The translations under genes were made by a program, and so were the position numbers. Under the pieces are notes generated by a model. The model saw only the letters and a list, made by a program, of their open reading frames with translations, searched no databases and had not been told where the DNA came from. From Lactiplantibacillus songbeiensis (GTDB lineage Bacteria; Bacillota; Bacilli; Lactobacillales; Lactobacillaceae), in contig NZ_BJDL01000006.1 of assembly GCF_005405125.1 (NCBI RefSeq), positions 1 through 64,000 on the forward strand: 64,000 nt of DNA, written 5' to 3'. Below are positions 1 to 64,000 of the stretch, piece by piece. The stretch's first letter is position 1, and each line of letters opens with the position of its first letter.

Positions 1-1
1 C

Positions 2-112
2 AAGCAAATCAAACGTACGGCATATGGTTACAGGAATTGGTCACATCTTTACACAAGAATTCGGATAGAATTTACAATCAAAATTACAAAAAAGAAACCA
101 ATTCGAAAATGA
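2..112 (+). CDS. ISL3-family transposase, C-terminal fragment (5' end outside window)
   Basis: Reading frame 2 is open from the window edge to a TGA at 110-112. The 36 visible residues include the run IKRTAYGYRNWSHLYTRIRI, the conserved C-terminal segment of ISL3 transposases (DDE transposases that move the IS by cut-and-paste), followed by a basic tail. Only the extreme C terminus is visible, so it is unknown whether the gene is intact. The stop codon sits inside the hairpin at 93-122. Confidence 0.7.
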   Translation, partial: KQIKRTAYGYRNWSHLYTRIRIEFTIKITKKKPIRK

Positions 113-122
113 ATTGGTTTCT
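84..122 (-). terminator. Rho-independent terminator facing the fru operon, located inside the IS
   Basis: A perfect 12-bp stem (93-104 with 111-122) and a 6-base loop is followed on the minus strand by a T-rich run (complement of 85-92). It can terminate fruRKA transcripts running out of fruA. No T-run follows on the plus strand, so it does not look like the transposase terminator. Confidence 0.75.
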
Positions 123-172
123 CATAGGATCATTCATCAACAGCCGTTGACAAAGAGCCTAAAATTTTAACT

Positions 173-2146
173 TTATTTAGCAGTTTGACGAGCAGGCTTC
201 CAAATACCGAGGATCACCCCAGCAATGACCGCCCCAATCACAGTCGCTGCCACGTAGCCCCAAATGTTAGTAGCTAGTAAGGCAACCCATAAGCCCCCAT
301 GCGGAGCGGGAACGGAAACTTTCCATAATTGAGTTAACCCACCAGCAATGGCGGCCCCAATTACGCTTGATCCAATGACATGCAATGGATCAGCCGTTGC
401 GAATGGAATGGCACCTTCAGTAATGAAGGAAATTCCAAGTAACCAGTTAGAAATCCCAGCTTTACGTTCGTCATCCGTGAACTTCTTTGGCCAGAAGGCA
501 GTCGCAATCGCGGTTGCCAATGGTGGCACCATCCCACCAGCCATAACGGCGGCCATTAAGTTCCCATCTTGAGTAGCCGTAAAGGCACCAGTGGCGAAGA
601 CATAAGCAGCTTTGTTGAAAGGACCACCCATATCGATTGACATCATCCCACCGAGGACTAACCCTAAGAGAACCGCATTACCAGTACCCATGGAGTTCAA
701 GAAATGGGTAATCCATAAGTTGATTACTGAGAAGATTGGGTTAACAATGAAGAACATCAAAGCGGCAACAATTAACAAGCCCAAGATAGGGTAGATTAAC
801 ATTGGCTTCATGCCTTCAAGGGATTGTGGCATGTTCTTCGTCCACTTCTTCATCCAAACGGTAATGTAACCAGCTAAGAAACCAGCAACTAATCCACCTA
901 AGAACCCAGCTGGACTCTTAGCATTAGCTGTGATTGAAGCGGTATAAGCACCACCATAAGCACCGGTGTAAACCGTCGCCATAAACCCACCAACAAACCC
1001 AGGCATTAAGGCTGGACGATCACCGATTGATTCGGCAATATAGCCGGCTAAGACAGGGACCATAAAGGCAAAGGCCATGTTCCCAGCTTGGTTAAAGAAG
1101 ATAAAGGGTAGGCTCTTATCGCCACCAGCGAATTGTTCGATCACGAAGGAGAGGGCCATTAAAATCCCACCACCAACGACGAATGGTAACATATGTGAAA
1201 TCCCGTTCATTAAGTCTTTATAGATTTCACTCCAAACGCCGCCACCAGCATTGCTGGCATCGTCGTCAGTTGCCGCACCACCGTCAGCATCATGATAGAC
1301 GGGTGCTTTGCCACTTAAGGCTTCGTTCAATAATTCCTCGGATTTGTTAATCCCATCGGTAACAGGGCGGTTAACTAAATGCTTGCCATCAAAGCGGGCC
1401 ATCTTGACCTTCTTATCGGCGGCAATCACGACGCCATCAGCGCGAGCAATTTCATCGGCGGTCAATAAATGCTTGACCCCTTCAGAACCGTTTGTTTCGA
1501 TCTTGATATCGACATTCATGGCTTCGGCTTGCTTGATTAAAGCAGCTTCGGCCATGTAGGTATGCGCAATCCCATTAGGACAAGCGGTAACTCCAACGAT
1601 ATAAGGCCGTTTTTCACCAGCAGGTGCGCTGGCTTGAGCCGCTTCTTTTTCAGCTTTGGCTGCGGCATCCTTCGCGTCTTTTTCTTCCTTAGCAGCTTGC
1701 GCATCAGCGAAGAGTTGTTGGACTTCATCGGGAGTGTTCGCTTGCTTTAACTTGGCAACCAAGTCAGGATCAATCAAGAGACTTGATAAGGCGGCCAAGG
1801 CAGCCAAGTGGGTGTTGTTGGCCCCTTCAGGAGCGGCAATCATGAAGAAGAGATGCACTGGTTGACCATCTAAAGCATTGAAGTCAACACCGGCCTTGCT
1901 CTTAGCAAACATGACGGTCGCGCGTTGAACGGCTTTATCTTTGGCATGGGGCATGGCAATGCCGTCACCAATCCCGGTCGTCGATTCAGCTTCACGTTTG
2001 ATAATATCTTGCTTGTAAAGTGCTTCGTCGTTAATCACGCCGACTTTAGCATATTGATGAACAAGTTCGTCAATCGCGTCGTCTTTGGTCGTGGCTTGCA
2101 TGTCCATGATCATGGCGTCTTTTAATAGTAAATCGCGGATATCCAT
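173..2146 (-). CDS. fruA: PTS fructose transporter, fused EIIABC
   Basis: Membrane permease and phosphotransferase that takes up fructose as fructose-1-phosphate. Domain order is IIA (residues 1-150, phospho-His H67 in AMPHAK), an Ala/Lys/Glu-rich linker (about 148-178), IIB (about 180-275, phospho-Cys C189 in VTACPNGIAHT) and a hydrophobic IIC (about 300-650) with many Gly-rich membrane segments. The length of 657 is normal for the fused fructose family. It is the last gene of fruR-fruK-fruA, 28 bases after fruK, and its product feeds FruK directly. Its downstream flank is an IS end that supplies the terminator. Confidence 0.96.
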   Translation of the reverse strand: MDIRDLLLKDAMIMDMQATTKDDAIDELVHQYAKVGVINDEALYKQDIIKREAESTTGIGDGIAMPHAKDKAVQRATVMFAKSKAGVDFNALDGQPVHLFFMIAAPEGANNTHLAALAALSSLLIDPDLVAKLKQANTPDEVQQLFADAQAAKEEKDAKDAAAKAEKEAAQASAPAGEKRPYIVGVTACPNGIAHTYMAEAALIKQAEAMNVDIKIETNGSEGVKHLLTADEIARADGVVIAADKKVKMARFDGKHLVNRPVTDGINKSEELLNEALSGKAPVYHDADGGAATDDDASNAGGGVWSEIYKDLMNGISHMLPFVVGGGILMALSFVIEQFAGGDKSLPFIFFNQAGNMAFAFMVPVLAGYIAESIGDRPALMPGFVGGFMATVYTGAYGGAYTASITANAKSPAGFLGGLVAGFLAGYITVWMKKWTKNMPQSLEGMKPMLIYPILGLLIVAALMFFIVNPIFSVINLWITHFLNSMGTGNAVLLGLVLGGMMSIDMGGPFNKAAYVFATGAFTATQDGNLMAAVMAGGMVPPLATAIATAFWPKKFTDDERKAGISNWLLGISFITEGAIPFATADPLHVIGSSVIGAAIAGGLTQLWKVSVPAPHGGLWVALLATNIWGYVAATVIGAVIAGVILGIWKPARQTAK

Positions 2147-2174
2147 AAGTTCGTAACAGTCCTTTCAAAAATAG

Positions 2175-3092
2175 CTAGTTAGTTAATTGTTCGATCTTAA
2201 TTAGGGGTAAAATTTCATCAATCTTGGCACGGGTCGCAATGTCTTCTGAGAAGGCGGTAGCGGAGCCACAAGCTAAGCCGTAACGGAAACTTTCAACCGC
2301 ATCATGCGTCTTAGCAAAGGTCCCAACAAACCCACCAATCATCGAATCACCAGCACCAACAGAGTTAATCACGTGACCCTTAGGTGCGGGGCTGAAGTAA
2401 ACCTGGTCTGGTGTGATGAGTAAGCCGCCATCGCCAGCCATTGAGATTAGCACGTGCTTGGCACCTTCAGCTAACATCCGTTGACCGGCCGCAATGATAT
2501 CGGCTTGGCTGTTAAACGTCGTGTGGTAATAAGCAGCTAGCTCATGATTGTTAGGTTTAACGACCAATGGTTTGCTTGGTAAGGTCTTTTTCAAGGCTTC
2601 ACCAGTGGTATCAATCACGAAGTTTGCGCCAGCGGCTTCAACCTTTTGAATAATATCAAAGTAGAAGCTATCGGGTAAACTAGGGGTCAAACTACCAGAC
2701 ATCACAACCACATCATCGGGCGTCAAGTTAGCGAGTTCTTGGTAGAAGGCGTCAACTTCACTGGCAGTAATGTCAGGGCCCGCACCGTTTAATTCGGTTT
2801 CTTGTTCGGCATGGATCTTAACATTGATCCGCGTATCATCAGCGATCTTAGTAAACCGGCAGTTTAAGCCTTTTGCTTTTAAAGCCTCACTGACAAAAGT
2901 TCCGGTGAAGCCGCCAACGAACCCTAAGGCCACGTTAGGTTGTTCAAGATCATTGAGAATCTGTGACACGTTGATGCCTTTACCACCAGGTAATTTAGCG
3001 GTGTGGGCTAGGCGGTTAACACTGCCTAAAGTCATTTGCGGTAGTTGGACCACGTAGTCAATCGCGGGATTGACGGTAATGGTGTAAATCAT
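2175..3092 (-). CDS. fruK: 1-phosphofructokinase
   Basis: Cytosolic PfkB-family kinase converting fructose-1-phosphate plus ATP to fructose-1,6-bisphosphate, linking FruA import to glycolysis. The family signatures are present: GGKGINVSQ near residue 37 (substrate and Mg contact) and the C-terminal NSVGAGDSM anion-hole and catalytic-Asp motif near residue 247. At 305 residues it is full length. The start ATG overlaps the fruR stop by four bases, so translation is coupled. The neighbours and the DeoR-type regulator favour 1-phosphofructokinase over tagatose-6-phosphate kinase. Confidence 0.95.
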   Translation of the reverse strand: MIYTITVNPAIDYVVQLPQMTLGSVNRLAHTAKLPGGKGINVSQILNDLEQPNVALGFVGGFTGTFVSEALKAKGLNCRFTKIADDTRINVKIHAEQETELNGAGPDITASEVDAFYQELANLTPDDVVVMSGSLTPSLPDSFYFDIIQKVEAAGANFVIDTTGEALKKTLPSKPLVVKPNNHELAAYYHTTFNSQADIIAAGQRMLAEGAKHVLISMAGDGGLLITPDQVYFSPAPKGHVINSVGAGDSMIGGFVGTFAKTHDAVESFRYGLACGSATAFSEDIATRAKIDEILPLIKIEQLTN

Positions 3093-3847
3093 GAGTTCTT
3101 TACCTCCTGAATCGTAGTTAATGGTTGATATTGTTCGGCCAGACTCGGCGTTAATTGGTCAGTCACGATGGTAGCACTGCTCAAGTCGCCGACCCGCGCA
3201 AAGGAAACGTGGTCGAATTTTGAATTGTCAGCCAAAATGAAGCTTTCTTCACTTTGCGCAATGGCTGTTTTTTTAACGATCGCTTCATCTGGGTCGGGGG
3301 TGGTCAACCCAAACTTGGGATGGACCCCGTTGATACCAAGAAAAACCTTGTTGAACCGATATTCTTGTAGTGATTTGACGGCTTCCGGACCGATAACGGC
3401 TTTGGTGACATTCTTGAGATTGCCACCAAGCAAGTAAGTCTTAATGCCCATGTCCGCTAAGACAGAAGCATGGACGACGCCGTTAGTAACGATGCGCAAG
3501 TTGTAGCCGGGGTTTAGATGTGGAATCATCGCGAGCGTGGAAGTCCCCGCATCGAGATAGATGACATCGTCAACTTGAATATTGGCGACAGCTTGTTGTG
3601 CAATCCGGTCTTTAGCATCAACATTACGCGAAACCTTATCATTCATGGCGGGTTCTTCTTGGAGCGAATTCATATACTTAGCGCCGCCATGAACGCGTAG
3701 TAATTCGCCTTGTTCCTCTAACTGTTGTAAATCGCGGCGAGCCGTTGATTCTGAACAATTAGTTTTGGAACAAATATCTTTGATTTTAATAATGCCCTTG
3801 AAACGGATCGTATTTAAAATGTACTGTTGACGTTCTTCTGTAAGCAC
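3089..3847 (-). CDS. fruR: DeoR-family fructose operon regulator
   Basis: Transcriptional repressor of the fru operon. The N terminus holds a DeoR winged helix-turn-helix (about 2-57, with SESTARRDLQQLEEQGELLR) and the rest is the DeoRC sugar-phosphate sensor domain (DAGTSTLAMIPHL, ADNSKFD). A GTG at 3847 is chosen as start because GGAGGG lies 8 bases upstream; a longer frame to 3877 has its first ATG upstream of this ribosome site, so it is unlikely. It is the first gene of the operon and is therefore autoregulated through the repeats at 3887-3931. The inducer is expected to be fructose-1-phosphate, from family knowledge. Confidence 0.92.
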   Translation of the reverse strand: MLTEERQQYILNTIRFKGIIKIKDICSKTNCSESTARRDLQQLEEQGELLRVHGGAKYMNSLQEEPAMNDKVSRNVDAKDRIAQQAVANIQVDDVIYLDAGTSTLAMIPHLNPGYNLRIVTNGVVHASVLADMGIKTYLLGGNLKNVTKAVIGPEAVKSLQEYRFNKVFLGINGVHPKFGLTTPDPDEAIVKKTAIAQSEESFILADNSKFDHVSFARVGDLSSATIVTDQLTPSLAEQYQPLTTIQEVKNS

Positions 3848-3931
3848 TTTCAAATCCCTCCGAAGAATAATATACACGCTCCACTATCAAAACGCAACAA
3901 AAAGCTTCAAAAAACGTCAAAAATATTCAAA
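3848..3931 (-). promoter_or_regulatory. fru operon promoter with five 10-bp-phased FruR operator repeats
   Basis: On the minus strand TTTGA-type boxes recur at exactly 10-bp steps: their complements (TCAAA, ACAAA, TCAAA, TCAAA, TCAAA) begin at 3887, 3897, 3907, 3917 and 3927. A possible promoter, TTGCGT-17 bp-TATATT, overlaps the proximal boxes, and the GGAGGG ribosome site follows. Direct repeats of TTTGA-like half-sites are typical DeoR-family operators, so this is inferred to be the FruR binding region. The remaining intergenic part (3932-4128) holds a weak cre-like site at 3993-4006 (12 of 14 positions, minus strand) and an 8-bp inverted repeat at 4039-4066. Confidence 0.7.
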
Positions 3932-4128
3932 TGCCGTCATCAAGTTAGTCATCATCACGTTAAACAGGACTATTTTGGTCCATTTTCCTTAATGATAGCG
4001 GTTAATTTGAAGCGAAAAGGTAATCTATGGATGATAGGGTTGACGGATTAGCTCAAACCCGTCAACGCTAATCAGCGGGATTGGTCTGATAACGCCCGGT
4101 CAGTTGGTAGGGATAGACGGCGGATACT

Positions 4129-4157
4129 TTGACGTGGTCGCTTAACATTTGTATACT
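4129..4157 (+). promoter_or_regulatory. Sigma-A promoter of obg
   Basis: TTGACG at 4129-4134 and TATACT at 4152-4157 are separated by exactly 17 bases and point at obg, giving a leader of about 60 nt. Confidence 0.8.
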
Positions 4158-4225
4158 AGGTCAGGTATCTAATTTCGCACGAACCATTTCGTAGATAAAT
4201 AATATAGAAGAAACAGGAGAAAAAT

Positions 4226-5521
4226 ATGTTTGTCGATCAAGTAAAAGTAGATGTAAAAGCCGGTAACGGTGGTAATGGGATGGTCGCATTCCGGCGCGAA
4301 AAGTTCGTGCCAAATGGGGGTCCTGCTGGCGGTGACGGTGGTCGTGGCGGCAGTATCGTCTTGCAAGCCGATGAAGGGTTACGCACGTTAATGGATTTCC
4401 GTTATACGCGTAAGTTCAAAGCTGAATCTGGTGGTAACGGCATGATCAAGCAGATGACAGGTCGGTCAGCTAAAAACCGGATTATCAATGTGCCGCTGGG
4501 GACGGTTGTGACCGATCTCGAAACGGGTAAATTAATTGGTGATATTACTGAAAAAAATCAAAAGTTAGTCATTGCTAAAGGTGGCCGTGGTGGTCGTGGC
4601 AATATTCATTTTGCCAGTCCGAAGAATCCAGCGCCAGAAATCGCTGAAAATGGGGAACCTGGGGACGAGTTGTCGATTCGCCTCGAATTAAAAGTCTTAG
4701 CCGATGTTGGTTTAGTCGGGTTTCCATCCGTTGGGAAGTCCACCCTATTGTCCGTAGTTACAAGTGCCAAGCCTAAGATTGCGGCTTATCATTTTACAAC
4801 ACTGGTGCCTAACCTTGGGATGGTTCGCTTAGATGACGGCCGTGATTTTGTTATGGCGGATTTGCCTGGGTTAATCGAAGGCGCGGCTAATGGGGTTGGT
4901 CTAGGGATTCAATTCTTACGGCATATCGAACGGACGCGGGTTATCTTGCATCTGATTGATATGAGTGGCGTTGAAGAAAACGATCCCTTTGAGGATTATT
5001 TGAAGATCAATCATGAATTGACTAGCTATGATCCTGACTTATTAAAACGACCACAAATCGTGGTTGCGACTAAGATGGATATGCCAGATTCAGCGGATAA
5101 CTTGGCTAAATTTGAAGCCAAGTTAAAGACTGACAAGACTTTAGCTGAAACGCCAAAGATCTATCCAATCTCATCGATTACCCAACAAGGGATTAAAGCC
5201 TTGTTGGCACAAACGGCGGACTTACTCGATACGACACCACAATTTCCAATTAAGGGTGTCGATGATGTTGAACATCGTGAATACACGACGGCCACTAATC
5301 CAGACTTTACAGTGGATAATCCGGAACCAGGGTTGTTCGTCTTGTCGGGTGAAAAGCTGGAACGTTTATTCAAGATGACAAACTTGGATCATGAAGAAAG
5401 TATTATGCGTTTTGCCCGTCAAATTCGGGGCATGGGGGTTGATGATGCCTTACGTGCTGCGGGTGCGAAGAACGATGATACGATTCAAATCTTAGATTAC
5501 TCTTTCCAATTTATGGACTAA
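4226..5521 (+). CDS. obg: Obg-family GTPase
   Basis: Essential ribosome-associated GTPase acting in 50S assembly and stress control. The Gly-rich Obg fold occupies residues 1-158 (many NGG/GGRGG turns), the G domain follows with the P-loop GFPSVGKST at 165-173, switch DLPGLIEGA and a TKMD specificity motif, and the C-terminal OCT domain (about 355-431) is complete. The length of 431 is usual for Firmicutes. ATG is preceded by AGGAGA. It is a single-gene unit with its own promoter and a strong terminator. Confidence 0.97.
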
Positions 5522-5531
5522 AATCATTAAA

Positions 5532-5577
5532 TAAAAGCCGGTTTAGCAGTGTTAAAACTGTTGAACCGGCTTTTTTT
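5532..5577 (+). terminator. Bidirectional rho-independent terminator after obg
   Basis: AAAAGCCGGTTTAGCAGT pairs with ACTGTTGAACCGGCTTTT, followed by a T-run. The A-run on the left lets it also serve the convergent VOC gene. Confidence 0.9.
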
Positions 5578-5581
5578 TGCG

Positions 5582-6046
5582 TTAACGAGCGGCCATTAAT
5601 GTGCCAATATCGATCTTCTTCATTTTCATCAGTGCTTGGATCTGCGCGGGTGTCTCAGTCAGAGTGGCGATGGCTTGGGGGACGATCTGCCAAGATAGGC
5701 CAAACTGATCCTTGGCCCAGCCGCATTGTTCCGCGTCTGGAACGTGCGATAACTTTTCCCAGTAATAATCGATCTCAGCTTGGTCAGCACATTCGATAGT
5801 GAATGAGACGGCTTCATTAAAAGTGAAGCTGGGTCCGCCATCTAGCGCGGTAAAACGGTGGCCATCTAAGGTAAACACCGCGGTCAAAACCCGGCCGTGC
5901 ATGCCAACGAAGTGGTTATCCAGGGACTCGTCCGGATAAAAGGTCATGCTTTCGAGCTCAGAGTTAGGGAAGACCTCTAAGTAATAATGGATAGCTTCTT
6001 CACAGTTGTTTTGGGAGAACCATAGACTTGGGATTATTGCGGGCAT
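5582..6046 (-). CDS. VOC-superfamily (PhnB-like) protein
   Basis: A 154-residue protein of the glyoxalase/VOC fold, PhnB/3-demethylubiquinone methyltransferase-like subgroup: begins IIPSLWFSQNNCEEAIHYY, has a central ALDGGPSFTFNEAVSF strand pair and ends in an FGLSWQIVP segment typical of this group. Members in bacilli have no firmly assigned substrate, so none is given. The start at 6046 is chosen because GGAGG lies 8 bases upstream; an earlier in-frame ATG lies within that ribosome site. It stands alone on the minus strand, convergent with obg. Confidence 0.8.
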   Translation of the reverse strand: MPAIIPSLWFSQNNCEEAIHYYLEVFPNSELESMTFYPDESLDNHFVGMHGRVLTAVFTLDGHRFTALDGGPSFTFNEAVSFTIECADQAEIDYYWEKLSHVPDAEQCGWAKDQFGLSWQIVPQAIATLTETPAQIQALMKMKKIDIGTLMAAR

Positions 6047-6120
6047 TAGTAAAACCTCCATAAAAAGTAATGTCCTTAGTTTACTCGGCTGTGAAAACGA
6101 ATACAAATAAAATGAACGCC

Positions 6121-6149
6121 AAAAACGCCTCCGAGTGACTGGCGGCGTT
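6121..6149 (-). terminator. Rho-independent terminator after the lipoprotein gene
   Basis: On the minus strand AACGCC pairs with GGCGTT across a 14-base loop and continues into TTT. It lies between the lipoprotein stop and the VOC gene. Confidence 0.6.
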
Positions 6150-6187
6150 AAGGGTAGAACTGTTGTTAGGTCTGAGGGTGCTTGGTA

Positions 6188-6958
6188 TCAGTTTAGTGTC
6201 AACGTTTGAAAAGCACTGGCTTTGGCTAAAGTTTTGCCACTTGGTGTGAAGATACCACCCAAAATGACATCGACATGCTTAATTTTGGTAGGGGCGCTGG
6301 TAACTAAAGCCATGGTAAACCGACTTTTATGACTACCCTTGGTTAGCTGGGTACCCGCACCGGAATCGTACATCTGGGTGGCAGGTGTCAAAGCCTGACC
6401 CTGATCTGTTTTAAGGGCAGTGATGCCGTCAATGTTAATGGTGGCGTTGCGATGATTAGTAACGGTGTATTTAAGTTGCAACGTATAATAAGTCCCTTTA
6501 ATTTGATCGGTATTCAAGGCTTGGTTGGCCATCTTAAGGGCTGTCTTAGTGGCTGGCTGGTTTTTTAAGATACGAATCTGAGTGAATTTAAAGCTCACTT
6601 GGCCGTTAGTGACCGTTTTGGTGGTTGGTTTGACTTCCGTGAGACTGACTTTGGTGCCGGCTTGGTCATAAGTATATTGTTTATCTTTCGTCAGCTGACC
6701 GCTTTTGATGTAATTTTTATCATGTTGCACTTTTTTCGGTACTTTAAATGATTTTAACTTGGTCTTGGTTGAACTGCTAGCTTTAACTGAGCTCGCTTTG
6801 GCCGTTTTATCTTTGGGCACCTTCTTTGAAGTCGCAGATTCACTTTCAAATTGAGCCGCCGTTTTGTGATAGCTGGGGGTGGACTTAGCTGTACAGCCGC
6901 TTAAGAGTAGGCCGCTGATGAGTAGTAAGCCCCCGAAGATTGATCGTTTTAACAACAT
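6188..6958 (-). CDS. Predicted lipoprotein, DUF5067-like
   Basis: Surface lipoprotein of unknown role. A signal peptide with the lipobox LLSGC (Cys22) is followed by a Ser/Thr/Lys-rich, probably disordered stretch (about 25-75) and a beta-rich C-terminal domain (about 100-256) resembling DUF5067-type immunoglobulin-like folds (TYYTLQLKYTVTNHRNATINI). AAGGAG lies 6 bases before the ATG. It follows the 92-residue gene by 23 bases, so the two are probably co-transcribed. No enzymatic motif is seen. Confidence 0.75.
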   Translation of the reverse strand: MLLKRSIFGGLLLISGLLLSGCTAKSTPSYHKTAAQFESESATSKKVPKDKTAKASSVKASSSTKTKLKSFKVPKKVQHDKNYIKSGQLTKDKQYTYDQAGTKVSLTEVKPTTKTVTNGQVSFKFTQIRILKNQPATKTALKMANQALNTDQIKGTYYTLQLKYTVTNHRNATINIDGITALKTDQGQALTPATQMYDSGAGTQLTKGSHKSRFTMALVTSAPTKIKHVDVILGGIFTPSGKTLAKASAFQTLTLN

Positions 6959-6981
6959 GAAAAACTCCTTTTGAACTGAGA

Positions 6982-7260
6982 TTAGCCTAATAGTAAGCGT
7001 TGGTCACTGAGCCGATAGCCGAATAAGGGCACCGGGGGCGCGGCCGCAATTAATAGCGGCGTGGGACCACTGACTTGTCGCGTGCGGGCGTTTAACTGAT
7101 CGAGTGTCATGGGTGTACCCTTGGCGGTAGTCACGAGTAACAACTGTCGATCGTGCAACTGCAAGTCGGTCACTGGCTGTAATTGGGCTTTAGTTTCCCA
7201 GTAGAGTGGCAACTGCTGGACTAAATCAGCAGTTGAGAGTTTGAAATCAATTAAACGCAT
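6982..7260 (-). CDS. Conserved hypothetical protein, 92 aa
   Basis: I do not recognise a family. The protein is small and soluble, Leu/Gln-rich, with no signal peptide, ending in FGYRLSDQRLLLG. A good ribosome site (GAGGT 6 bases before ATG) and tight coupling to the downstream lipoprotein gene support that it is real. It is divergent from rnz across a 145-base spacer. Confidence 0.65.
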   Translation of the reverse strand: MRLIDFKLSTADLVQQLPLYWETKAQLQPVTDLQLHDRQLLLVTTAKGTPMTLDQLNARTRQVSGPTPLLIAAAPPVPLFGYRLSDQRLLLG

Positions 7261-7340
7261 TTGCTTACCTCACTAAATAGTTACAAACTTTCTTCAGCTT
7301 AAATGATACAATATTAAAGGAAGAATACAAAGACTAATCG

Positions 7341-7369
7341 TTGTTAATTATCGCCGTCTTCGGTAAAAT
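7341..7369 (+). promoter_or_regulatory. Sigma-A promoter of rnz
   Basis: TTGTTA at 7341-7346 and TAAAAT at 7364-7369 with a 17-base spacer, about 35 bases before the rnz start. Confidence 0.65.
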
Positions 7370-7405
7370 AATTAGCAGACTGTACAGATAAGGACGAACA
7401 TAACG

Positions 7406-8335
7406 ATGCAATTAGAATTTTTAGGTACCGGTGCCGGTTCACCGGGTAAATTTCGCAATGTCACGAGTACGGCATTACGACTCTTAGATGAACGTAATGA
7501 AGTTTGGTTATTTGATGTGGGTGAAGGCACGCAGCATCAAATTTTACGGACGACACTTAAACCACGCAAAATCACGAAAATTTTTATTACCCATTTGCAT
7601 GGCGATCATATTTTTGGCTTACCCGGCTTTTTAAGTTCGCGCTCGTTTCAAGGCGGCGATGAACCGTTAACGATTTATGGTCCTAAAGGTATTCGGGACT
7701 TTGTCATGACTGCGATGCGGGTGTCTGGAACGCGGTTATCCTATCCATTGCGGTTTGAAGAACTCAGTGGCGATGGGGTGATCTTCAAAGATGCGACGTT
7801 CAAAGTGTCTTGCCAACATCTGGAACATCGGATTGAAGCTTTTGGTTACCGCGTAGAAGAAGCCGCTCATCCTGGCGAGTTGCAAGCGGACAAGCTAAAA
7901 GCGTTGAATATTCCTAGTGGGCCACTTTATGGTCAATTAAAGGCAGGTCAAACAGTGACCTTGCCGGATGGCCGCACGCTTAATGGGCAAGACTTCTTAG
8001 GTGCGCCCCAAGCCGGTCGGATCGTCACCATTCTAGGTGATACGCGACAGACACCGAATGCGGTGAGCTTGGCTCAGCATGCGGATGTGTTGGTGCATGA
8101 AAGTACGTTTGGTAAAGATGAAGGCAAGCTGGCCCATAATTACTACCATTCAACGAGTACCCAAGCGGCACAAGTTGCTAAAAAGGCTGGTGTGCATCAA
8201 TTATTATTGACGCATATTTCGGCGCGGTATACCGGTAAATTATCGAAAGAATTACAGAAACAAGCCCAACAAGTCTTTCCAAATACGAAAGTTGTCCGGG
8301 ATTTTGATCTGATTGACGTGCCAATTCAAAAGTAG
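7406..8335 (+). CDS. rnz: Ribonuclease Z
   Basis: Zinc-dependent tRNA 3'-endonuclease of the metallo-beta-lactamase fold, maturing CCA-less tRNA precursors such as the tRNA-Ser at 13022, which lacks an encoded CCA. The metal motif THLHGDH (H63, H65, D67, H68) is intact, a second metal ligand set appears as LGDTRQT and HESTF, and the C-terminal LLTHISARY is canonical. At 309 residues it is full length. It begins a run of rnz, SDR, LapA-like, recJ and apt with short gaps. Confidence 0.96.
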
Positions 8336-8344
8336 GTGACGAAA

Positions 8345-9136
8345 ATGACAGCTTTAACGGGAAAAGTCGTCTTAGTAACGGGGGCTTCGAGTGGCTTAGG
8401 TGAACAATTAGCACTAGCCGTGGCTGCTAAAGGGGCCCAAGTTGTGTTAGTGGCGCGGCGGCATGATCGCTTGGTCAAGGTTGCTGATCAGTGTCGGTTG
8501 TTGTCACAGACGCAAGCAGTGGCTTTAACGGCTGACATTAGTTCAGTGAGCGCCGTTGATCAAGTGTTTGCGACGATCGATGAGCTGTTTGGCCACTTGG
8601 ATATCGTGATTAATGCGGCGGGATTTGGTTATCTGGTCCCAGCCATCGAGATGGATCATGCGATGATGGCGCGGATGTTGCGGGTAAATACGCTCGGTGT
8701 GATGTATGTCAGTCAATTGGCGGCTCAGCGGATGGTCAAAGCGCAGCAGGGCGAGCTTGTGAATGTGGCTTCGATTGCGGGCAAAATCGCGACACCCAAG
8801 TCCGCAGTTTATGCGGCGACTAAGGCCGCATTGATTGCTTACGACAATGCGTTGCGGTTGGAGTTACGGCCAGCCGGGATCAATGTGTTGACGGTTAATC
8901 CGGGACCTATTCAGACGGATTTCTTTAAGACCGCCGATCCTACAGGACATTATTTAGATTCGGTGGCTTGGCTAGCCTTAAATCCGGTGAAGTTTGCCGA
9001 ACAAATTGTGCGGCGGCTTGGTCGACATCGCCGTGAAATCAATGCGCCTTGGGTGATGGGCGCCGCTAATCTGGGGTATCAACTAGCACCTAAGTTGGGT
9101 GACTGGTTGGCTGGTTCAGTGTTTAATTTTAAATAG
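8345..9136 (+). CDS. Short-chain dehydrogenase/reductase
   Basis: NAD(P)-dependent oxidoreductase of the classical SDR family, substrate unknown. The dinucleotide motif TGASSGLG (12-19), an NAAG motif, catalytic Ser (NVASIAG) and YAATK active-site motif are all present. The start is placed at ATG 8345, with AGGTGA just upstream; the in-frame GTG at 8336 immediately after the rnz stop has no ribosome site. The C terminus (LAPKLGDWLAGSVF) resembles the YqjQ-type SDRs of bacilli. Probably co-transcribed with rnz. Confidence 0.88.
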   Translation: MTALTGKVVLVTGASSGLGEQLALAVAAKGAQVVLVARRHDRLVKVADQCRLLSQTQAVALTADISSVSAVDQVFATIDELFGHLDIVINAAGFGYLVPAIEMDHAMMARMLRVNTLGVMYVSQLAAQRMVKAQQGELVNVASIAGKIATPKSAVYAATKAALIAYDNALRLELRPAGINVLTVNPGPIQTDFFKTADPTGHYLDSVAWLALNPVKFAEQIVRRLGRHRREINAPWVMGAANLGYQLAPKLGDWLAGSVFNFK

Positions 9137-9150
9137 GGGGTCGTTTGGAA

Positions 9151-9495
9151 ATGAAAAATCAATGGCGTTTAGTCAGTGCGTTAGTGATTGTCTTGATTAT
9201 TGTGATATTTGCGATTATGAATATTAATCCGGTTGAAGTCAGTTTTGGGTTTACCACGGTGCATTGGCCATTAATTTTGGTTATCGTGATCACGCTGATT
9301 CTTGGTGTTGCGATTGCAGTTTTGATGGCGACGTTTAATTCAGTTAAGACAAATAATGAACATAAGCAAGCAATGGCCGAAGCACGGGCTCAAATCGACA
9401 AATTAACCGCTGAAAATAAAAGCTTGAGTTTACGATTGAATAATAAAGGCAAGCAAACTCGTGGTAAAAGTGCGCAACCAACTGTGACCAAGTAA
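9151..9495 (+). CDS. LapA-domain (DUF1049) membrane protein
   Basis: Small integral membrane protein of 114 residues. Two transmembrane helices (about 6-27 and 37-59, with NINPVEVSFGFTTVHWPL between them) match the LapA/DUF1049 hairpin; the rest is a charged coiled-coil-prone tail (AEARAQIDKLTAENKSL) ending in basic residues. ATG 9151 is preferred over TTG 9145 because AGGGGG lies 10 rather than 4 bases upstream. Family members are linked to envelope assembly; its role here is not known. Confidence 0.82.
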   Translation: MKNQWRLVSALVIVLIIVIFAIMNINPVEVSFGFTTVHWPLILVIVITLILGVAIAVLMATFNSVKTNNEHKQAMAEARAQIDKLTAENKSLSLRLNNKGKQTRGKSAQPTVTK

Positions 9496-9523
9496 CTAAA
9501 TTGTATTTGAAAGGAAGGATGCC

Positions 9524-11857
9524 ATGCTAGCAGCTAAGAAAAAGTGGGTTACACCAGAGACAACCGTGACATCAGCCGTGATCGATGACTTGGCACAGGC
9601 AGTTAAGGTACCAGCATTAGTCGCAAAGTTGTTAATCACGCGTGGAATCACCACGCCGGCACAAGCTCAGACCTTTTTACAGGCTGATCAGCAGCCGTTT
9701 AATGATCCGCTGAAAATGCATGATATGGCGCGTGCCATTGAACGGATTCAAGCGGCCATTGTTGCGGGTGATCAGATTACCGTTTATGGGGATTATGATG
9801 CCGATGGGTTGACTAGTACGGCGATTATGTTTGAAACGTTGGACCAAGTCGGGGCTAACGTGAATTATTATATTCCAGACCGGTTTAAAGACGGCTATGG
9901 GCCTAATCAAGCGGCTTTCGATAAGCTGATTGCAGCGGGAACCAAGCTGTTTGTGACGGTTGATAATGGGGTCGCTGGTAATGCTGTCATCGATGCTGTG
10001 CAAGCACAAGGGGTCGATGTGGTGGTCACAGATCACCATGAGTTGCCAGCAACCTTGCCACAGGCGTATGCGATTGTGCATCCACGACACCCTGATGGCG
10101 ATTATCCTTTTGGTGATCTCTCTGGTGCCGGGGTGGCTTTTAAAGTTGCAACGGCGTTACTAGAAGAGGTTCCTGAAGAATTATTAGATCTAGCTGCCAT
10201 TGGGACAGTGGCCGACTTGGTGTCATTGACGGGTGAAAATCGGACATTAGTGACCCTAGGCTTAAAAGTCTTGCAACAGACAACCCGACCCGGTTTAGCG
10301 GCGTTAATTAAGGCGGCCGGTTTAGATCCTGAAAAACTCGATGCGACAAGTATTGGATTTGGAATTGCGCCTCGTTTGAATGCACTTGGTCGATTACAAT
10401 CAGCCCAAAGTGGCGTCGAATTATTGACTACTTTGGATGAAACACGAGCAACGGAATTGGCCACGCAAGTCAATCAATTGAATGAGAAACGGCAAGGACT
10501 AGTTCGCGATATTGCTGAAAATGCTTTGGATCAGGCCAATAATGCGGATAATCAAGCTCGGCAAACCTTAGTGATTACCGGAAAAAATTGGCATGAAGGG
10601 GTCTTAGGCATCGTGGCCAGCCGAATCGTGGAAGCTACCGGTAAACCAACGTTAGTGTTGAATGAGGATGAGACTGGTCGTTTAAAGGGTAGTGGTCGCA
10701 GTATTGAAGCCTATAACTTATTTGCGGCAATTGATCCGATTCGCGATAGTTTAGTTGCATTTGGTGGTCATCATATGGCCGTTGGATTGACGGTGATGCA
10801 CGATCAACTGGAGACGTTGAAAGCGGCACTAGAAACGGCTGCCGCTAAGGTCGATCTGGCAGCGCACGCCCAACCAGTCTTGCAATTGGATGGCGAATTA
10901 GCGATTGCGGATGCGTCGTTAGATACTTTAACGGCATTACAAGCACTAGCCCCATTTGGGACGGACAATCCCGCACCATTATTTGAGCTTAAACCAACAG
11001 CGGTGCCGCAAGTACGGGCCATTGGGTCGGATAAGCAGCATTTAAAATTGCAATTAAGTGATGGTCAACATCAGGTCGATGCGATTGCCTTTTCAATGGG
11101 CGCTGCTGCTCAAGCTATTGAAGCCAGTCCAACGCAAGTGACGGTTGTTGGTGAGTTAAGTGCCAATACATGGAATGGGCAGACGAAGCCGCAACTGATG
11201 GTTAAAGATATTGCCGTTAGTGGTAGTCAAATTATTGACGCTCGGACGCAACATCTCAGTGCGCAACAGTTTAGCGCGCCGGGCGTGTATGTGTTCTTCC
11301 ATCAAAAGCTGATGCAACGGCTGGCCGATTACATGAAGTCCAATGCCAAAGCCGTCTTAGCCAATGATCCTAGTATTGAACTCGCCACGGTTGCCAAAGA
11401 TCAACCGGTCTTTATCGTCGATTGTCCAGATACGTTAGCTGACTTAACACAGGTGTTAGCGCAGTTGCCATTAAATCAATTAACGCTATACTTGTATCGG
11501 CGAGAATCGATTTATTTGGCGGGAATGCCGAAGCGTGAACAGTTCGCGAAGTTGTTCAAATTTGTGGCGGTTAATCACGATGTTGACATTCATCATCAAC
11601 TGTCATTGGTGGCCGGACATCTTCATTTAGACCGAAATCTGCTTATTTTCATGATACAGGTGTTTTTTGAGGTCGGATTTGTTAAAATAAATGATGGTGT
11701 CATGAACGGAGTTTCGAATCCTCAACAAGCGGATTTACATCACGCCCCCAGTTATCAGCTGCGTGAGCAACAAATCGCCGCTGAAGAAACTCTTTTGTAT
11801 AGTAAATCTGCAGCGCTTCAGACCTGGGTCAAGGCCCAAGCTGCAGTGAAGAATTAA
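9524..11857 (+). CDS. recJ: Single-stranded-DNA-specific exonuclease RecJ
   Basis: 5'-3' ssDNA exonuclease for recombination and repair. DHH-family metal motifs are visible: YGDYDADGLTS, VTVDNG, VTDHHELP, then DHHA1 (GRLKGSGRSI, FGGHHMAVG) and an OB-fold domain. The last roughly 200 residues form the extra Firmicutes RecJ C-terminal domain. Length 777 is normal for lactobacilli. AAGGAAGG lies before the ATG. It sits immediately upstream of apt, as in many bacilli. Confidence 0.95.
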   Translation: MLAAKKKWVTPETTVTSAVIDDLAQAVKVPALVAKLLITRGITTPAQAQTFLQADQQPFNDPLKMHDMARAIERIQAAIVAGDQITVYGDYDADGLTSTAIMFETLDQVGANVNYYIPDRFKDGYGPNQAAFDKLIAAGTKLFVTVDNGVAGNAVIDAVQAQGVDVVVTDHHELPATLPQAYAIVHPRHPDGDYPFGDLSGAGVAFKVATALLEEVPEELLDLAAIGTVADLVSLTGENRTLVTLGLKVLQQTTRPGLAALIKAAGLDPEKLDATSIGFGIAPRLNALGRLQSAQSGVELLTTLDETRATELATQVNQLNEKRQGLVRDIAENALDQANNADNQARQTLVITGKNWHEGVLGIVASRIVEATGKPTLVLNEDETGRLKGSGRSIEAYNLFAAIDPIRDSLVAFGGHHMAVGLTVMHDQLETLKAALETAAAKVDLAAHAQPVLQLDGELAIADASLDTLTALQALAPFGTDNPAPLFELKPTAVPQVRAIGSDKQHLKLQLSDGQHQVDAIAFSMGAAAQAIEASPTQVTVVGELSANTWNGQTKPQLMVKDIAVSGSQIIDARTQHLSAQQFSAPGVYVFFHQKLMQRLADYMKSNAKAVLANDPSIELATVAKDQPVFIVDCPDTLADLTQVLAQLPLNQLTLYLYRRESIYLAGMPKREQFAKLFKFVAVNHDVDIHHQLSLVAGHLHLDRNLLIFMIQVFFEVGFVKINDGVMNGVSNPQQADLHHAPSYQLREQQIAAEETLLYSKSAALQTWVKAQAAVKN

Positions 11858-11875
11858 AGGAGCTGTTTATAAGCA

Positions 11876-12394
11876 ATGGCATTAGATTTAACAGATTATG
11901 TGGCTAGTATTCCGGATTATCCGGAACCCGGCATCATTTTTCGGGATATTTCCCCATTAATGGCCGATGGCGAAGCCTACCGTGAAGCTACGGATCAAAT
12001 TGTGAAGTTTGCACGTGATAAAAAAGTTGATATGATTGTGGGCCCCGAAGCACGCGGCTTTATTGTCGGTTGCCCTGTGGCCTACGAATTAGGCGTTGGG
12101 TTTGCCCCCGCTCGTAAAAAAGGCAAGTTGCCGCGACCAACTGTCAAAGCAACGTATGACTTGGAATACGGTCAATCAGCGCTTTACTTGCATAAAGACG
12201 CGATCAAACCTGGTCAAAATGTTTTGGTTACCGATGACTTATTAGCTACTGGTGGGACGATCTCAGCGACTATCCAATTAGTTGAAGAACTAGGCGGTAA
12301 TGTGGTTGGAACGGCCTTCTTAGTTGAATTGGAAGCCTTACATGGCCGTGATAAGCTTAAAAAGTATGATATGCTAAGCTTGATGAAGTTTTAG
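11876..12394 (+). CDS. apt: Adenine phosphoribosyltransferase
   Basis: Purine salvage enzyme making AMP from adenine and PRPP. The 172-residue type I PRTase contains the PRPP loop [12 protein letters not shown] and the N-terminal [15 protein letters not shown] segment characteristic of Apt. Starts 18 bases after recJ with AAAGGAG upstream and is followed by a strong terminator, closing the rnz-to-apt run. Confidence 0.97.
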
Positions 12395-12403
12395 CGTTCA
12401 TTT

Positions 12404-12443
12404 AAAAAGTCACTAAATCATTTTTTGATTTAGTGACTTTTTT
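12404..12443 (+). terminator. Rho-independent terminator after apt
   Basis: AAAAAGTCACTAAATCA and TGATTTAGTGACTTTTTT form a 17-bp stem around a short T loop; symmetrical enough to act both ways. Confidence 0.92.
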
Positions 12444-12515
12444 GTTAAATGCTATCATTCAACAAAAATTAAGTTATGATAGAATTGTAATCGATAAATA
12501 AGGAGTGATGAATTT

Positions 12516-12935
12516 ATGAAGCGCATGGGTAAAGTTTTTATTTTTTGTACGTTATTATTTGCTGTTTTCTATTTTCCACAATCAATTGTGCAAGCTAAGA
12601 CTATTTATACAGCGCCAAAATCATTTCGTCATACGTGGTACAACTATGATGGAAATGGCAAGTATGATACATTGAAGTTCAATAAACATACCGTTATTAC
12701 TCGAACATATACAAATGGTAGATACTATAAATCCAAATACAAATTTAAATTGCAAGGACCTAGTAAAAAAGGGTATTGGAATTTACATGGGGTGAAACAA
12801 ACTGCTGGAGCAGGTAATAATTATAAAGTAGTGTATAAAAAGATTAATGGGAAAAAGCAATCGGTACTGAACACATACTATGGCTTTCAGACTGGCGTCG
12901 GACATTACTACCTTTTCAAGACTCATAGAAAGTGA
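12516..12935 (+). CDS. Small secreted protein of unknown function, 139 aa
   Basis: A cleavable signal peptide (residues 1-28, basic start, hydrophobic core FIFCTLLFAVFYF, VQA-K cut site) precedes a roughly 110-residue basic, Tyr/Lys-rich, probably beta-stranded domain (KYKFKLQGPSKKGYWNLHG). No known motif is seen; similar small exported proteins are common in lactobacilli. The gene is markedly more AT-rich than apt next door and stands alone between two terminators, which suggests recent acquisition. AAGGAGTGA lies upstream of the ATG, and a possible promoter (TTCAAC-16 bp-TAGAAT) at 12458-12485. Confidence 0.72.
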   Translation: MKRMGKVFIFCTLLFAVFYFPQSIVQAKTIYTAPKSFRHTWYNYDGNGKYDTLKFNKHTVITRTYTNGRYYKSKYKFKLQGPSKKGYWNLHGVKQTAGAGNNYKVVYKKINGKKQSVLNTYYGFQTGVGHYYLFKTHRK

Positions 12936-12950
12936 CGATTAAGCCATATT

Positions 12951-12998
12951 AAAATAGGAATCCCATTAAAAGTTGACTTAACGGGATTCCTATTTTTT
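12951..12998 (+). terminator. Rho-independent terminator after the small secreted protein
   Basis: AAAATAGGAATCCC pairs with GGGATTCCTATTTT, with a following T-run; also suitable for the minus-strand tRNA transcript. Confidence 0.88.
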
Positions 12999-13021
12999 AA
13001 TTAACGTAGTACAACTTAATA

Positions 13022-13109
13022 AGGAGAGTACAGGATTTGAACCTGCGCGCCGGTATTAGCCGGTTCGCCGGATTTCGAGTCCGGTGCATTACCACTCTGC
13101 CAACTCTCC
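13022..13109 (-). tRNA. tRNA-Ser(CGA)
   Basis: A complete class II cloverleaf on the minus strand. The acceptor stem is GGAGAGT with ACTCTCC, the anticodon arm is CCGGA-CTCGAAA-TCCGG giving anticodon CGA (reads UCG), the long variable arm has a CCGG/CCGG helix, and the T loop is TTCAAAT. No CCA is encoded, so RNase Z-type processing is expected. The discriminator base would be U, where serine tRNAs usually carry G. Confidence 0.95.
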
Positions 13110-13344
13110 AAGATGGTACTTGAATAGTATAGCATAATTTTTAGCAGGAACAAATATTTATTCATAAAAATATCGGGTTAATAGGGCTAACTAGCTTGCC
13201 TCGAAGAATCCACCGAATGATCCAACTGTACCGGTGTTTGCCGATGCAAATAGTGAACGGCTTGATGATGAACCGGAGTCGTGGCCTGATGTGCAGTTAC
13301 TTTTCCACGAATAAATCGAATAATCATTAATATAATTAAGAGTG

Positions 13345-13773
13345 TCAATATTGCATCACCATCCCAGTTGCCAATTCTCTTTCATTGTCATTAGTGTTCA
13401 ACGTTGCTTGAGTAACGACCACAGCTTGGTGGGCCTGTTGGACGGCCTTTAAGTTCAACGTGCCTAACAGAGTCATCGGTGAGACGGAATCACCAACGCG
13501 GACTTGCCAGTCAAACATAGTTGTTTTAACTTGATTTAGAACTTGATTCAAATGAACCCAGTAATCGTGACCATCTAAGTCTTGTAACTTGATGGCGTGT
13601 TGACTGATAGCAATGACTTCACCGTGAATCGGTGAATGCACTTCATTAGTCGTTGGCTTAATCGCTAACATCACTTGTGACGCCGAATTGGAGGCAAGTG
13701 ACTTTAGATCGACATGTGTGCCAGTGACCGGTGCTTTTAAATTAGATTGATGATACCGCCGAAATAGTCTCAT
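13345..13773 (-). CDS. Single-domain PTS EIIA of the glucose/Crr type
   Basis: A 142-residue stand-alone EIIA-Crr domain. Alignment by eye with E. coli EIIA-Glc places both conserved histidines: the partner His in SQHAIKL and the phosphorylated His in YWVHLNQV, followed by VRVGDSVSPMTLLG where the family has the VKVGDxVxxG motif. The usual GIDTV after the active His is replaced by NQVLNQV, so it is diverged. Start ATG 13773 has GGAGG 7 bases upstream; the longer frame to 13827 does not. No membrane EII partner adjoins it, so it may phosphorylate an EIICB elsewhere or act in regulation. Confidence 0.8.
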   Translation of the reverse strand: MRLFRRYHQSNLKAPVTGTHVDLKSLASNSASQVMLAIKPTTNEVHSPIHGEVIAISQHAIKLQDLDGHDYWVHLNQVLNQVKTTMFDWQVRVGDSVSPMTLLGTLNLKAVQQAHQAVVVTQATLNTNDNERELATGMVMQY

Positions 13774-13807
13774 GATATAACCTCCAGATAGAATTGATGG
13801 TGTTGTG

Positions 13808-13821
13808 ATTAAGCGCTTCCT
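13808..13821. promoter_or_regulatory. Candidate cre (CcpA) site upstream of the EIIA gene
   Basis: ATTAAGCGCTTCCT agrees with 12 of 14 positions of the degenerate catabolite-responsive element, mismatching at the first two bases. It lies 35 bases before the start codon, where CcpA could block or overlap the promoter. Confidence 0.45.
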
Positions 13822-13879
13822 TAACACACCTATACTGTAAGTTATGAAACCCGTCCCAGGTCAAGCCAGAATTTACAAA

Positions 13880-13943
13880 AAGTTTTAAAATTAAAATGGC
13901 CCCTGCTGATTAGAGTGAGATGAACTCATCAGCAGGGGCCATT
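13880..13943 (-). terminator. Rho-independent terminator of the surface-protein gene
   Basis: On the minus strand a 15-bp stem (AATGGCCCCTGCTGA with TCAGCAGGGGCCATT) is followed by a TTTTAATTTT tract. Confidence 0.88.
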
Positions 13944-13957
13944 AATGGCTATTGAAT

Positions 13958-16900
13958 TTAGTGACGTCGGAAGTAAATGACGCTAACACTGAGCAAACCT
14001 AAGAATCCAAGTAAAACTGCTAAAGAAGTCATCGTTTCACCAGTAGCTGGTAATTCAACATCGGTGCTAGGTTTATTAGTAGTAACCGAAGTTGTGGCTG
14101 CTTGTAACTTATTAGGCAATGGTGTCGGTTTAACGGTCGCGGTTGGCTTGGAACTAGTCACAGCTGATGATTCAGGCTTTTTACCTGGATTGATCGTATC
14201 ACCAGCCGAATCATTGTTGCCATCGGTTGTGGCCGCAATAACAAACAACTTAACCGTCAGTGTTTGACCATCCGTGGTACTGAGGGTGACGGGATAAGTC
14301 CCAACTTTATGACGATTCGTACGACTAAGATCGAGTGTGACGGTTAAGGCTTGGCCATCTTTATCTTTGGCCTTGGCTTTAAAGTCGGTAATAGTTGGTG
14401 TCGGACCATTAACGGTCATCGTATAATTTTGACCAGTTAGTTGGCGTTGATCATTACTCGTGACCTGTTTTTGATAGAAGTAATTAACCACTTGTGACTG
14501 TAATTTAAATGTACCAGTGGGATTGCCAACAGTTTTAACATAGGTATAACCGGTCACGTCTTTAGCAGTGGTCGTATAAGCGGTTCCTAAAGCGCCGCTT
14601 AACCTAGTTAACGGTGCAATCACTTGGCCGTCTAAGTCTAGATAATTAGCAGTAACTTGACCTAGGTCAGCGGTAACCGGTGTGTAAGTTAGTGTGACCG
14701 TTGGTGTGTGACTACTGAACTTGCCAGTCAGGGGACCATCTGCTTGCTGATACTGATAACCAGTGATTTTAAGTGGCGTAATCGTATATGTCGTGTCAAA
14801 ATCACCAGTTAAAATCTGGTCAGCAGCTAACGTCTGACCCGTTGTCGACCGATAGTTCACGTTAACCCGCCCTTGTTGGACAGTTGTTGGCTGGTAAATT
14901 AAAGTCACAGTTTTAGCCGTAGCTGCAAAGGTTCCCGTCAAATTGCCAGTTGCTTTTTGGTAAGTATAGTCCGCAATGACTTTTTGACTAATTGTATAAG
15001 GCGTATCTACGTCACCCGTCAAGGTTTCAGTAGGTGCCAGTGATTTACCCTGGCCATCATGATAGTTAACGGTCACGCTGCCTTTAGCAACCGCGTTTTT
15101 CCGATAAGTGAGGGTGACTGTTTTGGCAGTTGCAGTAAAAGTGCCACTGAGGTCACCTTGATGGAATGTATAGCCGTCAATTGCTTTTTTTTCAATCGTA
15201 TAAGCAGCACCAACTTTGCCAGTCAGTGTCGTTGGGACAGCTAATTGATGACCAGCTTCATCTTTATAGTTGACCGTCACCATCCCTTGAACGGCTTCTT
15301 TTTGATAAATTAAGTTAACGGCGTGACTAGTGGTGGTATAGGTCCCAGTTAGATCACCCGATTGATACGTGTAGCCAGTAATTTGTTTAGGCTCAATTGT
15401 ATACGTACTGCCAAGTTTGCCAGTCATGGTTGTCGGTTCGGCCAATACGTGACCGTCCGAGTCTAAATAATTGACGGTAAGCTGACCCTCAGTTGGTAAT
15501 TGCTGATAAGTTAGTGTCACGGTCTGGTCGGCAGCGGTATAGGTGCCAGTCAAATCACCAGACAAGTAGGTGTAACCAGCAATGGTTGGTGGGTCGATTT
15601 TGTAGGCAGTGCCCACATCACCCGTCATTTCTTTAGCCGTTGCAATCGAGTGGCCAGCTTCATCATGATAGTTAACGGTGACGGTCCCAGTCTTAATGGT
15701 CTTGGTATAGGTCAAGGTAATCGTTTGAGCCGTAGCGGTATAGTTGCCAGATAAATTAGCTGAAGCGGATTGATAGCTGTAATCGTCAATAGTGGGTGTT
15801 TCAACCGTATAGGCACTGCCAATGTCACCAGTCATCGTTTTTGAAGGGACTAATTCTTGACCGTCAGCATCTTCGTAATTAATCGTGACCTGGCCTTGTT
15901 TGGCGTACAGTAAGGTGATGTCTTGAGCGGTGCCACTGATGGTCCCGGTTAGGGCAGCGTCGTCTTGAGGCCCTTGATACGTATAACCGTCAATCTTTGG
16001 CGGCGTCACGGTAAACGGATCATCAATGGCGCCGGTAATCTTAGTTGGTGTCTGAATCTCAGTTGTTGGGTCATTGGCATCAACATAATGGACGGTGACT
16101 GGCTGGGCTGCTTTGGGCTGCCGGACGAACGTATCAGTGGCTTGGGTCTTTGTCCCATCATATGCCGCGACTAATTGATCAGTGGTTAACACCTGATCGC
16201 CATTGGGATGACTTGTGGTGCCGGTCCCGATGTTTTGCCAATATCCCGTATATTTATCGGTTTCAGTAATGTCAGGTAAGCCGGTTCCGGCTAGTTTGGA
16301 ATAGGGACCTAGTTTGAGCACTTTCAAGTTCCAAGCCATGGAAAACATCTTCCAAGTTCCGCCATAATAGGGTGCTAACTGGCGCATATCAAAAGATGAC
16401 AGGTCGATACTACTTAAGCTAGAGAAGGTAAACATGCTTTCCATATTTGAGATATGACTCGTGTTTGTCCAATTAGATGTATCTAAATCTAAGACTTGTA
16501 ATTGATAACCAAATGTTGATAAACCGACTTTGCTAGCTTTAAAGTTCCAGCCAGATAAGTCTAACCGTTTGAATAACCGTTCACTATTATCGCCTAGCCC
16601 GCCGGTTCGTGAGAAGGCCATGGAGGTGCTGGTTAATGAACCGACATCCCAATGACTTAAATCAAGCGTACCAACCAGTGCGGTGGCAAAGAAAGTTCGA
16701 TTCATCGAACGAATGTTACCGGTCTGCCAGTTCTCAATGCCGGTGAGATCAGTTAGCTGTGAATCAGCATAGAAGAGATCGTCAATGCTGGTGGTTTTAC
16801 TGGTGTTAATGTTACTGAGGCCGTTGATGGCGGTGAGATTGCCTAAGCTACCAAAGATCCCAGTGGCGTTTGTACTAAAGTTAACCGGTCCAGTAATATT

Positions 16901-17251
16901 AATCGTGGTAATCTGTGAACTGTAAGCGTTCCATGGTGAGGTGTTACCAGTGTGTGAGGCAAAGTCACCAGCACCAATGGTTAAGACACCATCTTGCAAT
17001 GACCATGGACTCGTGCCAAAAGTGCCCGTAATCGGATCAGCGGCTGTAGCGGGAGTTGTTAGTGATGTAACTGCCCGTGCAGTTGGTAACGGGGCGGCTG
17101 GCGGTGGACTAATCACATTATTCGTAGTTGTTAGATCCGTTACGGTACTCGCATTAATCGGCCTAACTGTAATCGCTGTCATTATCATGAATCCTAAACT
17201 AAAACCCAATAAACTAAGGCAATATAGTTTGCTTTTTCCCAAAGTGAGCAT
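13958..17251 (-). CDS. LPXTG-anchored surface protein with BspA-like LRR and eight MucBP repeats
   Basis: A 1097-residue sortase-anchored adhesin candidate. Order: signal peptide (1-about 35), BspA/DUF285-type leucine-rich repeats (about 75-350; units such as LDLSHWDVGSLTS and SIDLSSFDMRQL), eight MucBP repeats of about 67-70 residues (about 386-939; consensus GxVTVNYxDxxG...GYTY...LTGTY...VTLTY), a short beta domain, a Thr/Pro/Ser wall spacer and the sorting signal LPATGE (1067) with hydrophobic segment and RRH tail. MucBP domains bind mucin in studied family members; binding here is inference. GGGAGGA precedes the ATG. It is monocistronic. Repeat number is prone to vary between strains. Confidence 0.93.
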   Translation of the reverse strand: MLTLGKSKLYCLSLLGFSLGFMIMTAITVRPINASTVTDLTTTNNVISPPPAAPLPTARAVTSLTTPATAADPITGTFGTSPWSLQDGVLTIGAGDFASHTGNTSPWNAYSSQITTINITGPVNFSTNATGIFGSLGNLTAINGLSNINTSKTTSIDDLFYADSQLTDLTGIENWQTGNIRSMNRTFFATALVGTLDLSHWDVGSLTSTSMAFSRTGGLGDNSERLFKRLDLSGWNFKASKVGLSTFGYQLQVLDLDTSNWTNTSHISNMESMFTFSSLSSIDLSSFDMRQLAPYYGGTWKMFSMAWNLKVLKLGPYSKLAGTGLPDITETDKYTGYWQNIGTGTTSHPNGDQVLTTDQLVAAYDGTKTQATDTFVRQPKAAQPVTVHYVDANDPTTEIQTPTKITGAIDDPFTVTPPKIDGYTYQGPQDDAALTGTISGTAQDITLLYAKQGQVTINYEDADGQELVPSKTMTGDIGSAYTVETPTIDDYSYQSASANLSGNYTATAQTITLTYTKTIKTGTVTVNYHDEAGHSIATAKEMTGDVGTAYKIDPPTIAGYTYLSGDLTGTYTAADQTVTLTYQQLPTEGQLTVNYLDSDGHVLAEPTTMTGKLGSTYTIEPKQITGYTYQSGDLTGTYTTTSHAVNLIYQKEAVQGMVTVNYKDEAGHQLAVPTTLTGKVGAAYTIEKKAIDGYTFHQGDLSGTFTATAKTVTLTYRKNAVAKGSVTVNYHDGQGKSLAPTETLTGDVDTPYTISQKVIADYTYQKATGNLTGTFAATAKTVTLIYQPTTVQQGRVNVNYRSTTGQTLAADQILTGDFDTTYTITPLKITGYQYQQADGPLTGKFSSHTPTVTLTYTPVTADLGQVTANYLDLDGQVIAPLTRLSGALGTAYTTTAKDVTGYTYVKTVGNPTGTFKLQSQVVNYFYQKQVTSNDQRQLTGQNYTMTVNGPTPTITDFKAKAKDKDGQALTVTLDLSRTNRHKVGTYPVTLSTTDGQTLTVKLFVIAATTDGNNDSAGDTINPGKKPESSAVTSSKPTATVKPTPLPNKLQAATTSVTTNKPSTDVELPATGETMTSLAVLLGFLGLLSVSVIYFRRH

Positions 17252-17304
17252 GAGCCTGGTCCTCCCTAATATGGTAAGCCAAATTAATTAACGATTTCAC
17301 CTTA

Positions 17305-17333
17305 ATTATAATATGCTTTAGGATACTTGTATA
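17305..17333 (-). promoter_or_regulatory. Possible promoter of the LPXTG surface-protein gene
   Basis: On the minus strand TATACA and TATAAT are 17 bases apart, about 55 bases before the start codon. The -35 box is weak. The rest of the spacer up to 17607 contains an orphan terminator hairpin (17440-17493). Confidence 0.45.
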
Positions 17334-17439
17334 CCTTTATCATAAAAGCGATTAATTAGTATTCAACCTATTAATCATGAAACATAAAAAACGATTATTT
17401 GGGCGAATTAACCCCTTGATATTAAGACATCATAATTGT

Positions 17440-17493
17440 TAAAGCAACCTCAATTAGTTTAGTACAGTCCCGGTTAATTGTGAGTTGCTTTTT
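17440..17493 (+). terminator. Orphan terminator-like hairpin in the 17.3-17.6 kb spacer
   Basis: TAAAGCAACCTCAATTA pairs (one mismatch, one bulge) with TTAATTGTGAGTTGCTTT and continues into a short T-run. No plus-strand gene lies upstream, so it may end an unannotated transcript. Confidence 0.55.
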
Positions 17494-17619
17494 AATGATA
17501 GGGTGATAGTTAGGTGGGTTAAATCTAGTCAGGTAGGGGAAAATAAGTCTTAAATCACAGCCAGCAGCCTTTCTTTTAGCACCTGTTTTCAGGTAAACTA
17601 GACAAGGGTGGTGATTCGA

Positions 17620-17994
17620 ATGGATTTTATTGACTTAACGCCAATTACTTTGCGGCATACGCCGCTGGGCACCCGGTCGCAGTTACCCAAGGCACATGAC
17701 CGTCAGTTAGATTGGGCCAAGTTAACCGCCTTGATTCGGGACAACCAAGATGTGATTGCAGTTGTCCAAGCTGGACTGGCGGAAGATTGGTTAAACACCC
17801 ATGGCACGATTTGGGATGACCAACGGGGTTATTATCGCCATCCTAATGATAATCGAGACTTCGATGATACGGTCTTTTGGGCGGCCTCAACTTGGGCGAC
17901 ACCAGCAATTTTAGTGACGTTTCATAATGAATTGACACAAGCTTTTGCGTGTGACAAAAAGGGCAATGACCCGGATTTTCACTACTTGGGTTAA
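17620..17994 (+). CDS. Conserved hypothetical protein, 124 aa
   Basis: I do not recognise the family. A soluble protein rich in Asp, Trp and Thr (WLNTHGTIWDDQRGYYRHP, FWAASTWATPAILVTFHNE), no signal or membrane segment. ATG 17620 is preferred; the AAGGGTGGTGAT just upstream resembles the full anti-Shine-Dalgarno complement, and the in-frame GTG codons at 17608 and 17611 lie inside it. It ends 45 bases before mvaS on the same strand, so the two may share a transcript. Confidence 0.65.
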   Translation: MDFIDLTPITLRHTPLGTRSQLPKAHDRQLDWAKLTALIRDNQDVIAVVQAGLAEDWLNTHGTIWDDQRGYYRHPNDNRDFDDTVFWAASTWATPAILVTFHNELTQAFACDKKGNDPDFHYLG

Positions 17995-18039
17995 CTAAAA
18001 ATAAATGAATGATTGGTATGAACAAATGGAGGTAAAGCG

Positions 18040-19212
18040 TTGAAAGTTGGCATTGATAAGTTGCATTTTGCAACTTCGCATTTATATGTAGATATGGCCG
18101 AATTGGCTACGGCACGGCAAGCCGCACCAGATAAATATTTGATTGGTGTTGGTCAGTCTAAGATGGCGGTGATTCCACCAAGTCAAGATGTAGTTACTTT
18201 AGCAGCGAATGCGGCGGCCCCCATGTTGACAGCCGCAGATATTGCGGCGATTGACTTGGTCGTTGTGGCGACCGAGTCTGGCATTGATAATTCAAAGGCG
18301 GCCGCAATTTATGTGGCCCGCTTATTAGGGTTGTCGAAGCGAGTCCGGACTATTGAGATGAAAGAAGCGTGTTATGCGGCAACGGCGGGGTTACAATTGG
18401 CGGCTGATCATATTCGGGTGCATCCAACTAAAAAGGCCCTTGTGATCGGTAGCGACATTGCTCGGTATGGCTTACATACCCCGGGAGAACCAACCCAGGG
18501 CGGCGGCGCAGTGGCGATGCTAGTCAGTGCTGACCCACAAGTCTTAGCCTTAAATGATGATTCGGTCTTGTTGAGTGAAGATATTATGGATTTTTGGCGA
18601 CCGTTGTATCATACAAATGCATTAGTTGATGGAAAATACTCGTCTAATATTTATATTGATTATTTCCAAAATGTTTTTCAGGAATATCTCCAGCAACAGT
18701 CGGCCTCAATCAATGATTTTGCGGCCTTGACTTTCCATTTGCCATATACAAAGATGGGATTAAAAGCCTTACGCAGTGTCTTGCCGTCTGCCGATTCAGC
18801 GCAACAAGCGCGTTTGTTGGCGCATTTTGAAAATAATCGTTATTTTAGTCGCCAAGTCGGTAATTTATACACGGGATCACTATATTTAGGCGTGTTATCA
18901 CTACTAATTAATGATGCGAATTTGAAGGCTAATGATTTGATTGGTTTGTTCAGCTATGGTTCCGGCGCTGAAGGGGAATTTTATACGGCCCGGTTACAGC
19001 CAGACTATCAACGTGGGTTAGATTTAGGTTTACCACAACGGTTAGCACGTCGGCAACGCGTTGATGTTGCGACTTATGAAACGTTATTCAAGCAGCAATT
19101 ACAATTAACAGCAGCTGATCAGCAGGTTGACATCGCTAATGATCCGCATCGCTTCGTCCTGACTGGTCAAATAGATGAGCAGCGGCAATATTTAGATCGC
19201 CAACAGGATTAA
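18040..19212 (+). CDS. mvaS: Hydroxymethylglutaryl-CoA synthase
   Basis: Condenses acetyl-CoA with acetoacetyl-CoA to HMG-CoA, the first committed step of the mevalonate route to isopentenyl diphosphate that lactobacilli use; undecaprenyl synthesis (uppS, 34286) depends on it. The acyl-accepting Cys is C111 in KEACYAATAGL, the general base Glu is E80 in ATESGIDNSKA, and the His motif TFHLPYTKMG is present. The 390-residue protein starts with TTG, supported by GGAGGT 6 bases upstream. Confidence 0.96.
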   Translation: MKVGIDKLHFATSHLYVDMAELATARQAAPDKYLIGVGQSKMAVIPPSQDVVTLAANAAAPMLTAADIAAIDLVVVATESGIDNSKAAAIYVARLLGLSKRVRTIEMKEACYAATAGLQLAADHIRVHPTKKALVIGSDIARYGLHTPGEPTQGGGAVAMLVSADPQVLALNDDSVLLSEDIMDFWRPLYHTNALVDGKYSSNIYIDYFQNVFQEYLQQQSASINDFAALTFHLPYTKMGLKALRSVLPSADSAQQARLLAHFENNRYFSRQVGNLYTGSLYLGVLSLLINDANLKANDLIGLFSYGSGAEGEFYTARLQPDYQRGLDLGLPQRLARRQRVDVATYETLFKQQLQLTAADQQVDIANDPHRFVLTGQIDEQRQYLDRQQD

Positions 19213-19221
19213 GTAGAGACT

Positions 19222-19270
19222 AAAAAACCACCGATTGAAATCAGATTTTGACTTCGATCGGTGGGTTTTA
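19222..19270 (+). terminator. Bidirectional terminator between mvaS and a convergent gene
   Basis: AAAACCACCGAT pairs with ATCGGTGGGTTTT (one bulge), with A and T runs outside the stem on either side. Confidence 0.75.
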
Positions 19271-19278
19271 AATAATGA

Positions 19279-19896
19279 TTATTTTTTCAAGTTATTCACG
19301 AGCACTTTACCATCTTTCAAACTGAGTAACGTGGTATTTTTGGTACCCGGTTGTAACACTCGAATCGTATAGCCTTTAGCCAGATTTTTCTTAATTGAAC
19401 TTGACAGTGATTCATAATTCGTCGTCACTGTGGTTAAGGCTTTTTGATTCTTAGCGGGATACTTTTTAATAATTTTAAGCGATTTGACGTATTTCTTGTT
19501 CGTTGGCGTTAAGGTAAAGGTCTTAGTCTCACGATCCAACGTAAAGGTCCCAATCGACTTGTAATTTGCCTTCAGTTGCTTCAGAATACTATCTTCTTTA
19601 AGCTTAGTCGTCGCCGCGGCCTTTTTTTGACTAGCTTCATTAAAGACAGCTTCCGATGATGATAGTTTAGCTGAAGTCGCTGTCGATGATGACCGTTGAC
19701 TAGTTGCCGCTTTTTCGGTTTTAGGCTGGTTATACGGCCAGAACGGTAACTTGATGGTGGCGTATACCGTCACCAATGCGCTTAGCACCGTAATCGTTGC
19801 TAAAAACTTCCAGCCGTTCCCGCTTTGACGCGCGGAGATTAGTGAGAATAAGGCTAGTAGAAACACGATGATACCAATGATTGCTAAAAATAACAC
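19279..19896 (-). CDS. Hypothetical membrane protein, 205 aa
   Basis: Unrecognised. Two N-terminal transmembrane helices (about 2-20 and 29-48) are followed by a Ser/Thr/Lys-rich linker (about 58-95) and a basic extracellular domain (about 96-205) with LDRETKTFTLTPTNKKYV and a YTIRVLQPGTKNTTLLSL strand pattern. GTG is taken as the start because GGGGGAG lies 8 bases upstream. It is monocistronic and convergent with mvaS, divergent from the lysozyme gene. Confidence 0.7.
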   Translation of the reverse strand: MLFLAIIGIIVFLLALFSLISARQSGNGWKFLATITVLSALVTVYATIKLPFWPYNQPKTEKAATSQRSSSTATSAKLSSSEAVFNEASQKKAAATTKLKEDSILKQLKANYKSIGTFTLDRETKTFTLTPTNKKYVKSLKIIKKYPAKNQKALTTVTTNYESLSSSIKKNLAKGYTIRVLQPGTKNTTLLSLKDGKVLVNNLKK

Positions 19897-20063
19897 AAAA
19901 TCAACTCCCCCAGATTTAATAGGCTAATTTATTATACCATTGGAAGAGTGTTCAACTAACTAGAGACATGTCTTAATTGTTAAGAAACTGTAAAACAACT
20001 GACCCAGCATTGCCTTATTGACGTTGTATAATCGGGTTAATCATTAAAAATAGGAGTGTGTTC

Positions 20064-20957
20064 ATGAAAAAAGGAAAGTTAGGTCGCCTAATTATTGCCG
20101 GTATTAGTGGATTGATTGCGTTGGGGATTAGTACCAGTGCTTTTGCCAGTGCTAATAAAGTTATCGATGTCTCACAATATCAAGGTAATATTAATTGGGC
20201 CAAAACGGCTAAAGTTACGAAGATGGCCATCATCCGCGTTCAACATGGTGGTGAAACGATTGATACTAAACGGAATGTGAATGCCAATGGGGCTGCAAAA
20301 CACGGTGTGCCATTTGGCCAATACGCCTTTGCGGAATTTACGAGTGTTAAAGACGCCCAAACTGAAGCACGGCAATTCTATAGCCGTAGTAACTCAAAAG
20401 CTAAATTCTTTGTTTTAGATGACGAAAAGCATATGAGTGGGGTTTCAAGTGCAGCCGAACGTAAGTATGCGACGGCTTGGGTCACTGAAATGCGTAAGTT
20501 AACCAATAAAAAGTTGATCTTATACTCTGGTGAATGGTTTGCCAGCACAGTAAAATTTGAGACCAGCAAGTTTGATGGCACTTGGATTGCGAACTATTCC
20601 GCCAAGCCTAAGTTGAGCGCTGATCTTTGGCAATATTCTGCGACTGGTCGGGTGAGTGGCATTAGCGGTAATGTTGACATGAACAAGATTTTGGATTCGT
20701 CAGCGGTCAATAGCTGGATTAAAGGTAAGACGACGAAATATTATCATACCGCGCCAGCTAGCAGCCAAATTAAGACGTTGAAAAAGGTTCGTGGTTACAG
20801 TGATGTAAACTTCAAGACAAAGACTGGGACTAGCTACGGTAAGAACCAAACGTTAAAAGTCACAGGTGTTCAAAAATCAGCCGGTGGTGCTTATCGTTTC
20901 GTTCTTGACAACGGTAACTTTATTACAGCCAACAAAACTTATGTTGTGACAGATTAA
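20064..20957 (+). CDS. Secreted GH25 lysozyme (muramidase)
   Basis: Peptidoglycan hydrolase of glycoside hydrolase family 25. A signal peptide (about 1-31, ...STSAFAS-A) precedes the GH25 barrel (about 35-220) with the substrate-site motif IDVSQYQGNINW and catalytic acids in FFVLDDE. The C-terminal 70 residues (YYHTAPASSQIKTLKKVRGY... GNFITANKTYVV) look like an SH3_8/DUF5776-type wall-binding module common in lactobacilli. ATG 20064 is chosen (AGGAG 7 bases upstream) over GTG 20058. Monocistronic, with a strong terminator. Confidence 0.92.
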   Translation: MKKGKLGRLIIAGISGLIALGISTSAFASANKVIDVSQYQGNINWAKTAKVTKMAIIRVQHGGETIDTKRNVNANGAAKHGVPFGQYAFAEFTSVKDAQTEARQFYSRSNSKAKFFVLDDEKHMSGVSSAAERKYATAWVTEMRKLTNKKLILYSGEWFASTVKFETSKFDGTWIANYSAKPKLSADLWQYSATGRVSGISGNVDMNKILDSSAVNSWIKGKTTKYYHTAPASSQIKTLKKVRGYSDVNFKTKTGTSYGKNQTLKVTGVQKSAGGAYRFVLDNGNFITANKTYVVTD

Positions 20958-20968
20958 ATCACATTAAT

Positions 20969-21002
20969 CAGACGGTCTGGTACTTGCGGACCGTCTTTTT
21001 TT
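20969..21002 (+). terminator. Rho-independent terminator after the lysozyme gene
   Basis: AGACGGTC pairs with GACCGTCT followed by seven or more T residues. Confidence 0.85.
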
Positions 21003-21023
21003 GAGGAGTGAGATGAAAGCAAA

Positions 21024-21659
21024 ATGCCAAAGCGATTTTTAAAGCCACATGAAGCTAATCAGGCGGCGATGGCAGCCTATATGCGTAACCAATTTGATTT
21101 TTTAGGCGTTAAAACGAGTGAACGGCGACAATTGACACGACCTGTGATCAAGGCCAGTCGGCAGTTAACGTCGGCTGAACTCTCAACTTGGCTACAGTTT
21201 TACTATGAGCAGCCGGAACGTGAGTATCAATATGTTGCAGTTGACTTGGCTTTGGCCAATGTCCGTCGGTTGACCTTTGAACAGTATCAATGGTGTCAAC
21301 AACAAGTGACGGTTAAAGCATGGTGGGATAGCGTTGATGCGTGGCGTAAAGTCTTAGCTACTTATATTTGGCAACACCAAGCATTAGCGACCCTCGGACC
21401 AGCATATCTAACAGCCGAGGACATGTGGTTGCGCCGCGTGGGGATTACGTTACAGTTGACTCAAAAGGCGGCGACCAACCGCACTTATTTAACACAAGCA
21501 ATTACTACTAATTTGGCGGATGAGGAATTCTTTATTCAAAAAGCCATCGGTTGGGCATTACGTGATTATGGTAAAGTTGAACCCGCTTGGGTCCGTGACT
21601 TTCTGCAAAGTCACCAATTATCAGCTTTGGCTCGGCGCGAAGCCAGCAAATATTTGTAA
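21024..21659 (+). CDS. AlkD-like DNA alkylation repair protein
   Basis: HEAT-like-repeat DNA glycosylase family (AlkD/YhaZ type) that removes alkylated bases. The 211 residues show the alpha-helical repeat pattern, with the family's YMRNQFDFLGVKTSERR start, the WWDSVDAW segment holding the Asp and Trp used in AlkD to contact the lesion, and the IQKAIGWALRDYGK motif near the end. Activity of this protein is inferred from family. It is convergent with lexA, sharing a bidirectional terminator. Confidence 0.9.
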   Translation: MPKRFLKPHEANQAAMAAYMRNQFDFLGVKTSERRQLTRPVIKASRQLTSAELSTWLQFYYEQPEREYQYVAVDLALANVRRLTFEQYQWCQQQVTVKAWWDSVDAWRKVLATYIWQHQALATLGPAYLTAEDMWLRRVGITLQLTQKAATNRTYLTQAITTNLADEEFFIQKAIGWALRDYGKVEPAWVRDFLQSHQLSALARREASKYL

Positions 21660-21660
21660 C

Positions 21661-21697
21661 AAAAAAACGCCGATCATCATGATCAGCGTTTTTTTTG
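21661..21697. terminator. Bidirectional terminator between alkD-like gene and lexA
   Basis: AAAAAAACGC-CGATCATCATGATC-AGCGTTTTTTTT: near-palindromic stem with A-run and T-run on either side. It starts 2 bases after one gene and ends 2 bases before the lexA stop. Confidence 0.88.
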
Positions 21698-21698
21698 C

Positions 21699-22328
21699 TT
21701 AATAGAGCATGTCACGATAGAGACCAACAACTTTACCTAGAACAGAAACGTTAGTTAAAATAATTGGAGCCATCGTATCATTTTCTGGTTGTAACCGGTA
21801 GTGGTCGGCTTCTTTGAAGAATCGTTTACATGTGGCTTCGTTTTCATCAGTCATGGCGATGATGATATCACCGTTATCAGCGAACGATTGCCGGCGAACG
21901 ATCACTTGGTCACCATCCATAATCCCGATGTTGATCATACTTTCGCCACGAATCGTTAGCATGAATAAGTCACTGCCGAACGTTTCTAGTTCTTTAGGCA
22001 TTGGGAAGTAGTCGGTTGCTTCTTGGACCGCTAAAATTGGTTGTCCAGCGGTAACCGTTCCTAAAACTGGAATCTGGTGGGGATTGATTTCAACGCCCAG
22101 CGCCTCGTAACCGGCTGCGGTGACTTCAATGGCCCGTGGCTTAGTGGGGTCTTTTTCTAGTAACCCCTTTTTCTCCAGCCGCGCCATGTGTCCGTGCACC
22201 GTTGAAGTTGAAGACAAGTTAACCGCTTCGCCGATTTCACGAACGGTTGGCGGGTATCCTTTTTCATTGACTCGATCATAAATAAAACGCAGAACGGCCA
22301 TTTGTTTGCTTTCCGATGTTTTACTCAT
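21699..22328 (-). CDS. lexA: SOS repressor LexA
   Basis: Represses DNA-damage genes until RecA-stimulated self-cleavage. N-terminal winged helix (1-about 65), Ala94-Gly95 cleavage site in [11 protein letters not shown], catalytic Ser130 (RGESM) and Lys168 (EATCKRF). Length 209 is standard. The promoter TTGAAA-17 bp-TACAAT (complement of 22369-22397) overlaps a near-consensus LexA box, so it is autoregulated. Divergent from the DUF896 gene. Confidence 0.97.
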
Positions 22329-22368
22329 CTTGGCACCTCATTTTTAGTTTTCATTAATTGGTAGCTTA

Positions 22369-22397
22369 ATTGTAGCATAGGCGTTACTAATTTTCAA
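22369..22397 (-). promoter_or_regulatory. lexA promoter
   Basis: On the minus strand TTGAAA and TACAAT with a 17-base spacer; the -35 hexamer overlaps the LexA box at 22395-22408. Confidence 0.75.
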
Positions 22398-22408
22398 ACA
22401 AGCGTTCG
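22395..22408. promoter_or_regulatory. LexA (Cheo) box shared by lexA and the DUF896 gene
   Basis: Minus strand CGAACGCTTGTTTG matches 13 of 14 positions of the Gram-positive LexA consensus (CGAACRNRYGTTYG). It sits between the -35 boxes of the two divergent promoters. A second half-site (CGAACATAAAT, minus strand) lies at 22430-22440 over the DUF896 -10 region. Confidence 0.8.
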
Positions 22409-22409
22409 G

Positions 22410-22438
22410 TTGACAAAACATTTTTTTTGATTTATGTT
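22410..22438 (+). promoter_or_regulatory. Promoter of the DUF896 (ynzC-like) gene
   Basis: TTGACA at 22410-22415 and TATGTT at 22433-22438, 17-base spacer, directly beside the LexA box. Confidence 0.72.
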
Positions 22439-22484
22439 CGGAAATCAGGTATTCTATTCTTGCTTTTGAAAGGAGTGAGCGAAT

Positions 22485-22724
22485 TTGATTTCAAAAGAAC
22501 TCATTGGCCGCATTAATGAATTGGCTAAAAAGGCCAAATCTGAAGGGCTAACTGAATTGGAAAAAATCGAACGTAAGGATTTACGGGCGAAGTATTTAAA
22601 AGAATTTCGCGCAGGCTTTCGTCAACAAGTGGAAATGTTGCAAGTCTACGATAAAGAGGGTAAGGAAGTTACCCCAGAAAAAGTACGCCAAGTCCAACGT
22701 GATCGCGGCTTACGTGATGATTAA
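22485..22724 (+). CDS. DUF896 family protein (YnzC-like)
   Basis: A 79-residue two-helix cytoplasmic protein of the DUF896/UPF0291 family (ISKELIGRINELAKKAKSEG, ending VRQVQRDRGLRDD). In B. subtilis ynzC belongs to the LexA-controlled yneA operon; here the gene is divergent from lexA behind a LexA box, so SOS control fits. Biochemical role unknown. TTG start with AAAGGAGTGA 6 bases upstream. No yneA-like division inhibitor lies next to it. Confidence 0.9.
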   Translation: MISKELIGRINELAKKAKSEGLTELEKIERKDLRAKYLKEFRAGFRQQVEMLQVYDKEGKEVTPEKVRQVQRDRGLRDD

Positions 22725-22826
22725 ACCGTGCTAGGAAAATTTGCGAAAACGTAAATTTTCCTTTTCTTTTAGAATTAAGTTGTGTAGACTAGTTTAATGA
22801 AGACTGTTTAAGGGAGGGGAATGACT

Positions 22827-23054
22827 GTGTCAACTGGTATTTGGATTTTAATCGTCGTTGTCGGCGTGTTGGTTGGCTTGACTGGTGGCTTCTTTGGTGC
22901 TCGGCACTACATGCAAAGTTACCTCAAGCAAAACCCACCGATTAGCGAAGAAATGTTACGCACAATGATGATGCAAATGGGTCAACGCCCATCCGAAAAG
23001 AAGCTTCATCAAATGTTGAATTCGATGAAAGCTTCTGCTCGTAACGAAAAGTAA
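22827..23054 (+). CDS. yneF: YneF family (UPF0154) membrane protein
   Basis: A 75-residue protein with one N-terminal transmembrane helix (STGIWILIVVVGVLVGLTGGFF), the conserved ARHYMQSYLKQNPPISEEMLR and MMMQMGQRPSEKKLHQM segments that define UPF0154. Function unknown; conserved in Firmicutes. GTG 22827 is preferred to ATG 22821 because GGAGG is 9 bases upstream rather than 3, and because family members begin at this point. Confidence 0.88.
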   Translation: MSTGIWILIVVVGVLVGLTGGFFGARHYMQSYLKQNPPISEEMLRTMMMQMGQRPSEKKLHQMLNSMKASARNEK

Positions 23055-23063
23055 ACGAGTTAA

Positions 23064-23097
23064 TAAAAAACACGCCCTTAGTTGGCGTGTTTTTTTG
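23064..23097. terminator. Bidirectional terminator overlapping the end of plsC
   Basis: AAAACACGCC pairs with GGCGTGTTTT around a 7-base loop. The loop contains the stop codon of the minus-strand plsC-like gene, so its last codons form one arm. Confidence 0.88.
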
Positions 23098-23713
23098 TGG
23101 CCGGATCAACATAATGGAAGCTTGGATCAATTTGTTGATCCAAATCGTCAAAGGCCGTCAGCATCTTGGTTTCAATTTGTTTTTGACCAGCATCGTCTAA
23201 CTTTAGCTTGCGGTCAATGTAGATTGGTTTGCCGAAACGGACTGTAATCTGTTGGCGTGTGAATAGTCGTTTAAAGGTCAGTGGGCCTTGATAAACGGTC
23301 GGAATTAAGGGAACCCCAGCCATTTTAGCAATCACTGTGGCGCCACCCTTAAGTTCTTGTGAATGCCGTGTCCCAGAAGGAAACATGATCAACGAGAATT
23401 TACCACTCCGTAAGAATTTGACGGGCGTCTTGATGGCAGATGGCCCGGGATGATTCCGATTCACCGGAAAGGCATTGGCATGCACTAAGATGAAGCGTAA
23501 TACCGGATTTTTGAATAACTCTTCTTTAGCCATAAAGCTAAAGGGCATGGGACTACCGGCTAAGGCATATAACAGCGGATCAAACCAAGTCCGGTGTGGC
23601 CCAACAAGAATGTAGGCACCTTGCGGTAGATTATCGCGTCCCTGGTAGCGAGGCTTGCCATTGATCAGACCAATGATTAGCCGTACCAGGCCGCGCATGA
23701 ATGAATAAAACAT
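23078..23713 (-). CDS. plsC: 1-acyl-sn-glycerol-3-phosphate acyltransferase (PlsC-like)
   Basis: Membrane-associated acyltransferase making phosphatidic acid from lysophosphatidic acid. The HX4D catalytic motif is HRTWFD and the second block is FPSGTRHSQELKGG, a Firmicutes variant of the usual PEGTR. Residues 5-20 form a hydrophobic N-terminal helix. Start ATG 23713 has AGGAAG upstream; the longer frame to 23776 lacks a site. Length 211. It is divergent from yabB. Confidence 0.88.
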   Translation of the reverse strand: MFYSFMRGLVRLIIGLINGKPRYQGRDNLPQGAYILVGPHRTWFDPLLYALAGSPMPFSFMAKEELFKNPVLRFILVHANAFPVNRNHPGPSAIKTPVKFLRSGKFSLIMFPSGTRHSQELKGGATVIAKMAGVPLIPTVYQGPLTFKRLFTRQQITVRFGKPIYIDRKLKLDDAGQKQIETKMLTAFDDLDQQIDPSFHYVDPATKKHAN

Positions 23714-23824
23714 CGCGCAAACTTCCTTTCGATTGAGTACTGCCCATAGTATGACGAAATTTTGAACGTCCTGCAAGTAATTTGTGGTAAGCTAACAATG
23801 AGTTTTTTTGAAAGGCGGGGTTCG

Positions 23825-24577
23825 ATGGCAACGGTCGACTTGCATCCGGATGAACGGATTGATCAATTATATAGTAAAGAGATTCAAATTATTCAAAGTG
23901 CCACCGTGTTTTCTTTCTCACTCGATGCGGTGCTACTGGGAGCGTTTGCGGCGGTCCCCAAAGCAGCTAAAACCAAAACAGTTGACCTATGTGCGGGTAA
24001 TGGTGCGGTTGGCTTATTCGTCAGTGCCCAAACGCGGGGGACTATCATTGAAGTTGAGATTCAACCCCGGTTGGCAGATATGGCACAACGGAGTATCCAA
24101 CTGAACGACTTAACCGGGCGTCTGTCAGTCTTAAATCAAGACTTACTGACGGTGACAACCACGATTCCAAAAGATTCAGTGGATGTGGTCTTATGTAATC
24201 CGCCGTATTTTAAGGATCAGCCCACCAGTCAAAAGAATCCAAATCCACATTTAGCGATTGCTCGACATGAGATTTCGGCGAATTTGGATCAGATTTTGGC
24301 AGTGACAAGTGACTTGTTGAAAATGAACGGTAAAGCTTATTTTGTTCATCGACCAGAACGTTTAGATGATTTATTTGCGGCAATGCGTGCTCACCGTTTA
24401 GCCCCCAAGCGGCTACGATTCGTCCATCCGAAAGCCGATCGCGAAGCCAACATGGTTTTGATTGAAATGATCAAAGACGGCCGGCCAAATGGGGTCCGAA
24501 TCATGCCACCAGTCGTCGTGTATCAAGCAGATGGCACTTATGGAGAAGAGGTGCACCAGCTACTCTATGGCAACTAA
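23825..24577 (+). CDS. tRNA1(Val) adenine-N6 methyltransferase-like protein (YabB)
   Basis: S-adenosylmethionine-dependent methyltransferase of the TrmN6/YabB type. Rossmann motif [13 protein letters not shown], acidic strand end (IIEVEIQP) and catalytic NPPY ([10 protein letters not shown]) are present, the last signalling methylation of an exocyclic amine. Substrate by family: A37 of tRNA-Val or related. 250 residues from ATG 23825, with AAGGCGGGG upstream. The yazA-like gene overlaps its 3' end, as in B. subtilis yabB-yazA. Confidence 0.88.
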
Positions 24578-24839
24578 ACCTTACTATTTTTATGTGCTCT
24601 TATGCGCGGATCAGACGTTATATGGGGGCTTTACAGATGATTTAGAACGCCGGCTGGCAACCCATAATGCTGGTAAAGGGGCCAAGTATACGCGACCTAG
24701 GTCACGCCGACCATTGAAAATGATTTATCATGAAACTTTTTCAAATAAGTCAGCGGCACTAAAAGCGGAGTATGCCTTTAAACATCAGCCTCGCGCTGCA
24801 AAATTAAAATATCTGGCAGCCCATGATGTAAAAATTTAA
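24567..24839 (+). CDS. GIY-YIG nuclease domain protein (YazA family, UPF0213)
   Basis: A 90-residue single GIY-YIG domain: [20 protein letters not shown] (GIY-YIG equivalents in strands 1 and 2), conserved Arg in RRLATHN and Glu in ALKAEYAFK. Small stand-alone members have no fixed role. The start overlaps the yabB stop by 11 bases, so translation is probably coupled. Confidence 0.87.
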
Positions 24840-24882
24840 AGAAGTTTTCATAAATAGTCATTCTATTTCTGACATTTACTGT

Positions 24883-24888
24883 TATAAT
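24883..24888 (+). promoter_or_regulatory. -10 box of the ldhD promoter
   Basis: A consensus TATAAT lies 36 bases before ldhD. No good -35 box is visible at the right distance, so the promoter assignment is partial. Confidence 0.45.
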
Positions 24889-24923
24889 ATTCTATGTATC
24901 AATATATAGGAGGAATTTCTGTA

Positions 24924-25922
24924 ATGAAAATTATTGCATATGCTGTACGTGATGACGAACGTCCATTCTTCAAGACTTGGATGGAAGAACATCCCGATGT
25001 TGAAGTTAAGTTAGTTCCCGAACTACTTGACGAAAAGACTGCCGAATTGGCTAAGGGTTTTGACGGTGCCGATGTATACCAACAAAAGGATTACACCGCT
25101 GCTGTTTTAAACAAATTAGCTGACGAAGGCGTTAAGAACATTTCGCTTCGTAACGTTGGTGTCGACAATGTTGACGTCCCAACTGTTAAGGAACGTGGAT
25201 TGAACATTTCCAACGTACCTGCATACTCACCAAATGCGATTGCTGAATTATCAGTAACCCAATTGATGCAATTGTTACGTCAAACACCTAAGTTCAACAA
25301 GAAGTTAGCTAAGCAAGACTTCCGTTGGGCACCAGATATTGCCAAGGAATTGAACACCATGACTGTTGGTGTTATCGGTACTGGTCGTATTGGCCGTGCT
25401 GCTATCGACATCTTCAAAGGTTTCGGTGCTAAGGTTATCGGTTACGATGTTTACCGTAATGCTGAACTTGAAAAAGAAGGTATGTACGTTGATAGCTTGG
25501 ATGAATTATACGCCCAAGCTGATGTTATCACGTTACACGTTCCTGCTTTGAAGGACAACTATCATATGTTAAACGCTGACGCCTTCAGCAAGATGAAGGA
25601 TGGCGCTTACATCTTGAACTTTGCCCGTGGGACCCTTATCGATTCAGAAGACTTGATCAAGGCTTTAGACAGCGGCAAAGTTGCCGGTGCTGCTCTTGAC
25701 ACTTATGAATACGAAACTAAGATCTTCAACAAGGATCTTGAAGGTCAAACGATTGATGACAAGGTCTTCATGAACTTGTTCAACCGCGACAACGTTTTGA
25801 TTACACCACATACTGCTTTCTACACGGAAACAGCTGTTCACAACATGGTGCATGTCTCAATGGACAACAACAAACAATTCATCGAAACTGGTAAAGCTGA
25901 CACCCAAGTTAAGTTTGACTAA
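24924..25922 (+). CDS. ldhD: D-lactate dehydrogenase
   Basis: Fermentative NADH-dependent reduction of pyruvate to D-lactate in the cytosol. NAD-binding GTGRIGRAAIDIFKGFG, substrate Arg in NFARGTLID and catalytic His in LITPHTAFYTETA mark the D-2-hydroxyacid family; 332 residues is the lactobacillus D-LDH length. ATG 24924 has AGGAGG upstream. Codon use is strongly biased to preferred codons compared with flanking genes, as expected for a highly expressed gene. Monocistronic with terminator. Confidence 0.97.
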   Translation: MKIIAYAVRDDERPFFKTWMEEHPDVEVKLVPELLDEKTAELAKGFDGADVYQQKDYTAAVLNKLADEGVKNISLRNVGVDNVDVPTVKERGLNISNVPAYSPNAIAELSVTQLMQLLRQTPKFNKKLAKQDFRWAPDIAKELNTMTVGVIGTGRIGRAAIDIFKGFGAKVIGYDVYRNAELEKEGMYVDSLDELYAQADVITLHVPALKDNYHMLNADAFSKMKDGAYILNFARGTLIDSEDLIKALDSGKVAGAALDTYEYETKIFNKDLEGQTIDDKVFMNLFNRDNVLITPHTAFYTETAVHNMVHVSMDNNKQFIETGKADTQVKFD

Positions 25923-25943
25923 TTTCTCCTGAGTTTAAATAAG

Positions 25944-25977
25944 GAACACGCTAATCTTCGGATTGGCGTGTTTTTTT
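25944..25977 (+). terminator. Rho-independent terminator after ldhD
   Basis: AACACGC(TAAT)-CTTCGG-ATTGGCGTGTTTTTTT: GC-rich stem and seven T residues. Confidence 0.9.
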
Positions 25978-26249
25978 ATCTTTTCAGTCGTTGGGTGCCG
26001 ATTGGGTATTAATTGGTTTATGTCGATCTATCAATATTACAATCATTTATTAGTCGAAACGGTTAGCTATTAATTGTCGAAAGCGCTGATTTCAGGTACG
26101 CTGGTAACAGTGTTGTTTAGGTAGTCCAAATAACTAACCTAGACGTCATCGCAGATAAATAAATCGATGTCAACTAGCTAGCAACAACAGGTGGGCTTTA
26201 CATTCAGTCTAAAGGAACCACAATTGATTTATTTATGAGTTTGGTGCTA

Positions 26250-26397
26250 GTTGGCTTAAATTGCCACTCTGGTTGGTCCGACGTTAATTAACGGATATTA
26301 AGAAATTAACGCTTGATTACTTTCAGTCCAGCATTTTAGGAACCAACTGGCAGGCAGCAATTTCAACTAGTACCAGGCGTATTTATTTAGAATACTC
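26250..26397 (+). repeat. Core-less copy of the dispersed intergenic repeat
   Basis: Both ends resemble the ends of the larger repeat at 49131-49510: CCACTCTGGTTGG at 26263-26275 recurs at 49146-49158, and AACCAACTG...CAGGC...CAATTT...ACCA-GCGT at 26341-26380 recurs at 49456-49492. The 125-nt structured core is absent, the sequence passing from CTCTGGTTGG straight to TCCGACGTTA. The rest of the 491-base spacer (25978-26249) shows no gene; a weak cre-like AAAGCGCT lies near 26090. Confidence 0.6.
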
Positions 26398-26413
26398 GGA
26401 GGAGGAATGCAAG

Positions 26414-28138
26414 ATGAAAATATTGATGCCTTATTTCAAACGGTATCATGTCGACGTGAGTATTGCGCTGTTATCTGTGCTTGTTTTAGTCTTTGCCACG
26501 CTTTGGCAGCCGAGATTGTTACAAGTCGTGATGACGGCCATTATTAAAAATGACCAGCAAACGGTGTTGCGAGAGGGAATCCTACTATTAGGATTAGCCG
26601 TTCTTGGCATTGCTGGCGGTGTGATTAATACGATTTATTCTGCCCGGGTGGCGTTAGGGGTAGCGACTGATCTGCGCGCGGATATGTATGCTAAAATCCA
26701 ATCTTTTGCGTACGCCGATGTTGAGACTTTTTCGGCGTCCAACTTGGTGGTTCGCATGACGAATGATATTAATCAAGTCCAGCAAATTGTGATGGCAGCC
26801 TTTCAACAGATCACTCGGGTTCCGTTACTATTTATTGGGGCGTTAATCCTGGCTATTGTGACGATGCCAGAACAATGGTGGGTTATTCTAGTCATGATGT
26901 TGGTGATTTTGCTAGCATCTTGGGTTGCCGTTCGACGGATGACCACCTATTTTGCGGAAACGCAGCAAGATATTGAAAATGTGAATACGGTGACCCGGGA
27001 GAACTTAATGGGCATCCGTGTGGTGAAATCGTTCGTACAAGAAACAAACGAAATCAGCAAGTTCTCACAGGCGTCTGATCAATTGACCGCAGTGACGGCT
27101 AAGATTGGGTATTGGTTTTCAATTTTGATGCCAATTTTCTTCCTAACTGCCAACTTGGCTGTGGGTGTTGCTGTTTATTTAGTTGGTCAAAATATCACGG
27201 CTCATCCAGCTTATTTAGCGGCAATTACTAGTTTCGTCGCTTATTTGATGCAGATTTTATATGCAGTCATTAACGGTGGCTTTTTGATGACGTTTGCGTC
27301 GCGGGCTTTTATTTCAATTGGCCGGATTAGTGAAGTGCTAGTCACTCAGCCAAGTATGACCTATGTCGCCAGTGAAGATGAGACACCACTGACCGGGGAG
27401 ATTACCTTTGATCACGTGACTTTCACGTATCCAGGTGATACTCAGCCAACGTTAAGAGACATTAGCTTTAAAACGACGGCCGGCGCGATGTTGGGGATTG
27501 TTGGCGCTACTGGGTCTGGCAAGACGACGTTGGCCCAACTGATTGCCCGCTTATATGATCCTGACAGTGGACACATTATGATTGGTGGCGTCGATGTTCG
27601 TCAAATTCCTGAAAAAAGGTTGCGGGCGACCGTGGCTTATGTACTCCAACGTTCCACGTTATTTTCGGGGACGATTGCTGGCAATTTAAAGCAGGTACGG
27701 CCAGATGCGCAGGTCAGTCATATGCAATGGGCTGCTAATGTGGCCCAAGCATCCGAGTTTATTGAACGCTTGCCACAAACGTATGATGCACCAGTTGAAG
27801 AGCGATCACAAAACTTTTCGGGTGGACAAAAGCAACGGCTAGCGATTACGCGTGGTATTATTGCCAATCCCGAAATATTGATTTTAGATGACGCGACTTC
27901 AGCGTTAGATGCTCGTTCGGAAAAGTTGGTTCAAGAAGCTATGGATCGCGATTTGAAATCAACAACAACGGTCGTGATTGCGGAAAAGATCGCCTCAATT
28001 ATTCGGGCTGACCAGATCTTGGTTCTAGATGCTGGTCGGATTAGTGGTAGCGGTACGCATCAGCAATTGTTGCAAAGTAATCCGATCTATCAAGCCATTT
28101 ATCAAACGCAAAAAGCGCGCGAGGAGGCGGTCAAATGA
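26414..28138 (+). CDS. ABC exporter, half-transporter 1 (degenerate ATP site)
   Basis: First half of a heterodimeric type IV ABC exporter of the LmrCD/BmrCD kind. An N-terminal six-helix membrane domain (about 10-300) is followed by a nucleotide-binding domain with Walker A GATGSGKTT, signature FSGGQKQR and Walker B ILILDDATSALD. The catalytic Glu after Walker B is Asp and the H-loop His is Glu (VVIAEKIASI), so this half contributes the non-catalytic site. Substrate unknown; drugs, lipids or peptides are possible by family. GGAGGAGG upstream. Its stop overlaps the next start by four bases. Confidence 0.92.
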   Translation: MKILMPYFKRYHVDVSIALLSVLVLVFATLWQPRLLQVVMTAIIKNDQQTVLREGILLLGLAVLGIAGGVINTIYSARVALGVATDLRADMYAKIQSFAYADVETFSASNLVVRMTNDINQVQQIVMAAFQQITRVPLLFIGALILAIVTMPEQWWVILVMMLVILLASWVAVRRMTTYFAETQQDIENVNTVTRENLMGIRVVKSFVQETNEISKFSQASDQLTAVTAKIGYWFSILMPIFFLTANLAVGVAVYLVGQNITAHPAYLAAITSFVAYLMQILYAVINGGFLMTFASRAFISIGRISEVLVTQPSMTYVASEDETPLTGEITFDHVTFTYPGDTQPTLRDISFKTTAGAMLGIVGATGSGKTTLAQLIARLYDPDSGHIMIGGVDVRQIPEKRLRATVAYVLQRSTLFSGTIAGNLKQVRPDAQVSHMQWAANVAQASEFIERLPQTYDAPVEERSQNFSGGQKQRLAITRGIIANPEILILDDATSALDARSEKLVQEAMDRDLKSTTTVVIAEKIASIIRADQILVLDAGRISGSGTHQQLLQSNPIYQAIYQTQKAREEAVK

Positions 28139-29916
28139 GTGATTTACGAAATGCGGGAAAATACTACTGGCATTATTTGAAAAAATATTGGCGGGGCTTT
28201 ATTTTAAGTGCCGTGCTAATCGGTATTTCGACTTGGTGTATCGTGGTGGCACCGACCTACTTAGGCCGAGCAGTTGAAGCGTTGACCACCTATCTAGATC
28301 AGTGGTTGAATCCGGCTACGCGGGCTCAAGCCAGTTTAGGGACGTTCAATCATACGTTGGTTATTTATGTCCTCTTATATGTTGGCGATGCAGCGACGAT
28401 TTTTATGGCCGGTTTGATCCTGGCACGTGTTACTGCTCATTCAACGGGGACAATGCGCGTCGGCCTATTCCGAAAGATGCAACGGATGCGGGTTAAGTAT
28501 TTTGATACCCATAGTGATGGCGACATTTTAGCACGGTTTACGTCCGATTTGGATAATATCTTTAATGCCATGAATCAGGCGCTAATGGAAGTTTTGCTGG
28601 CCGTTGCCCAATTTGTTGGTATCCTAATTGTGATGTTCAATCAAAATGTGACGATGGCATGGGTCACAATGGCTTCAACGCCAGTAGCATTGATTATTGC
28701 CGCCTTGGTGATGCGTAAAGCCGGTACGGCAGTTAATCAGCAACAAGATGATATTGGTCAATTGAATGGCTATATCAATGAACAAATCACGGGTCAAAAG
28801 GTTTTAATTACGAATGGCTTACAGCAGGATTCTAAGCGCGGCTTTGATAAATACAATCAGCGAGTACGTCAATCGGCATTGACTGGTCAAATCTGGTCAG
28901 GTATTTTGAATCCTTTAATGCAGGGGATGTCCTTACTAAATACGGCGATTGTGATCTTTTTCGGTTCCTGGTTGGCCTTAAACGGTAGTTTGTCAAAAGG
29001 GGCAGCCTTAGCGTTAGTGGTTGTGTTTGTGAACTATGCCCAACAATATTATCAACCAATCATGTCGTTAACGAGTCTGTACAGCATGATTCAGTTGGCG
29101 ATTACGGGGGCGCGGCGGATTGATGAAGTCCGTGATCAACCGGATGAAGTGAATCCAGTCGATGGCGGCCGTCCAGATGGCATTCAACGCGAATTGAAGA
29201 TTGATGACGTGCATTTCAGCTATTTGCCGGGTAAAGAAATTTTACATGGCATTACGATCAATGTGCAGCGTGGTGAAATGGTCGCATTAGTGGGGCCGAC
29301 CGGTTCTGGGAAGACGACCGTGATGAATTTATTGAATCGGTTTTACGACGTGGACAGTGGTCAGATTACGTTTGATGGGGTTGATATTCGGACGTTTGAT
29401 TTAAAGGCGTTACGCCAAAATGTTGGGATTGTCTTACAAGAGCCTCAATTATTTACGGGCACGATTGCGGACAACATTCGTTATGGTCAGCCGGAAGCGA
29501 GCATGGATCGTGTGATTGCTGCTGCTAAACAGGCCAATATTCATGACTTTATTGAAAGCTTGCCGGAGAAATACGCGACGCAAGTTTCTGATGAACAGAG
29601 TATTTTCTCGGCTGGTCAGAAGCAACTGATGTCGATTGCTAGAACGATTTTAACAAATCCACGACTGTTAATTTTAGACGAAGCAACGTCTAACGTGGAT
29701 ACGGTGACGGAAGCTAAGATTCAAGCAGCCATGGATAATGTGATTCAAGGTCGGACCAGCTTTGTCATCGCGCATCGCTTGAAGACGATTTTGAACGCTG
29801 ATAAAATCGTTGTGCTGAAAGATGGGGCAATTATTGAGCAGGGCAGTCACGAAGCACTATTGGCTGAAAATGGTTTTTATGCGGAGCTGTATCGTAATCA
29901 GATGGTCTTTGACTAG
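28135..29916 (+). CDS. ABC exporter, half-transporter 2 (catalytic ATP site)
   Basis: Partner of the preceding half-transporter. Membrane domain about 15-330, then Walker A GPTGSGKTT, Walker B LLILDEATSNVD with catalytic Glu, and H-loop His in FVIAHRLKT, all canonical; the signature is altered to FSAGQKQL. Paired with the canonical signature of half 1, this gives one active and one degenerate composite site. ATGA overlap means coupled translation and equal stoichiometry. A terminator closes the two-gene operon. Confidence 0.93.
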   Translation: MSDLRNAGKYYWHYLKKYWRGFILSAVLIGISTWCIVVAPTYLGRAVEALTTYLDQWLNPATRAQASLGTFNHTLVIYVLLYVGDAATIFMAGLILARVTAHSTGTMRVGLFRKMQRMRVKYFDTHSDGDILARFTSDLDNIFNAMNQALMEVLLAVAQFVGILIVMFNQNVTMAWVTMASTPVALIIAALVMRKAGTAVNQQQDDIGQLNGYINEQITGQKVLITNGLQQDSKRGFDKYNQRVRQSALTGQIWSGILNPLMQGMSLLNTAIVIFFGSWLALNGSLSKGAALALVVVFVNYAQQYYQPIMSLTSLYSMIQLAITGARRIDEVRDQPDEVNPVDGGRPDGIQRELKIDDVHFSYLPGKEILHGITINVQRGEMVALVGPTGSGKTTVMNLLNRFYDVDSGQITFDGVDIRTFDLKALRQNVGIVLQEPQLFTGTIADNIRYGQPEASMDRVIAAAKQANIHDFIESLPEKYATQVSDEQSIFSAGQKQLMSIARTILTNPRLLILDEATSNVDTVTEAKIQAAMDNVIQGRTSFVIAHRLKTILNADKIVVLKDGAIIEQGSHEALLAENGFYAELYRNQMVFD

Positions 29917-29932
29917 TTGGTTTAAGGGTTAT

Positions 29933-29975
29933 AAAAAGACAGTTGCCATTAACTGAATATTGGCAACTGTCTTTT
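29933..29975. terminator. Bidirectional terminator between the ABC operon and the HAD gene
   Basis: AAAAAGACAGTTGCCA pairs perfectly with TGGCAACTGTCTTTTT; both flanks carry suitable runs. Confidence 0.92.
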
Positions 29976-29987
29976 TAATTTGTAAGC

Positions 29988-30710
29988 TTAAACTGGCGCT
30001 GCTTGAATCAGGGCCGTAAGCAATTCACGCATTTCGGCCGGCGTCTCCACGATTTGATCCGGGATGACGGCTGGCTGAATTTGTTGAGCCTGGCGATGGT
30101 TGAACCAAAACGTTTGCCAACCAGCATGCTTGGCACTGGTAATGTCTAAAGTCGCATTGTCACCGATATAAGCTGCTTGATTAGCTTTGATACCAGCTTG
30201 ATGTGCCCAAGTTGTAAAAATTGAGGGATCAGGTTTTGCGAGTGCAATTTCATCCGAAATAAAAATATCATCTGGATGCACATAGCGCTCAATCTGCAAC
30301 TGGTGCAACTTTTTTCGTTGAATAGCTGCCGGGCCGTTGGTAATAATCCCGATTTTAAAACAATGACTTAATTTTTCGAGGACGGGAGCGAGTCCCGGAA
30401 ATAACTCGATTTTAGCTAAGGCCTGATGGTAGGCTAGTTCGAATTGGATTGCCCAATCGGTGGTGATGGTCTCCGTGAGTAATGTCGCCAAAGTATGCCG
30501 TAATCGGGCGGTCTGCCAAGCTTCTAGACTAAGCTCCTTAGCCGTTACTTGATGGAAATTTTGGTCGGTAAAATCACGAAAACGGTTAAAAACGTTAGCC
30601 AATTCAGTCGGCGTCAAGTGTAACTGAGTCATCTGACTCAAGGCTTTACTGAATGGTGATTTTTGATCGTAGAGCGTATCATCTACATCAAAAATGATGG
30701 CTTTAATCAT
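29988..30710 (-). CDS. HAD-superfamily phosphatase (YjjG/YfnB-like)
   Basis: Cytosolic haloacid-dehalogenase-type phosphatase, 240 residues. Motif I FDVDDTLYD, motif II (IITNGP), motif III Lys near DEIALAKPDP and motif IV YIGDNATLD are complete, and a helical C1 cap lies between motifs I and II. The TLYDQKSPF and cap layout resemble the YjjG group, which dephosphorylates nucleoside monophosphates in E. coli, but the substrate here is not established. GGAGG is 11 bases upstream. Confidence 0.85.
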   Translation of the reverse strand: MIKAIIFDVDDTLYDQKSPFSKALSQMTQLHLTPTELANVFNRFRDFTDQNFHQVTAKELSLEAWQTARLRHTLATLLTETITTDWAIQFELAYHQALAKIELFPGLAPVLEKLSHCFKIGIITNGPAAIQRKKLHQLQIERYVHPDDIFISDEIALAKPDPSIFTTWAHQAGIKANQAAYIGDNATLDITSAKHAGWQTFWFNHRQAQQIQPAVIPDQIVETPAEMRELLTALIQAAPV

Positions 30711-30783
30711 TTTAAATTGAGCCTCCTATGCGAAAGATATTTTAGCATACAATTTAAAAATCACAAATTCCTGATGAAAATTC

Positions 30784-30935
30784 TTGCAAGCACCGCCAAT
30801 CTTCGGTATACTAATTTTCGGTGCTAAAGCACCAATTCACACTCGTGGTGATGATATCAGTGGTGCTCATTGAGTCCTGACGTCAAGGGAGCTGCGAGGA
30901 GGATCAAAACTAATTTTTTGGAGGCAACATATATT
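30784..30935 (+). promoter_or_regulatory. rpsB promoter and leader
   Basis: TTGCAA at 30784-30789 and TATACT at 30807-30812 with a 17-base spacer give a leader of about 115 nt. The leader starts with the hairpin GGTGCT-AA-AGCACC (30820-30833), followed by CTCGTGGTGATGATATCAGTGG-type pairing segments. Leaders of rpsB operons can bind S2 for autoregulation in other bacteria; whether this one does is not visible. Confidence 0.7.
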
Positions 30936-31742
30936 ATGGCTGTTATTTCTATGAAACAATTGCTTGAAGCCGGTGTCCATTTCGGTCACCAAACTCGTCG
31001 TTGGAACCCAAAGATGAAACCATACATCTTTACGGAACGTAACGGTATTTACATCATTGACTTACAAAAGACGGTCAAGATGATCGATTCTGCTTATAAC
31101 TTTGTTAAGGATGCCGCTGCTGATGATGGCGTTATCTTGTTTGTTGGGACTAAGAAACAAGCCCAAGATTCAATCGAAGAAGAAGCAACTCGTGCCGGTC
31201 AATACTTCGTTAACCATCGTTGGTTAGGTGGGACTTTGACTAACTGGAACACCATCCAAACTCGGATCAAACGTCTTAAAGATTTGAAGAAGATGGAAGA
31301 AGACGGTACCTTTGATCGTTTACCTAAGAAGGAAGTTTCATTATTAATCAAGCAACGTGCTAAGCTTGAAAAATTCTTGGGTGGGATTGAAGATATGCCT
31401 CGCATCCCAGATGTTATCTTCATCGTTGACCCTCGTAAGGAACAAATTGCGGTTAAGGAAGCTCAAAAGTTGAACATTCCGATCGTCGCAATGGTTGATA
31501 CGAACACTGATCCTGATGACATTGATGTTATCATTCCTTCAAACGATGACGCTATCCGTGCCGTTCGTTTGATCACTTCTAAGATGGCTGACGCTGTCAT
31601 TGAAGGCCGTCAAGGCGAAGACGAAGATGTTACTGAAGCTTCATTCAAAGGTAACAAGGACGCTAAGAAGTCAGTTGACTCTTTAGAAGACATCGTTGAA
31701 GCTGTTGAAGGCGACAATGATACTAAGTCTGACAATAAATAA
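30936..31742 (+). CDS. rpsB: 30S ribosomal protein S2
   Basis: Small-subunit protein needed for S1 docking. Starts [27 protein letters not shown], the S2 N-terminal signature, and carries the [15 protein letters not shown] motif. The C-terminal 30 residues are acidic and lineage-specific. The 268-residue frame starts at ATG 30936 (GGAGG upstream); an upstream extension in the same frame is part of the leader. tsf follows after an attenuator-like hairpin. Confidence 0.98.
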
Positions 31743-31753
31743 TTGAAATAATT

Positions 31754-31808
31754 AGGCTGTCTTAAAAATCGCGGACCTCATCGGCCTGATTTTGAGGGCA
31801 GCCTTTTA
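31754..31808 (+). terminator. Terminator or attenuator between rpsB and tsf
   Basis: AGGCTGTC...GGCAGCCTTTT with a long AT-rich inner arm (TTAAAAATC with GATTTTGAG). Read-through to tsf is expected as in other rpsB-tsf operons. Confidence 0.7.
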
Positions 31809-31842
31809 TCAAAAAATAAACATGCTCAAAGGAGAGTAAACT

Positions 31843-33602
<1,760 letters not shown>

Positions 33603-33603
33603 C

Positions 33604-34167
33604 ATGGCAGTGACAGAACCTATCTTAAAAGATGCACAAGCTAAAATGAAAAAAGCGGAAGCCGCTTTACAACGCGAACTCGGTAACATTCGGGCGGGCC
33701 GCGCCAATGCGTCGTTGTTAAATCGGATTTCTGCGGATTATTATGGGACGCAGACGCCATTGAACCAAATGGCGTCAATCACCGTTCCGGAACCACGGGT
33801 CTTAATGGTAACGCCATTTGATAAAAGTGCGTTAAAAGAAATTGAAAAAGCCATCTTGGCTTCAGATTTAGGGATTAGCCCCGCTAACGATGGGACTGCT
33901 ATTCGGTTAGTAATTCCACAGTTAACTGAAGAACGCCGTCAAGAATTAGCTAAAGATGTTAAGGCAGAAGGCGAACGCGGCAAAGTTGCCGTTCGTAATG
34001 TTCGTCGGGATGCGATGGATGCGTTGAAGAAGGGCCATAAGAATGGCGACTTCACTGACGACCAATTACATCAATTAGAAGACCAGACTCAGAAGTTGAC
34101 TGATCAAGCTGGCAAGGACGTTGACGCCATTGTCGCCGACAAAGAAAAAGAAATCCTTGAAGGTTAA
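33604..34167 (+). CDS. frr: Ribosome recycling factor
   Basis: Splits post-termination ribosomes with EF-G. 187 residues with the conserved [30 protein letters not shown] and [15 protein letters not shown] segments of the L-shaped RRF. AGGGGGA precedes ATG 33604. pyrH-frr is a standard operon. Confidence 0.98.
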
Positions 34168-34186
34168 TCAGGGTTGCGATTTGATT

Positions 34187-34216
34187 AAGGCTTGAAGAAA
34201 TTCAAGCCTTTTTTTG
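34187..34216 (+). terminator. Rho-independent terminator after frr
   Basis: AAGGCTTGAA-GAAA-TTCAAGCCTT with a run of seven T residues. Confidence 0.9.
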
Positions 34217-34285
34217 TTGACGATAGTTTAATCGCCTGTTTTTTGGTAAAATAGTGCTTGGTTAAGCTTTTTTTGGAGGTGCAAT

Positions 34286-35065
34286 TTGTTCGCTTTTTTA
34301 AATAAAAATGATCCAGCTGAAACCACGACGCCGGCAATTGATCCCCAACGGATCCCGGCACACGTGGCCATCATTATGGATGGCAATGGCCGCTGGGCAA
34401 AAGCACGGCATTTACCGCGGATTGCGGGTCACAAAGAAGGGATGAACACCGTCAAAAAGGTCACAATTGCTGCGAGTGATCTTGGGGTGAAAGTCCTGAC
34501 CTTATACGCGTTTTCAACGGAAAACTGGAAACGACCAACGGATGAGGTCAATTATTTGATGCAATTGCCAGTCAGCTTCTTTGATACCTTTGTGCCAGAC
34601 TTGGTTAAAAATAATGTGCAAGTTCAAGTCATGGGCTATACGGATAAGTTACCAGCGAAGACGCAAAAGGCCGTGAATGATGCGATTGCGGATACCAAGG
34701 ATTGTGACGGCATGATCCTGAACTTTGCCTTGAATTACGGTTCACGTTCGGAAATTGTGAGTGGCATTCAAGCGATTGCGGCGCAAGTTCAAGCTGGTGA
34801 GTTAGCTGTTACTGATATTGACGAAGCCACGGTTGATCAGGCACTAATGACGGCGCCACTCGCCCCGTATCATGATCCGGATCTGTTGATTCGGACAAGT
34901 GGTGAGGAACGGATCTCGAACTTTCTGCTTTGGCAGATTGCGTACAGTGAGTTAGTCTTTACAGATGTGAAATGGCCCGACTTTACTGCGACGACTCTCA
35001 AAGCCTGCATTGCGGATTATCAAAGCCGCGATCGGCGTTTTGGCGGGTTATCGAATCAAAAATAA
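34286..35065 (+). CDS. uppS: Undecaprenyl diphosphate synthase
   Basis: cis-Prenyltransferase building the C55 carrier lipid for peptidoglycan and teichoic acids. The catalytic Asp motif HVAIIMDGNGRWAK, TLYAFSTENWKRP, and DLLIRTSGEERISNFLLWQIAYSE are intact. TTG 34286 is the start (GGAGGT 5 bases upstream), giving 259 residues including a short lineage-specific N-terminal tail. It is followed at 15 bases by cdsA. Confidence 0.96.
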   Translation: MFAFLNKNDPAETTTPAIDPQRIPAHVAIIMDGNGRWAKARHLPRIAGHKEGMNTVKKVTIAASDLGVKVLTLYAFSTENWKRPTDEVNYLMQLPVSFFDTFVPDLVKNNVQVQVMGYTDKLPAKTQKAVNDAIADTKDCDGMILNFALNYGSRSEIVSGIQAIAAQVQAGELAVTDIDEATVDQALMTAPLAPYHDPDLLIRTSGEERISNFLLWQIAYSELVFTDVKWPDFTATTLKACIADYQSRDRRFGGLSNQK

Positions 35066-35080
35066 AGGGAGTTTTAACTT

Positions 35081-35866
35081 ATGAAACAACGTGTCATTAC
35101 GGCTGTTGTGGCGTTAATCTTTTTTATCCCCGTAATTTTCATTGGTGGGATTACACTGGATATCGTGGCAATGGTCCTCGGTGCGATTGCGATGACTGAA
35201 TTACTAGTCATGCGCAAGAAGCTCTTAATTTCATTTGAAGCGATTATCGGGATGCTAGCGGTGATGGTCGAGATTGCCCCCAATAAGTGGTTTAACGGCC
35301 TGCCAGACCAGTTAAACAAGGCTTATGTGGTTTATTTCTTGATTATTCTCCTGTTACTGCATACGGTTTGGTCACGTAACCGGTTCTCATTTGATGATGC
35401 TGGTATGCTAACCCTAGGCATTTTCTACATTGGGATGGGTTTTAATTATTTTACGGCCGCTCGTGGTGTGAATGTGCAGATGTTGTTGTACTTGATGTTT
35501 ATCGTTTGGGCAACTGATAGTGGGGCTTACATGGTTGGCCGGAAGTTAGGTAAACATAAAGTGACCCCCATCAGTCCTAACAAGACTTGGGAAGGTTGTA
35601 TCGGTGGGAGCATTATCGGGGTTGTGATTGCCACGGCCTTTGCCATCGGGTTCCAAGTCGGGTATCACAATTGGTTGAGTATGTTAGTGATCACGATTAT
35701 CTTATCAGTGGTCGGTCAATTTGGTGATTTAGTAGAATCTGCGTTAAAACGGTATTATGGTGTTAAGGATTCTGGTAAGATTTTACCTGGACATGGCGGG
35801 ATCTTAGACCGCTTTGACAGTATGTTACTAGTCTTTCCAATTGCCCATCTTTTCGGGTTGTTCTAA
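35081..35866 (+). CDS. cdsA: Phosphatidate cytidylyltransferase
   Basis: Polytopic membrane enzyme making CDP-diacylglycerol for phospholipid synthesis. About eight hydrophobic segments in 261 residues; the family signature near the C terminus reads SVVGQFGDLVESALKRYYGVKDSGKILPGHGG..DRFDS. In the conserved order uppS-cdsA-rseP. Confidence 0.96.
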   Translation: MKQRVITAVVALIFFIPVIFIGGITLDIVAMVLGAIAMTELLVMRKKLLISFEAIIGMLAVMVEIAPNKWFNGLPDQLNKAYVVYFLIILLLLHTVWSRNRFSFDDAGMLTLGIFYIGMGFNYFTAARGVNVQMLLYLMFIVWATDSGAYMVGRKLGKHKVTPISPNKTWEGCIGGSIIGVVIATAFAIGFQVGYHNWLSMLVITIILSVVGQFGDLVESALKRYYGVKDSGKILPGHGGILDRFDSMLLVFPIAHLFGLF

Positions 35867-35909
35867 CGACTAAGCATCCCCACAACTAGTGGGAGAAAGG
35901 ATCCGCGCA

Positions 35910-37187
35910 TTGATAGTTACGATTATTACCTTTATTATCGTTTTCGGGATCTTAGTGATCGTGCATGAATTTGGTCATTTTTACTTTGCCAAACGGGCCG
36001 GGATCCTTGTCCGGGAATTCTCGGTTGGAATGGGGCCTAAAGCGGTCGCATTTCGACGTAATGCCACAACATATACCTTGCGATTTTTACCGATTGGTGG
36101 GTATGTGCGGATGGCTGGGGTGGCCGATGACGAAGACGATGAGTTAAAGCCAGGAACGCCCGTTAGTTTGCAGATGGGTGACGATGGCCTGGTGCATTCA
36201 ATTAATGCCAGTAAAAAGACGACCTTGTTTAATGGGATTCCGTTATCCGTCACGGCTACCGATCTTGAAAAAGCCTTGTGGATTGAAGGTTATGAGAACG
36301 GTGATGAAAGCGAAGTTAAACACTACGCTGTTGATCACGATGCGACGATTGTTGAAAGTGACGGCACTGAGGTTCAGATTGCCCCAGTGGATGTCCAGTT
36401 CCAATCAGCCAAACTTTGGCAACGGATGCTGACGAACTTTGCTGGGCCGATGAATAACTTCATCTTGGCAATTATTACCTTTGCCATTTTGGCCTTTATG
36501 CAAGGCGGGGTCACCACGGTAACGACCAAAGTTGCCGGCACCACGGCCAATTCCGTCGCGCGTCAAGTTGGCATTAAGACCGGTGATCAGATTGTGGCCG
36601 TTAATGGGAAAAAGATGACGAGTTCACAGTCCATCTCATTACTCATTCAAGATAGTCCTAATCAAACCGTCAAGTTAGGCGTCAAGCGTGCTGGCACGAC
36701 AAAGACGATTGTGGTAAAGCCCGCTGCTAAAACGGTCTCTGGCAATAAGATTGGTCAGATTGGGGTCAAGTGGGCCACAGCGACTGATCACAGTTTAGGG
36801 GCCAAATTAGCGTATGGGGTTACTGGTTCTTGGAACATCACGAAACAAATTTTCCAAGTCCTTGGTCGCATGGTGACACATGGCTTCAGCCTAAATGATT
36901 TAGGTGGACCAGTGGCCATCTTTGCCACTACGTCACAAGCTGCCAAATCTGGTGTTCGCCAAGTCATTTATTTGTTGGCAGTCTTGTCGATTAACTTAGG
37001 CATCGTCAACTTATTGCCGATTCCAGCCCTCGATGGTGGGAAGCTCTTGTTGAACATCGTTGAAGGAATCCGTGGTAAGCCGCTACGGGTAGAGACTGAA
37101 AGTGTGATTACGTTAATTGGTTTTGGCCTTTTAATGTTATTGATGGTCTTAGTGACGTGGAATGATATTCAACGTTACTTCTTCTAA
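35910..37187 (+). CDS. rseP: RIP metalloprotease RseP/Eep
   Basis: Site-2-type intramembrane zinc protease. HExxH is in VIVHEFGHFYFAKRAG within the first membrane helix, a PDZ domain occupies about 185-275 (GIKTGDQIVAVNGKKM), and the second metal motif NLLPIPALDGGKLL lies in the last helices. Substrates of Gram-positive Eep homologues include lipoprotein signal peptides and anti-sigma factors. TTG 35910 is preferred (AAAGG 9 bases upstream) over GTG 35889, giving 425 residues. Confidence 0.94.
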   Translation: MIVTIITFIIVFGILVIVHEFGHFYFAKRAGILVREFSVGMGPKAVAFRRNATTYTLRFLPIGGYVRMAGVADDEDDELKPGTPVSLQMGDDGLVHSINASKKTTLFNGIPLSVTATDLEKALWIEGYENGDESEVKHYAVDHDATIVESDGTEVQIAPVDVQFQSAKLWQRMLTNFAGPMNNFILAIITFAILAFMQGGVTTVTTKVAGTTANSVARQVGIKTGDQIVAVNGKKMTSSQSISLLIQDSPNQTVKLGVKRAGTTKTIVVKPAAKTVSGNKIGQIGVKWATATDHSLGAKLAYGVTGSWNITKQIFQVLGRMVTHGFSLNDLGGPVAIFATTSQAAKSGVRQVIYLLAVLSINLGIVNLLPIPALDGGKLLLNIVEGIRGKPLRVETESVITLIGFGLLMLLMVLVTWNDIQRYFF

Positions 37188-37205
37188 GCTTTTGAAAAAT
37201 TAACA

Positions 37206-37330
37206 TTGGGCGGGCCAACATTGGTTCAGCGGGGTCATTTGACTAAATCGGTGATTTTCCGATTTAGTCAATGCCCGGCTTGCGAGACCGTATGGCGGCT
37301 TGTAGACGTGGCCATCACGTTTCTGCCCAA
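37206..37330 (-). repeat. Dispersed structured element, copy 2 (minus orientation)
   Basis: 125 nt between rseP and proS. On the minus strand: outer pairing TTGGGC/GCCCAA, palindrome ACGTG-ATGGC-CACGT, core ACGGTCTCGCAAGCCGGGC, and a perfect 13-bp hairpin (37239-37271 region; arms TTGACTAAATCGG/CCGATTTAGTCAA, loop AAAATCA). It aligns along its length with 49157-49281. It points against the flanking genes and carries no T-box features for proS. The minus strand also holds an unlikely 66-residue frame. Confidence 0.75.
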
Positions 37331-37387
37331 CTAGAGTCGTAATCAGAATGATATTAAAATTGGAACAATTAAGGAGAAGATTTGTAG

Positions 37388-39097
<1,710 letters not shown>

Positions 39098-39164
39098 GTT
39101 TTCCGGTCACGACCGTTGCAAGTTAACTAAAAAATGCGTACACTTGACCCTATTGAGTATGCAG

Positions 39165-39206
39165 AAATCACCTAGTTTCGAGACCCATGGAAACTAGGTG
39201 ATTTTA
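39165..39206 (+). terminator. Rho-independent terminator after proS
   Basis: AAATCACCTAGTTT pairs perfectly with AAACTAGGTGATTT, ending in TTTTA. It lies about 30 bases before polC. Confidence 0.82.
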
Positions 39207-39236
39207 GTTAGTCACCAAGTTAAAGGAGGAGCACGC

Positions 39237-42200
39237 GTGAGCTTAAATCAGCAGGAAATGTTTGAGAAATTACTCGAACAAATCGGGATGCCGATGAGTC
39301 CCGTCTATACGGACGCGACCATCGAGAAGCTGACCGTTCATCAGACCTCAAAAGTTTGGGAATTTCATTTACATTTCCAACACGTTTTGCCATTTGCGCA
39401 GTTTATGGATTTTAAAAATAAACTCCAAATCGCATTTCACGATATTGCCGGGGTTCAGTTACGGCTTACAACCGATGATACTGAAATCAACCCCACGGAA
39501 TTGGCCAATTATTGGGAATGGATCGTTCAAAATAGTGGGATCAAGTCGCCTTTAGTCCAGTCATTATGTAATAGTAATGTACCAACTTATGAAGATGACC
39601 GGGTCTTGTTATTGGCTGAAAATGAAGTCATTCAAAACTTTTTAACCAATCAAGCCTTAGGACCCATTGAAGAGACCTATCAAGCACTGGGTTTTCCAAA
39701 GTTCTCAGTCCACACGATGATTGATGAAACGGCGTCACAAGCTAAAATCAAGGCGTTCCATGAACAAAAAGCTAAATCTGACCAAGAAATGGCCAAGAAA
39801 GCCGAAGCAGCGATTAAAAAGGCCAATGAAAAACGCGCCCAACATGCCGATGAACCAGCACCCATCAATGGTCCGGTTCAATTAGGTAAGCAGATTAATC
39901 CGGCCGAACCGGCTAAGCAGCTGGTTCAGATTACCGAAGAAGAACGTTCCGTGATTATTGAAGGTTACGTCTTTGATATGGAAGTTCGGACATTACGGTC
40001 ACAACGGCAATTGTTAATCTTGAAAGTTACCGACTATAGTTCGTCAATGGTCGTTAAGAAGTTCTCTCGTAATAGTGATGACGAAGCCCAATTTGCTGCG
40101 TTACAGCCCGGCATGTGGGTTCGGGTCCGGGGTTCCGTACAAGAAGATAGCTTCATGCGAGATCTGACGGTTAATGCGTATGATATCAATGAAACGACGC
40201 ATACATCACGCCAAGATACCGCGCCCGCTGACGACAAACGGGTCGAATTACATTTACATTCGAATATGAGCACGATGGATGCAACGAATAGTGTGTCTGA
40301 CTTTGTGAAGCAGGCCGCTAAATGGGGCCAACCAGCGATTGCCATTACGGATCATTCCGGTGCCCAGGCCTTCCCTGAAGCGTTTGCGGCCGGTGAGAAA
40401 AATAACATTAAAGTCTTATATGGTGTTGAAGCCAATATGGTCGATGACGGGGTGCCGATTGCGTACAACGATGCCCATGTTGATCTGAAAGAATCAACTT
40501 ACGTCATTTTTGATACTGAAACGACCGGGTTATCAGCGATTTATGACAAAGTCATCGAATTATCAGCGGTCAAGATGGTCAAAGGAAACGTTGTTGATCA
40601 ATTTGAAGAATTTATTGATCCCGGCTTTCATTTGTCGGAAACAACGACTAATTTGACGAGTATTACCGATGACATGGTGCGCGGTTCTAAATCAGAAGAA
40701 GAAGTTTTCAAGTTGTTCCGGGAATTTTACGGCGATGCCATTGTCGTTGGGCATAATGTTACGTTTGATATTGGGTTTATGAATACCGGCTATGCCCGTC
40801 ACGGCATGGGCCCGATTGAGAATCCAATTATTGACACGTTGACTTTAGCCCGCTGGCTATATCCAACCTTCAAAAGTTATCGGTTGAATACTTTAGCGAA
40901 GAAATTCAATGTTTCTTTGGAACATCATCATCGTGCGATCTATGATGCGGAATCAACGGGTCATTTGAACCATTTATTCTTAAAGGATGCGGAAGAACGG
41001 TATGGCGTCCAGTTCCATGATCAGTTAAATGATCATATGAATGAAAATGCCGCTTATCGACATGCCCGGCCGTTCCATGCAACGTTGTATGCCCAAACCC
41101 AAGCTGGGTTAAAGAACTTATTCCGAATTATTTCGTTATCAAACGTCGAATATTATTATCGGGTGCCGCGAGTACCCCGTAGTATTTTGAATAAGTACCG
41201 TGATGGCATTTTAGTTGGCTCAGCTTGTTCGAGCGGAGAAGTCTTCACCGCGATGATGCAAAAAGGGAAAGCCGAAGCGCGGCAAAAAGCCGGCTACTAT
41301 GACTTTCTGGAAGTGCAACCGAAGCCAGCCTATGCACCGTTGATTGAAAGTGGCCTTATTGCGGATACCCCACATTTGGAAGAAATTATTAGCAATATGG
41401 TCGAACTCGGTGATGAATTGAAGTTGCCGGTCGTTGCGACGGGTGATGTCCATTACTTAAATCCAGAAGATAAGATTTATCGTAAGATATTGATTCATTC
41501 TCAAGGTGGGGCTAATCCATTGAACCGAACGGAACGACCAGATGTCCATTTCCGGACGACTGATGAAATGTTGAAGGATTTTGACTTCTTAGGTCAGGCG
41601 ACAGCCCATCGCATTGTGGTGGAAAATTCGCAAGCAATTGCCAATCAGTTTGAAACGGTTCGGCCGGTTAAGGATAAGCTTTATACGCCACGGATGGCCG
41701 GTGCTGAAGCTGAAATCAAGCAGTTAACGATGGATCGGGCCCATGCCTGGTATGGAGATCCGTTACCAGAAATCGTGCAAGCGCGAGTCGATAAGGAACT
41801 AAAGAGTATTATCGGGAATGGGTTCTCGGTTATTTATTTGATTGCCCAACGGTTAGTGTTTAAGTCCAATAAAGATGGCTACTTAGTTGGGTCACGGGGA
41901 TCTGTTGGTTCTAGTCTAGTTGCGACGTTGTCAGGGATTACGGAAGTTAACCCGATGCCGCCACATTATCGGTGTCCAAATTGTCAGTATTCACATTTTT
42001 ATACGAACAACGAATATGGGTCTGGCTATGATTTACCGCCAAAGGATTGCCCAAAGTGTGGCACGAACATGGTTCGCGATGGTCATAATATTCCGTTTGA
42101 AACTTTCTTAGGATTTTACGGGAATAAAGTCCCCGATATTGATTTGAACTTCTCAGGAGATTATCAACCGATTGCCCATAACTATACAAAAGTTTTGTTC

Positions 42201-43553
42201 GGTGAGAAGAACGTTTACCGGGCCGGGACGATTGGGACGGTCGCTGATAAGACCGGTTATGGTTACGTCAAAGCCTATGAACGTGACACGAATCAAACGT
42301 TCCGCAATGCCGAAGTCGATCGCTTGTCTAAAGGGATTACGGGGGTCAAACGGTCAACGGGTCAACATCCGGCCGGGATTATTGTTGTGCCGGATTATAT
42401 GGATATTTACGATTTTACGCCAGTTCAATATCCAGCCGATGACCAAACTGCGGCTTGGCAAACGACCCACTTTGATTTCCATTCGATCCATGACAATATT
42501 TTGAAGATTGATATTCTGGGACATGATGATCCGACAATGATCCGGATGCTGCAAGATTTATCTGGAATTAAGCCAGAAAGTATTCCACCAGTTGATCCGA
42601 ACGTCATGAAAATCTTCTCTAGTCCGGAAGTCTTGGGCGTCACGGAAGATCAGATCTTTTCTAAGACCGGGACGCTGGGCATCCCAGAATTTGGGACTCG
42701 CTTTGTCCGTGGGATGTTAGAAGAAACCCACCCGTCAACTTTTAATGAATTATTACAAATTTCTGGGTTGTCTCACGGAACCGATGTGTGGTTAGGGAAC
42801 GCCGAAGAGTTGATCAAGGACGGGACAGTTACATTGGCCGAAGTTATCGGGTGCCGGGATAACATCATGACCGACTTGATCCACTACGGTATGGAATCCG
42901 ATATGTCTTTCCAAATCATGGAGCATGTGCGAAAAGGCCGGGGGATTCCAGACGAGTGGCAACAAGCAATGAAAGATGCCGATGTGCCAGATTGGTATAT
43001 TGAATCTTGTTTGAAAATCAAGTATATGTTCCCGCGGGCCCATGCGGCAGCTTATATCTTGATGGCGTTGCGGGTGGCTTATTTCAAGGTTTACTTCCCA
43101 ATGATCTATTACACGGCGTACTTCTCTGTGCGTGCCGATGATTTTGATTTGGTTGCAATGTCGCATGGTAAAGAGGCTGTCAAAGCGTCGATGAAAGCCA
43201 TCACGGATAAAGGAATGGATGCGTCGGCCAAGGAAAAGAACTTATTGACGGTGTTAGAATTAGCCAACGAAATGTTGGAACGTGGTTTTAAGTTCTCCAT
43301 GGTCGATCTTGAAAAGTCGGATGCGGCAGATTGGTTGATCGATGGCGATACGTTGATTGCGCCATTCCGGGCAGTGCCAGGCTTGGGCTTAAACGTGGCG
43401 AAGCAAATTGTCGCCGCACGCGCGGATAAACCGTTCCTATCTAAGGAAGATTTGTCGAAGCGTGGTAAGGTTTCGAAGACGTTAATTGATTTCATGACGG
43501 AAAATGGGGTTTTGGAAGGCTTACCTGACGAAAACCAGTTGTCATTATTTTAA
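39237..43553 (+). CDS. polC: DNA polymerase III alpha subunit, Gram-positive PolC
   Basis: Replicative polymerase with built-in proofreading. Order: N-terminal domain (1-about 230), OB fold (about 235-330), PHP (from about 335, [13 protein letters not shown]) interrupted by the DEDDh exonuclease (about 420-590, FDTETTGLS), a four-Cys zinc finger (about 911-940, CPNC...CPKC) and the polymerase with [12 protein letters not shown]. 1438 residues from GTG 39237 (AAAGGAGGA 6 bases upstream) is standard. Confidence 0.97.
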
Positions 43554-43690
43554 AGCTAACAGCTATAAATGGCGTCGAGTTGCGGATTATGCATAATTAT
43601 GATAATATATGAGTGTAATTTAAAACTCGTTAACGAGTGAGCAGCGATGCTCACTCTTTTTATTGGACTAATCTGGATAGGAGGCGCAAC

Positions 43691-44167
43691 GTGAGCAATA
43701 ACGTTATTGATACAATTCAACCGTTGGCCCAAGCCATTGTGGCGGCCCACCAGTTTGAATTAGTTGATATTGAATTTGTCCGGGAGGGCCAGAGCTGGTA
43801 CCTCCGGATTTATATCGACAAACCCGGTGGCATCAACATTGAAGAGTGTGCGATGGTCAGCGATGAATTAAGTGAAAAATTAGATACGATGGATCCGGAT
43901 CCGATTCCGCAAGCTTACTTTTTAGAGGTATCTTCGCCTGGTGCGGAACGGCCTTTAAAGAAGGAAGCCGATTACCAAAATGCCATTGGTCAATACGTCC
44001 ATATCGGCTTGTACCAAAAAGTCGACGGCAAAAAAGTGTTTGAAGGCGACTTAGCTGAAGTCACGCCTGAAACCTTGACCATTAATTACTTAGATAAAAC
44101 CCGTCATAAGACGGTCACTGTTAAGCGGGATCAGATTGCGCAAGCCCGATTAGCGGTTAAGTTCTAG
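43691..44167 (+). CDS. rimP: Ribosome maturation factor RimP
   Basis: 30S assembly factor, 158 residues, with the [26 protein letters not shown]-terminal domain and [15 protein letters not shown] motif, then an Sm-like C-terminal domain. GTG start with AGGAGG upstream. First gene of rimP-nusA-ylxR-ylxQ-infB-rbfA, the conserved transcription/translation operon. Confidence 0.96.
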
Positions 44168-44182
44168 CAAAGGAGTTTACAC

Positions 44183-45424
44183 ATGAGTAAGGAATTATTA
44201 GGGGCTTTAGACACCCTGGAATCAGAAAAAGGCATCAAAAAAGAAGTTGTGATCGATGCATTGGAAGCGGCCTTAGTGTCCGCTTACAAGCGTAATTACG
44301 GTCAAGCTCAGAACGTCGAAGTTGACTTTGACCAAGTAAAAGGTAATATTCATGTTTATGCGGTAAAAGAAGTTGTTGAAGACGTCTTTGATTCGCGCTT
44401 GGAAGTCAGTTTACAAGATGCGTTAGAGATTAACCGCGCTTACGAAATCGGTGATGACATCCGCTTTGAAGTGACCCCCAAGAATTTTGGACGTATCGCT
44501 GCGCAAACGGCTAAACAAGTCATTATGCAACGGGTTCGTGAAGCTGAACGTGGGATTATCTTTGACGAATATAGCCAGTATGAAAATGAAATCGTGACTG
44601 GGGAAGTTGAACGTCAAGATAACCGGTTCGTTTATGTCAGTTTGGGTAAGGTTGAAGCGGTCATGGGCCGTTCTGATCAATTACCAGGTGAAACGTATCG
44701 GATTCATGACAAAATTAAGGTCTTCGTGTCAAAAGTTGAAAATGCGACTAAAGGTCCGCAAGTCTTTGTTTCACGGACGGCGCCAGATTTATTGAAGCGT
44801 TTGTTTGAACAAGAAGTTCCTGAAATCTTTGACGGTATCGTTGAAATCGTCTCAATCGCACGTGAAGCGGGCGATCGGGCGAAAGTTGCGGTTCGTTCAA
44901 ATAACCCCAACGTCGATCCCGTCGGTACTTGTGTTGGTCCTAAAGGGCAACGAGTACAAACGATTGTTAACGAACTTCATGGTGAAAACATGGACATCGT
45001 GGAATGGACTGATGATACGGCTGTCTTTATCGCGAATGCGTTAAATCCTGCTGAAGTCTTAGATGTCATCTTTGATCCAGAAAACGAACGTGGCTGTACG
45101 GTCGTTGTTCCAGACTATCAATTGTCATTGGCAATTGGTAAGCGGGGACAAAATGCGCGTTTAGCAGCTAAATTAACTGGATTTAAGATTGATATTAAAT
45201 CTGAGACCGAAGCTTCTGATATAATGGATGCGAACCCAACTGATGTTGCTGCTGCTGAAACCGCTGATGAAGCGCCTGAAACGGCTGACGTTGATGCCGA
45301 TGATTCAGTCGACTCAGCTGCCAGTGACCAAGCAGTTGAACCAGCACCAACTGAAACTGATCAAGCCACTGCTGATGATACATCGGCTGCGGCGAGTGAC
45401 GACTCAGCTAGTGATGATGAATAA
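44183..45424 (+). CDS. nusA: Transcription termination/antitermination protein NusA
   Basis: Binds RNA polymerase and nascent RNA. N-terminal domain (1-130), S1 (about 135-200), KH1 with GDRAKVAVRSNNPNVDPVGTCVGPKG and KH2 with LAIGKRGQNARLAAKLTG. After about residue 345 comes an acidic Asp/Ala/Thr-rich tail of roughly 65 residues, beyond the usual Gram-positive end, with no recognisable domain. 15 bases after rimP. Confidence 0.97.
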   Translation: MSKELLGALDTLESEKGIKKEVVIDALEAALVSAYKRNYGQAQNVEVDFDQVKGNIHVYAVKEVVEDVFDSRLEVSLQDALEINRAYEIGDDIRFEVTPKNFGRIAAQTAKQVIMQRVREAERGIIFDEYSQYENEIVTGEVERQDNRFVYVSLGKVEAVMGRSDQLPGETYRIHDKIKVFVSKVENATKGPQVFVSRTAPDLLKRLFEQEVPEIFDGIVEIVSIAREAGDRAKVAVRSNNPNVDPVGTCVGPKGQRVQTIVNELHGENMDIVEWTDDTAVFIANALNPAEVLDVIFDPENERGCTVVVPDYQLSLAIGKRGQNARLAAKLTGFKIDIKSETEASDIMDANPTDVAAAETADEAPETADVDADDSVDSAASDQAVEPAPTETDQATADDTSAAASDDSASDDE

Positions 45425-45442
45425 CTAAAGGAGGTCTGGGAT

Positions 45443-45742
45443 TTGAAAAAAAGAAAAGTGCCGTTGCGTAAAGATATCGTAACGGGTGAAATGCATCCCA
45501 AGAAAGACTTAGTCCGGGTCGTAAAAAACAAGCAAGATGAGGTGTCAGTAGACCCAACCGGGAAGAAACCGGGGCGGGGCGCTTACATTTCACTCGACGT
45601 CGAAGTGGCCAACCAAGCCAAAGCCCAAAAGACATTTGACAAGGCTTTTGGTATTAAGGTCGACCCAACGTTTTATGACGAGCTGGTGGCATATGTCGAT
45701 CACCAACAAGCCCGAAAGGAATTGTTCGGTGATGACGCCTAA
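45443..45742 (+). CDS. ylxR: YlxR/RnpM family RNA-binding protein
   Basis: 99-residue basic protein of the YlxR fold: PLRKDIVTGEMHPKKDLVRVV and the GRGAYISLD signature. In B. subtilis the homologue modulates RNase P. TTG start with GGAGGT upstream. The ylxQ start overlaps its 3' end by 11 bases. Confidence 0.93.
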   Translation: MKKRKVPLRKDIVTGEMHPKKDLVRVVKNKQDEVSVDPTGKKPGRGAYISLDVEVANQAKAQKTFDKAFGIKVDPTFYDELVAYVDHQQARKELFGDDA

Positions 45743-46037
45743 AGAAGCTTGTTTGAACCTACTGGGACTTTCTCGGCGTGCCCGGAAACAAATTGCCGGT
45801 GAAGGCTTAGCTTTAGCCGCAATTCGTAACCAATCAGCCAAACTTGTCTTTATTGCAAGCGATGCTGGTCCCACGACTGTAAAAAAGTTCCATGATAAGG
45901 CCCAATCCTATGATGTACCAGTGATCGATACCTTTACTAAGGCGGAATTGAATGCCGCAACCGGGAATCCACGGACCGTAATTGCGATTACGGATCGTGG
46001 TTTTGCCAGAAAAATGGTGGCGATCATGACTAACTAA
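45732..46037 (+). CDS. ylxQ: L7Ae-family ribosomal protein-like YlxQ
   Basis: 101-residue L7Ae/L30e-fold RNA-binding protein ([35 protein letters not shown]). Role in bacilli is poorly defined; kink-turn binding is the family activity. Start ATG 45732 within the ylxR end (AAGGA upstream); GTG 45729 is an equally possible start. Confidence 0.92.
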
Positions 46038-46051
46038 AGGAGGGTGAAGAT

Positions 46052-48676
46052 ATGGGGAAAAAGCGAATTTATGAATTAGCGAAGGAGCTGAACATCCCAA
46101 GTAAACAGTTGATTGCGCAAGCACAACAGTTGGGATTCTCCGTCAAAAATCATATGTCGACACTCGGTGACAACGAAGAACGGCAAGTTAAGGCCGCTCA
46201 GACGGGCACCCATCCTAAATCTAAAACAACTAGTCCGAAAACTAGTTCAGCTAATACAGCTGAGAATGTGACACGAACTGCTACTAAGCAGCAATCCAAC
46301 TCGCGTCATCAACAGAGTGGTGATTCTTTGAATAATAATCGAAATAATAACCAAAACAACAACCATAGCCAAAGTCGGAACAATAACGGGAACCATAGCA
46401 GTAATAATAGCAATGGTAACCGGACGAACAGTTCACGGCCAACGAATAACCGGGCCGCTAACGGGCGTAGTACGTCAAGCACAACTGGCAATCGCTCAAA
46501 TAGTAGCAACGGTAACCGGACTAACAATGCTAACCGGACGAATAACTCAAGTTCACGGAACAATAGCAACAACCGGTCTAATAATTCATCGGCTAATCGG
46601 TCTAATAATAACGGTAACCGCAGTACGACTGGTAACAATGCTAACCGGAGTAACAACAGTAATAACCGGAACGGTAATAACAGTGGTAACGGGAATCGTT
46701 CTAATAACAACAGTACAAACAATCGCAACAATAGCGGTAACCGGAGTAATAACAATAGTAGCCGTAACGGTAGCGGTCGGTTTGGCGGCAGCTTGAACAA
46801 CAATAATGGTGGTCGTTATCGTGGTAACAAGCGTCGTGGTAAGAAGATTAACCGTAAGAACCAACGGATTCGGCAAGTGACGAATAAGCCGGTTTCAGTT
46901 CGTAAAGATCGGCCATTGCCAGAAACCTTAGTTTATTCGGTTGGCATGAACGCTCAAGATTTGGGTAAGATTTTGCATCGCGAACCTGCTGAAATCATTA
47001 AGAAGTTGTTTATGTTAGGCGTGGCGGTTAACCAAAATCAATCCTTAGATAAGGATACGATTGAAGTCTTAGCGGCGGACTATGGGATTAACGCTGAAGA
47101 AAAAGTCGAAGTCGATGTCACTGACTTGGATAAGTTCTTTGACGATGAAAACCAAAACATGGCTGATGCAATCACTCGGGCACCCGTTGTTACGGTCATG
47201 GGTCACGTTGACCATGGTAAGACGACCTTGCTTGATAAGTTACGGCATACGCATGTTACCGCCGGTGAAGCCGGTGGGATTACGCAGGCTATTGGGGCTT
47301 ATCAAGTGAAGCATGATGGTAAGACCATTACCTTCTTGGATACACCGGGGCATGCGGCCTTTACTGAAATGCGGGCGCGTGGTGCTGATATTACCGATAT
47401 CACGGTCTTAGTGGTCGCTGCGGACGATGGGGTCATGCCACAAACCATCGAAGCTATCAACCATGCTAAAGCCGCTAAAGTACCAATTATCGTTGCAGTT
47501 AACAAGATCGATAAGCCCGGTGCCAACCCTAACCATGTCATGGAACAATTAACTGAATATGGGTTAATTCCTGAAGATTGGGGTGGCGATACGATCTTTG
47601 TTCAGATTTCAGCTAAATTCGGTAAGAACTTAGATGAATTACTTGACATGATCTTATTACAAGCAGAAGTCTTAGAATTAAAGGCTAATCCAAAGCAAAA
47701 TGCAGCTGGGTCTGTCTTGGAAGCCAGCTTGGATCGTGGGAAAGGCTCAACCGCTACCTTGTTAGTTCAACAAGGGACGATGCATGTTGGTGACCCAATT
47801 GTTGTTGGGAACACTTATGGTCGAGTACGGACGATGACTGATGATAATGGTCGTCGTTTGAAAGAAGCCATTCCTTCAACCCCAATCGAAATTACTGGTT
47901 TGAATGATGTCCCTGAAGCCGGGGATCGTTTCGTCGTTTTTGATGATGAAAAGACTGCACGTGATGCTGGTGAAACTCGGGCTAAGCAAGCTTTGATGGA
48001 CGAACGGAAGCAAACGAACCATGTCACTTTGGACAACTTGTTTGATTCAATGAAGCAAGGGGAAATTAAAGAAGTCGACGTGATTATCAAGGCGGATGTT
48101 CAAGGTTCAGTTGAAGCATTAGCTGGTAGCTTGAAGAAGATCGACGTTGAAGGTGTTCGGGTTAATATTATCCATACCGCCGTTGGGGCCATCAACGAAA
48201 GTGATGTGGCCTTAGCCGAAGCAAGTAACGCGATTATTATCGGGTTCAACGTCCGGCCAACGCCACAAGCCAAGTCCCAAGCAGATACTGATGATGTTGA
48301 CATTCGTTTGCATCAAGTTATCTACAACGCAATCGATGAAATCGAAAGCGCGATGAAAGGGATGCTCGAACCTAAGTATGAAGAAAAGATCACTGGTCAA
48401 GCCGAAATCCGTGAAATCTACAAGGTTTCTAAGATTGGGACAATCGGTGGTGGGATGGTCACTGATGGGGTCATCCACCGTGAATCTGGTGTCCGGGTCA
48501 TCCGTGATGGTGTCGTCATTTATGATGGCAAGCTAGCCAGCTTACGTCGTTTCAAAGATGATGTGAAGGAAGTTAAACAAGGCTTTGAACTCGGTCTCCG
48601 GATTGAGGATTACAATGATATCAAGGTTAACGATGTCATTGAAGCTTACGTCATGAAAGAAATTCCAATCGAATAA
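46052..48676 (+). CDS. infB: Translation initiation factor IF-2
   Basis: GTPase that delivers fMet-tRNA to the 30S subunit. N-terminal IF2_N (1-55), a very low-complexity Asn/Ser/Arg/Gly region (about 90-250), a basic RGNKRRGKK patch, a second IF2_N, G domain ([13 protein letters not shown] near 380, [12 protein letters not shown]), and domains II-IV. 874 residues. Some 160 residues are almost only N, S, R, G and T; the frame stays open, and flanks match the family, so this is not an assembly artefact by reading. GGAGGGTGA precedes ATG. Confidence 0.97.
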
Positions 48677-48701
48677 ACAATCCCTCAAGGAGGTGCACAT
48701 C

Positions 48702-49055
48702 ATGGCACAACATTATCGGGTTGGTCGACTTGAACAAGAAATTCAAAAAGAAGTCGATGATATCTTATTAAAGCGCGTTCGTGATCCCCGGGTCGCTGGG
48801 TTAACGATTACGGGCGTGACAGTGACTGGTGACTTGCAACAAGCCACAATTTACTACAGCATCTTATCAGATAAAGCATCTGACGGTGAAAAGACGGCCA
48901 AAGGGCTTGAAAAAGCTAAAGGGTTGATCCGCAGTGAATTAGGGTCACGGTTAAGCATCTACAAGACGCCTGAATTGATCTTTGAACGGGATACTTCTGT
49001 TCAATATGGGAGTCGTATTGATGAATTAATTAATAACTTAAAACGCCAAGATTAA
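48702..49055 (+). CDS. rbfA: Ribosome-binding factor A
   Basis: 30S maturation factor with KH-like fold, 117 residues: HYRVGRLEQEIQKEVDDIL, RDPRVAGLTITGVTVTGDLQQATIYYS, and IPELIF-type segment (YKTPELIFERD). ATG 48702 with AAGGAGG upstream. Last gene of the nusA operon. Confidence 0.97.
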   Translation: MAQHYRVGRLEQEIQKEVDDILLKRVRDPRVAGLTITGVTVTGDLQQATIYYSILSDKASDGEKTAKGLEKAKGLIRSELGSRLSIYKTPELIFERDTSVQYGSRIDELINNLKRQD

Positions 49056-49072
49056 TTGGTGGTTTAGTGTTT

Positions 49073-49107
49073 AAGGCAGTTCCTATTATGGGAGCTGCCT
49101 TTTTTGT
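49073..49107 (+). terminator. Rho-independent terminator of the nusA-infB operon
   Basis: AAGGCAGTTCC pairs with GGAGCTGCCTT, followed by a six-T run. Confidence 0.88.
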
Positions 49108-49130
49108 TTGGACGAGGTTGAACCTTAAGT

Positions 49131-49510
49131 TGTGGTATTTACTTACCACTCTGGTTGGCCCAGAATCGGCTGGAACGTGGTGGCCACGTTTTCGAGCCAC
49201 AGAGCGGTCTCGAAAGCCGGGCTTTATCTAAGTCGAAAACCACGACTAAGATAAACGACACCACTGAGCCAATTCTGGTCCGCCCGTCGTTAGCAACCGG
49301 TTATCGATTAATAAACGATTATTTTTTCAACAGTTACCGTAGCTGTTGTCGTTGGCTGGTAGTACGAGTAGTTTTCTTGGACTTTAAGGTCAAGGTCAGT
49401 TTGGAAGACCGAGCTTTGGGTTCAAAATGGCCCACGGTGTTCCGATATTTCTAGAAACCAACTGTACAGGCGACAATTTTATAGCACCAAGCGTGATTAT
49501 TTTAAGAAAG
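49131..49510 (+). repeat. Large dispersed intergenic repeat containing the structured element, copy 1
   Basis: Most of the 575-base rbfA-truB spacer. Its two ends recur at 26250-26397. The core 49157-49281 (125 nt) folds as: outer stem 49157-49171 with 49267-49281 (13 of 15 pairs), palindrome AACGTGG-TGG-CCACGTT at 49174-49190, CGG/CCG core hairpin around TCTCGAAAG, and hairpin 49224-49254 (11 of 12 pairs, loop AAAACCA). A decayed second core-like segment lies at 49391-49445. The plus-strand frame here (49155-49454) is not considered a gene. Confidence 0.75.
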
Positions 49511-49595
49511 GCCGTTTAGAGTGGCAAGCTAACTAAGAGTTCACGGGTTAGCCAGCAGCTCGTAACGTCTCTTTTTTGCAGTGATTAACTTGTGT

Positions 49596-49601
49596 TATAC
49601 T
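49596..49601 (+). promoter_or_regulatory. -10 box before truB
   Basis: TATACT in the context GTGTTATACTT, 30 bases before truB. The -35 region is only a T-run, so strength is uncertain. Confidence 0.4.
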
Positions 49602-49630
49602 TAAGCGAGTTAATTTTAAGGAGTTTTATC

Positions 49631-50554
49631 ATGTCAAATGGAATATTACCGCTCTACAAACCACGCGGAGTCACTAGTTTTGACTGTGTGGCAAAAATAA
49701 GAAGATTATATCAAACCAAAAAAGTCGGTCATTCAGGGACCTTAGATCCAAGTGTTGACGGTGTTTTGCCAATTTGTATTGGAAACGCCACCAAAGTGGT
49801 TCAGTTTCTAGTTGCGTCTGGTAAACAATATCAAGGTAGTATTACGTTGGGCTTTGCCACCACGACGGAAGATTTAGATGGTGAGGAGATTGCGCGTGAA
49901 GCCGTGACGGCACCATTCAGTGCAGCCCAGATTGACGCAGCTTTAGCCCAAATGACGGGCGAGATTACCCAGATTCCACCAATGTTTTCGGCCGTTAAAG
50001 TCAACGGTCGACGCTTATATGACTATGCTCGTCATGGCGAAACCGTTGAGCGGCCTAGTCGCCAGATCCAAATTGCCAGCTTTGAACAACGGCAACCAGC
50101 AACTTATGACGCTACTACGCAAACGCAGACGATTTATTTTACGGTGGCTTGCAGTAAAGGGACGTATGTCCGGACGCTAGCTGTTGATGTTGGGAAAACG
50201 CTCGGTGTGCCAGCGGTCATGAGTGACTTAACGCGCTTGAAGAGTGGTGGCTTTACGTTGGATCAGACGGTGACCTTAGAACAGATCGCCGAACACGTGG
50301 CGGACGGCACGGCAGATGAGCTATTGTCGCCGATCGAGATGGCACTAACTGCTTATCCGCAAGTTGCTTTAAGTGATGAACAATGGTCGCGCGTGCGAAA
50401 CGGCGCGTGGTTAGCTGCCGAGGAAGGCCAACAAAAAGATCCAGATGCGAACACATTGGTTGCGTTAACTTACCAAGACCGCATAAAATGTCTATATAGT
50501 TATCGGGTTGCAGAATCATGTTACAAGCCCTTTAAAATGTTCGCAGTGAATTAA
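49631..50554 (+). CDS. truB: tRNA pseudouridine(55) synthase
   Basis: Modifies U55 of the T loop. 307 residues; motifs GILPLYKPRGVTSFDCV, catalytic Asp in GHSGTLDPSVDGVLPI, and SAVKVNGRRLYDYARHG, with a C-terminal PUA-like end. ATG 49631 with AAGGAG upstream. Operon with ribF (15 bases). Confidence 0.96.
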   Translation: MSNGILPLYKPRGVTSFDCVAKIRRLYQTKKVGHSGTLDPSVDGVLPICIGNATKVVQFLVASGKQYQGSITLGFATTTEDLDGEEIAREAVTAPFSAAQIDAALAQMTGEITQIPPMFSAVKVNGRRLYDYARHGETVERPSRQIQIASFEQRQPATYDATTQTQTIYFTVACSKGTYVRTLAVDVGKTLGVPAVMSDLTRLKSGGFTLDQTVTLEQIAEHVADGTADELLSPIEMALTAYPQVALSDEQWSRVRNGAWLAAEEGQQKDPDANTLVALTYQDRIKCLYSYRVAESCYKPFKMFAVN

Positions 50555-50569
50555 GAGGAGTTTTTTGAT

Positions 50570-51568
50570 ATGCAGGTGATTAATTTAACTTATCCATATG
50601 CTGCCAGTCAAATTCCGGCCGGGCCAATTGTTTTGGCGCTCGGCTTTTTTGACGGGGTGCATCGTGGCCATCAACAAGTCGTAAAAACGGCGCGGCAAGC
50701 AGCCCGGGCCACGGGAGCCAAACTGGCAGTTATGACATTTGATCAGCATCCGTCGGTCATCTTTGCTCACAAGGATCCGGCCAAAGTGCGTTACTTAACC
50801 ACGGTGACGCAAAAGGCAGCGTTAATGCAAGAGATGGGCGTTGACTTGATGTATGTGTTGCATTTTGATCAGGCCGTCGCGTCGATGCCTGCGCAAACGT
50901 TTGTTGACGACTTAATTGTCGGGCTCCATACCCAAACGGTGGTGGCTGGTTTTGACTATACTTATGGGCCAGCTGATGTTGCAAATATGCAACGCTTAGG
51001 TGATTATGGTCGCGGTCGGTTTGAAATTATTGAAGTGCCTAAAGCGGTTGAAGCACAGGCTAAGATTAGTTCAACACGTATTCGTCAAGCCATCGATACG
51101 GGCAAGGTGGATGAAGCCAATGCGTTATTAGGCTACCAATACGAAACTAGTGGCACAATTGTTCACGGTGAAGCTCTGGGACGCACACTCGGCTTTCCAA
51201 CGGCCAATGTGGCCCATTCAGCGAATACCCGGGTGCCGGGCATTGGGACTTATGTCACCATGGTCAAAGTTGGCGATCAATGGGTAGCTGGGATGGCGTC
51301 AGTGGGTCGTAACGTCACGTTTGGTGATGATCGGCCGATTACGGTTGAAATCTATTTATTGGATTTCAGTGGCGATATTTATGGGCAGACGGTAACGGTT
51401 CGCTGGTGTCATTGGATGCGTGGAGAAGTGAAGTTTGATGGGGCAGCGGGCTTAGTCGCTCAGTTGCAGCATGACGAACAAGCCACTCGGGATTATTTCG
51501 TGGCCCAGCCCTTTCAAGCCAGTCCGCGATTGACCCAGTTGACAGCAGCTTTAAAGGAGGACGATTAG
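50570..51568 (+). CDS. ribF: Bifunctional riboflavin kinase/FAD synthetase
   Basis: Makes FMN and FAD from riboflavin. N-terminal nucleotidyltransferase (FFDGVHRGHQ, SSTRIRQAI) and C-terminal flavokinase (GRTLGFPTANV, DFSGDIYGQTVTV). 332 residues, slightly longer than many. aldB begins one base after its stop. Confidence 0.95.
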   Translation: MQVINLTYPYAASQIPAGPIVLALGFFDGVHRGHQQVVKTARQAARATGAKLAVMTFDQHPSVIFAHKDPAKVRYLTTVTQKAALMQEMGVDLMYVLHFDQAVASMPAQTFVDDLIVGLHTQTVVAGFDYTYGPADVANMQRLGDYGRGRFEIIEVPKAVEAQAKISSTRIRQAIDTGKVDEANALLGYQYETSGTIVHGEALGRTLGFPTANVAHSANTRVPGIGTYVTMVKVGDQWVAGMASVGRNVTFGDDRPITVEIYLLDFSGDIYGQTVTVRWCHWMRGEVKFDGAAGLVAQLQHDEQATRDYFVAQPFQASPRLTQLTAALKEDD

Positions 51569-51569
51569 C

Positions 51570-52286
51570 ATGGCAGTAGATACAACGACGATTTTTCAAC
51601 ATGGGACGTTAGGGTTGTTAGTACCAGGTTTATACGATGGTACGATCACAGCTGGTGAGTTGCTAACCCATGGCGATACTGGAATTGGCACGCTAAACGG
51701 TCTTGACGGTGAAGTTATCATCTTAGATGGTCATGCTTATCAAGCTCGTGAAGACGGCCAAATTCGGGAGATTGCCACTGACGAAACCTTACCATTCGCG
51801 TCGGTCCACTTTGAGAAGCCAGATGCTAGTGCTGATTTGACGCCAATGAGCCAAGCTGATTTTGAAGCGCAAATGTTGAAAGACTATCAGTTACAAAATA
51901 TGTTTGCCGCGATTCGTGTTGATGGCACCTTTAAAAAGATCCATACGCGGGTAGCGCCTCGGCAACAACGGCCATACAAGACGTTAGTACAAGCGACTGC
52001 TACGCAACCAGAGTTTAAGGGTGAGAATGTCACTGGGACGATTGTTGGTTATTACGCACCGCATTTGTTCCAAGGGGCGACAGTTGGTGGCTATCATTTG
52101 CACTTCTTGAGTGCGGACCATCAGTTAGGCGGTCATTTGTTAGGCTTTGAAATCGATCAAGCCACGGTCAAGGTGCAGCGCTTTGCTGATTTTAAAGTTC
52201 ACTTGCCAATTGATAACGCGGCCTATTTACAAGAACAATTTGATAATCAAGAAATCGATTCAGCGATTAATAAGGCTGAACGTTAA
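51570..52286 (+). CDS. aldB: Alpha-acetolactate decarboxylase
   Basis: Zinc enzyme converting 2-acetolactate to acetoin, draining pyruvate-derived acid. 238 residues with the metal-binding GGYHLHFLSADHQLGGHLLGFE region, the AAIRVDGTFKKIHTR segment and N-terminal QHGTLGLLVPGLYDGTITAGELL typical of AldB/AlsD. AAAGGAGG lies 9 bases before ATG, inside the ribF end. Its acetolactate synthase partner is not in the window. Confidence 0.94.
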   Translation: MAVDTTTIFQHGTLGLLVPGLYDGTITAGELLTHGDTGIGTLNGLDGEVIILDGHAYQAREDGQIREIATDETLPFASVHFEKPDASADLTPMSQADFEAQMLKDYQLQNMFAAIRVDGTFKKIHTRVAPRQQRPYKTLVQATATQPEFKGENVTGTIVGYYAPHLFQGATVGGYHLHFLSADHQLGGHLLGFEIDQATVKVQRFADFKVHLPIDNAAYLQEQFDNQEIDSAINKAER

Positions 52287-52297
52287 GTTTGAATGGG

Positions 52298-52327
52298 TCT
52301 GGGAACTGGGTTCCTAGGCTTTTTTTG
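52298..52327 (+). terminator. Probable terminator after aldB
   Basis: CTGGGAA-CTGGG-TTCCTAG stem followed by a seven-T run; the stem has one irregular pair. Confidence 0.6.
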
Positions 52328-52342
52328 TCTGGACGATCATTT

Positions 52343-52369
52343 TTAGCACTCGACTAATTATTTTGCTAA
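52343..52369. promoter_or_regulatory. Degenerate CIRCE-like site upstream of the hrcA promoter
   Basis: TTAGCACTC-N9-TTTTGCTAA: left arm perfect, right arm 6 of 9 (GAG changed to TTT). 16 bases upstream of the -35 box. Confidence 0.6.
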
Positions 52370-52385
52370 AAAACTTTGTCTTTCC

Positions 52386-52414
52386 TTGACTTTAACCCAT
52401 GAGGTTGTTATATT
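52386..52414 (+). promoter_or_regulatory. hrcA operon promoter
   Basis: TTGACT at 52386-52391 and TATATT at 52409-52414, 17-base spacer, lying between the two CIRCE sites. Confidence 0.82.
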
Positions 52415-52424
52415 AGTAATTGTG

Positions 52425-52451
52425 TTAGCACTCCATTAAGTTAAGTGCTAA
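52425..52451. promoter_or_regulatory. CIRCE operator (HrcA binding site)
   Basis: TTAGCACTC-N9-AAGTGCTAA, one mismatch from the CIRCE consensus, at the transcription start region just before hrcA. Confidence 0.93.
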
Positions 52452-52460
52452 AAAGAGGTG

Positions 52461-53504
52461 ATGATCACGTTAACTGAACGACAAAGTCTGATTTTAAAGG
52501 CCATTGTCCGTGACTATACCGAAGGCGGTAACCCCGTGGGATCCAAATCATTAGTCCAAGAGCTGCCAATCAAGGTAAGTTCGGCGACGATTCGTAATGA
52601 AATGGCCCATTTGGAAGCGTTGGGATTGATCGTCAAAACGCATTTATCTTCAGGTCGTATTCCATCCATTAAAGGCTATCGGTATTATGTTGATCATATT
52701 CTGAAACCTGAAAAAGTGGATAGTAAAGACTTGAAAGTCATCCAACATTCATTGGGTGGTGAATTTCATAAAATCGATGAAATCGTAGCGCAATCGGCGG
52801 ACATCTTGTCACAACTGACAAGTTATACAACGTTTACGTTACGGCCTGAGCTGAAACATAGCCGGTTAAGCGGGTTTCGCTTAGTGCCGTTAGGGAATCA
52901 TCAGGTGATGGCGATTCTGGTCACGAATAACGGTGACGTTGAGAACCAGACCTTTACCATCCCGAATGATTTAACTGGCGATGAATTGGAACCAGTCGTT
53001 CGTTTTATCGATGATCAATTGATCGGCCTGCCGTTACAAGACGTATTGGCGAAGTTACAACAAGAAATCCCATTGAAATTATCGCATTATTTGCAAAATC
53101 CCGATGGCTTTCTGGATATCTTCGGCAGTGTATTGTCCAAGGCAGCTTCTGAACGATTCTACGTGGGTGGCAAGTTAAATTTGTTTGACTATACGACCAA
53201 GCAAAATCCGCAAGAAATGCGATCATTGTATTCATTATTAGATCAAACGGATAACTTGGCGAATGTGATCGGCTCGCCCGGTCAGCATATCCAAGTCCGC
53301 ATCGGTAATGAAATCACCAACGATTTGTTGAAAGACTACAGTTTGATTACGGCGACGTATGACGTTGATCAGCATGGTCAAGGGATCATTGCGGTGCTCG
53401 GGCCGACTGCGATGCCTTATTCCCGCACGATTGGGTTAATGGGCGCCTTTCAGCGTGAGCTCGCACGCAAACTGTTAGAATATTACCGGTACTTTGACGA
53501 GTGA
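52461..53504 (+). CDS. hrcA: Heat-inducible transcription repressor HrcA
   Basis: Represses class I heat-shock genes via CIRCE with help from GroEL. N-terminal winged helix (TERQSLILKAIVRDY, PVGSKSLVQEL, SSATIRNEMAHLEALGLI), GAF-like middle and dimerisation end LLEYYRYFDE. The start is uncertain: ATG 52461 is only 2 bases after AGAGG, GTG 52458 overlaps it, and ideally spaced codons are ATC and ACG. First gene of hrcA-grpE-dnaK-dnaJ. Confidence 0.94.
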   Translation: MITLTERQSLILKAIVRDYTEGGNPVGSKSLVQELPIKVSSATIRNEMAHLEALGLIVKTHLSSGRIPSIKGYRYYVDHILKPEKVDSKDLKVIQHSLGGEFHKIDEIVAQSADILSQLTSYTTFTLRPELKHSRLSGFRLVPLGNHQVMAILVTNNGDVENQTFTIPNDLTGDELEPVVRFIDDQLIGLPLQDVLAKLQQEIPLKLSHYLQNPDGFLDIFGSVLSKAASERFYVGGKLNLFDYTTKQNPQEMRSLYSLLDQTDNLANVIGSPGQHIQVRIGNEITNDLLKDYSLITATYDVDQHGQGIIAVLGPTAMPYSRTIGLMGAFQRELARKLLEYYRYFDE

Positions 53505-53524
53505 CGGACAAGGAGATGAACTCA

Positions 53525-54121
53525 TTGGCAAAAGAATCAACTAGCGCAACGGATGAACAAACGACCAGCACGGCTAGCCAAGCGGCCACCAAAGCCGCCG
53601 CGCAACCAGCTGATGGTCAAACTGATACTGCCGCTAAAGATCAAGCGAAAGCGAAGGTCGACCCCCGTGATCAACAAATTGCGGATTTAAAACAACAATT
53701 AGATCAAAAAGATGATCAAATGTTGCGGGCCCAAGCCGAAGTTGTCAATATGCAGAATCGGTTTAAGAAAGAACAAGCCAGCACCATCAAGTATGATGGT
53801 CAAGCATTGGCAAAAGATGTTTTACCAGTGCTGGATAATCTTGAACGTGCTTTGGCAACGCAAGCGGACGATGCAGCTGCTCAGCAGTTGAAGAAGGGTG
53901 TTGAAATGGTTTATGGCCATTTACAAGATGCCTTGAAGAAGCATGCGATTACCGAAGTACCAGCTGCTGGTGAAAAATTCGATCCGAATATTCACCAAGC
54001 GGTTCAAACCGTTCCAGCATCGGATGAACATCCAGCTGATACGGTAGTCCAAGTCTTACAAAAGGGCTACTTGTTCAAAGATCGGACCCTGCGGCCAGCA
54101 ATGGTCGTTGTGGCACAATAA
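53525..54121 (+). CDS. grpE: GrpE nucleotide exchange factor
   Basis: Cochaperone releasing ADP from DnaK. 198 residues: an Ala/Thr/Gln-rich disordered N terminus (1-45), a long coiled coil (DQQIADLKQQLDQKDDQMLRAQAEVVNMQNR) and beta domain (VQTVPASDEHPADTVVQVLQKGYLFKDRTLRPAMV). TTG 53525 is preferred, 9 bases after AAGGAG; a GTG at 53501 overlapping the hrcA stop has no site. Confidence 0.94.
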   Translation: MAKESTSATDEQTTSTASQAATKAAAQPADGQTDTAAKDQAKAKVDPRDQQIADLKQQLDQKDDQMLRAQAEVVNMQNRFKKEQASTIKYDGQALAKDVLPVLDNLERALATQADDAAAQQLKKGVEMVYGHLQDALKKHAITEVPAAGEKFDPNIHQAVQTVPASDEHPADTVVQVLQKGYLFKDRTLRPAMVVVAQ

Positions 54122-54159
54122 TAAAACTAAAAACTAATTAAAAAGAGGTTTATTAATTT

Positions 54160-56028
54160 ATGGCAAGTAATAAGATTATCGGGATTGACCTCGGGACGAC
54201 TAACTCAGCTGTAGCGGTTCTCGAAGGTAGCGAACCAAAGATTATCACGACTCCTGAAGGCGGCCGGACCGTTCCTTCAGTAGTTGCATTTAAAGACGGC
54301 GAAACCCAAGTCGGTGAAGTTGCTAAACGTCAAGCCATCACTAACCCTAATACGGTCGCTTCAATCAAGCGTCACATGGGTGAAGCTGGTTATAAAGTTA
54401 ATGTTGATGGCAAGGATTACACCCCACAACAAATTTCAGCGATGATTTTACAATACATCAAAGGGTTTGCGGAAGATTACTTAGGTGACAAAGTTGAAAA
54501 GGCTGTTGTAACCGTACCTGCATACTTCAATGATGCCCAACGTCAAGCCACTAAGGATGCTGGTAAGATTGCTGGTTTGAACATTGAACGGATTATCAAC
54601 GAACCAACGGCCGCTGCTTTGGCTTACGGCTTGGATAAAACCGATAAAGATGAAAAAATCTTAGTCTATGACCTTGGTGGTGGGACCTTTGATGTTTCCA
54701 TCTTGGAATTAGGCGATGGGGTCTTTGAAGTCTTATCAACTAATGGTGATACGCACTTAGGTGGGGATGACTTTGACCAAAAGATTATCGATTGGTTAGT
54801 TGACAGCTTTAAGGCTGATAACGGCGTTGACTTGTCACAAGACAAGATGGCCTTACAACGGTTAAAGGATGCGGCTGAAAAGGCTAAGAAGGACCTCTCA
54901 GGTGTTTCTGAAGCCCAAATCAGTTTGCCATTTATCTCAGCCGGTGCTAGTGGTCCTTTGCATTTGGAACAAACCTTAACACGGGCCAAGTTCAATGAAT
55001 TAACGGAAGACTTAGTTGAAAAGACACGGATTCCAGTTCAAAACGCCTTGAAAGATGCTGACTTACAAGCTTCTGACTTGGATGTTGTGATCTTAAACGG
55101 TGGGTCAACTCGGATTCCAGCCGTTCAAGATGCGGTTGAAAAGTGGACTGGCAAGGAATCTAACCATTCGATTAACCCTGATGAAGCGGTTGCTTTAGGT
55201 GCTGCGGTTCAAGGTGGGGTTATCACTGGTGATGTTAAGGACGTTGTTTTACTTGATGTCACCCCATTATCACTTGGGATTGAAACCATGGGTGGTGTCT
55301 TCACTAAGTTGATTGATCGGAATACAACGATCCCAACTAGCAAGTCACAAGTCTTCTCAACGGCGGCTGATAATCAACCAGCTGTTGACATTCATGTCTT
55401 GCAAGGTGAACGACCAATGGCAGCGGACAATAAGACGTTGGGTCGTTTCCAATTAACTGACATTCCAGCTGCCCCACGTGGGGTTCCTCAAATCGAAGTT
55501 AAGTTCGATATTGATAAGAACGGGATCGTGAACGTTTCTGCTAAGGATATGGGCACGAACAAAGAACAAAAGATTACTATCAAGAGTTCATCGGGTCTTT
55601 CAGATGACGAAATTGATCAAATGGTCAAGGAAGCCAAAGAAAACGAAGATGCTGATAAGAAGCGTAAAGAAGAAGTTGACTTGAAGAACGAAGTTGACCA
55701 ATTGATCTTTACGACTGACAAGACGCTCAAAGAACTTAAAGGTAAGGTTTCCGATGAAGAAGTCAAGAAGGCACAAGATGCCCGTGATGCTTTGAAGAAA
55801 GCTCAAGATGACAACAACATCGATGACATGAAAGCCAAGAAAGATGATTTGAATAAGATCGTCCAAGACTTATCAGTTAAACTTTATCAACAAACCCAAC
55901 AAGCTCAAGGCGACGCAAAGGGCGCGGCCGGTGCTGAAGGTGCTGCTGGTAAGGATGATGCTAAAGGCGATGACAACACCGTTGATGGCGACTTCGAAGA
56001 CTTAGATAAAGATAAGGATAAGAAGTAA
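54160..56028 (+). CDS. dnaK: Chaperone DnaK (Hsp70)
   Basis: ATP-dependent chaperone. ATPase domain begins [15 protein letters not shown] with [15 protein letters not shown], then substrate domain and helical lid with a Gly/Ala/Asp-rich tail ending DLDKDKDKK. 622 residues. GAGGT upstream. Followed by a hairpin before dnaJ. Confidence 0.98.
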
Positions 56029-56044
56029 AACTGACCGGTTATCA

Positions 56045-56078
56045 CAAAAAGCCAAGGCCGCGCGGCTTTGGCTTTTTG
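56045..56078 (+). terminator. Terminator between dnaK and dnaJ
   Basis: AAAAAGCCAAGGCCGCG and CGGCTTTGGCTTTTT form a strong stem with T-run. dnaJ may therefore rely on read-through or its own promoter. Confidence 0.85.
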
Positions 56079-56133
56079 CGTCAGGATATGCTAGTATTAA
56101 TGAGACTTTATTTAGGATCATTAGGAGGTTACA

Positions 56134-57282
56134 ATGGCAGAACAAGATTTATATAAAGTTCTGGGTGTTGCTAAAGATGCCAGTCAGGATGAAATCAAGA
56201 AAGCTTATCGGAAGCTATCAAAGAAGTACCATCCCGATTTGAACCACGAACCGGGTGCTGAAGACAAGTTTAAAGCAGTCAATGAAGCTTATGAAACGTT
56301 AGGTGACTCGCAAAAGCGGGCTCAGTATGATCAATTCGGTTCAACCGGTGGCCAACAAGGTTTTGGTGGTGGTGCCGGGGGCTTCGGCGGCCAAGACTTT
56401 GGTGGTTTTGGCGGCGGTGGCGGCGGTTTCGAAGATATTTTCAGTTCGTTCTTTGGTGGTGCTGGCGGCGGTCGTCGGCAGCCAAATCCAACGGCCCCTC
56501 AACAAGGGCGGGACTTACAATATGAGATGTCTTTGAAGTTTGAAGATGCCATTTTTGGTAAAAAGACTAATATCACTTATAACCGTGAAGAACAATGTGA
56601 AACTTGTGGTGGCTCTGGTGCTAAGCCAGGGACGTCGCCAGTTACCTGTTCGAAGTGTCATGGGAGTGGGTATATCCAAGTTCAAACGAATACCCCACTT
56701 GGTCGTATGATGAGTCAACAAGTTTGTGATGTTTGTCATGGTTCTGGGAAAGAAATTAAAGACAAATGTGCCACTTGTGGTGGTTCTGGTCATACGGAAC
56801 AAAGTCATTCAATCAAGGTAACGGTACCTGCTGGTGTTGAAGAAGGCCAACAAATGCGGTTACAAAACCAAGGGGAAGCCGGTGCTAACGGTGGCCCTTA
56901 TGGGGACTTGTTCATTATCTTCCGGGTTGAACCAAGTGATGAATTTGAACGTGATGGGGCGACGATTTACTTCAAGCTACCAATTGATTTTGTACAAGCA
57001 GCTTTGGGTGATGAAGTGCGTGTCAAGACTGTTCATGGCGATGTTAAGATGAAGATTCCGGCGGGGACGCAAACTGGGACGACTTTCCGTTTACGCGGTA
57101 AAGGTGCACCCCGGTTGCGTGGCAATGGGACTGGTGATGAACAAGTCACGGTTGCCATCCAAACGCCAACCAAGCTTAACAAGGGCCAAAAAGAGGCCTT
57201 GAAGACTTTTGCCAAGGCTAGTGGCAAGACGGTTGCTGGCAATGGGAAGAGTTCCTTATTCGATAAATTACGCGGTGTTTAA
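56134..57282 (+). CDS. dnaJ: Chaperone DnaJ (Hsp40)
   Basis: Stimulates DnaK ATPase. J domain (1-70) with the HPD motif (KKYHPDLN), Gly/Phe-rich linker (75-125), four zinc repeats ([32 protein letters not shown]) and C-terminal substrate domains. 382 residues. AGGAGG upstream. Confidence 0.98.
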
Positions 57283-57298
57283 ACGCGGTTAACTAATT

Positions 57299-57343
57299 AG
57301 AGCTAATCAACTGGGCAATTCAGTTGGTTGGCTCTTTTTTGGG
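57299..57343 (+). terminator. Rho-independent terminator after dnaJ
   Basis: AGAGCTAATCAACTG pairs with CAGTTGGTTGGCTCT, then six T residues. Confidence 0.88.
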
Positions 57344-57781
57344 TTGTTGGCTCTTTCTGAGAAATTCTCAGTTAGTCTTCAGTAAACCTAACTTTCCACA
57401 GTGATGAACCTTTGTTAGGCTTGTCATAAGCTCCTGATGATGCTTGGTTTATTAACTGAACTTGCTGGCCACCGGTTTTTCGTCAATCGGTTTCGATATA
57501 GTATAAAACTAATAATCGGGGTGCTAGTATTAATTAAGGAGGTGAACCATAGCAACAGTTTGAGTGGGGGCTCATAAACGGTTATGTTACAGAACCGTTA
57601 CAAAATGTTTCTTTCAGAAAACGGAAAGGCAACAAATAAGTCTTTTCAGGTGTACTTGGACATTCTGTTTTTATTGCTTGGTAGACTGGTTGATGAATCA
57701 AAGTTGTCATTGCATGTTGAATGACGATGGTCAATTGGAATAGGTTCGTAATAAGTTAACTAATGGGGGAGTTAATGGCTT
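57344..57781 (+). promoter_or_regulatory. dlt operon upstream region and long leader
   Basis: 438 bases without a convincing gene. A TATAGTATAAAA segment near 57498-57510 is a candidate -10 area without a clear -35. AAGGAGGTGA at 57537-57546 is a full ribosome site followed only by an 11-codon frame (GTG start to TAA at 57573). A hairpin AACGGTT-ATGTTACAG-AACCGTT follows at 57577-57599. The rest shows nothing recognisable. Confidence 0.4.
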
Positions 57782-58948
57782 GTGAAACGATTTAAACTAT
57801 TCATTTATTTATTAGTTGGATTGGTAATTGTGGGTGGCCTTGGTTATTATGTGCATACCGCTGACCACGCCGTCCGCGTCCAACGTAAAGCCGCAAAGCA
57901 AACTAAAAAGAAAAAGATTGCGACCAAAAAGAAAAAAGTCAAGAAGCGGGTTAATCAAGATCATTTTACGACTGCCAAAACGGCTAATCGCCAAATTACC
58001 GATATTTTGAAAATGACTGATTTTGTGGGTACGGCGTTAGTCGTTAAGCATAATCAAGTGATTTATCAAAAAGGGTTCGGTTATGCGGATGAAGCGACTG
58101 GAAAGCCAAATGGTCCAGCGTCAACGTATCAAATCCTGTCAATTCAAAAGTCGTTAACTGCTGCCTGTGTGATGCAGTTAGTGCAGGCAGGTAAGTTGAA
58201 TCTGAATGACACGTTAGCGAAATATTATCCGGGTATCGGTGGTGCCAAACAAATCACCTTACGTCGGATGCTGGATATGGATTCGGGGTTGACCTTTAAA
58301 GGTGGCTCACCGGAAAAACTATCCGAAGCGCGGGTCATTGATTATGCGGTTCAGAACTTGAACAGTGATCCGGCCAAGATTGGTCAGTGGAATTACCAGC
58401 CGGTTAATTACGTCTTGTTGGCGGGGATTATCCGACAAAAGACTGGGCAATCTTACCAACAGTACTTTACGCAACATATTATTAACAAGCTCAATTTGAC
58501 CCACACTGGTTTTGTAAAAGCCGGTCAAGGTCCTAATGGGACAAAGTCATATAAGTACAGCGGTTCGCAAACGACCGCGACTTATGCGATCCGTTTTCAT
58601 GAAACAAAAGCCCAAATGGCCAATGAGTTAGGTACCGGTCAGATTTATATGAGTACTGGGGATCTTTATAAAGCCGAAAGCGCGATTCTAAAAGGCAAAT
58701 TGATCACACCACAAAATGTGTCAATTCTACATACGGCCGCGACAAGCAGCACGTATGGGGGCGGCGTGTATAACTTTGGTAACGGAATGCGGTCCCATGG
58801 GATTGGCTACGGTTATGAATCAGCAGTCATGCTGACTAACGATGGTCAAAATGGGGTCGTCTTGTTAACCAACTATTATCGCCCGGCCGTGACGATTCAG
58901 ACCGCGACCGAAAAGCTTTTTAACGAATTGATTAATGGTAATCTTTAA
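57782..58948 (+). CDS. dltE: D-alanyl-lipoteichoic acid esterase, formerly PbpX2
   Basis: Membrane-anchored serine hydrolase of the penicillin-binding/beta-lactamase fold. One N-terminal transmembrane helix (5-24), a Lys-rich linker (35-57), and the catalytic domain with SxxK S120-K123 (LSIQKS) and Tyr205 in NYQPVNY. The YxN motif of true DD-peptidases is altered. In L. plantarum the orthologue heading the dlt operon was shown to be a D-Ala esterase acting on D-Ala-LTA, not a carboxypeptidase. GTG start at 57782 with GGGGGAG further upstream. dltX follows. Confidence 0.88.
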   Translation: MKRFKLFIYLLVGLVIVGGLGYYVHTADHAVRVQRKAAKQTKKKKIATKKKKVKKRVNQDHFTTAKTANRQITDILKMTDFVGTALVVKHNQVIYQKGFGYADEATGKPNGPASTYQILSIQKSLTAACVMQLVQAGKLNLNDTLAKYYPGIGGAKQITLRRMLDMDSGLTFKGGSPEKLSEARVIDYAVQNLNSDPAKIGQWNYQPVNYVLLAGIIRQKTGQSYQQYFTQHIINKLNLTHTGFVKAGQGPNGTKSYKYSGSQTTATYAIRFHETKAQMANELGTGQIYMSTGDLYKAESAILKGKLITPQNVSILHTAATSSTYGGGVYNFGNGMRSHGIGYGYESAVMLTNDGQNGVVLLTNYYRPAVTIQTATEKLFNELINGNL

Positions 58949-58983
58949 GCCATTTTGGCGGGTTATTTTGAGGAGGTGAAGCG

Positions 58984-59133
58984 ATGTTCGCAAAATTGAA
59001 AGTCTGGTTTAAACGCCCAGTAGTCCAATTTACAGCGTTAACAATTTTCTACTTTGCGGTCATGCTTGCCCTGGTTTATCTATATGGTTACAGTGGGATT
59101 AACCAGGCTAAGTTTATCTACAATGAATTTTAA
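58984..59133 (+). CDS. dltX: DltX, small membrane protein of D-alanylation
   Basis: 49 residues, found by direct translation. A basic N-terminal segment, one transmembrane helix (about 18-36, TIFYFAVMLALVYLYGY) and the invariant C-terminal end KFIYNEF. In other Firmicutes the DltX C-terminal motif accepts D-Ala on the outer face and is required for LTA D-alanylation. GAGGAGGTGA is 4-6 bases before ATG. Lies between dltE and dltA. Confidence 0.94.
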   Translation: MFAKLKVWFKRPVVQFTALTIFYFAVMLALVYLYGYSGINQAKFIYNEF

Positions 59134-59178
59134 TGGGGCGGCTGAATTAGCCTTAGTTTATTTTTGGGGGAAATCAAT

Positions 59179-60705
59179 ATGATTAAAAATATCATTCAAA
59201 CGATTGACGATTATGCTCGAACACAACCAGAGCGAATCGTTTACGATGTCCAAGGGACCACGCATACGTATGCGGAATTAAAAGCCTATTCGGATGCGCT
59301 CGCAGCCCACTTGGATTCACTAGATTTACAACCACAGGCACCAATTATCGTGTTTGGGGGTCAAACTTTTGAAATGATTGCGACGTTCTTAGGCATTGTC
59401 AAATCCGGTCGGGCTTATATCCCGATCGATACACACTCACCAAATGAACGGTTAACGATGATTAATGAGATCGCTAAACCAGCTGCCGCAATTGCGGTCG
59501 TTGATCTACCAACTGGTGTTGGGACAACACCAGTGATTACGCCGGATCAATTAGGCCAAATCTTTGCAACGCCGGTTGATTATCAACCAACCCACGCGGT
59601 TAGTGGTGATGATGATTACTACATTATCTTTACTTCTGGGACCACTGGGAAGCCTAAAGGGGTTGAAATCAGCCACGATAACTTACTCAGTTATGTGAAC
59701 TGGATGTTGAGTGATGACTTTGGGTTGCCAGATCAACCGAATGCCTTATCACAACCACCATACTCCTTTGATTTATCAGTCATGGATGTTTACCCAACCT
59801 TAGCGTTAGGTGGGACCCTCTATGCCTTGCCAAAGACGGTGACCGATGACTTCAAGCAATTATTTGCGGCCTTACCAACGTTGCCAATCAACGTCTGGGT
59901 CTCAACACCATCCTTTATGGATATCTGCTTGTTGGAACCTAAATTTGACGCTGAACATTTGCCAAGCTTATCGCACTTCTTGTTCTGTGGGGAAGAATTA
60001 ACGCATAAGACGGCAGCCACGTTGAAGAAGCGGTTCCCAGCTGCCCGGATCTTTAACACGTATGGGCCAACCGAGACTTGTGTCGCGGTGACCCAAGTGG
60101 AATTGACCGATGCGGCGTTAGCTAAATTCGATCGTTTACCAATTGGCTATGCCAAAGCGGATACCATCATGACGGTAGTTGACGAAAATGGTGAACCCGT
60201 ACCGAATGGGACTGAAGGCGAACTGATTATCAGTGGTCCAAGTGTCTCCAAGGGGTACTTGCATAATCCAGAAAAGACTGAAAAAGCGTTCTTTATGTTG
60301 GACGGTCAACGGGCTTATCATTCTGGTGATATTGGGACGATGGATGCGGACGGGTTATTCCGTTACCGTGGCCGCGTTGATTTCCAGATCAAGATGCATG
60401 GTTATCGGATTGAGTTAGAAGAAGTTGACCATTTCTTAGGCCAACAACAACACATTAAACAAGCAGTTGCCGTCCCAAAGTATGATAAGCAGCATAAGGT
60501 TAGTCAAATGATTGCCTACGTGGTGCCAAAGCCGAATGACTTTGAAAGCGACTTTGCGTTGACGACTGCGATTAAGAAAGACTTGCAAGGAATGATGATG
60601 GAATACATGATTCCGCAACGCTTTGTCTATCAAACAAGCTTGCCATTAACGCCGAACGGCAAAATTGATGTCAAGTCAATCATTAAAGAGGTCAATCCCG
60701 AATGA
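59179..60705 (+). CDS. dltA: D-alanine--D-alanyl carrier protein ligase
   Basis: Activates D-Ala with ATP and loads it on DltC. ANL adenylating enzyme of 508 residues: P-loop IIFTSGTTGKPKGVE, FNTYGPTETCV, and C-terminal catalytic Lys in LPLTPNGKIDVKS. ATG 59179 is used, 7 bases after GGGGGA. The dltB start overlaps the stop. Confidence 0.97.
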   Translation: MIKNIIQTIDDYARTQPERIVYDVQGTTHTYAELKAYSDALAAHLDSLDLQPQAPIIVFGGQTFEMIATFLGIVKSGRAYIPIDTHSPNERLTMINEIAKPAAAIAVVDLPTGVGTTPVITPDQLGQIFATPVDYQPTHAVSGDDDYYIIFTSGTTGKPKGVEISHDNLLSYVNWMLSDDFGLPDQPNALSQPPYSFDLSVMDVYPTLALGGTLYALPKTVTDDFKQLFAALPTLPINVWVSTPSFMDICLLEPKFDAEHLPSLSHFLFCGEELTHKTAATLKKRFPAARIFNTYGPTETCVAVTQVELTDAALAKFDRLPIGYAKADTIMTVVDENGEPVPNGTEGELIISGPSVSKGYLHNPEKTEKAFFMLDGQRAYHSGDIGTMDADGLFRYRGRVDFQIKMHGYRIELEEVDHFLGQQQHIKQAVAVPKYDKQHKVSQMIAYVVPKPNDFESDFALTTAIKKDLQGMMMEYMIPQRFVYQTSLPLTPNGKIDVKSIIKEVNPE

Positions 60706-61916
60706 TGTCTTTTGACCCATATGGTAACCCGACATACTTTATTTTATTGTTTGTCGCGCTGTTGCCATTAATGATCGGTTTACTGTATGGACGCCGATCA
60801 CATATTTATGAATCAGTGATCTCATTTGTGTTCTTGATGCTAACGTTCGGCGGTATTAAGTGGCACACCGGGATCGCCCTAATCATTTATTTGATTTATC
60901 AAATCACCTTGGTTTGGTTATATTCGCGTTATCGGCAGCGTCCCGATACGCCGAATAAGGGCTGGATTTTCGTGGTTAGTGTGATTTTAGCCATTATTCC
61001 ATTAGCTGTGGTTAAGATCACACCGGCCGTGCATCATGGCGCTAGTTCGATTATCGGGTTCTTAGGGATTTCCTACTTGACCTTTAAAGTCGTACAAACG
61101 ATTATGGAAACGCGTGATGGGACGATTAAAGAATTCCATCCGATCTTGTTTGGACAGTTCTTACTGTTCTTCCCGACCATTTCTTCGGGGCCAATTGATC
61201 GTTATCGGCGGTTCATTAAAGATTATGACAGTGTGCCGACTCGGACTAAGTATTTGGAATTAGTTGAAAAGGGTGTTCGTTACATCTTTCTTGGCTTTTT
61301 CTACAAATTCATTTTGGCGTATATCTTTGGAACCGTGATGTTGCCAACGGTGGAACATGCCGCATTGCAAGCACATGGACTCTCGTGGGCACTGTTAGGC
61401 GTCATGTATACGTACAGTATGGATCTGTTTTTTGACTTTGCTGGTTATAGTTTATTTGCCGTTGGGGTTAGTTACCTGATGGGGATTGAAACCCCAATGA
61501 ACTTTAATCAACCGTTTAAGGCTAAGAATATCAAAGATTTCTGGAATCGTTGGCATATGACACTATCGTTCTGGTTCCGTGACTTTATCTACATGCGATT
61601 AGTCTTCTTCATGATGAAGCATAAAGTCTTCAAGAGCCGGATTACGACCGCGAACGTCTGTTATGTGATTAACATGTTAATCATGGGGTTCTGGCATGGC
61701 GAGACGTGGTACTACATTGCTTATGGGTTATTCCATGGGTTAGCGATGGTGGTTAACGATGCTTGGTTGCGTTACAAGAAGAAGCATCAAGCGCAAATTC
61801 CACACAACAAATTTACTGAAGGTTTTGCGATCTTTCTAACGTTTAACGTGGTCTGCTTAAGTTTCTTATTATTCTCAGGATTCTTAGACACCATGTTCTT
61901 CGCTGCTAGACCATAA
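60702..61916 (+). CDS. dltB: DltB membrane O-acyltransferase
   Basis: MBOAT-family transporter/transferase moving D-Ala across the membrane. 404 residues, about 11 hydrophobic segments; catalytic His in IMGFWHGETWYYIAYG and the conserved FFPTISSGPIDRYRRF and NRWHMTLSFWFRDFIY motifs. ATGATG start overlaps dltA TGA. Confidence 0.97.
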   Translation: MMSFDPYGNPTYFILLFVALLPLMIGLLYGRRSHIYESVISFVFLMLTFGGIKWHTGIALIIYLIYQITLVWLYSRYRQRPDTPNKGWIFVVSVILAIIPLAVVKITPAVHHGASSIIGFLGISYLTFKVVQTIMETRDGTIKEFHPILFGQFLLFFPTISSGPIDRYRRFIKDYDSVPTRTKYLELVEKGVRYIFLGFFYKFILAYIFGTVMLPTVEHAALQAHGLSWALLGVMYTYSMDLFFDFAGYSLFAVGVSYLMGIETPMNFNQPFKAKNIKDFWNRWHMTLSFWFRDFIYMRLVFFMMKHKVFKSRITTANVCYVINMLIMGFWHGETWYYIAYGLFHGLAMVVNDAWLRYKKKHQAQIPHNKFTEGFAIFLTFNVVCLSFLLFSGFLDTMFFAARP

Positions 61917-61948
61917 AAAAATAATGATTAATAAGGGGCGTAATTACA

Positions 61949-62185
61949 ATGAATGAAACACAAAGTACAGTTTTATCAATTTTGCAAGATTTAACAGGTG
62001 AAGATGTTTCTAGCAACATGGATACTAACTTGTTTGACGAAGGTATCTTAGACTCAATGGGGTCAGTTCAATTATTACTTGAATTACAAAATCAACTTGG
62101 GATTGAAGTACCGGTTTCCGAATTCGAACGGTCAGAATGGGATACACCGGCTAAAATTGTTGCAAAGGTTGAGAGCATGCAATGA
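61949..62185 (+). CDS. dltC: D-alanyl carrier protein
   Basis: 78-residue acyl-carrier-type protein; phosphopantetheine attachment Ser36 in [14 protein letters not shown]. Loaded by DltA and used by DltB. dltD begins inside the stop (ATGA). Confidence 0.97.
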
Positions 62186-63459
62186 AAGTTTCCAAGCGCC
62201 TTTTTAAGATTTTTGGCCCGATTCTCGTGGCTGCAATCTTATTATTGGCCGTGCTGCTTTCACCATTCTCGTTTGGATTAAATCACGTTTCGAAGACGAC
62301 GGAAGAAACGGCGGCGGTGTCATTATCGCCGAACGTTTTAAAGGGTCGGTTGGTTAAGCGACAAGCGCTTAGTGACAACTATGTCCCATTCTTCGGTTCT
62401 TCGGAATGGTCCCGATTTGATCCGATGCATCCATCCGTTTTGGCAGCGAAGTATCACCGCAATTATCGACCATTTTTATTGGGCGCGCGGGGAACGCAAT
62501 CGTTGACTCAATATTTCGCGATGCAATCGGTTAAAAAGCAGTTAACGAATAAGAAAGCAGTCTTCGTGATTTCTCCCCAATGGTTTGTACCAAAAGGGAC
62601 GCGGACCGATGCCTTTGGTTACTATTACTCACCGTTACAGACGACCGACTGGTTACAGACAGAAAAGAATACTCAGATGGACCGCTACGCCGCTAAACGG
62701 CTTTTGCAAATGCCATCTGGATCTTCTGATAAGGTCTTAGCTGGGGCGTTAGCGCGGGTTGCCGCGGGCTTTAAGCCAACGAGTGCCCAACGTGCTTATA
62801 TTAATTACAAAGCGCGGGTGCTTGGTAGTGAAGACGAGTTCTTCTCTAAGTTTGGAATTGCTGGTAAGAACTTGAAGACGGTGAAACACCAAGAAACATT
62901 CTTACCAACGACGTATAACTACAATGCTTTAGATAAACTCGGCGGTAAGATTGGTAAGGAACAGACCACGTCGAATGATCTGGAAATCAGTAACAAGTTC
63001 TGGCGGACACAACTCCGGCGTAATTATAAACGGTTAAAGAATTCTCAAACCCATTTGGATTACACCAAGTCACCAGAATTTGCAGATTTCCAATTAGTCT
63101 TAAATCAATTTGCTAAAAACAATACGAATGTGATGTTTATCATTCCGCCAATCAACCAACGTTGGGCTAACTATACCGGCCTTTCAATGGATATGATTAA
63201 GCAGTTTGATACCAAGATTCGTTATCAACTCGAAAGCCAAGGATTCACGAATATCTGTGATCTGAGCCAAAATGGTGATGAAGATTACTTTATGACTGAT
63301 ACGATTCATCTTGGTTGGCGCGGTTGGTTAGCGGTTGATCAAAAGGTTGATCCGTTCTTAAGTAAAAAGCAAACCACCCCAACGTATAAGATTAATACGC
63401 AATTTTATACGAAGAAGTGGCAACAGTTAGATCCAAATGATATTAATGAATTTAAATAA
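62182..63459 (+). CDS. dltD: DltD, D-alanyl transfer to teichoic acid
   Basis: Outer-leaflet SGNH/GDSL-type protein completing transfer of D-Ala to LTA. One N-terminal transmembrane helix (7-29), catalytic Ser in [16 protein letters not shown], and Asp/His in [11 protein letters not shown]. 425 residues, full length. Last gene of the dlt operon. Confidence 0.96.
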
Positions 63460-63472
63460 GCATCTCACTGAG

Positions 63473-63515
63473 AGCATGGTCACTAAGTTAATTAGTTGGC
63501 GATGCTCTTTTTGAT
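63473..63515 (+). terminator. Rho-independent terminator of the dlt operon
   Basis: AGAGCAT...ATGCTCT with inner CTAA/TTAG pairing, then five T residues. Confidence 0.75.
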
Positions 63516-63532
63516 GATGATTGGTGGAAAAA

Positions 63533-63561
63533 TTGAGATTGTCGGCTTTAGTTGGTATAAT
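63533..63561 (+). promoter_or_regulatory. Sigma-A promoter of lepA
   Basis: TTGAGA at 63533-63538 and consensus TATAAT at 63556-63561, 17-base spacer, 38 bases before lepA. Confidence 0.8.
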
Positions 63562-63599
63562 TATCTGGACTGGGAATTAGTAAGAAAGTAGGAAAATAA

Positions 63600-64000
63600 A
63601 TGGATAAAGCGACAATGCAAGATCGACAAAAACATATCCGGAATTTTTCAATCGTCGCCCACATTGACCATGGTAAGTCAACGTTGGCCGATCGGATTCT
63701 TGAATTGACGGACACGATTTCAAAACGTGAAATGCAAGACCAAGTGTTGGATTCAATGGATTTGGAGCGTGAACGTGGGATTACCATTAAGCTCAATGCG
63801 GTTGAGTTGCATTATCAAGCTAAAGATGGCGAAACGTATATCTTCCATTTGATTGATACCCCCGGACACGTGGACTTCACCTATGAAGTCTCACGGAGTC
63901 TCGCGGCCTGTGAAGGGGCTGTCTTGGTTGTAGATGCTGCCCAAGGGGTCGAAGCCCAAACGCTGGCTAACGTCTATTTAGCCATTGATGATGACTTGGA
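63600..64000 (+). CDS. lepA: Elongation factor 4 (LepA), 5' part, runs off window
   Basis: Ribosomal back-translocase GTPase. The first 133 codons show P-loop AHIDHGKST, switch I RGITIK, and switch [18 protein letters not shown], the LepA version of the G domain. ATG 63600 follows AGGAAAATAA; an in-frame ATG at 63615 is the alternative. The 3' end lies beyond 64000. Confidence 0.96.

Follow-up and report, generated by a model that had tools for sequence, protein, structure and literature searches.

The 125-nt structured sequence that occurs twice in the window, i.e., the whole 64,000-nt stretch of Lactiplantibacillus songbeiensis DNA analysed here, is part of a folded module of about 153 nt. 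This module belongs to a family of MITE-like mobile elements, which are characterized by terminal inverted repeats (TIRs), target duplications (TSDs), and a short length without an internal transposase gene. Throughout the family, base pairing is kept while the stem sequences are replaced. The reading to which we lean, with a confidence that is evenly balanced, is that the unit is the structured end module of short non-autonomous transposons and that its fold is selected during propagation. It is favoured because the opposed modules of the sample all have the same direction, because in the common type they lie just inside the TIRs, and because their orientation to host genes is random.

The two copies of the window had been reported, in a preliminary description made from the window alone, as homologous over their full 125 nt, copy 1 lying on the minus strand at 37206-37330 and copy 2 on the plus strand at 49157-49281. 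Alignment confirms the homology but not a base-for-base match, since gaps of 10 nt and 2 nt are required. The compensated arm changes between the copies (A-T/G-C, A-T/T-A, and G-C/A-T) are found as described, and so is the site at which an A·A mismatch becomes A-T in copy 1. For both copies and both strands, folding is far below that of shuffled sequences (z -5.1 to -6.4). The features recognized in the window are the following.

37200-37342, minus strand: module A, copy 1 (nhmmer 117.8 bits; R2 covariance model 74.6 bits, E 7.8e-18)
49143-49293, plus strand: module A, copy 2, with intact fold (R2 156.5 bits, E 6.3e-40)
49294-49346, no strand: linker of element 2, from module A to the clear core of module B (assigned by its position between the modules)
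49312-49470, minus strand: module B of element 2, degenerate and inverted with respect to module A (R2 E 9.9e-5)
49483-49494, minus strand: right terminal inverted repeat of element 2, AGCACCAAGCGT (exact match)
26237-26380, plus strand: third element, with TIRs and linker kept and both folded modules missing (assigned by terminal repeats and sequence)
26227-26236, no strand: left target duplication of the third element, ATTTATTTAT (9 of 10 positions identical to 26381-26390)
26381-26390, no strand: right target duplication of the third element, ATTTATTTAG (pairs with 26227-26236)

Copy 1 is degenerate: it has lost part of P1, the outer helix of the fold, and no longer forms many of the pairs typical of the family. 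Its canonical fold is on the plus strand of the window, that of copy 2 on the minus strand. The rseP-proS site occupied by copy 1 is uninserted in 19 of 21 genomes of the genus, and the genome of L. dongliensis (G004) holds an internally deleted derivative there. Element 2 has a degenerate left TIR, and the clear core of its module B extends over 49347-49460 (module-B profile, E 8.5e-22). At the site of G004 that is orthologous to element 2 (49143), a reading by eye indicates that the end sequences are kept and both modules are absent. The terminal repeats of the third element are located at 26237-26254 (plus) and 26363-26380 (minus), with 3 mismatches each.

The layout of the full element emerges when 14 modules are aligned with their surroundings. 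It runs from a TIR beginning with ACGCTTGGTGCTAGTTGG through module A, some 65 bp of linker, and an inverted and divergent module B to a second TIR. A complete element of this common type measures about 400 bp, its TIRs about 18-29 bp, and its target duplication about 8 bp. Strong modules number 60 in 464 kb of the window genome, and a 29-mer of the TIR, with up to 3 mismatches allowed, is found at 81 places in the genome, compared with 0 for the control. In 857 kb from two genomes, 35 TIR-bounded elements were found and 34 kept; 21 of the 34 are 378-407 bp long and 13 are shorter (116-314 bp), so that they have no room for a transposase gene. Target duplications of 7-12 bp accompany 18 of these 34 elements (8 bp in 8 of them), against a mean of 0.69 and a maximum of 4 in 500 shuffles of the flanks, and the other 16 have no clear duplication. 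One pair of filled and empty sites is clean: the filled site is at C3:82694-83083 of L. dongliensis, with TTAATTA on both sides, and the empty one is on contig C18 of the window genome (G000).

The preliminary description had regarded the 125-nt sequence as an independent unit. It has indeed spread as an independent repeat, but for the common type a free-standing 125-nt element is ruled out, since an inverted module B lies close by (median gap of 68 bp between matches) and module A is thus one of two. Refutation by a match to a known IS or MITE had also been allowed for: the elements are MITE-like by their TIRs and TSDs, and a comparison made by description only assigns them to no named MITE family. 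Other types exist. In the 857-kb sample, a recognisable left TIR is absent from 31 A1 modules with a score of at least 90. Genome G001 has 88 module matches and 0 matches to the common-type TIR; of the 22 modules in its 20 fetched stretches, most belong to another type, in which an inverted module C comes after module A2, and one (L200) is of the A1-B type.

Structurally, the module is a three-way junction formed by the outer helix P1, a short P2, and two arms, P3 and P4, the latter of which contains a conserved U·U mismatch. Among 190 copies of module A from fetched loci, the five highest scores in about 11,000 column pairs all belong to predicted base pairs. When the changes of each column are redistributed on the tree as a null (60 simulations, cut-off E<0.05), 5 of the 53 predicted pairs are singly significant and the other 48 are not, many of them because their columns hardly vary. 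A second alignment, fitted to the covariance model, extends across genera and comprises 81 matches from 35 loci, Lactiplantibacillus included, in 78 distinct rows, three antisense self-matches being among them. In these 78 rows, pairing is kept in 94.0% of the pair cells, and a change on both sides is seen in 45 of 47 pairs. Cells with a double change number 791 as compared to 203 after shuffling, and pairing falls to 46% when the partner is slid by one column. The conserved pairing that had been claimed from the two window copies is therefore upheld by the five best column pairs and by the doubly changed pairs, and the covariation that had been proposed for checking in a larger alignment is significant under the tree null.

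The fold itself is retained at a distance. Twenty modules from other species were folded singly, and most of them gave the same three-way junction with quite different letters in the stems. The U·U mismatch is kept in 63 of 67 copies of module B, in 23 of 24 of module C, and in 185 of 190 of module A, for which it reads as A·A on the opposite strand. A script applied to 57 rows from other loci recovered a P4 carrying the U·U in 34, a different or unclear arm in 17, and no hairpin in 6; the module at L230:2844 has a fully paired P4 without U·U. In G001, three A2 modules (L195, L202, and L206) carry an extra stretch of about 150 nt inside arm P4, similar in sequence in all three, which has apparently spread as a subfamily.

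As for known RNA families, no Rfam entry matches either 125-nt copy of the window at gathering thresholds. A further comparison with Rfam at E<=5, covering four module-A loci and four A2/C loci, gave no match to a module at the gathering score, and the single sub-threshold overlap with a module reaches 17.3 bits where 37 are needed. The earlier statement that the element was not recognised as a named RNA family stands at these thresholds. At gathering scores, the window gives a single Rfam match, a tRNA gene at 13022-13109. Near two copies of the module there are T-box leaders (RF00230), at L009:222-456 with 122 bits and at L008:1906-2153 with 88.4 bits, the latter being below the gathering score of 93.

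Modules located within 700 bp of each other are arranged in a very regular way. In the window genome and G004, the order +- is seen 44 times, -- 2 times, ++ once, and -+ 0 times, with a shared site counted twice. In the loci of other species the corresponding numbers are 16, 2, 2, and 0, and some of these loci were chosen because neighbouring matches were listed, which bears on their orientation counts. All opposed close pairs (60 of 60) have the same direction; hence, the folds point away from each other, and a canonical module lies near the 3′ end of each DNA strand.

With respect to host genes, strong modules are intergenic in 103 of 107 cases according to simple ORF-rule gene calls, while 2 overlap an ORF and 2 lie at an edge. 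The 94 convergent gaps hold 21 of them, the 93 divergent gaps 19, and the 414 tandem gaps 63, and in tandem gaps a strand preference towards host genes is absent (31 vs 32). Intergenic placement is what would be expected if the elements were useful to the host and every copy were kept as a regulator or terminator of the neighbouring gene. This explanation is very improbable, as the elements are patchy among species, modules are lost at the same site in sister species, and no orientation is preferred. The one full element that was scanned has no promoter-like or terminator-like site; for this reason, and given the missing orientation bias, a terminator or gene-linked regulatory RNA was rejected as the sole explanation.

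Some loci contain genes between modules or units. G150 contains two copies of a unit of roughly 850 bp (L227:83-936 and 2378-3228), each having two opposed modules and a 365-bp centre that is similar in both; they flank a 432-aa membrane-protein-like ORF. In G063, at L239:1411-2036, two opposed modules flank an 86-aa ORF which is antitoxin-like by eye and for which Pfam gave no match. At this locus, runs of A and T enclose one P1, as in a two-way terminator.

The modules might also be functional RNAs carried by the element. In this case, canonical-strand transcripts would run outward from the linker or arise by putative read-through, and the fold would stop, process, or stabilise them, either reducing the harm to neighbouring genes or serving the element. 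Such an explanation is possible, though we give it less than even weight. Conserved core letters round the junction and the kept U·U mismatch are consistent with it, as is the terminator-like P1 of G063, and the canonical strand is the one that folds lower for 46 of the 57 rows taken from other species. Wobble changes provide a further indication: branch events of module A include 131 canonical-strand G-U against 72 A-C (p=4e-5), and those of module C 28 against 13 (p=0.028), the difference being not significant for module B (76 vs 61). However, rows from other species have no strand preference (84 canonical G-U vs 103 A-C cells), which counts against the canonical-strand claim drawn from module A, and G·T pairs occur in single-stranded DNA too. 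The lack of both an orientation bias towards genes and of promoter-like or terminator-like sites in the scanned element likewise argues against this explanation.

The history of individual copies bears on whether selection is needed at all. Counted as parsimony events, pairs were kept 42 times and broken 24 times on internal branches, compared with 89 kept and 113 broken on terminal branches (p=0.007). The rarer breaking of pairs on internal branches fits selection on the copies that keep multiplying. Resident copies at orthologous sites have an excess of double complementary changes, namely, 11 in 14 pairs of module A against about 0.74 by chance and 5 in 8 pairs of module B against about 1.05, and five of these double changes sit in one orthologous pair. 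The excess is not predicted by selection at transposition alone, and gene conversion or arm copying probably contributes to it.

It can accordingly be asked whether pairing is kept entirely without selection, by DNA-level correction in which one arm of a hairpin templates the other, or gene conversion acts between copies, so that double changes arise in place. Besides the excess of doubles in resident copies, this would account for pair-breaking single changes not being rare among them (11 double, 15 kept, and 21 broken in module A) and for the loss of modules at their bases, as DNA hairpins tend to be lost. It is nevertheless quite unlikely to be the whole explanation: the conserved unpaired core letters and the stronger keeping of pairs on internal branches are left unexplained, and the U·U mismatch, which arm copying would heal, persists.

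If the modules are structured transposon ends, the elements would be moved in trans by a putative transposase. During propagation, the folded module may be read at each 3′ end, as a single strand or as an extruded cruciform, and copies with a good fold would multiply as a result of this reading. After insertion, copies would then decay, often via deletion at the base of the folded module. The sampled sequence, 1.28 Mb with overlaps counted, gave 168 TIR-like matches; 162 of them have module-like letters inside, and the other 6 look like remnants, a cut match, or chance. No transposase with matching ends was recognised among the inner neighbours of these 168 matches, ORFs being listed at three loci. 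An autonomous IS with the same ends, suggested by contig starts that carry equal TIR letters, found no support in the seven loci checked, at each of which the TIR was followed by module A. Inspection by eye for a transposase at the near-identical copies of G068 and G150 and at an opposed pair spaced by 2 kb in G151 showed ordinary-looking genes.

A more far-reaching proposal is that of a new class of elements in the Lactobacillaceae, whose three-way-junction ends of about 150 nt would be read as single strands, symmetric at both 3′ ends like the terminal repeats of parvoviruses, with the U·U as a recognition mark; alternatively, the class would be a mobile structured RNA spreading as paired outward copies. 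We consider this proposal rather unlikely. The inverted terminal repeats of parvoviruses are three-armed folds of about 150 nt, one at either end of the small DNA. The present modules share this size, shape, and placement; however, neither a replication protein nor a linear form is known here, and the TIRs and TSDs point instead to a transposase-like insertion.

Several families of bacterial repeats are comparable. REP/REPIN sequences are paired inverted short hairpin units, dispersed in hundreds of copies and moved in trans by RAYT transposases. Paired inverted units in hundreds of copies are common to both families; however, the folds are larger here and TSDs are present, whereas, to our knowledge, REP/REPIN hairpins make none. 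The bcr1-type repeats of Bacillus cereus are mobile repeats of about 150 bp with a predicted structure, and judged by description only they resemble the present module as a structured mobile unit of that size in Bacillota.

The BOX, RUP, and SPRITE repeats of Streptococcus pneumoniae are described as short, intergenic, rich in secondary structure, patchy among relatives, and suspected of effects at the RNA level (PMC3049150). BOX and RUP are said to possess a TIR and to make a TSD, and BOX is built of boxA-B-C modules (PMC3049150). The present elements are like BOX and RUP, as far as that text describes them, in being structured, intergenic, provided with TIR and TSD, and patchy in relatives; they differ from that description in having two inverted three-way-junction modules inside their ends and a core motif and U·U shared across genera. 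QMITE2 of Coxiella burnetii is described as small, intergenic, and foldable, with a TIR and direct repeats of 7-9 bp; it has one core of 113-145 bp between the TIRs and is discussed among MITEs with foldable transcripts (PMC10969869). Here, in contrast to QMITE2 as portrayed there, the interior is made of two homologous folded modules and not of one core.

On the evidence of these descriptions, the kind of element is already known from BOX/RUP repeats and from MITEs with foldable transcripts. Its unusual features are the two homologous three-way-junction modules, each conserved separately, and the depth of covariation across genera. A partial survey of the open-licence PMC literature found no description of this repeat family. 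It is worthy of attention because it reaches about 240 copies in a single genome, has relatives in 9 of the 40 genera sampled from its family, and possesses a very clear conserved fold without an Rfam family. It also offers a system for asking why small bacterial mobile repeats are structured, as it comprises hundreds of natural variants, filled and empty sites in sister species, and two distinct modules per element.

The search for further copies that had been suggested in the preliminary description was productive. With up to 2 mismatches, the module pattern matches 242 places in the 3.03-Mb window genome (101 forward and 141 reverse), compared with 0 for the reversed pattern. The strict pattern is present in 6 of 21 Lactiplantibacillus genomes, with 242, 185, 88, 37, 18, and 6 copies, and at up to 3 mismatches it is present in 8 of 397 genomes of the family Lactobacillaceae. 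Among at least 54 stretches, the species records that carry it include L. dongliensis, L. nangangensis, L. daoliensis, and L. pingfangensis. When the best candidates of each genome (at most 20) are scored with a covariance model made from 33 copies, members are identified in 28 of 151 family genomes and in 9 of 40 genera, that of the window included. In a search of low sensitivity, with R2 applied to the best 7 candidates per genome across 398 genomes of Bacilli, the window's own genome is the sole match.

Regarding mobile replicons, the exact pattern has 0 matches in viral contigs. BLAST gave no match for copy 1 of module A in plasmids and phages, nor for the full element and three further queries in plasmids. 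A fourth further query matched a plasmid of L. pentosus (pBGM48-1), where R2 confirms a complete module (E 4.4e-23) at a place without a listed gene. The repeat of G068 has partial BLAST matches in 5 plasmid records and in no phage; R2 finds no module on the paracasei and hordei plasmid stretches, the repeat piece of L. paracasei plasmid p3 included. This piece, of the G068 type (L262:705-1565), directly adjoins an IS5 family transposase gene, as if an IS5-family IS had landed in the repeat.

The repeats matter for genome annotation and probably for assembly. Contigs C8, C12, C17, C18, C20, and C23 of the window genome each begin no more than about 400 bp from the end of an element, which indicates that the repeats probably break the assembly.
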